25,316 bases of DNA from a virus. The notes under the pieces are model-generated. The model worked only from the letters and a program-made list of their open reading frames with translations, was not told the origin of the DNA and ran no database searches. The stretch is from positions 1 through 25,316 of IMG/VR virus record IMGVR_UViG_3300010885_019835. One strand, written 5' to 3'. Both the position numbers and the translations under genes were made by a program. Every line of letters starts with the position of its first letter. Position 1 is the first letter of the stretch. Below are positions 1 to 25,316 of this stretch, piece by piece.

Positions 1-2061
1 ATCTGAATCTAAAACTGTAACACAACTTCCAACTCCAACGTTATTTTGGATTGTGTTGTAAAGATTAGAAGAAACTACAACTTGATCACCTATTGCAACT
101 GCTCCATTTCCTGTGTTAGCTCCTCTCCCAATTATTACGCAAGATTCTCTACCGATTGCGATTGAAATATTTTGTGTAGAAGAAGCTGCCTGCCCAATTA
201 CTATAGATCTTGATCCAGTAGTCTGTGCAGAATTACCAATGACAACTGAGTTGCAAGCCCCGGTACCTCCGTTAGAAGAGTTGCCTAAGACTATGGTGCC
301 GGTTGCTCCTTCGAAGATTGTGTTGCAACTTCCTATTGCAATTGATCCCAAATTTAAAGCCTGTGAACAAAGTCCGATTGCAACTGCTCCTATTCCCGTT
401 GCATTATTATCTTTTCCTATAGAAACTGCCCCTGCGCAAGTTGCTGGAGATTGAGATCCAATACCAACTGCTCCATTTCCGTTTGCATTAGAAGAATATC
501 CCATTGCAATCGAATACCCAGTAGAAGAAATATTGTAACCTAAAGCTATAGAAAGTTCACTGTTTGAAAGTGCTCCCGCCCCGATTGCTATAGCAAGGTT
601 TGCCCCATCTGCTGTGCAAGTATTAGATCCGATTGCGATCGATTTAAATCTTCCGGTTCTTGTGTTCTCTCCAATTGCAACAGAACCACACCCAGAACCT
701 CCGTAAGTTGTTGCATTTGTTCCGATTGCTATGTTGTTATCTCCTTCTCCATTAAGAGTGCATACCTTAGCTCCTTTACCTATAACAATATTACCTACCA
801 TTAAACAGTTAGGATCGCTGTAATGTTTTATAAAAGAATTTGATCCCAATAAAATTGAATCTGAATGCAAAGTAGAACTTAGTCCCTGGTTATTTCCTAG
901 AATAACTGAGTTGCATGCTCCAGTACCTCCGACAGAAGAGTTGCCTAAGACTATGGTGCCGGTTGCTCCTTCGAAGATAGTATTATAAGTTCCAAAAGCC
1001 TGAGTTTGACTTTCTTTAATACAGTTATAGGAACCAATTGCAGTGTAATCGTCATCAGCTCCGTTATTTTGGTTTGATCTTCCAATTAGAATAGATCTAT
1101 TTCCACCTTGGTTTCCGTTGCTTTGCCCGATAGCAATGTGGTTTACCCCTCCTTGATTATAAGATTCTCCACCTATAATTACAGAATTATTTCCATTAGA
1201 AAAAGTGTTATTACTAGTTGCAATTACAACGTTAGTTGAACCATTACCAAGCCCACTATTATCAGCGGTACTTACTAAAAAGCTATTAGGACTATTATAA
1301 TTAAATCCATTTGGACGCGTGCTGAATACAATGGAGCAACTATGATTTCCGATATTACAAATACCTGTTCCTAAAAGAATATTATAATTCCCCGCACATG
1401 CAGTAGCTCCAATTGCAGTAGAAACTAAGTTGTTGGTTTCCTCAACAATAATTGGAGAAGCTACTGCTTGACCTGCTGGTCCAGTTGCTCCATTAATTCC
1501 CGAAGTTCCCGAAGTTCCGTTTACACCAGATGTTCCCGATGTGCCATCTGTTCCCGAAGTTCCGTTTACACCAGATGTACCCGATGTGCCGTCCGTTCCC
1601 GATGTTCCGTTAATTCCCGAAGTACCAGAAGTTCCTGCAATTGCAAGTTCGTCCCAGTTTGGATTTATATCTGGTGGATTTTGTCCAGATGGGATAGTCG
1701 TTGTTGCAATCCAAGATGATCCGTTATAGTAAACAATATCATTTTCAAAGTAAGTTAAATTGCTTTGCCATCCACCCTGCCAGTTTAGACCTAAGCCAGA
1801 TGTTCCCGAAGTGCCCGAAGTTCCTGCTGTTCCAGAAATTCCACTTGTGCCGGAAGTTCCCGAGGTGCCAGAAGTTCCTGCGGTTCCCCCGCCTTCTCCA
1901 AGAACTGTGACAGTTCCCGTTGGGTCGATAGTTGCTAGTTTATTTTGGGCGTTAACGAAGACTGTCGTATACGGTGCTGCCGGGGTTGCAGGAGTAGTTG
2001 CGGTTAGAGAAATATCTATTACTCCGCCAGTTGCTCCTAATTTTAATTTTGCTAATGACAT
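1..2061 (-). CDS. Tail fibre/adhesin with collagen-like, CBM-like and YadA-head-like repeats (C-terminus outside window)
   Basis: The frame is open for 687 codons from the ATG at 2061 to the window edge, so the C-terminus is missing. In order: a short N-terminal part (residues 1-61), nine Gly-X-Y triplets (62-88), a module of about 50 residues with the WQGGW...Y...DIVYYNG...W pattern of carbohydrate-binding modules of the CBM5/12 type (about 90-137), 18 more Gly-X-Y triplets (143-196), then some 480 residues of degenerate repeats of the type S-x-A-I-G-x-x, as in the left-handed beta-roll of YadA-like trimeric adhesin heads. The product is probably a trimeric tail fibre that binds the host surface; that role is inferred. 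Its start overlaps the previous stop as TAATG, so translation is probably coupled. An intramolecular chaperone such as Peptidase_S74 could lie in the missing part, but I cannot see it. Confidence 0.8.
274..318 (-). repeat. 45-base direct repeat, copy A, in fibre gene
   Basis: These 45 bases are identical to 934-978, exactly 660 bases (220 codons) away and in the same frame. The flanking sequence on both sides is similar but diverged. They encode the [16 protein letters not shown] part of a YadA-head-like turn. Confidence 0.85.
934..978 (-). repeat. 45-base direct repeat, copy B, in fibre gene
   Basis: This is the second copy of the 45-base repeat at 274-318, in the same frame of the fibre gene. 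Such identity stands out because neighbouring beta-roll turns differ at DNA level, which suggests recent duplication or gene conversion within the gene. Confidence 0.85.
1474..1635 (-). repeat. Collagen-like Gly-X-Y block, 18 triplets
   Basis: This in-frame block of the fibre gene encodes 18 consecutive Gly-X-Y triplets, mostly GTS with GIN, GVN and GTD at regular places. It has a 15-residue (45 base) higher-order period, GTSGTSG(V/I)NGTSGTD, seen twice in full and once in part. This points to growth by tandem duplication. Confidence 0.9.
1798..1878 (-). repeat. Collagen-like Gly-X-Y block, 9 triplets
   Basis: Nine consecutive Gly-X-Y triplets (seven GTS, one GIS, one GTA) lie in the N-terminal part of the fibre gene. 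A carbohydrate-binding-like module separates this block from the longer one at 1474-1635. Confidence 0.9.
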
Positions 2062-2624
2062 TATGCTGGTTGTTTTATGTAAAGTTGTGAGTTATCTGTG
2101 ATGTATAAAGTTCCATCTACGTCCACATACAGCGGATTACAGTTGGAAATCTCGTCGCCCTGCACCAAATAAACTGAATTAAAGTAGTCGATGATACAAG
2201 TTGGATTGTCTGTATAGTAAATAACGTTTGCTAGGTCGTTATTGGTGTCTGTGTAAACCGTGTAGACAATTTCTGGTGGGGTGTAGGTGTCCAGATACAT
2301 TTGCCCTGCATCTATGACATCTCCCTGTGCAGGATCTAAAGTCGGGGTAAAAGAATTCCAAACCTTGTAGGTCCAGTTGCCAGGAGCAAACAGCCACACC
2401 TTTGCGTTTGCAGGCTCCTCTATGTCCACAGAAGACACTTCGAAGGCAAACTTAATGTATCTAGAGTTTCTTGTTACAGTTGTCGGGATGACATAGGCCC
2501 AGTTCTTAGAATAAGTGTTCTGGAATCCCAGCAGAAAGTAATCTCCGTAGGTCACCTCTGGTGTGGAGATAGTGTCAGCATAAATGATGACTTCGTTAAT
2601 CTGGTTTGCTTGGAGATTTAGCAT
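2061..2624 (-). CDS. Virion protein of unknown role next to fibre
   Basis: This 187-residue protein is predicted to be mostly beta: dense in aromatic residues (NWTYKVWNSF, YVDVDGTLYIT) and without membrane segments. The N-terminal half has a YFLLGFQN...RYIKFAFEV...GNWTYKVW layout that I associate with small virion proteins beside the fibre gene in Bacteroidota phages; this is recollection, not a search result. The ATG follows a palindrome (ACTTATAAGT) and the TATACTTATA element by a few bases. The stop overlaps the fibre start (TAATG), so the two are probably made together. It may be a fibre-attachment or tail-tip protein. The function is not established. Confidence 0.6.
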   Translation of the reverse strand: MLNLQANQINEVIIYADTISTPEVTYGDYFLLGFQNTYSKNWAYVIPTTVTRNSRYIKFAFEVSSVDIEEPANAKVWLFAPGNWTYKVWNSFTPTLDPAQGDVIDAGQMYLDTYTPPEIVYTVYTDTNNDLANVIYYTDNPTCIIDYFNSVYLVQGDEISNCNPLYVDVDGTLYITDNSQLYIKQPA

Positions 2625-2631
2625 GCTTACT

Positions 2632-2641
2632 TATAAGTATA
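2632..2641 (-). promoter_or_regulatory. TATACTTATA element upstream of the 187-residue virion gene
   Basis: The minus strand reads TATACTTATA just ahead of the gene starting at 2624. The same ten bases precede the protease-fusion gene (twice) and the 272-residue gene. It could be part of a phage promoter or an A/T-rich translation leader; the sequence does not decide which. Confidence 0.35.
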
Positions 2642-2674
2642 AAAATGTTCTAAACTGACATAATCTCCACAACA

Positions 2675-2697
2675 AAGCCCGAGAAAAACCCGGGCTT
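2675..2697 (-). terminator. Hairpin between tail tube and 187-residue genes
   Basis: A seven-base-pair G/C-rich stem (AAGCCCG with CGGGCTT) with a short T-rich loop lies in the 125-base gap after the candidate tail tube gene. On the minus strand it is followed by TGTTGTGG, a poor U-tract, so it may be an attenuator or mRNA-end stabiliser rather than a full terminator. Confidence 0.45.
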
Positions 2698-2749
2698 CGT
2701 CTAGGAAAATTGGATTCGTCCTTTTTGTGTGTGAGGACGTGGAATTTAA

Positions 2750-3283
2750 TTAAGCATCTACGAAGGTGGTGCCAGTCAAAGCTGCCAAGTCAGAAACTTG
2801 GAAAGTCATTTGTGGTTCCATACCTTGAAGAACGAAGGAATACTGGGTGGCATCGCCAGGAGCAGTTCCAGTTACAGTAGTTCCAGAAGAAACTACGCAA
2901 CCTCTAGTTGCTCCAACTAGCCAATAAAGACCGTTGTTGTCTTCGAATACAACACGAGAAGCTCTGTTGTAAGTTAACAATTGGATTTGTTGTCTCTTTG
3001 CAGAAGACAAATGTTGAACTGGAATGGTTACTTCTTGTTGGAAGAAAGCCGTACCGTTTGTATTAGAGATGGTGAAGGTTTCAGTGAAGGAAGCAACATC
3101 TTTTGCTACTTGCACCTGGTAAAATGTTCCAGTTGCTCCAGCAAGTGAGGTAATTCCAGCGGTTGCACCTGCAGTAATAGTACCAGGTGTAAAGTCAGAA
3201 GAAACCCAAAGTGTTTTTATTCCCCCAATGGCATCCAAACAATCCAGGGCAATCGCCGCGCTGAGGTTACAATTTGTAGACAT
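2750..3283 (-). CDS. Candidate major tail tube protein
   Basis: This 177-residue protein would stack as rings to form the tail tube. Support is its size, a beta-rich composition without coiled coil, and the layout: an N-terminal ALDCLDAIGGIKTLWV segment, a central FTETFTISN...VTIPVQHLS...RQQIQLLTYNRASRVVFEDNNG stretch and a C-terminal YSFVLQGMEPQ segment, which resembles tail tube proteins of Bacteroidota siphophages as I recall them. It follows the major capsid gene and a terminator-like hairpin, an unusual place, because tube genes normally lie just before the chaperone and tape-measure genes. It carries a GATG tetrad in a probable loop. A capsid decoration protein is the main alternative. 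Confidence 0.6.
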   Translation of the reverse strand: MSTNCNLSAAIALDCLDAIGGIKTLWVSSDFTPGTITAGATAGITSLAGATGTFYQVQVAKDVASFTETFTISNTNGTAFFQQEVTIPVQHLSSAKRQQIQLLTYNRASRVVFEDNNGLYWLVGATRGCVVSSGTTVTGTAPGDATQYSFVLQGMEPQMTFQVSDLAALTGTTFVDA

Positions 3284-3328
3284 AGGTGTTTTTTATTTAT
3301 TTTAAAATTGTTTTTAAATTAAAAATGT

Positions 3329-3371
3329 AAAAAAGTTAAGGCGATTTAGGTTTAATTAAACCGCCTAACTT
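3329..3371 (-). terminator. Intrinsic terminator after major capsid gene
   Basis: Thirteen bases past the capsid stop, the minus strand forms a ten-base-pair stem (AAGTTAGGCG against CGCCTTAACTT, one bulged base) that runs straight into a T-tract. The loop contains a 14-base palindrome around TTAATTAA. Position and U-tract fit a rho-independent terminator or a partial stop that sets capsid versus tube mRNA levels. Confidence 0.65.
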
Positions 3372-3383
3372 GTTCATTTTTAA

Positions 3384-4328
3384 TTAGATAGTAGATACGG
3401 CTTGACTGGTATAGATAGAAGTTCCCATTCTAAATTTCCCCATCAGATTTACGATATCTTGACTTGGATCGTAGTACATTTTGAAGGAATCCATATCATC
3501 AAGCAGACCTGTACCGAAGTAAACATACTTTTTCGGTGCAAGGATGATGTGGGTGTCTACGTTAATTCCACCGCATGCGCTGATTTGAACGTTAGTTCCA
3601 GGCCATGTGAAGAATGATGGAGAATCTCCAGTTGTGTTAGAAATGTTAGGGTACTGGGTGATTAACGCATTACCTTGAGCCATTAAAGATTGAACTGCGA
3701 TCTGGTAGTTGGTGTACGACATGTACATGATCAAATCGTTTTCTTGCTTAAGAGCGTTAGACAATTTGTTGATGATTCCCCAGATAGTAGCAAATGCAGA
3801 TCCAACTGCTAGAGGTACAGTGATACCTGCGCCTGTTCCAGAAATACATCCGTTAGCTACAGTTGCCTGAGCCAAAAGACCATCTAGGTTAGACCCGTCA
3901 CCCTGCCAGATTGTGTTTTCCACGTACTGTTGGATGTTAGCAATTTTGTTGTTAGCAATTTGAGCTTCGAAAGGAACTGACTCAAGATAAGCCCCGGGGC
4001 TAAGCTGAGAAGATAACCAAAAATCGTATAAGTCGCTCGGGCAGAGTTGTTCCTTCAACATTTTCGACTGAACTACAAGGTTCAATTGAGTGAATACGGT
4101 AGAGTTACCGGTTGCTCCACCTGGTCCAACTGTTGATGCGTTGAATCCGCAAGTTGTGTCTAGGATGTAAGCGTTAGAATTAAGCAAGTTGATTGCAGAT
4201 GATCCAGCAGTTTTACCTGCAAGAACTGTCAAAAAACTTACTGAGTATGGCTTCAACAGCGCTTTGCTGATAAGTTCAGTACTCAATTGGTCGGTGTAGG
4301 CTGATAAGCCGGCTAATGAAAATGACAT
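3384..4328 (-). CDS. Major capsid protein
   Basis: This 314-residue protein is called as the shell-forming HK97-fold capsid subunit. Evidence: it directly follows a scaffold-like gene and a maturation-protease gene, has the expected size, an N-terminal helical arm (residues 1-35), a long central helix-rich part (SPGAYLESVPFEAQ...IANIQQYVENTIWQGDG, like the spine-helix region), and a C-terminal part with APKKYVYFGTGLLDDMDSFKMYYDP that looks like the P domain and last strand. A VGPGGATGNS loop lies near residue 70. The leader is A/T-rich without a purine-rich ribosome site. The gene is closed by a terminator hairpin. No cleavable N-terminal delta domain is evident, consistent with the separate scaffold gene. 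Confidence 0.8.
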   Translation of the reverse strand: MSFSLAGLSAYTDQLSTELISKALLKPYSVSFLTVLAGKTAGSSAINLLNSNAYILDTTCGFNASTVGPGGATGNSTVFTQLNLVVQSKMLKEQLCPSDLYDFWLSSQLSPGAYLESVPFEAQIANNKIANIQQYVENTIWQGDGSNLDGLLAQATVANGCISGTGAGITVPLAVGSAFATIWGIINKLSNALKQENDLIMYMSYTNYQIAVQSLMAQGNALITQYPNISNTTGDSPSFFTWPGTNVQISACGGINVDTHIILAPKKYVYFGTGLLDDMDSFKMYYDPSQDIVNLMGKFRMGTSIYTSQAVSTI

Positions 4329-4353
4329 AGTTTTAGTTTATTATTTTATTTTG

Positions 4354-4953
4354 TTAGAATTTTCTTGTTTTTGCAAGTTCAGCTCTTAGTGTGTTAAGGC
4401 CTTCTATTCTTGCGTCTACAGCATCTACTGGAGTTGCTGGTTCGTTGTTGAATGTAGAAATTTTAGTTGCTGCTGGAGTCTTAGACATCTTTTCCATTTT
4501 AGCTCTGAAAGCTGTCATTTCTTCTTTGATGCTACCAACTTCTTTAGCCACTTCTTCTACCGCCATCATAATTTTCTCCATTGCTTGTGCAACTTTGTCT
4601 TCCTCTGCTGCTGCTGGTTCTTCAGCTGCTGCTGGTTCTTCTTTAGCTGGTTCTTCAGCTGCTGCTGCAACTTCTTCTGCAACTTCGCCTACTTCTTCTT
4701 CTGGAGCTTCAACTTGTGTGATCGTGCCTTCCGCATCGACATAAACTTCCGTGCCGTCTTCTAGTTCGTGGATACCTTCAGGTGCTGGTGCTTTGGTGCC
4801 ATCTTCTGCTACTACGTAGATTTTAGATCCTGGCTCCAAAGTCTCCGCAGAAACTTTAGTTACCCCATCCTTTAGAACTGCATCAACAAGCTTAACGTCC
4901 ATTCCAAGAGCGATCTTGATTGCGTTTAATTTGTTTAGATAATAATTGTTCAT
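4354..4953 (-). CDS. Scaffold-like capsid assembly protein
   Basis: This 199-residue acidic protein lies between the maturation protease and the capsid gene, the classical place of scaffolding proteins. Residues 1-75 form a small beta-rich domain (GSKIYVVAEDGTKAPAPEG...LEDGTEVYVDAEG). Residues 80-120 are an Ala/Glu-rich low-complexity stretch (EEPAKEEPAAAEEPAAAEE). Residues 118-160 are a predicted amphipathic coiled coil (VAQAMEKIMMAVEEVAKEVG). The basic C-terminal tail (LRAELAKTRKF) would suit contact with the capsid protein. Presumably it is removed by the protease before packaging; that is inference from family behaviour. Confidence 0.65.
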   Translation of the reverse strand: MNNYYLNKLNAIKIALGMDVKLVDAVLKDGVTKVSAETLEPGSKIYVVAEDGTKAPAPEGIHELEDGTEVYVDAEGTITQVEAPEEEVGEVAEEVAAAAEEPAKEEPAAAEEPAAAEEDKVAQAMEKIMMAVEEVAKEVGSIKEEMTAFRAKMEKMSKTPAATKISTFNNEPATPVDAVDARIEGLNTLRAELAKTRKF

Positions 4954-5022
4954 AGATTTTATTTGTTTATTTTATAGGTTAAACACAGTTAAGTATATTA
5001 GAAATCCAAGATGGCATTTCTC

Positions 5023-7011
5023 TTACACAGATTTTAGAATTTTCATGACACGGTCGTACAGTTGTCTATCTTTTTTGTAAGATTCATAATCTTTTTCTGA
5101 CATAAAAGAACCTTCGATACTGAAACCGTTGAGTTTACCAGCTTTAATTGCCTTCCAAACCATTGGATCTACAACTCTCATCTTGATCATCCAGGTGCCG
5201 ACTGGAACGTCAAAACCATACATAGAGTTGGCCTTGTCTTCTGCATTTTCTACCAACCATGTTTCCATGACGTAGGAACCTGCATCTGAACCTGCTTCGT
5301 GCTGCACATTGGTGTCGTGATTACGTAGTTCACGCATAAACTTCTCTGCAATTCTCTTCACAACATCTTGGGAGAAAGAAACCCAATAAGGTTCGCCCGT
5401 CTCTTCGTCTTTACGAACTATTTCCATGTCAGGAATCATTGCTGGTCCAACAACAATCTGTTGGTCTTCAGATGTAAAGATTTGTTTCTTCATTTCCAGG
5501 GGACGTTGGGTATGATACCCCAGATAAACTGTGTTTGCTGCAGCTGAAACTGGCTGTCCGTCTACCTTTACCTCTTGGGGAACAACGTTATCTACTGTGT
5601 TGTACCAGTATTTCACATCGTATCCACCTGTATTCTTTAGTTCTACTGTTAAACCGTGCTTAGGGGTGTCCTGGCCAGCTACAATAGTTAGCACATGCCC
5701 CCTTGCAATTGTGACAGAAGGGTCGGTAGACACTGGAGATGCACTTAATTCTGGCAATTCTGAGGTTAAAGCAGGGTAGTCTGCCATGGTTAGAGTGTGT
5801 CCATCTTCAGAAAGATCAGAAGCAATCTCAGAAAGTCTGTGTAAATCCACGTCATTCTTGATGTCTTCCTTGGCAAGTTCCATTAATCTAATGAAAAGTG
5901 GCACATCTAAGGTGATTGTATCAACTAAATTCTCGAATTTCTCCTTCTTTTTCTTACCTGTTTGGTCGGTATAAGCTGGTAAATCTAGAACATAGTCAAA
6001 ATCTTCGCCTCTTATTTCCCTTAATTTGTTGTGTGCCCAGCGAATGCCAGCGTCTCCGCCCCAAGCATCCCACATAAGTTTGCCACAACCTTCTGAATAT
6101 GGAGTGTCAGAATTTTGTCTGTGTCTTTCAAAAGCAGACATGCGGGCAATTGTATCTTCGGAAATTGGTTCACGATTAGCAAGTTGGTTAGCACGTGCTT
6201 TACCTGCTCCCATTCCGCAGTCTCCCCAGCCATTTTTGTCTGCCCATTCAAGAGCACGTTTGGCGTTGTTGACTGCACCTTCTGGGTAGTCTGTATAAGT
6301 TTCAGCAGCTAAAAAGAATTTAACCCCGTTAGCCCCGAGTTGCTTGACAACATCCGAGTTGTTATCTATGTGTTGGTCGATTCCTAACTCTTTAACTTTA
6401 GCAACCTTAGCCTCGTTAGACCCTGTAGCAAATACACGACTTGTAGGAATATCTAACTCTTTAGCACGGGCAAGCATACCTTTAGATATCTTGTTACGTG
6501 CAGAAATAATGTAGAGAGTATCTCCTGCTTCTTTATTCTTCATTGCAACTCTAAGACCATCTCCGGTAGACAAAGTGTCGTCGTAATCAAAAGAAACTTT
6601 AGAGTAACCATAAGAAACTCCCATTTCTGGGAAAGCATCTAAGTCCAAGGGTAGATCTTTTGCATTCTTAACTGGAATACAGTTGGGTGTGCCATCGTCT
6701 TTTAGTCCGTATGGCTCGTAGCCTGCCCAGCAAGGATTAGGTTCTATGTTAAACTTAGCAGCATGATTTTGCCATACTGAATAGCAGATAGCTGCTGCTT
6801 GGTCTGTATCTTTTCCTTCGTTGACATTGTAGGCTATGCAGCGTGGGATAAAATCGGTTTCGCGTTCTCCTGAATTTGGTTCTACAAACTCTTGACGCTT
6901 GAACGCCATCCAATCTCTATCGATTGCTGGCACGTCGACCAGAGAAATCTTAGAAACACCAGATTCTTCTACGTCGTCTATGATTTCTAGGGGAATAACT
7001 TTTCTTTCCAT
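5023..7011 (-). CDS. XkdF-like prohead maturation protease fused to HAD-like and other domains
   Basis: The C-terminal part (about 515-640) matches the layout of XkdF-like phage serine proteases (Peptidase_S78_2): VVGPAMIPD, a helix RIAEKFMREL, NVQHE with candidate catalytic His571, ETWLVEN, GTWMIKMRV, and GFSIEG with candidate Ser631. The N-terminus (GVSKISLVDVPAI, 18-30) is a segment I also associate with this family. Between them lie a cysteine-containing stretch (54-85, RCIAYNV...AAAICYSVW), a HAD-like domain (137-226) with FDYDDTL (Asp142, Asp144, Thr146), IISARN (Ser170) and DNNSD (216-220), and a domain with ARANQLANRE and WGGDAG (about 246-340). It should act in the immature capsid, cleaving the scaffold. 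The phosphatase-like domain is the odd feature. The reading frame is intact across all parts. Confidence 0.75.
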   Translation of the reverse strand: MERKVIPLEIIDDVEESGVSKISLVDVPAIDRDWMAFKRQEFVEPNSGERETDFIPRCIAYNVNEGKDTDQAAAICYSVWQNHAAKFNIEPNPCWAGYEPYGLKDDGTPNCIPVKNAKDLPLDLDAFPEMGVSYGYSKVSFDYDDTLSTGDGLRVAMKNKEAGDTLYIISARNKISKGMLARAKELDIPTSRVFATGSNEAKVAKVKELGIDQHIDNNSDVVKQLGANGVKFFLAAETYTDYPEGAVNNAKRALEWADKNGWGDCGMGAGKARANQLANREPISEDTIARMSAFERHRQNSDTPYSEGCGKLMWDAWGGDAGIRWAHNKLREIRGEDFDYVLDLPAYTDQTGKKKKEKFENLVDTITLDVPLFIRLMELAKEDIKNDVDLHRLSEIASDLSEDGHTLTMADYPALTSELPELSASPVSTDPSVTIARGHVLTIVAGQDTPKHGLTVELKNTGGYDVKYWYNTVDNVVPQEVKVDGQPVSAAANTVYLGYHTQRPLEMKKQIFTSEDQQIVVGPAMIPDMEIVRKDEETGEPYWVSFSQDVVKRIAEKFMRELRNHDTNVQHEAGSDAGSYVMETWLVENAEDKANSMYGFDVPVGTWMIKMRVVDPMVWKAIKAGKLNGFSIEGSFMSEKDYESYKKDRQLYDRVMKILKSV

Positions 7012-7026
7012 ATAAGTATAAGTATA
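7011..7026 (-). promoter_or_regulatory. Tandem TATACTTATA elements upstream of the protease-fusion gene
   Basis: Two overlapping copies of TATACTTATA (minus strand) lie directly before the ATG at 7011. The same ten bases occur before the genes starting at 2624 and 16242. So close to the start they could serve as a translation leader as well as a promoter. Confidence 0.35.
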
Positions 7027-7032
7027 TTTTTA

Positions 7033-9393
7033 TTACAATCTGGCAAGAGCAGATAATTTTGCATCTGCCTCTTGTTGTGAAGACATTTCTGAAGCTACAA
7101 CGTAGGTCTTAATGATTGGCTGCTGTGAATTTGAAGACATTTCTGGGGCAGGTGTATTTCCAGCTGCATTGATTTGATTCAATAGTGGCATGAAATCCAT
7201 GGTTGCTCTGCGGTTAACTACAAATTCCCCGCCTTCTAGTTCTCCCATAGAAGTTCTAATTCCTCCTAGATCGTGAGAAGGTCCACCGAGTAGTCCACCT
7301 TCAGCATAAGCCGAACCCGTTGCCTTTTTAGCTGCACCCCCACCAGACTTAGGCTGGTATTGGGTAGAAGCAATCTTAGCAATGTTAACTGCGGTTGCTA
7401 TTCCAGCTACAACCAGTGCGGCTGTCATTGCAAAACCTCCATCAAACTTTGGATACTGAGCGATGATAGACGTCACAGATTTAGCAGCATCTATAACTGC
7501 AAGTGCATACTGTAGTTTCTTCTGCTTTTCGAAACTCTCCTTAGCTATCTTTTCTCTTTCTGCCTCGGATAAATTCTGGTTGGCAAGTTTAGCATCTGTA
7601 GTTGCCTGGTCTAAATCAAGTAGACCCTGTGCGAGAGAAGCAGCAATTTCATAACCTGCATTTAGATTGGCAATAGTTTCATCCCGATCTTTATCCTTAA
7701 TCTCTTTCTTCTTGTTGTATAAATCTAATTCTAACTTGTAGTATTCTTCGTTATTCTTTTCGGTTGCATCTAATTTCTTTTGGATTTCGTCCAGTTCTAA
7801 CTGGTCGTTTTGCTTTCTAAATTCTTTATCTGACAGATCTTTTTGAATTAGTAGAGCTTTTTCTTGGTCGTATCCCTTTGAAATTGCATCTATCTTGTCT
7901 TTGTAAGCCTTGTCTGCATCTGCTTTAGCCTTATCTTCTGCTGCCTTCTTGTCTGCTACAACCTTTTCGTTGTAGGCTTTCTCCTGTTCTGCTAGGAGTT
8001 CTAACTTCTGGGCTTCCAACTTCGCAATCATGTCTGCGTTGCCAGCAGCCTTTTCAATCAACTTGTTGTAGTTGTCTGTGGTCTGTTGCTGCTGCTGGGC
8101 AAACTTCTCTGCATCTGTGTTGATAAGTGCATCTGCTAACTCTTTTTGCAGTGCCTTTTCTTTGTCTGCAGAATCTTGGGTAATCTTAGCAAGTGCAAGA
8201 GCATATGTTTTATCTGCTTCTAACTTTAACTTTTTCTTTTCATCAGCAGTGTATTTGCCCCTACTGATTTCACGTTTGGTATTTTGTAGGTCTAGTTCTG
8301 CAGCTTTTCTATCTCTGTCTTCCTGGTCCTTAATAGAAGCCAACAGATTCTTCTGTTCTGCAGCTCTAATTTTATCCTGTGCAGCCTGTCTTTCTTCTGC
8401 GTATGCCTTAGCCTGTGCAGCAACCTCTTTGTCCTTAGCCTCTTGTTCAGACTTTAACTTCTTTTCTTCTTTGTTAAAACCTCTTCTTTTAGCAGCAAGA
8501 TCCTGTTCTGTCTGTAGCAACTTAATGGTAGCAGCATCTATTGCATCTAGATTTTCTTTAGAATCCCCATCTTGCCTTTGCTTTTCTTTTGCTGCATCTA
8601 ACCTTTTTTTAGCAAGATCTACTTCTTGTTGGGACAAAGCAGTTTCTGAAGCCTTAATTTCATCTAGAGCTTTCTTTCTATCTGCATAAGTTGCATTGGT
8701 ATCAGACAAAAGTTCTTTCGCTTCTGCAAGTTGTTTGTTCTGTCTTGCTCTTGCTACTTCTAAGTCCCCTTCAGCTTCGTCTATTTCATTTAGGGTCTGG
8801 GCTAGTTGCATACCATCTTTAGCAGACTGGGCAAAACCTAGTCCAAGTGCATCAGCAACGCTAAGCACACCCTCCATAGCTTTAACTAGACCTTCTGCAA
8901 GGATAGCAGCAAGTTCACCGATTGCCTTGGTGATGGGTTTAATAATCCCCCCGAGTGCACCAAAGATTTTATTTAGGGCAAATGTTCCCTTTTCAGTAGA
9001 GTTAATCGCTTTGTTAACTGCTGCAAAGATTGCAACCAAAGCTGTAATCACTGCCCCAATTGGGTTCATGACAAAGCCAAGAGCAGCTTTAGATAAGCCC
9101 TGGAATCCTGAAATTGCCCCGCCGATTGGTCCTGGGATAGTGCTCAGAGACGAACCAATATTCTTTAGTCCATCTATGGCACCCTTAGGTTTTAGCCCAT
9201 CGATACCTTCTTTCTGTAGAACTCCAAGAGAGGTCTTAGCTTTGTTAGACTCTTGGACAAGTTTACTGAAATCAGGATCATTGATGTCAGAGTTTTTAAT
9301 CTGTTCATCTAAGGCAGCTATCTGGTCTTGGATTCCTTTAATGGATCTTGCTGCCGGTTCCCCGTTTATTTTTAGAATAAATTCTTTAGCCAT
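7033..9393 (-). CDS. Tail tape measure protein
   Basis: This 786-residue protein sets tail length and sits in the tail lumen before DNA ejection. Evidence: length, a hydrophobic region at about 103-130 (ALGFVMNPIGAVITALVAIF), very long charged helical and coiled-coil segments from about 200 to 610 rich in Lys, Glu, Ala and Gln, a second hydrophobic stretch near 640-690, and a C-terminal GGLLGGPSHDLGG...GGEFVVNRRAT motif common in such proteins. By the rule of about 0.15 nm per residue known from lambda-like phages, it predicts a tail of roughly 118 nm. It follows the two large tail genes instead of preceding them, and is followed by head genes. No lytic domain is visible. Confidence 0.85.
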   Translation of the reverse strand: MAKEFILKINGEPAARSIKGIQDQIAALDEQIKNSDINDPDFSKLVQESNKAKTSLGVLQKEGIDGLKPKGAIDGLKNIGSSLSTIPGPIGGAISGFQGLSKAALGFVMNPIGAVITALVAIFAAVNKAINSTEKGTFALNKIFGALGGIIKPITKAIGELAAILAEGLVKAMEGVLSVADALGLGFAQSAKDGMQLAQTLNEIDEAEGDLEVARARQNKQLAEAKELLSDTNATYADRKKALDEIKASETALSQQEVDLAKKRLDAAKEKQRQDGDSKENLDAIDAATIKLLQTEQDLAAKRRGFNKEEKKLKSEQEAKDKEVAAQAKAYAEERQAAQDKIRAAEQKNLLASIKDQEDRDRKAAELDLQNTKREISRGKYTADEKKKLKLEADKTYALALAKITQDSADKEKALQKELADALINTDAEKFAQQQQQTTDNYNKLIEKAAGNADMIAKLEAQKLELLAEQEKAYNEKVVADKKAAEDKAKADADKAYKDKIDAISKGYDQEKALLIQKDLSDKEFRKQNDQLELDEIQKKLDATEKNNEEYYKLELDLYNKKKEIKDKDRDETIANLNAGYEIAASLAQGLLDLDQATTDAKLANQNLSEAEREKIAKESFEKQKKLQYALAVIDAAKSVTSIIAQYPKFDGGFAMTAALVVAGIATAVNIAKIASTQYQPKSGGGAAKKATGSAYAEGGLLGGPSHDLGGIRTSMGELEGGEFVVNRRATMDFMPLLNQINAAGNTPAPEMSSNSQQPIIKTYVVASEMSSQQEADAKLSALARL

Positions 9394-9408
9394 TGTTGTT
9401 GTTTTTGT

Positions 9409-12297
9409 TTAGATGTTCCATATTGTTGTTGATAGATTCCAAAGGTCTGCATCGTTATCCCAGTAGATACCAGTTGGACCAGTACCAGATAGGAAAGATA
9501 TAATTTGGTAATCTGCTGCTGTTAGCCCCGTTGGGTAAGCTGCTGTGATTCCCCCGATGTACGATCCTGCATAAGAAGCCGAGGCTACAATTGACCCATT
9601 TTCTTTTAGGTATAAGTATTCCCCTTCTACGAATGCATAAGGTCCTGCGTTGGTCCAAGTTAACTCGGCTTGCACACCCCAATCGTAAGGCACTTGGATA
9701 AAGATACCTGTTACACCTTCGTTGCCTACAGTGTTAAAGTATTGGATTGGCAGGTAAACCCCTGTTGGTCCTCCACTTGCACCTGAGATTTTTAGGGATG
9801 TTTGTTGATCTGGAAAACCTTCTGCTTCGAAATCTATAAATATTTGTGGACCTAGAATTACTGGACCTAATGGATCACAGTTGCCTAGGGGTTGACCTGT
9901 CCAGCCAGCTGGTAGGGGTAAAGGATTTGGCCAGAACAAACAAATCTGTGCACAGGTAAGAGGCAGAACCCTAATTGTCTGGTTGTTGCCGTTGCAATCC
10001 ACGTACGTGTAAACCTCTTGTTCGAATTCAAAGTTGTTGTTGTTGCAGATTGCTACAGTTTTACAGGATGATCCAGGGATCGGTGCAGCAGTTGCTCCTT
10101 GACCAATTCTAGGAATAGACAAGGATGGAACTTTGATTAGTTCTGCATCCACCAAAGCACAATCTCCTACTGGATAGTTGGAAATTTTATTGACAAACCA
10201 CCAAGCATCTTTAATCCAGTACTTAGTGTTAAATCTTAACTGGGTGATTTGTAATGGGTTAAGACGAAGTCTTGCAGTCTTTTTACGGTTGTATGGATCG
10301 TACAGCCAACCGATGTAATCTTCCCAGTAGTCTGTGTAGATGTCTACTCCAGTTCTGCCAATGTAAGTGGAGAGCGGAGACCATAGGGGTGCTTTAGATT
10401 GAAAGCTTAGATCAAAAGTAAATACGTCCGGTGGTGGGAAAGTTTCATACTGGGAAACTAATGGGTATTGGTTCTGTGCAAACCCAGTTGCACCAAGATA
10501 CACAGATTCGTTTAGGTACCAGGTTGCTGGTGTAGGCTGCAAGCCGTTGTAAAATAGAATTCTAGGCTTTGGCTGGATAGGCTGAACTTTAGCAGACTTG
10601 TTTTCGTTTGGATCCCCTGGGAGTAGTTTAGCCACAGATGGAATAACCCAATCAGGGAAAGCTCCATTTTTAACTGGAATAGATTCTAACGGTGTTGGTG
10701 AAAAAGGTAGTTTGATTTCGTCTGTGCCTTTTATCAAATTAATCCCAGATTCAAACTGACGGTACATGTAATTTACCTTGTACTGCTCTTGATAGATTGT
10801 ATTCTGAAAATCAGAATCGTTTGTTCCTGTAAATTCTACTGCCCTTGATTGGTCTAAGAAAGGTGCTTCTTGCGGAGAATCAAAACTGCCATCAAGAAAT
10901 TGGGTCCAATCGTCTTTGCCTCCCTTCTGGATCCAATCGATCCATGGGGTAATAGTAAAGGATTTGTTCTGATCTCGCCCAGGTTCAAAGACTAAATTAA
11001 ACATCTTAACTATGCCCTTGATAAAATCAATCTTTTTAGTTGTGCCCTGCGGTGGAAAGAAGCCAGAAACTATGACATACGACGGTGCAACTAAACATTC
11101 AAAGACTGTATTGTAGCAGTAGGTAGTTGGTGATGAATAGTACACATGGGAGAAGGTTGTGTACACTTTATCTCCAGGACCAAGAGTCATCGTGACGTTG
11201 TGGTTCCAAGAACCAACCCCATTGACTGGGTTAGTTTTGATTATCGGGTAGGTGTAAGTTGTCTGAGAACCATTAGCATAGTCGATAAACAAAAACACAT
11301 TACCCACACCCTGTAGGGATTCTGTTGTTTTCATATTACCCTTGAATGCAAACGCGTAAGTTCCAGTTGCCCCTGCAGTATAGATAGAAGTTGTTGGATC
11401 GTAGGCTAAAACAGGATTTAGAATAACATTGGGGTATTGAATTATAACTTCTGTGTTGACTGGAATAGAAAATTGGTTGCCCGCTGCTTCGAATCTAGCA
11501 AACACTGCTGGCTGTTCTGTTCTTGCTACAGAATCAGAAACAAAGTACAAAGTTTTAAATCTATCTGAATTTAAAAAGTCTGAGGTGTAAGTGTAGCCTG
11601 CATCTTCGAAAATCTTATCCCATAGCCACTTTGTTCTAACTGCAGGTTTCATCTGTTGCAACCTAAGTGCACCTGTTATCCCGTTGGTAAAAGATCCACC
11701 CAAATCTGTTCCCGTAGAACCTCTAGGAAACCCAGAAGAGATGGTTGCATTGATTGGAAAGTTATCCGAGTTGTAGTTATACCCCCATTCTATTAAGGGA
11801 TACAGCACGTTGCCGTCTTTAAAGGTTCCCCCACCAGCTGTTGCACCCCAAGATGAAATCACATTGGCATAGTTTAGCTCGTGGTCTAAATCTTTTGTGT
11901 TGATCTCGTTCATAAACCCGTTGCCCACAGATGCAGAGAAGTTAGAGGTGTCGCCCATAAAGAACACCTCGTAGGTAATCATACCTGTTCTTTCGTTGAC
12001 CGTAACAGACTTAAGGTTTAAATTACCGATGGTAAACAGGGTGCCATCGTTGTTGATCCAAGCTTGGGCAACCTTAGATGCGTCAAAAGAAGATCCGTTA
12101 ACGTCGTAAACGTCTTTAAAGAATTCTCCGTTTACCCCCTGACCAGGAATCGAAAAGGTCTGAGAGAAGTAGGACGAAGGGGCAAAAGCATCCAACGAAG
12201 CAACCGACAGGTTTACCTTAATTGGGGATTCATCGGACAGCTGCAGCAGAACTGTTTCGCCCGAGTTGTTGATCGCATATAGTTGTACTTTAGCCAT
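9409..12297 (-). CDS. Large tail/baseplate structural protein (962 residues)
   Basis: The N-terminal 150 residues (VQLYAINNSGETVLLQL, FSQTFSIPGQGVNGEFF, FDASKVAQAWI, GTLFTIGNLNLKSV) form a beta-rich domain that I associate with baseplate or tail-tip proteins of Bacteroidota phages. The middle is aromatic and beta-rich. Near residues 730-790 there is a cysteine-bearing segment (CKTVAIC...YVDCNGNNQTIRV...CAQIC). The C-terminus (about 815-962) looks like a separate beta-sandwich suited to receptor or sugar binding. GATG, GPTG and STG tetrads occur at many probable loops. The gene lies between the 656-residue tail gene and the tape measure. A tail-tip hub or distal tail role is inferred; the exact subunit is not determined. 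Confidence 0.65.
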   Translation of the reverse strand: MAKVQLYAINNSGETVLLQLSDESPIKVNLSVASLDAFAPSSYFSQTFSIPGQGVNGEFFKDVYDVNGSSFDASKVAQAWINNDGTLFTIGNLNLKSVTVNERTGMITYEVFFMGDTSNFSASVGNGFMNEINTKDLDHELNYANVISSWGATAGGGTFKDGNVLYPLIEWGYNYNSDNFPINATISSGFPRGSTGTDLGGSFTNGITGALRLQQMKPAVRTKWLWDKIFEDAGYTYTSDFLNSDRFKTLYFVSDSVARTEQPAVFARFEAAGNQFSIPVNTEVIIQYPNVILNPVLAYDPTTSIYTAGATGTYAFAFKGNMKTTESLQGVGNVFLFIDYANGSQTTYTYPIIKTNPVNGVGSWNHNVTMTLGPGDKVYTTFSHVYYSSPTTYCYNTVFECLVAPSYVIVSGFFPPQGTTKKIDFIKGIVKMFNLVFEPGRDQNKSFTITPWIDWIQKGGKDDWTQFLDGSFDSPQEAPFLDQSRAVEFTGTNDSDFQNTIYQEQYKVNYMYRQFESGINLIKGTDEIKLPFSPTPLESIPVKNGAFPDWVIPSVAKLLPGDPNENKSAKVQPIQPKPRILFYNGLQPTPATWYLNESVYLGATGFAQNQYPLVSQYETFPPPDVFTFDLSFQSKAPLWSPLSTYIGRTGVDIYTDYWEDYIGWLYDPYNRKKTARLRLNPLQITQLRFNTKYWIKDAWWFVNKISNYPVGDCALVDAELIKVPSLSIPRIGQGATAAPIPGSSCKTVAICNNNNFEFEQEVYTYVDCNGNNQTIRVLPLTCAQICLFWPNPLPLPAGWTGQPLGNCDPLGPVILGPQIFIDFEAEGFPDQQTSLKISGASGGPTGVYLPIQYFNTVGNEGVTGIFIQVPYDWGVQAELTWTNAGPYAFVEGEYLYLKENGSIVASASYAGSYIGGITAAYPTGLTAADYQIISFLSGTGPTGIYWDNDADLWNLSTTIWNI

Positions 12298-12298
12298 A

Positions 12299-14269
12299 TT
12301 AGAAACTTTGAACTACGTCTGGTTGTGATTCTGTGAAAGACACGAAGTATTGGAAAAGCTTTTCTCTTACTGTTGTGTTCACGCTGTAAGATGCATCTGT
12401 GATTGTCACCATAGTTGGTTGGGATCTTCCTGGCAGATAAACAAGCACTTGGGGAGAAGCAAACATGCCTCTGAGGAATGCAGATGTGTCGTCTGTAATC
12501 CAGTCGGTTGATGCCGTCCAAGTGTTGGTTAGATCTGCCCTGAAGATTTGTGTGCCCCAGCGTGCCGGTGAATTATCTTGGACATTGTATGAAGCTGCTG
12601 ACCAGTAGCCTTGTAGCTTATACAGGGTTGCCCTATTTGCATTCTGTGTGTTCGTGTTGCGCTTGATGAACGTGTAGTAATCTCTGCCACCCAAGTTGTT
12701 CAACCAGGAGAATCTAATTGGATCAAATCCCCAACAGTTGGTATCGTTAATGGTCAGACACATTGTCTCTGATTCTGCTGTTGCACCTATTGAGCAAGAT
12801 CCATAGGTGTCGTAAGGGTATAAAGTAAGACACATTTTGTCGAACGTGCTTACCTGTGTGGTGGTTATGTTCCAAGCGTTGATAACCGGGAAGCCCGCAG
12901 GTGATGGGTAGTCGTAAGGCCCAACGTAAGTCTGGTTCCACTGTCCTGAATTTTGGATCTGAAATCTTAGCCCAAGTGCATAGTACTTCTTGGTTGTTGT
13001 GCCTGCAAATGTATAGTAGATAAAAGTAGCAGGCGATTGCGTCTGGGTAAATACCCCTACCTTCTCCCAGTTTGCTCCTGCTCCTAAAGTTGCTGAAGTT
13101 GTTCCCCAGAGTTGTAATTCTGGGTAGGTTGTTCCCCAGGTGTTAGCCGACTGCAACTGTAAATCTAAAACTGATCCTGTTGCTGCCACCATTGCCTTGT
13201 AAACAATCTCGGTGGAACCTGTCGCCCCTGTGTAGGGAAGTGCAGTCAGCCAGGTGTTGTCGTCTGTTAGGATACTAACTGCTCCTGTGTAGGGGGGAAC
13301 TAAGTTGGTGTCCACCGTAGATCCAAAAACCCCACCAAACCCAGAAGGTGAATAAGGTCCAAACTGCCATTGGTAGTATGGGGGATCAGTCTGTGGTGCC
13401 CAGAGATCAAACTTATCTCTGGTGATCGTTGATGTGGTTATGTCTGCTGGGTTGATCTTAAAAGAAGAAATATACCGCTGAGCTCCGGTTGGTCCGCCCG
13501 GCCAGGTGGAACAAGTTGTCCAGTTCCCGCCGTTAGCAACTGTGTTGTAGTAGATCTCCTCACCGACATACACATCTTGGTTGTACAAACTTACCACCAT
13601 CGCATAAGGAACTGATGCTGGTCCAGTCGCTGCTTCGAAGTTGTAGTTCAGCCAGGAGATAGTAAAGTCTTCGTCCGAACGTATCTCTTGGCTTAGACCT
13701 GGGTACCTTGTTAGCCACTTTCCACCAGCATCTATATCGGTAGACTTGGCCATTGTATACTGCAGAACTGTTTCCCCACCAGCTGCTAGGTAGTCGTAGT
13801 ACTGGATAGCCGATTGGCCCCAAGACAAAGTTACAACTGGGGTAGTTGCATTCGGAGCAGGTCTGAAGTTGCCATCTGCATATAAGCCGTAGGCTGGTTG
13901 GCCTGTAGCTCCGTTAACCCCGTTATACATTAAGATGTCTCCGTTAGCCCCGATGGAATACTCTTCACCTGCTAGAATATACACGGTGCCACACAAACCT
14001 TCTCCATTAGTAAACGGGACATTAGACAACATCGGCAGGTTAATAGTGAAATTTAGTTCTCCCTGTGCAAGAGCGTTAACGTCTATTATACCTTTGCCGT
14101 ATGGGTTTGGTGGCGTCTTAAATCTGATTGCTGCCGTTGCACCCCCAACATAGACGTCGAAGACATACTTGAAGTTGTAGTTGCCCGTTGCATCAGAGTC
14201 TACCATCCAGACTAAGGGATTGTAGACGCTAGAGAATATTGGTGGGGACTGAAGAGTCTGTGTTATCAT
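12299..14269 (-). CDS. Large tail structural protein (656 residues)
   Basis: This beta-rich protein has no membrane segment. The N-terminus (residues 1-75: SSVYNPLVWMVDS...KYVFDVYVGG...TPPNPYGKGIIDV) and the C-terminus (about 540-656: NNLGGRDYYTFIKRN...FLRGMFASPQVLVYLPG...PTMVTITDASYSV) resemble ends of tail or baseplate proteins of Bacteroidota phages as I know them. The central part carries several GATG-, AATG- and GPTG-bearing loops and could be a surface-exposed insertion. Its ATG overlaps, as ATGA, the stop of the -1 frame of the upstream chaperone gene, which ties its translation to the frameshift product. It may be a distal tail or tail-tip component; the precise role is not shown. Confidence 0.6.
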   Translation of the reverse strand: MITQTLQSPPIFSSVYNPLVWMVDSDATGNYNFKYVFDVYVGGATAAIRFKTPPNPYGKGIIDVNALAQGELNFTINLPMLSNVPFTNGEGLCGTVYILAGEEYSIGANGDILMYNGVNGATGQPAYGLYADGNFRPAPNATTPVVTLSWGQSAIQYYDYLAAGGETVLQYTMAKSTDIDAGGKWLTRYPGLSQEIRSDEDFTISWLNYNFEAATGPASVPYAMVVSLYNQDVYVGEEIYYNTVANGGNWTTCSTWPGGPTGAQRYISSFKINPADITTSTITRDKFDLWAPQTDPPYYQWQFGPYSPSGFGGVFGSTVDTNLVPPYTGAVSILTDDNTWLTALPYTGATGSTEIVYKAMVAATGSVLDLQLQSANTWGTTYPELQLWGTTSATLGAGANWEKVGVFTQTQSPATFIYYTFAGTTTKKYYALGLRFQIQNSGQWNQTYVGPYDYPSPAGFPVINAWNITTTQVSTFDKMCLTLYPYDTYGSCSIGATAESETMCLTINDTNCWGFDPIRFSWLNNLGGRDYYTFIKRNTNTQNANRATLYKLQGYWSAASYNVQDNSPARWGTQIFRADLTNTWTASTDWITDDTSAFLRGMFASPQVLVYLPGRSQPTMVTITDASYSVNTTVREKLFQYFVSFTESQPDVVQSF

Positions 14270-14538
14270 CTTAACTTAGTTAAATTTAGTTTTTGTTTTT
14301 TTATCTCGTCCTTTCTCCAAGCAAGCCAGTTAAGGGCTGCTCTAAGAGGTAGGGCTGAAGCTGCATCAAATCGGAGGGGATCTTCTCCAGAAAGGACGTT
14401 AACGAGAATCCACCAGGATCTTGCGGGAGAGACCTTTCTAGCTCCGCCAGGTCTTGGAGGAGTGTCGAGCTGTTCTTCTCCGTGCTCGAAGAGTCCAGCA
14501 TATTCTTTAGAGATTGACTTGCTGACAGCAAAAAAAAA
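14266..14538 (-). CDS. -1 frame extension of tail assembly chaperone (gpGT-like fusion)
   Basis: Slipping back one base at the run of nine T (14530-14538) opens about 90 more codons ending at the TGA at 14266-14268. The fusion from 15050 would be 261 residues. The extension reads as real protein: a flexible Pro/Gly-rich linker, then SWWILVNVLSGEDPLRFDAA...LRAALNWLAWRKDE and a basic helix. Its stop overlaps the next start as ATGA, the same coupling seen at other gene joints here; the 0-frame stop lies 31 bases short of that start. Programmed -1 frameshifting is conserved in tail chaperone genes of many long-tailed phages. A sequencing error in the T run is the main alternative, and would also make this frame the real C-terminus. 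Confidence 0.65.
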   Translation of the reverse strand, partial: FFFAVSKSISKEYAGLFEHGEEQLDTPPRPGGARKVSPARSWWILVNVLSGEDPLRFDAASALPLRAALNWLAWRKDEIKKQKLNLTKLR

Positions 14539-15050
14539 GTGTTAGCAGATTTGATAACAGATAAGGGTAGGAACTGAAACAGTTTCACCCGCTTTCTCAT
14601 GCCTTCTACTGTGTACTTTTCCAGCTTGATGTAGTCCTCGTCTTCTTCTTCGATCGGGCGATACAGAATAGCTGCAATCTCTGCAAGTTTAGTTTCTGAG
14701 TTCTGCCCAGAAGCTATGACATCTAGATCTGCAAACTCTCCAAGACTAATGTCTTCGATGGAGGGCAGACCATATCTTGTTCCCATAAATTCGATCACTG
14801 GAACAATTGATGTGGTGGATTCAGAGTTGCCCAGAAGCATCTCTCTAACTTCTTCCCACAGAAAGTACCAGTCGGCAAACTTAATTTCCTTCAGAGTTTC
14901 TTTTGGGCACCCAGATAGGTACTCGACTATTTCGTACGGGGTTTCTTCCTCGGTCTCCTGCAGCATGCCCAGCACCTCTTTGTAGTTGGCAAGGGTTACA
15001 TCTTTTACGACGTACTCTTGTTTGCCAATCTTAAATTCTATCTTGTTCAT
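14301..15050 (-). CDS. Tail assembly chaperone, 0-frame product (lambda gpG-like)
   Basis: This 249-residue reading frame follows the gp10-like gene with an ATGA overlap. In siphophages this position holds the tail assembly chaperones that load the tape measure for tube polymerisation. Residues 1-170 are compact and acidic (IEFKIGKQEYVVKDV...EVREMLLG...SLGEFADLDV...AAILYRP...FLPLSVIKSANTFF). At codons 171-174 (ACT TTT TTT TTG) there is a run of nine T containing the slippery heptamer T TTT TTG. The 0 frame continues another 75 residues to the TAA at 14301, while the -1 frame stays open to 14266 and reads as better protein. Sequence similarity to lambda G is not claimed; the call rests on position and the frameshift. 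Confidence 0.6.
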   Translation of the reverse strand: MNKIEFKIGKQEYVVKDVTLANYKEVLGMLQETEEETPYEIVEYLSGCPKETLKEIKFADWYFLWEEVREMLLGNSESTTSIVPVIEFMGTRYGLPSIEDISLGEFADLDVIASGQNSETKLAEIAAILYRPIEEEDEDYIKLEKYTVEGMRKRVKLFQFLPLSVIKSANTFFLLSASQSLKNMLDSSSTEKNSSTLLQDLAELERSLPQDPGGFSLTSFLEKIPSDLMQLQPYLLEQPLTGLLGERTR

Positions 15051-15424
15051 AAACCTAATTCTTCTTGTGTTATCTTGTCCATTTGTTCTTCTAAAATCAT
15101 ATCTAGTCTTACTGCATCTGTTTCAGAAATAGAAGACCAAAATCTCGGGGCGATACCTTTATCGTCTCCGTTTCTTGGGGGATTAGGGTTCCAAGGTCCT
15201 CTGTTGGCTTCGGATGTTAAGTAGTCTAGGGTTCCTAGATCTGTAAATTTTCCGTAGAACACATCTTCAAAAGAAAATCCTGGCACATTCGGTGCAGACA
15301 AAGACCAGCTAACTACAATAGACTTTCTTAGATCACCCGACTTTATGGGCGCTTGAAACTTTAGAATAGTTTCGTATTCCCTAGCAAAAGCATTGTAAGC
15401 TGGTGTGAAGTCTATGTCTGCCAT
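15047..15424 (-). CDS. HK97 gp10-like tail completion protein
   Basis: This 125-residue protein is read from the ATG at 15424, which overlaps the previous stop as TAATG; a longer in-frame start 14 codons upstream is less likely. Residues 1-50 contain FAREYETILKFQAPIKSGDLRKSI, matching the helix followed by A/PxxTGxLrxSI of gp10-like neck proteins, and YGKFTDLGT matches their later Y-x-x-F-x-D-x-GT motif. Such proteins sit at the head-tail or tail-terminator interface and are needed to finish or join the tail. Its place after the 272-residue gene and before the chaperone gene fits this. It ends with an ATGA overlap to the chaperone gene. Confidence 0.65.
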   Translation of the reverse strand: MADIDFTPAYNAFAREYETILKFQAPIKSGDLRKSIVVSWSLSAPNVPGFSFEDVFYGKFTDLGTLDYLTSEANRGPWNPNPPRNGDDKGIAPRFWSSISETDAVRLDMILEEQMDKITQEELGL

Positions 15425-16242
15425 TAATCGTAGATAACATCCAAGGTTAGTGTGCCACTCGGACACAGAGCGTTGTAAACTGCTGTTGGCATTTCACATC
15501 TTATTCTGCCATCTCCGTTATCAAAGTAAATCCCTTGCTCAGTCCAGCAGTAACAGAAAGTTGGGTTTGTGCAACATCCTGGGAGTGGATCTGGAGCTGG
15601 GGTATTAAACAAAGCAACCAAGTCGGTAATGTTGTATTGGTTATCACAGCTGTAGCAAGCCTTAACGTTCGTGCCGTCGCATCTATAAACTATCGAATTG
15701 TACTGTGCTGGTGAAATGAAATCTAACACTTGTGAGTAGACCGATACTGTAGTTGGCGGGGTAACTGGGAACGCGGCATTACATAAATCAAATGGGTTCT
15801 GAACCTCCACGTTAATCTCTGCTGCCCAGCCAGACAAGTTGTTGTTAAATCTCTCCATAAACGGAATCATTGTGATCGGCGTTTGGATCTTCAGTGGCAC
15901 AGTCGCCCAATCAGTCATAATGAACTTGGACATAATGTCCTGCATGATCATTAGACAGTTGTTCTGGGTGTCTATGGTTAGCAGTTCGTCGTTGTCCCTG
16001 ACAATGTCGGACACTATGAACGAGAAGCCTAGGATCATCTTACCGAACCTGTCCATCGAAGAAGACCTTGGCACCATGAACACTAGGGGAAAGCGGACAA
16101 AGGTGTGCTCAGCATTCTGCATGTCTAAGTCGGAAAGCTCTCCCATCTGGAATTGTTTCACGGATTCCTGAGACAAAGAGATTTCCCGAAAGATCTCGGT
16201 CACTTGTTTGTAGTTACGAACGGTTGCTGGGGTTGTCGCCAT
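15424..16242 (-). CDS. Neck/tail protein of unknown exact role, cysteine-rich C-terminal part
   Basis: This 272-residue protein has two parts. Residues 1-160 are a mixed alpha/beta domain (FREISLSQESVKQFQMGEL, FPLVFMVPRS...ILGFSFIVSDIV...DELLTIDTQNNCLMIMQDI...WAAEINVEV) of a kind I associate with Bacteroidota phage neck or tail-terminator proteins. Residues 180-260 contain nine or ten cysteines (YRCDG, CYSCDN, GCCTNPTFCYCW, IRCEM, ALCPSG), a pattern suggesting metal binding or disulphides in the released virion. It follows the large terminase by 28 bases, with a TATACTTATA element between, and overlaps the gp10-like gene (TAATG). The terminator role is a positional guess. Confidence 0.5.
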   Translation of the reverse strand: MATTPATVRNYKQVTEIFREISLSQESVKQFQMGELSDLDMQNAEHTFVRFPLVFMVPRSSSMDRFGKMILGFSFIVSDIVRDNDELLTIDTQNNCLMIMQDIMSKFIMTDWATVPLKIQTPITMIPFMERFNNNLSGWAAEINVEVQNPFDLCNAAFPVTPPTTVSVYSQVLDFISPAQYNSIVYRCDGTNVKACYSCDNQYNITDLVALFNTPAPDPLPGCCTNPTFCYCWTEQGIYFDNGDGRIRCEMPTAVYNALCPSGTLTLDVIYD

Positions 16243-16258
16243 AATTGCTGTGTTTGAT

Positions 16259-16268
16259 TATAAGTATA
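16259..16268 (-). promoter_or_regulatory. TATACTTATA element before the 272-residue gene
   Basis: TATACTTATA on the minus strand lies in the 28-base gap between the large terminase stop and the ATG at 16242. It is identical to the elements at 2632-2641 and 7011-7026. It might mark the start of the structural transcript or aid translation. Confidence 0.35.
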
Positions 16269-16270
16269 TT

Positions 16271-17512
16271 TTACCACTCCTCTGCCGGAGTTTTTTTCGT
16301 TGTTCCCATGACTGCATATTTAGGTGAGTCTCCCTTGTCGTGTGACAGGGCATACCTGAAGGCATCCATGAGGTGATTGTGTGCATCTATCGGCTGGTCA
16401 GTCCCAGTCCTGTAGGCATACTGGTAGTATTCCTGGATTAGATTAGCTGACTCGGGGTGGACATGCACTTCGTACCCACGGATCTTTTGGATTCCGGCCC
16501 TTATTGAATCTGAACCTTTGGTTGCCGACCTTATGTTTCTATAGCCAAGCCTCCGAAGTTCCTCGATTGACTTGGGCTCTGCTGAGTCTGCTATGATTAC
16601 CTGGTGTTTCTCTATCCCACAGGTTTGCATTAGGTCTGCTATGTCTGGGTTAGTTAGCCCTTGGTGGTGGAGAATCTCCTGCACCCACAGACGTTTGCCC
16701 CGCTTAAGCACCTTAACCATCGCTGTTGGATCCGAAGAGAACCCGAAGTCTAAGCCGTATAGCACCTCTGCATCCTGTGGGGGTTCCCAGTCGAAATGCC
16801 AAGACTTAAACACCTGCCCTTCGCCAATATCACGCCACTGACCCTCAATGTGGTGGGCAAAGTACTCGGTGTCCTGAAACTGTAGGTCTTCCCACTCTTT
16901 AATCTTAGTGGGATCCAGATTGTCTCTGTTGTCTCTGTATGTTGTGTGCAGATAGCCATGGTTCGAAGTCCACTTGGGATTGGGTCGCCCGTCCGGCAGA
17001 TAGAACCTTTTAAAGATCCAGTGGGACTTAGCAGTCGGGTTAAACAACAAAAAGATCTTTCTTTCACTGCCCTTCTGTCTAAACGAATCTATCAGCTTTA
17101 GATACTCTTCTTCGCTTGGCAACTCTACTGCTTCATCGACAAGTAAATGAGTTACACGGGCAAGCCCTTTTCCTTTGGCCGAAATTGTGCCCTCTGCCAA
17201 CTTCATGGCATGGGTAATAATCATGTTGCCGTTGCGTTTGTTTAGTATCTCATCCCCTTTAATTTCAAGGTAAGAGTCCAAAGACCATTGGGTAATTAAG
17301 TCGGTTATGTCCCTATAAATAGAGTTGGTCAAGGCTTTCGACGTATATCTCGAGATCACCCCCCGGAAGTAATCTTGAGACATAAGTTTGACCAGGAAGT
17401 AGGCCGCAATGTTCGTAGATTTCCCAGAACCTCTGCCCCCACTGATCACCCAGTAGGTCTTGTCCTCCCAAAATATCGGGGCATACGCTGGAAGAAATTC
17501 GAACTTGCTCAT
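16271..17512 (-). CDS. terL: Terminase large subunit (PBSX-like)
   Basis: This 413-residue protein is the motor that packages DNA into the prohead. The N-terminal ATPase has Walker A SGGRGSGKST (residues 24-33), Walker B THLLVDEAVE (121-130, Glu127 catalytic candidate) and a coupling-like FLLFNPT (154-160). The C-terminal RNase H-like nuclease has acidic residues Asp255 (YGLDFGFSSDP), Asp309 (IIADSAEP) and Asp383 (HLMDAFRYAL). Length and motifs fit the Terminase_3/PBSX family. Its ATG overlaps the stop of the small subunit gene (ATGA). It is separated from the portal gene by about 7 kb of replication and unknown genes, an uncommon order. Confidence 0.93.
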   Translation of the reverse strand: MSKFEFLPAYAPIFWEDKTYWVISGGRGSGKSTNIAAYFLVKLMSQDYFRGVISRYTSKALTNSIYRDITDLITQWSLDSYLEIKGDEILNKRNGNMIITHAMKLAEGTISAKGKGLARVTHLLVDEAVELPSEEEYLKLIDSFRQKGSERKIFLLFNPTAKSHWIFKRFYLPDGRPNPKWTSNHGYLHTTYRDNRDNLDPTKIKEWEDLQFQDTEYFAHHIEGQWRDIGEGQVFKSWHFDWEPPQDAEVLYGLDFGFSSDPTAMVKVLKRGKRLWVQEILHHQGLTNPDIADLMQTCGIEKHQVIIADSAEPKSIEELRRLGYRNIRSATKGSDSIRAGIQKIRGYEVHVHPESANLIQEYYQYAYRTGTDQPIDAHNHLMDAFRYALSHDKGDSPKYAVMGTTKKTPAEEW

Positions 17513-17823
17513 TCATCTCTTGGGGGTTGCTGGGGAATAATGATCTGCATGGGCTCCAAGTTTGTCCCATCAGCATTCTGCAACGCAGTCACAGTTAGGT
17601 CCGGGAGAAACTTAGCAGACAACTTAGTCATCACTTGCACATAGTCCTTTGGGCTTTCCTGACGCAGCCTTTCTAAGGCATCCTTGAAGTTTTCCTGCTC
17701 AGACTCTAAGATGTCTGAGAACAGTTGGCGTATCATCTGTGTGGTCTTGTTTGGATTCCCTGGAGGTCTGCCTGCAGGATTCCCAGATTGACCTGGTTGA
17801 AATAAATGTTTCTTGCTTTCCAT
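17509..17823 (-). CDS. Probable terminase small subunit
   Basis: This 104-residue protein starts with a basic FQPGQSGNPAGRPPGNPNKT motif, the GQSGNPAGRP signature seen in DUF5681-type phage proteins near terminases. A helical region follows (IRQLFSDILESEQENFKDALERL) and then an extended C-terminus ending in IIIPQQPPRDE. It sits directly upstream of terL with a four-base overlap, so it most likely recognises viral DNA and recruits TerL. A classical helix-turn-helix is not evident; the basic N-terminus may contact DNA. The call rests on the motif plus position. Confidence 0.7.
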   Translation of the reverse strand: MESKKHLFQPGQSGNPAGRPPGNPNKTTQMIRQLFSDILESEQENFKDALERLRQESPKDYVQVMTKLSAKFLPDLTVTALQNADGTNLEPMQIIIPQQPPRDE

Positions 17824-17860
17824 TTGATATTATCAGTTTGCTTTACAAATTATCAAGGTT

Positions 17861-18070
17861 TTACTTGACATATTTCTGTGCAAGCTTAATGCAACCCTGC
17901 ACAATTGACCTGCGGCAAGAAGAACAGCCTGTATCTACTCTCGGACCAAACTGGTCTTTGTGTGCCCCGTTCCAAATGCGGTAAGCTATCGCAAGCTCCT
18001 CAGGAGACCAAAGCTTCTTTGCTTCTGTGAACATTGCTAAGTTTGCTTCTAATTCTTCTTGCCAGGTCAT
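17861..18070 (-). CDS. Small cysteine-containing protein, unknown
   Basis: This 69-residue protein is helical at the N-terminus (WQEELEANLAMFTEAKKLWS) and has a compact C-terminal motif with Cys-x-x-Cys and a later Cys (GCSSCRRSIVQGC). The pattern YRIWN...TGCSSCRRSI recalls small proteins upstream of terminase genes in Bacteroidota phages, from memory. It starts two bases after the stop of the 91-codon overlapping gene (TAACAATG), which ties it to that gene. With only three cysteines, metal binding is possible but not assured. The function is unknown. Confidence 0.6.
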   Translation of the reverse strand: MTWQEELEANLAMFTEAKKLWSPEELAIAYRIWNGAHKDQFGPRVDTGCSSCRRSIVQGCIKLAQKYVK

Positions 18071-18072
18071 TG

Positions 18073-18348
18073 TTAAAATAAGTTAGTGTGAATCTTGTCC
18101 GTCTCGTTAGAGAGCCATGCGGTTGCTAGTGCCGCCAAGCAGCTCAAGATCAATGTCGTTTTCCAGAACATCAGCTGCAGGAGCAGTTGGATCCACGTCC
18201 CCAGACATTGACTGCAGTTCCAAGGCTTCCAATTTAACCTTGCCTTTTTTATTGCCCACTGGTACGGTTGCGAGTGGAGGAGTGCTGGTATTGCTGTTGC
18301 AACTAGCACAACCTGTAGAAGTAGATTCACTAAGAGTAAAGTAGTCAT
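18073..18348 (-). CDS. Small membrane protein with NCSQCLGTW motif, overprinted on another gene
   Basis: This 91-residue protein has two hydrophobic segments (about 1-24, LLLVNLLLQVVLVATAIPALL, and 54-80, IQLLLQLMFWKTTLILSCLAA) around a basic linker with KPWNCSQCLGTW. A KPxxCxxCLxxW signature between membrane segments is one I recognise from small phage membrane proteins, so the frame is unlikely to be chance. It lies almost wholly inside the 124-codon gene in another frame (shared 18107-18348). Its ATG sits in an A-rich context (AAATACAAAATG), and its stop is two bases from the next gene start, as in a normal operon. It would sit in the host inner membrane; the role is unknown. Confidence 0.6.
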   Translation of the reverse strand: MTTLLLVNLLLQVVLVATAIPALLHSQPYQWAIKKARLNWKPWNCSQCLGTWIQLLLQLMFWKTTLILSCLAALATAWLSNETDKIHTNLF

Positions 18349-18481
18349 TTTGTATTTCTATTTTTGAATTTGCAGGTAAACCTAGCATTCTTGCTTTCGC
18401 TTGAACATCCCAGGTAATTTTATCTTCTCTGCTGACGAAGTAAACGTCCTTTGTTTTAAATTTCCATTTAACGTGTTTCAT
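18107..18481 (-). CDS. Small protein of unknown function, overlapped by a membrane-protein gene
   Basis: This 124-residue protein has an N-terminal beta-rich part (MKHVKWKFKTKDVYFVSREDK), a short helical part (VQAKARMLGLP), and then, from about residue 45, a Ser/Thr-rich CASCNSNTSTPP linker and an acidic tail (ENDIDLELLGG). It starts 17 bases after the stop of the 63-codon gene and is intact. From codon 45 on, its DNA also encodes the 91-residue membrane protein in another frame. The low-complexity character of the shared part suggests this tail tolerates overlap. I do not recognise the N-terminal domain. Confidence 0.55.
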   Translation of the reverse strand: MKHVKWKFKTKDVYFVSREDKITWDVQAKARMLGLPANSKIEIQNDYFTLSESTSTGCASCNSNTSTPPLATVPVGNKKGKVKLEALELQSMSGDVDPTAPAADVLENDIDLELLGGTSNRMAL

Positions 18482-18497
18482 TGTGTGTTTTGTTTTT

Positions 18498-18689
18498 TTA
18501 TGTGCCGGTGATTCTTAACATCTCTTGGTTGTCAATATCCACCCCTGTAATAGGATTGTCCCTTACTATTTTTAGTTGTTCTTCCAGTTCGGCAATTAAA
18601 CCCAAGGTGTATTCCCTACGTTGCAGAATAGCTGAGGACCTGGCCTTGGATTTTGCCTTGTGTGCTTTACGATGTTTTGAAACTCCCAT
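18498..18689 (-). CDS. Small basic protein with coiled coil, unknown
   Basis: This 63-residue protein has a very basic N-terminus (KHRKAHKAKSKARSSAILQRR), a predicted helix or coiled coil (LGLIAELEEQLKIVRDN) and a short tail. The basic part suggests nucleic-acid contact. The ATG shares a base with the stop of the sigma-like gene (TAATG), so they are co-translated. The function is unknown. Confidence 0.55.
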   Translation of the reverse strand: MGVSKHRKAHKAKSKARSSAILQRREYTLGLIAELEEQLKIVRDNPITGVDIDNQEMLRITGT

Positions 18690-19168
18690 TATAAATTTTT
18701 CTTTACGTGTTTACGAACTCTGTTTAACGTTAGCGATACAGATGTTCTTGGTATTCCAGTTGCCCTTGCTAACGAAGACACTGTGTGCCCATCAGCAACA
18801 AAGGTTTCAAATAGTTTGCGATCGTACCAAGGTAGTGTTTGTAGCACCTCTCTGGTCTTCTGAACAAACTCGGTTAGGTCTTCTGTGTCGTCTGCAATGT
18901 CCTCTATGTCTGCTAAGTCTACCGTCTCCCTTCTATACGTGAAAAAGAACGGTGAACTGCTAGACTTCCAAGAGTTCATGAGTATCTTGATGCAGAACCA
19001 TCTGGCTCCACCCGACTCTACAATCTCCTCTACGTTTGGCTTCTTTAGAAACTCATCGATGGTGTAGTGGAGTAGCTCTTCTGACAGCACATTGTTACCA
19101 CTAATTCTTGCTGCTGCATCTTTTAGCGGTTGGTAGTTGTCCTGAAGAAAGATTTGCACAAGAGTCAA
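18689..19168 (-). CDS. Sigma-70-like RNA polymerase factor
   Basis: This 159-residue protein has the two-part layout of small sigma factors: a helical N-terminal part resembling region 2 (SEELLHYTIDEFLKK...ARWFCIKILMNSWKSSSSPFF, about 28-75) and a C-terminal region 4-like helix-turn-helix (TLPWYDRKLFETFVADGHTVSSLARATGIPRTSVSLTLNRV split over about 114-153). It may redirect host polymerase to phage promoters. The only start upstream of the conserved part is TTG, two bases past the previous stop; the frame is closed by TGA three codons before it. The match is by pattern only. Other possibilities are a DNA-binding regulator without polymerase contact. Confidence 0.55.
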   Translation of the reverse strand: MTLVQIFLQDNYQPLKDAAARISGNNVLSEELLHYTIDEFLKKPNVEEIVESGGARWFCIKILMNSWKSSSSPFFFTYRRETVDLADIEDIADDTEDLTEFVQKTREVLQTLPWYDRKLFETFVADGHTVSSLARATGIPRTSVSLTLNRVRKHVKKNL

Positions 19169-19170
19169 GA

Positions 19171-19506
19171 TTAGTCATTGATGTTGAAAATATCATCTGG
19201 CCCTGATACTCCTTCGCAGATGTCGTCTATGTCGCTAAACACGAATGATAAAGATCTTGCACCCTGAAAGCCACGGTTGATCTTGATGTACCCTTTCATT
19301 TGTAGTAGGTTAAGAGTTGTAAAGATGTCCTGTTTAGAAAAACCAAACTTGTATGCTAACCACTCGTCAGACACAAAGCAACACTTGCCTTGAATGGTCC
19401 AAGAGTAAACATAGTTGGCCAACATCTTTTCGAATAAGGTTAAACCCTCTTCACGAAAAATCCAAGGATCAATTCGAAGTAGTATTGCGTGATCTGACTG
19501 GTCCAT
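19171..19506 (-). CDS. Winged-helix protein, unknown target
   Basis: This 111-residue protein has a winged-helix layout resembling HTH_36: LTLFEKMLANYVYSW (helix 1), FVSDEWLAYKFGFSKQDIFTTLNLLQMKGYI (helix-turn-helix) and KINRG as the wing, then an acidic tail (SDIDDICEGVSGPDDIFNIND). It overlaps the stop of the preceding gene (TAATG). It is distantly similar in layout to the winged-helix protein encoded at 21391-21816, so the replication block has one such gene on either side. A transcription regulator or replication accessory role is possible. Confidence 0.55.
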   Translation of the reverse strand: MDQSDHAILLRIDPWIFREEGLTLFEKMLANYVYSWTIQGKCCFVSDEWLAYKFGFSKQDIFTTLNLLQMKGYIKINRGFQGARSLSFVFSDIDDICEGVSGPDDIFNIND

Positions 19507-19742
19507 TATCTTTCTTGGTAAGTTACATTAGGAACTGTTGCAGCAACTAGCTCTTCGATCGAACAAAGTTGTAGCAGTTGGTGCTCTTTACGAATCGGAT
19601 CCCAAATCTTCATACAGACTCTGCCTGATGCTGAAATGTTTAACTCGTAAATTTGCCAGTCAATACCATCTTTAAAGATGTAGTGACCTTCTGGTAGTTC
19701 TCTCTTTCGACTAGATTCTATTTTTTCTATTTTAAAGCTCAT
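19506..19742 (-). CDS. Small protein of unknown function
   Basis: I do not recognise this 78-residue protein. It is mostly beta, with a basic N-terminus (IEKIESSRKREL) followed by GHYIFKDGIDWQIYEL and RVCMKIWDP. It overlaps the upstream gene by four bases (ATGA) and the downstream winged-helix gene as TAATG, which supports real translation. Confidence 0.5.
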   Translation of the reverse strand: MSFKIEKIESSRKRELPEGHYIFKDGIDWQIYELNISASGRVCMKIWDPIRKEHQLLQLCSIEELVAATVPNVTYQER

Positions 19743-19951
19743 AAATTGTTATCTCTAGTTATAGTTAGTCGGTCCCTCTTTGTTCCCTCTACAATGAGGT
19801 CGTCAAAGTGACCCATGTTTACATTCATCCAGACGCCTCTGTTATCGTTGTAAAAGCTGGACATGAGATAGCCCAACTCAGTAACATAAGTTCTGTCCAG
19901 GATCCAGACACCTTCATAGCCATCGATTGTATACTTTAATTTGTTTTCCAT
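19739..19951 (-). CDS. Small protein of unknown function
   Basis: I do not recognise this 70-residue beta-rich protein (KYTIDGYEGVWILDR, GVWMNVNMGHFDDLIV). It follows the helicase gene by 27 bases of A/T-rich sequence and ends in an ATGA overlap with the next gene. Confidence 0.5.
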   Translation of the reverse strand: MENKLKYTIDGYEGVWILDRTYVTELGYLMSSFYNDNRGVWMNVNMGHFDDLIVEGTKRDRLTITRDNNL

Positions 19952-19978
19952 ACTCTATATATCTTTTTTAAAAATCAA

Positions 19979-21379
19979 TTAAATCTCAACTGCAACTGGA
20001 CTTAGCTTATCTGTAGCTGGCGTATAAACCAAAGTGAACGTTGTGTTCTTTAAAGCACCATTTGGCCTATACTTGCCAACTGTCATCACAGTCTTTAGCT
20101 CTTCTGTCATTGGTTCTTTCCAAGTGTGGCATAAAAACACATTAGACGCCTTCTTGGCAGAGTCGATTGAACCTGCTAAGTCTGCCATAGTTGGCGAAGT
20201 GTTCTGTAGACCATTTCTGTTATACTGCTGTGGGATAAACACGTGCCAGTTGTTGTCTTCAGCTGCCTTTTGGATCTCTTTGTAAATTTGTCTTTTATTA
20301 ATCCAGTCCTGGTCAGAAGATTTAGTTGGATCCATTTCATCTGGATAGTCGAAGAACACTGCATCGAAAGGAATCCCAACTTGCTTTTCTACATCTTTGA
20401 TCTGCTGCAGAGTGTCGTTAAACTTATTGCCTGATCCTGCAAAGAAAATCTTGGGCTGTAGAATAGTAGTAGTTCTAGACACATCGTTTTGGAACTGAGT
20501 CCACTTCTGAATCTTTTCTTGCTTGGTTAAACTTGCCCATCTGGACTTTGTGATGTCGTACATTGGTGTGTACACCTTTTGGAAGAGAGATAAGATAGAC
20601 CCTTCCGTTCCGATGATTGCCACGTGATGACCAGCCTTACAGAGGGAACCACCTATATTACAGCAGAGAGTAGACTTACCTTCACCAGTTCCAAGGACAA
20701 ACACGGTCATCTGACCTTTTTCCCAAGGACCAGATTTACCTTCATCGTTGTAGAGGTGCTCGTTAAACACAGCCCATTCTGGATCCATCTTTAAAAATTC
20801 CCTTTGGAGAGAATCGTTTTCAGGTAGTAGTTCTAAACACCAGTGGGAAAAGTCTGCTGCTGAAGCTTCTTTCTCATCTGGTATCTTGGTTTCTAAAAAT
20901 AATTTAGTCATCTCTTGGGCTTGTGCAAGGATATCCCCTTCATGAACACTCTTAGCTGCAGCAACAGAAATCCATAGGTCGCTAGCTATGACTTTCATCT
21001 TAAGAATAGAATTAGTGTATTTAGACAGGAGGACGTAGTCCAAACCATCGATCGGAGTCCAGAGTATATTATCTAATTGCTGTAAAGTTAGATCGGTATG
21101 TTTGGGCTCCTCCTGCATGAACCTTGCTATCTGATCTCTATCTTCAGAAGTAGGGTAGGTCTTGTAGATCAGATAATAGTTTTGAATCACATCACAAAAT
21201 TTCTTGACTGCTGAAACTGCTTCAGGTGCATCATGGTTGAACACATTACCTGCAAACAGTGCAGGCTGAAAGTGCTTTAGGTGGATTTTGTTATCCAGGA
21301 TAAACTTTGCCACTTCTTCGACGTGAAACAGAGTGGACTTGAGTTGGGTTTCTTTAGTTTGATTATATGGTATTTTCAT
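19979..21379 (-). CDS. DnaB-type replicative helicase
   Basis: This 466-residue protein has the RecA-like core of DnaB helicases in its C-terminal 260 residues: Walker A GTGEGKST (230-237), the conserved Glu of IIGTEG (near 259), Walker B FDAVFFDYPDEM (338-349), IPQQYNR (382-388, the sensor loop like the LSQLNR motif), the DLAGSIDSAKKASNVF segment (400-415) and GKYRPNG (435-441) in place of the usual K-x-R-x-G. It unwinds DNA at the phage fork as a ring. The N-terminal 170 residues are helical and may match the DnaB N-terminal domain, but diverged. The last upstream neighbour is a winged-helix protein, plausible as initiator or loader. No primase or polymerase lies in the window. Confidence 0.8.
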   Translation of the reverse strand: MKIPYNQTKETQLKSTLFHVEEVAKFILDNKIHLKHFQPALFAGNVFNHDAPEAVSAVKKFCDVIQNYYLIYKTYPTSEDRDQIARFMQEEPKHTDLTLQQLDNILWTPIDGLDYVLLSKYTNSILKMKVIASDLWISVAAAKSVHEGDILAQAQEMTKLFLETKIPDEKEASAADFSHWCLELLPENDSLQREFLKMDPEWAVFNEHLYNDEGKSGPWEKGQMTVFVLGTGEGKSTLCCNIGGSLCKAGHHVAIIGTEGSILSLFQKVYTPMYDITKSRWASLTKQEKIQKWTQFQNDVSRTTTILQPKIFFAGSGNKFNDTLQQIKDVEKQVGIPFDAVFFDYPDEMDPTKSSDQDWINKRQIYKEIQKAAEDNNWHVFIPQQYNRNGLQNTSPTMADLAGSIDSAKKASNVFLCHTWKEPMTEELKTVMTVGKYRPNGALKNTTFTLVYTPATDKLSPVAVEI

Positions 21380-21390
21380 TAGCTTTAACT

Positions 21391-21816
21391 TTATTTTTCA
21401 TTAGGTGTAGATTCATTAGAATCTGCTGCAGAAGAGGAGGATGGCTTCTGCCAGACTACTCTTCTCTGTCTCTCTTTAGAGAGACTATTATATGTGGACA
21501 CTGTTGTCTCCCCTTTTTGCATATTTTTGTCCTCCCCCTTTATGACTATTTGTGGGTAAATCTTTCTGGATAAACCTTCGTTAAAAGTCTTTACAAGTTC
21601 AGCAGTTTTTAACTCTTTTAGATTTCTTCTGACAGTTCTTTCTGTCGTGCCCAACCACTCGGCTAGAGTTTCATTAGTCGCATAGCAATAACCCTCTTTG
21701 TTTACTTTGGAGAGGACTATTGCATAGAGTGTTCTTGCAGAGGTAGACAACTTAGGATTATACAGCACCTCCAGGGGGACCTGGGCGAACGGGACAATCT
21801 TAGGGGGTTTTGTCAT
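21391..21816 (-). CDS. Winged-helix (HTH_36-like) protein, possible replication initiator or loader
   Basis: This 141-residue protein is read from the ATG at 21816, which overlaps the previous stop (ATGA); an in-frame start 20 codons upstream would extend into the previous gene. Residues 24-78 fit the HTH_36 winged helix: STSARTLYAIVLSKV, YATNETLAEWLGTTERTVRRNLKELKTAELV (split over 45-75), then a wing (GLSRKIYPQIVI). The C-terminal 40 residues are Ser/Asn-rich and disordered. Directly upstream of the helicase gene, such proteins often bind the origin or load the helicase; that role is inferred from position. Confidence 0.65.
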   Translation of the reverse strand: MTKPPKIVPFAQVPLEVLYNPKLSTSARTLYAIVLSKVNKEGYCYATNETLAEWLGTTERTVRRNLKELKTAELVKTFNEGLSRKIYPQIVIKGEDKNMQKGETTVSTYNSLSKERQRRVVWQKPSSSSAADSNESTPNEK

Positions 21817-22238
21817 TTGTTTATGTTCCTTTCGATTCTTTTTCTTTCTGCCTTGATTCCAGATTTTGTAGTCCAAACCCAGTGGTATTTTCCGTAGGTT
21901 GCTTTAGCTTCAGCTGGGGTTTTACCAAATCCATATTCTTCAACCCAGAGTCTTCTTTGACCCACCCATCTTTTTGCTTCTTTACTTGGAGGAACAAAAA
22001 CTTCTAAATCATCCCCGTGTTGATCTCTGAGAACCCCCATTGGGTAGAATAAGAAAGGCTTGTCATAACCGTTGTACATGTATAAGGGTTTATACTGGGG
22101 AAAGTTAAAGATAAATTGTTTCTCCCAATCGATTGGTGGGAATTTTAACTTTGGTTTGTCTTTGTTAGCTTCCCATTCAATGAAAGCCTGGAACGACTTA
22201 CTGTCGTCTTCGTCTGGGGTAAATTGTTGTTTTTCCAT
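21813..22238 (-). CDS. Protein of unknown function
   Basis: I place the start at the ATG at 22238 (141 residues) because it has an A-rich leader and because the longer frame, from 22337, runs through a strong hairpin with T-tract. The protein has a charged N-terminus (MEKQQFTPDEDDSKSF), an aromatic middle (FIFNFPQYKPLYMYNGYDKPFLFYP) and a basic C-terminus (KTPAEAKATYGKYHWVWTTKSGIKAERKRI). I know no family for it. Its stop overlaps the winged-helix gene (ATGA), so it belongs to the replication operon. Confidence 0.55.
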   Translation of the reverse strand: MEKQQFTPDEDDSKSFQAFIEWEANKDKPKLKFPPIDWEKQFIFNFPQYKPLYMYNGYDKPFLFYPMGVLRDQHGDDLEVFVPPSKEAKRWVGQRRLWVEEYGFGKTPAEAKATYGKYHWVWTTKSGIKAERKRIERNINK

Positions 22239-22265
22239 TTTATATTTGTTTATTTTTGTTTGCAT

Positions 22266-22319
22266 AAAAAAAGACCAATCACCTGGAGAGTTCGGGGCTC
22301 TACCAAGTGTTGGTCTTTT
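22266..22319 (-). terminator. Strong bulged hairpin with T-tract upstream of the replication block
   Basis: On the minus strand, AAAAGACCAA (22319-22310) pairs with TTGGTCTTTT (22278-22269), continued inward by CACTTGG against CCAGGTG and AGAG against CTCT, with one bulged base on each side and a seven-base loop CCCCGAA. A T-tract of seven follows. One pair is G-U only in minus-strand RNA, which shows the strand of action. It fits an intrinsic terminator or attenuator ahead of the gene at 22238. Confidence 0.65.
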
Positions 22320-22407
22320 AAAGTCTTTTGCTATCATTCCCCCGAAGAATGGTAAACTTTGTTATTGGTTATACCTACTATATATCAAAAAGTTTCCTGT
22401 GAAAAAA

Positions 22408-22662
22408 TTACATGGTAATTGGAATAGTAGAATTCTGCAACTGCTTAGCTTGCTTTTGGTATTTTTTGTAAGACATGCCAGTTAGAATTTTAAATCTAGT
22501 TTCGAAAACTAACTGAGTAAACTTTGCTGGTGAAATCGAATCTTCTTCTACCTGCAAAATACAGGCATAATCTAATTGGTGAGCTTTAAGAAAAAGACCT
22601 TCCTGGGTTAACTTGTTAACCTCTGAATCTAAGTGTTGTTTTTTAATTTCTGTATTTGTCAT
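22408..22662 (-). CDS. Small helical protein, unknown
   Basis: I do not recognise this 84-residue, mostly helical protein (TNTEIKKQHLDSEVNKLTQEG, AHQLDYACILQVEEDS, FTQLVFETRFKILTGMSYKKYQKQAKQLQ). It begins 16 bases after the HNH-like gene, in a TATATTTAAGTATATG context, and is followed by the hairpin region at 22266-22319. Confidence 0.5.
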   Translation of the reverse strand: MTNTEIKKQHLDSEVNKLTQEGLFLKAHQLDYACILQVEEDSISPAKFTQLVFETRFKILTGMSYKKYQKQAKQLQNSTIPITM

Positions 22663-22678
22663 ATACTTAAATATACGG

Positions 22679-23377
22679 TCATGGACGTGTTAATTTGCGG
22701 TCCCGAATAATATTTTTTACTCTGGAGGTAGATTTCCAGCCGAACCTGTCGATGATGGCGTAGAAGGTTAGCCCCATGTGGAAAAGCTTTTCCACTTCGT
22801 CTGCTTCTTCTTCTGTGGTCCTAGGTTTAGATGTACCCAACGACGAAACTCTGTCGGTCTTAGGTCTAGGGGGCACATACTTTGCACGTGCACCTTTGAG
22901 CCATTGCGGTAATAGAAGCAGATCATAGAGTTGCTCACGTTCGACCCCTACTGCTTCCGTCCGCTTTTCCAACTTCAGCAGGTGTTCTACCGATGCTTCG
23001 ATAAATCTAGCCTTGGTTCTGAGATAGGGCTGTCTGTCTTTGGCAGATACAGGTCCAGACAGCACCATGTTTTCGAACCTTGTATCTAAGGGGTTTCCGT
23101 TGACGAAGAAGAAGTGTGGAGTAAAAACCGACTGCCCTGTGTAGCACTCCCAGATAATTCTGGTTTTAGTTCCCAACGACCTTCTGGTTATCTGTGTTCT
23201 AACCATCGAATTGTCCACGTTGTCGTAGATGCCGTAGACGTCGTTGTCGCAGTAGATAACCCCAAGTTGGTTTACCTTAATGTCGTGCTCCGGGTGCTGG
23301 TAGAATATTTCCTCTTCATGATCTTCCAGCATGGGAAACATGGCTTCGAACCAGTGCCTAGATGGGTGGACGATCAT
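22679..23377 (-). CDS. HNH-homing-endonuclease-like protein without the catalytic His
   Basis: I use the ATG at 23377, which overlaps the previous stop (ATGA), not the TTG two codons before it; this gives 232 residues. Residues 33-108 follow the layout of phage HNH homing endonucleases: VNQLGVIYCDN, RIIWECYTG (like the HRLVAEAF segment), FFFVNGNPLDTRFENM in place of the usual xxHINGNxxDNRxENL. Where the catalytic His is expected there is Phe91. A charged linker follows, then a C-terminal helix-turn-helix (EEADEVEKLFHMGLTFYAII...STSRVKNIIRDRKL, about 190-230). It seems to be a DNA-binding relic or a repurposed protein. By eye the DNA is richer in G+C than its neighbours, in line with acquisition. 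Confidence 0.55.
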   Translation of the reverse strand: MIVHPSRHWFEAMFPMLEDHEEEIFYQHPEHDIKVNQLGVIYCDNDVYGIYDNVDNSMVRTQITRRSLGTKTRIIWECYTGQSVFTPHFFFVNGNPLDTRFENMVLSGPVSAKDRQPYLRTKARFIEASVEHLLKLEKRTEAVGVEREQLYDLLLLPQWLKGARAKYVPPRPKTDRVSSLGTSKPRTTEEEADEVEKLFHMGLTFYAIIDRFGWKSTSRVKNIIRDRKLTRP

Positions 23378-23559
23378 GCCCAAGAAAGGTTGTTGATTAT
23401 GCGGTGTGCGTGTGTTTTACAAATACCAAACATGGCGGCTAGGGTTCTCTCGCTTAACCCCTGTTCTTCCCGCAGTGCTTTTATTTCGTCTACTTGCTCT
23501 TGATTTAATTTAGCATTCCCGTTCTTCTCTTTTGCGAAATCACATTTAATTTTTTTCAT
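23374..23559 (-). CDS. Small helix-turn-helix protein
   Basis: This 61-residue protein is nearly all one helix-turn-helix unit: NGNAKLNQEQVDEIKALREE (14-33), GLSERTLAAMFGICKTHAHRII (35-56). The NxxAKLxxxQVxEIxxLxxxG pattern followed by a resolvase-like HTH is typical of DNA-binding parts attached to HNH endonucleases, here as a separate gene that overlaps the HNH-like gene by four bases. Probably the two act together or derive from one split protein. A possible TATAAT box lies about 10 bases before the ATG. Confidence 0.6.
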   Translation of the reverse strand: MKKIKCDFAKEKNGNAKLNQEQVDEIKALREEQGLSERTLAAMFGICKTHAHRIINNLSWA

Positions 23560-23599
23560 ACTGTATATATTATAGCGGCTGATGGACCATAAATTTCAC

Positions 23600-23630
23600 A
23601 AAAAACCCCCTAGGATATGAAACTAGAGGG
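23600..23630 (-). terminator. Intrinsic terminator after portal-connector-membrane protein operon
   Basis: The minus strand has CCCTCTAG (23630-23623), an eight-base loop region, then CTAGGGGG (to 23606) and six T. Eight pairs include one G-U possible only on this strand. It ends the transcript that comes from the portal gene and separates it from the HTH gene at 23559. Confidence 0.75.
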
Positions 23631-23643
23631 CAATTTGTTATGG

Positions 23644-23696
23644 GTCCGTCCTAGATAAAAAATAGATGACAAGTAACAATAAATAAACGGACGGAC
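23644..23696. repeat. Inverted repeat GTCCGTCC / GGACGGAC
   Basis: A perfect 8-base inverted repeat has arms at 23644-23651 and 23689-23696 with an A/T-rich 37-base spacer. It lies in the 140-base gap between the membrane-protein gene stop and the terminator. Further GGACGG-like words occur inside the adjoining gene end (23707-23713 and near 23776). It could be a binding site for the HTH protein encoded next to it; this is untested. Confidence 0.4.
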
Positions 23697-23699
23697 AAT

Positions 23700-23909
23700 T
23701 TATATACCGTCCTGGTTGCCTTTTGTTTCTTTGTACTTTTTAATTTCGTTGATAACCTTAAACCAAGTCCAGATGACGGACGGGATGGCAACTAAAATTT
23801 TAATCAGCAGATCCCACTGCATGGTGGTTAGCCCAATAAGCACCCCAGTATTAACGTAAGGGGTTGGATCATTTGCTAGGCCCTTTAGTATTTGGAGCGT
23901 ATCTTTCAT
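23700..23909 (-). CDS. Small one-segment membrane protein (possible holin-like)
   Basis: This 69-residue protein has an N-terminal polar part, one clear hydrophobic stretch (WDLLIKILVAIPSVIWTWF, about 32-50, with a weaker hydrophobic run before it) and a short basic C-terminus (NEIKKYKETKGNQDGI). Size and layout fit small holin-like or other phage inner-membrane proteins, but no endolysin gene lies in the window to back a lysis role. Its start is inside the preceding 41-codon ORF (41 shared bases, other frame). It is the last gene before an intrinsic terminator. Confidence 0.55.
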   Translation of the reverse strand: MKDTLQILKGLANDPTPYVNTGVLIGLTTMQWDLLIKILVAIPSVIWTWFKVINEIKKYKETKGNQDGI

Positions 23910-23994
23910 TTAAATAAACCTTTAGCTTTTGTTCGTTCAGCAGAGAAGTCTTGTAGACCTTCGCCAGCTGGATCTTGTACACTTTCTTTTCCAT
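23869..23994 (-). CDS. 41-residue ORF between connector and membrane protein
   Basis: This short ORF starts with ATG three bases after the connector stop (TAATTCATG) and ends 41 bases inside the membrane-protein gene. The product is basic and partly helical (MEKKVYKIQLAKVYKTSLLN at the start, then NEQKLKVYLNERY). The close spacing fits the operon, and it would fill the only gap between two genes. I do not recognise it. It could also be just leader sequence. Confidence 0.4.
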   Translation of the reverse strand: MEKKVYKIQLAKVYKTSLLNEQKLKVYLNERYAPNTKGPSK

Positions 23995-23997
23995 GAA

Positions 23998-24639
23998 TTA
24001 GCTGTTCCTTGGAGACACAGAATTAGGTCCACATTCCGTGCAGAAGCTGTCTGTGTTGTACCAACCGATGTTGGCAGCATCTCTGTTTCCAACCAGCAAT
24101 TTCTTCTTCCATGCGTAGGGCTGCTTTGGAGTAACCAAACTGTCGTAGTAAGGGTTGCCGCGTTCAGGTAAAATTCCATCCAACACGTTCGGGGAAATAT
24201 AAGCCTGGTAACCCCCTGGATGAAGGGTCATCCATTCTACGCACCTCTTCATGTAGAACTGCGCTGTGTCTCTGCACTGCTCTTGGAGAAACTTAAGTTC
24301 TTCTAAAGACACAGAATCAGAATTTTCAGACGTTGGAGACAGCACTGCTTTGTTGAAAATCTTATACTTCAGAAAGGGTAGCGCAATTTGCAAGGCCCAG
24401 TTACAGAGTGCACCACCGATGTAATTGTCCAGAATAAATTGGTTGGCTGTAGACACCGTGTTGGTGCGAACCTGCTCTTTCAACTGAAAGTAGAACGTAG
24501 CGCCGATATAATTCTGTAAATACAGGTCCTGGGACTGAAGAACGAATGGCGTAAGATCTTTTGGAGAGGTGTTGTTATTAATGGAGGTGAAAGACTTTAA
24601 CTTCTCCTCGGATACGAATAAAACTTCTTGTAGTGACAT
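23998..24639 (-). CDS. Head-tail connector/adaptor protein (DUF6712-like)
   Basis: This 213-residue protein follows the portal gene by four bases. It is helical in its N-terminal 140 residues (SEEKLKSFTSI...PKDLTPFVLQSQDLYLQNYIG...LDNYIGGALCNWALQIALPFLKYKI...LKFLQEQCRDTAQFYMKRCVEWM), the arrangement of gp6-like adaptor proteins and of DUF6712, a family I associate with phages of Bacteroidota. Such rings bind below the portal and join head to tail. The C-terminal 60 residues are extended, with many Pro, Tyr and Gly. The family name is from memory of the pattern. Confidence 0.65.
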   Translation of the reverse strand: MSLQEVLFVSEEKLKSFTSINNNTSPKDLTPFVLQSQDLYLQNYIGATFYFQLKEQVRTNTVSTANQFILDNYIGGALCNWALQIALPFLKYKIFNKAVLSPTSENSDSVSLEELKFLQEQCRDTAQFYMKRCVEWMTLHPGGYQAYISPNVLDGILPERGNPYYDSLVTPKQPYAWKKKLLVGNRDAANIGWYNTDSFCTECGPNSVSPRNS

Positions 24640-24643
24640 GGTG

Positions 24644-25316
24644 TTATAGTTGTGCGTCTACGGTTGCTTGGCCGATTTCTTTGTTGTCTTCGTCGAATAG
24701 GTTCAACGGTTTAATGTACAGGTCTGTGTCGTACCCGTATAGGTGCATCAGACGATCGAACACCTTCAACAGCACCTTTTGGATCGGCTTAATTACTGTT
24801 GCGTTAAAGTGGTTCGATGCAACTAGAATCTCATCTTTGTTATTAGACAGGGATGAACCTCCTGTGTCCTTGATACCAAGTAGGAGGGGTGACGTAATTC
24901 TGTGTCCCGTTAGAATTCTAGAGGTAATCCTATTTTCCAGAGTTAAGTAGTAGTCGTCGTTGGCCGAGTCAATAGGAGTAATCTGAGTTGCATTGTCTGC
25001 AGAGTCCGAAAACGAGAGGAAAAACTTGCCCACGTTCTCCACGCCGGAAAAGGAACTAGCCAGCTCTTGGTAGATATCCTGCCTCTCTTCTGGGGAAGGT
25101 ATTCCGTTGTTCATGGAAATAAACAAGGATGGAGATAACCCGTTTTGGAGGTTAAAATAGTGAAACGAAGCCACCGAGATATCGAGAGAGATATCTGTCA
25201 TCGACCCAGAATAAGAAGGAACAGGATAGAAGATGTTCGACGGTGAGTGGTCGAAAAAGTATAGCAGCTGGTTTGGATACAGGTCCGCTTGTGCTGGTGA
25301 AAAGGATTTAAACGCC
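24644..25316 (-). CDS. Portal protein, C-terminal part (start outside window)
   Basis: The frame is open to the window edge, with 38 codons above the first in-window Met (25201), so about 223 residues of the C-terminal part are seen. The order IFYPVPSYSG, VASFHYFNLQNGLSPSLFI, SPEERQDIYQELASSFSG, GKFFLSF, NRITSRILTGHRITSPLLLG, SSLSNNKDEILVASNHFNAT, VIKPIQKVLLKVFDRLM is the wing, stem and clip-like helix order of HK97-type phage portals. It forms the dodecameric ring at the capsid vertex through which DNA passes. The gene for its connector follows at once. It lies some 20 kb upstream of the capsid gene, unlike most siphophages. Confidence 0.85.
   Translation of the reverse strand, partial: AFKSFSPAQADLYPNQLLYFFDHSPSNIFYPVPSYSGSMTDISLDISVASFHYFNLQNGLSPSLFISMNNGIPSPEERQDIYQELASSFSGVENVGKFFLSFSDSADNATQITPIDSANDDYYLTLENRITSRILTGHRITSPLLLGIKDTGGSSLSNNKDEILVASNHFNATVIKPIQKVLLKVFDRLMHLYGYDTDLYIKPLNLFDEDNKEIGQATVDAQL

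Follow-up and report, generated by a model that had tools for sequence, protein, structure and literature searches.

A conserved run of nine T joins two C-terminal reading frames in a putative phage tail-assembly chaperone gene, with transcriptional slippage as a candidate mechanism

Frameshifting in tail-assembly chaperones is textbook ribosomal recoding. In phage lambda, gpG and gpGT are produced from one start, and the longer protein carries a -1 extension. Chaperones of this type are encoded in the tail module, between the major tail protein and the tape measure, bind the tape measure and tail tube proteins, and are missing from virions. The lambda shift takes place close to the end of G, and in the tail chaperones characterised so far it is the ribosome that shifts (PMC5009743). 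Phage P2 makes gpE and gpE+E' from a slip site in a T run, T6G, that forms one heptamer (PMC3091744), and the -1 extension runs into the next gene. Programmed slippage of RNA polymerase has been described for the A9 run of Thermus dnaX and for spa13, spa33, mxiA and mxiE of Shigella (PMC1088944, PMC5009743), where slippage on a homopolymer gives C-terminally different products. In many bacteria, nine A or T is the run length from which genomes show signs of selection against slippage in transcription (PMC1088944).

The gene analysed here lies in a viral record of 25,316 nucleotides (hereafter, the window), in which Pfam and PHROGs searches identify a terminase, a Peptidase_S78_2 protein and a tape measure protein (Table 1). 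Codons 171-174 of the open reading frame are ACT TTT TTT TTG. The first-pass annotation of this DNA had described nine T with T_TTT_TTG in frame (14535-14529, minus strand), a -1 frame that stays open for about 90 codons and meets the 656-residue gene in an ATGA joint, and a 0-frame stop 31 nt short of the start of that gene, at 14269. All of these proved correct, and the run contains a second in-frame heptamer, T_TTT_TTT (14538-14532, codons 171-173). In the -1 frame, a TAA lies 6 nt upstream of the run, and the window has no ATG, GTG or TTG near the run in this frame. The -1 frame ends in the TGA that overlaps the ATG of the next gene.

Table 1. Features of the recoded gene and its neighbours in the window
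Feature	Coordinates	Strand	Description
ORF with the T run	15050-14301	minus	249 aa, 0-frame product
N-terminal domain shared by both predicted products, codons 1-170	14541..15050	minus	ORF, 70% identity to L002
T9 candidate slip site	14530..14538	minus	T9 in 38/41 lineages, kept beyond encoded amino acids
C-terminal tail in the 0-frame, 78 codons counted from the run	14301..14537	minus	stop TAA 14303-14301
-1 frame C-terminal tail, about 90 codons	14266..14538	minus	stop TGA 14268-14266
ATGA overlap of -1 stop with next gene start	14266..14269	minus	L002 has the same overlap
Next gene, probably for a structural tail protein of 656 aa	12299..14269	minus	49% identity to its homolog in L002
Tape measure protein, 786 aa	7033..9393	minus	PHROG 991 tape measure, E = 4.6e-5
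Terminase large subunit	16271..17512	minus	Pfam Terminase_3 and Terminase_3C, PHROG 2

The locus resembles lambda gpG/gpGT in several respects. Two products are predicted from one start, one of them with a -1 extension, in a tail module before the tape measure gene, and the conserved junction and both tails, as read from the sequence, are of the same design. The analogy to lambda G/GT and the junction with the next start, both drawn in the first-pass annotation, hold up against homologs. However, the gene has no detectable sequence relation to the lambda gene, the tape measure gene is two large genes away, and both frames are open for 78-90 codons, whereas lambda shifts near the end of G. The likeness to P2 gpE/gpE+E' lies in the T-run slip site, the -1 extension into the next gene and the lack of an obvious stimulator; unlike P2, the gene here has a T9 run of fixed total length and changing phase, and its product is named by neither Pfam nor PHROGs matches. 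It had been remarked that a T-run heptamer ending in TTG is less common in phages than G or A runs, which may be fair, yet P2 E/E+E' uses exactly TTTTTTG (PMC3091744). With Thermus dnaX and the Shigella genes, the gene would share homopolymer slippage and C-terminally different products, although the open-licence literature that we found reports no transcriptional slippage in a phage tail chaperone.

We infer a role as a tail-assembly chaperone from the position of the gene in the tail module and from its two-product architecture. The gene lies upstream of the tail genes and the tape measure gene, no major tail protein was recognised, and the first-pass identification stays putative: no Pfam or PHROGs profile names the protein. 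Neither VIA-align nor a fold search against the PDB returned a meaningful match. In Foldseek searches, the N-terminal domain matched only uncharacterised phage proteins, and the best named match was a tail assembly chaperone at E = 0.054. AlphaFold models most blocks of the N-terminal domain with pLDDT of about 90 and predicts a long helix (residues 163-191) that spans the junction. The remainder of the 0-frame tail is modelled with low confidence, and the model of the -1 tail is helical with a mean pLDDT of 81.

We propose that this one gene gives rise to two proteins with a common N-terminal domain of 170 residues and different C-terminal tails. Templated transcripts with nine U would be read in the 0-frame to give the 249-residue form. 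RNA polymerase would slip on T9 and produce a minority of transcripts with one extra U (or two fewer), on which ribosomes would translate the -1 tail as far as the TGA overlapping the next start; this overlap may couple translation to that of the tail gene. By position and design, the two products would act like the lambda gpG/gpGT chaperone pair. That recoding of some kind takes place at T9 seems almost certain. That it is RNA polymerase, rather than the ribosome, that slips is in our view only slightly more probable than not, and we place the explanation as a whole, polymerase slippage included, at the same level.

The run is both rare and conserved. It is the only A/T run of at least 8 in the 25-kb window, and 220.9 kb of related coding sequence outside the chaperone gene contain no A/T run of at least 9, where synonymous shuffles predict 5.6. 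For the amino acids encoded in the 0-frame and the codon usage, a lineage would keep every T of the run with a probability of 0.058 (geometric mean over 36 lineages), and the log10 P summed over these lineages is -44, a value that treats lineages as independent despite their shared ancestry. Relatives were fetched by the next gene, the N-terminus and the -1 tail (loci L003-L119; the next gene alone fetched 80 loci) and, together with one Flavobacterium locus (L120), were clustered at 80% identity into 41 lineages. In this set, which was collected with a run of at least 8 as a condition, T9 is found in 38 lineages, T10 in two and T11 in one, and all 41 thus have a homopolymer of about nine or longer (threshold from PMC1088944). 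T9 and the -1 tail occur together in all 20 lineages of the clade of the window and are also kept in its distant relatives; the first relative, L002, carries the same T9.

A separate census, made with a profile of the -1 tail and no condition on run length, gave a similar picture. Loci in which the two parts lie in different frames have T9-T11; in the others the parts form a single in-frame fusion and, L041 with its T10 apart, lack a run of this kind. The exceptions are one clade from bacterial genomes with T7 or T8, which stands apart from the rest, and L175, where a bacterial genome carries a diverged second copy with a T8 run. L168, L173 and L174 were left out of the analysis. Six relatives are fused in one frame and have no slip run (L022, L023, L027, L049, L076 and L094), and L119 likewise has a single frame. 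Judging from these relatives, gains or losses of the two-product state have therefore occurred repeatedly.

Within the phages, the length of the run is fixed and its phase is not. The run stands in phase 0 in one of the 41 lineages, in phase 1 in 21 and in phase 2 in 19. Depending on the phase, the two extra T beyond the heptamer follow it, flank it or precede it (0+2, 1+1 and 2+0), and in 38 of the 41 lineages they add up to two, for a run of nine (Fisher P about 1e-9, uncorrected for shared ancestry, which inflates the significance of all our counts). A tree of 64 sequences needs at least six phase changes; it was built by a quick method, has several long branches and carries an L175 row that is mislabelled by one base and one phase, and the conclusions drawn from it are independent of L175. 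Neighbouring rows of this tree, L125/L128 and L060/L070, all have T9, and the phases differ within each pair. Nine prophage-like loci found in Bacteroidota genomes by the tail-profile search also have T9 in varied phases. A transcriptional slip site works in every codon phase, and its phase may vary. We take a fixed length with a varying phase as the mark of homopolymer length, and so of transcriptional slippage as the probable mechanism in the T9 clade.

The bacterial clade, a sister of the T9 relatives, has the opposite pattern. Its runs are T7, sometimes T8 and once T9, and at the loci examined the phase is always the one that makes T_TTT_TTT. We take a fixed phase with a varying length as the mark of a ribosomal heptamer, and read the recoding in this clade as probable ribosomal -1 frameshifting. 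Taken jointly, these patterns would describe a large, unnamed family of Bacteroidota phage chaperones that controls how much of each form is made through polymerase slippage on exactly T9, with dual-coded tails, and that has bacterial homologs using a ribosomal slip on T_TTT_TTT. We judge the case for and against this combined reading to be evenly balanced.

Somewhat less probable in our view, though not by much, is that the long form is made in the phages by programmed -1 ribosomal frameshifting, with a tandem slip on T_TTT_TTT or T_TTT_TTG like those of lambda G/GT and P2 E/E+E'. Every T9, whatever its phase, contains an in-frame T_TTT_TTT, so such a shift could always occur, and the homologous chaperones from bacterial genomes have T7 or T8 in the heptamer phase. 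Tail chaperones that shift into the -1 frame are already known (PMC5009743), and P2 E uses T6G without a stimulator (PMC3091744). However, a heptamer needs seven T, yet T9 is kept in three phases, T7 and T8 are absent from the phage clade, and no other type of heptamer is found in place of the T run. Nor was a stimulator found, though such an element is usual rather than obligatory and P2 lacks one too: a Shine-Dalgarno-like sequence lies upstream in only 1 of the 41 lineages, and downstream structure does not go beyond that of shuffled sequences (mean z of -0.24 and -0.51). The programmed -1 frameshift proposed in the first-pass annotation thus survives as programmed access to the -1 frame, which holds against homologs, but a ribosomal shift is not clearly the best mechanism for it because selection acts on the total length of nine and not on one heptamer phase.

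Both C-terminal tails appear to be functional. One concern had been that homologs might match only the 0-frame C-terminus. Instead, both tails are conserved, and between the window and L002 the -1 tail (78% identity) is better conserved than the 0-frame tail (65%; the N-terminus and the next protein are given in Table 1). Homologous -1 tails are found in phages and in bacterial genomes. The 0-frame C-terminus, in turn, is no leftover, and its open length, synonymous constraint and identity indicate that it is under selection itself. If only the -1 tail were selected, synonymous choice would usually break the 0-frame. The 0-frame tail is nevertheless open in every lineage of the window clade, and its open length under a null with selection on the -1 frame only has P values from <0.001 to 0.04 in the 20 lineages, typically about 0.003.

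Conservation of synonymous codons in the -1 frame gives the extent of the overlap. In the window clade, this conservation is 1.50 times expectation in the tail versus 1.11 in the N-terminus. In a second viral clade, the 0-frame tail is about 49-87 codons long and can stop as many as 45 codons early; -1 synonymous conservation there is raised over about the first 50 codons and has a value of about 0.95 thereafter. Amino acid identity in the 0-frame is 0.339 in the window clade versus 0.235 under the null; in the second clade, it is 0.406 versus 0.241 in the overlap and 0.255 versus 0.256 past the 0-frame stop. The z-values of these comparisons are inflated by shared ancestry, but the same ancestry underlies the N-terminal and post-stop controls. 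As far as these codon comparisons go, the -1 synonymous constraint is found about as far as the 0-frame is open and ends with it, which argues for a long dual-coded overlap. We think it very likely that both tails are encoded by the same DNA and that both are selected. The post-stop control, which is internal to the same sequences, points to selection on the 0-frame tail as protein rather than as RNA structure.

RNA structure was considered as a cause of the synonymous constraint and is disfavoured, as the constraint stops with the 0-frame and the z-scores are ordinary. Chance openness of the frames was rejected.

We consider it unlikely that the 0-frame is kept open only to hold ribosomes until the next gene, and not for its protein, a proposal that is compatible with either slip mechanism. 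The 0-frame stop is indeed near the next start in the window clade. However, the 0-frame amino acids are conserved above what the -1 constraint predicts, and in the second viral clade, where the 0-frame ends early, the excess conservation ends there too. Still less probable, to a degree that leaves it little room, is that the -1 tail is a separate gene with a start inside the chaperone gene. L002 has a GTG early in its -1 tail and the annotators of phage P12024S called a short ORF there, but the window has no possible start of this kind near the beginning of the -1 tail, and the conservation of T9 would be left without a reason.

We find it scarcely credible that T9 is a sequencing or assembly error in what is truly a simple in-frame fusion: although the six relatives named above are truly fused and L041 has T10 (5049-5058) with its N-terminus and -1 tail in frame on a contig 96% identical to T9 relatives, the same T9 is present in over 100 loci, some of them from isolate phages and some from bacterial genomes, and selection on the 0-frame tail has no explanation under fusion. 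The fusion in L041 is either a natural variant or an assembly error. The first-pass annotation had raised the prospect of reads with another number of T, and against this the same T9 recurs in independent contigs.

Cultured phages carry relatives of the dual-coded gene. A tblastn search of cultured phages with the window protein and three relatives gave no match, and Nonlabens (Persicivirga) phages P12024S and P12024L were reached only through Foldseek, by way of P12024S gp38 (P12024S_38), and are linked in by prophage-like intermediates: L127 and L166 match both phages across both frames. P12024S (JQ823122) has T9 at 23578-23586, a -1 tail open for about 83 codons and a 0-frame tail of 27 codons; P12024L has T9 as well. 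P12024S gp38 and P12024L gp40 are thus like the gene here in fold, tail, T9 and open -1 tail, and differ in the shortness of the 0-frame tail and in the position of the chaperone gene directly after terminase. Their open reading frames are annotated as hypothetical and are deposited as separate proteins (L123:23136-23830 and L126); each split pair is probably one recoded gene. In Flavobacterium phage 6H, a weak, distant fold relative (L124:10352-10927) has a T6 run that is directly followed by a -1 frame stop, and its tail-like reading frame lies beyond this stop.

If transcriptional slippage on T9 is correct, this would be the first tail chaperone of this kind to come up in the open-licence literature searched, and it would have a homologous, probably ribosomal, counterpart. 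In dnaX, a split between transcriptional and ribosomal slippage is known, and a split of this kind would now extend to phage tail assembly. A cultured phage-host pair exists, P12024S or P12024L on Persicivirga sp. IMCC12024. With the dual-coded overlap, gene-calling programs would overlook one member of a selected protein pair in many aquatic phages, and the "short" form would possess a selected end of its own.

The closely related chaperone tail of the separate bacterial clade is common: of 400 genomes from a single Bacteroidota order, that of genome G491 (loci L129-L165), 86 carry it. It occurs mostly once per genome, and in L130 it lies beside a terminase gene. So frequent a copy may belong to a prophage that is widespread, or may be a tail element that has become domesticated. 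As for the rest of the window, a tail-fibre-like ORF with long GTSGTSG collagen-like repeats occupies positions 1-2061. A protease gene (Peptidase_S78_2) and a capsid-like gene follow the tape measure gene at 3384-7011, and the head module thus seems to come after the tail module.
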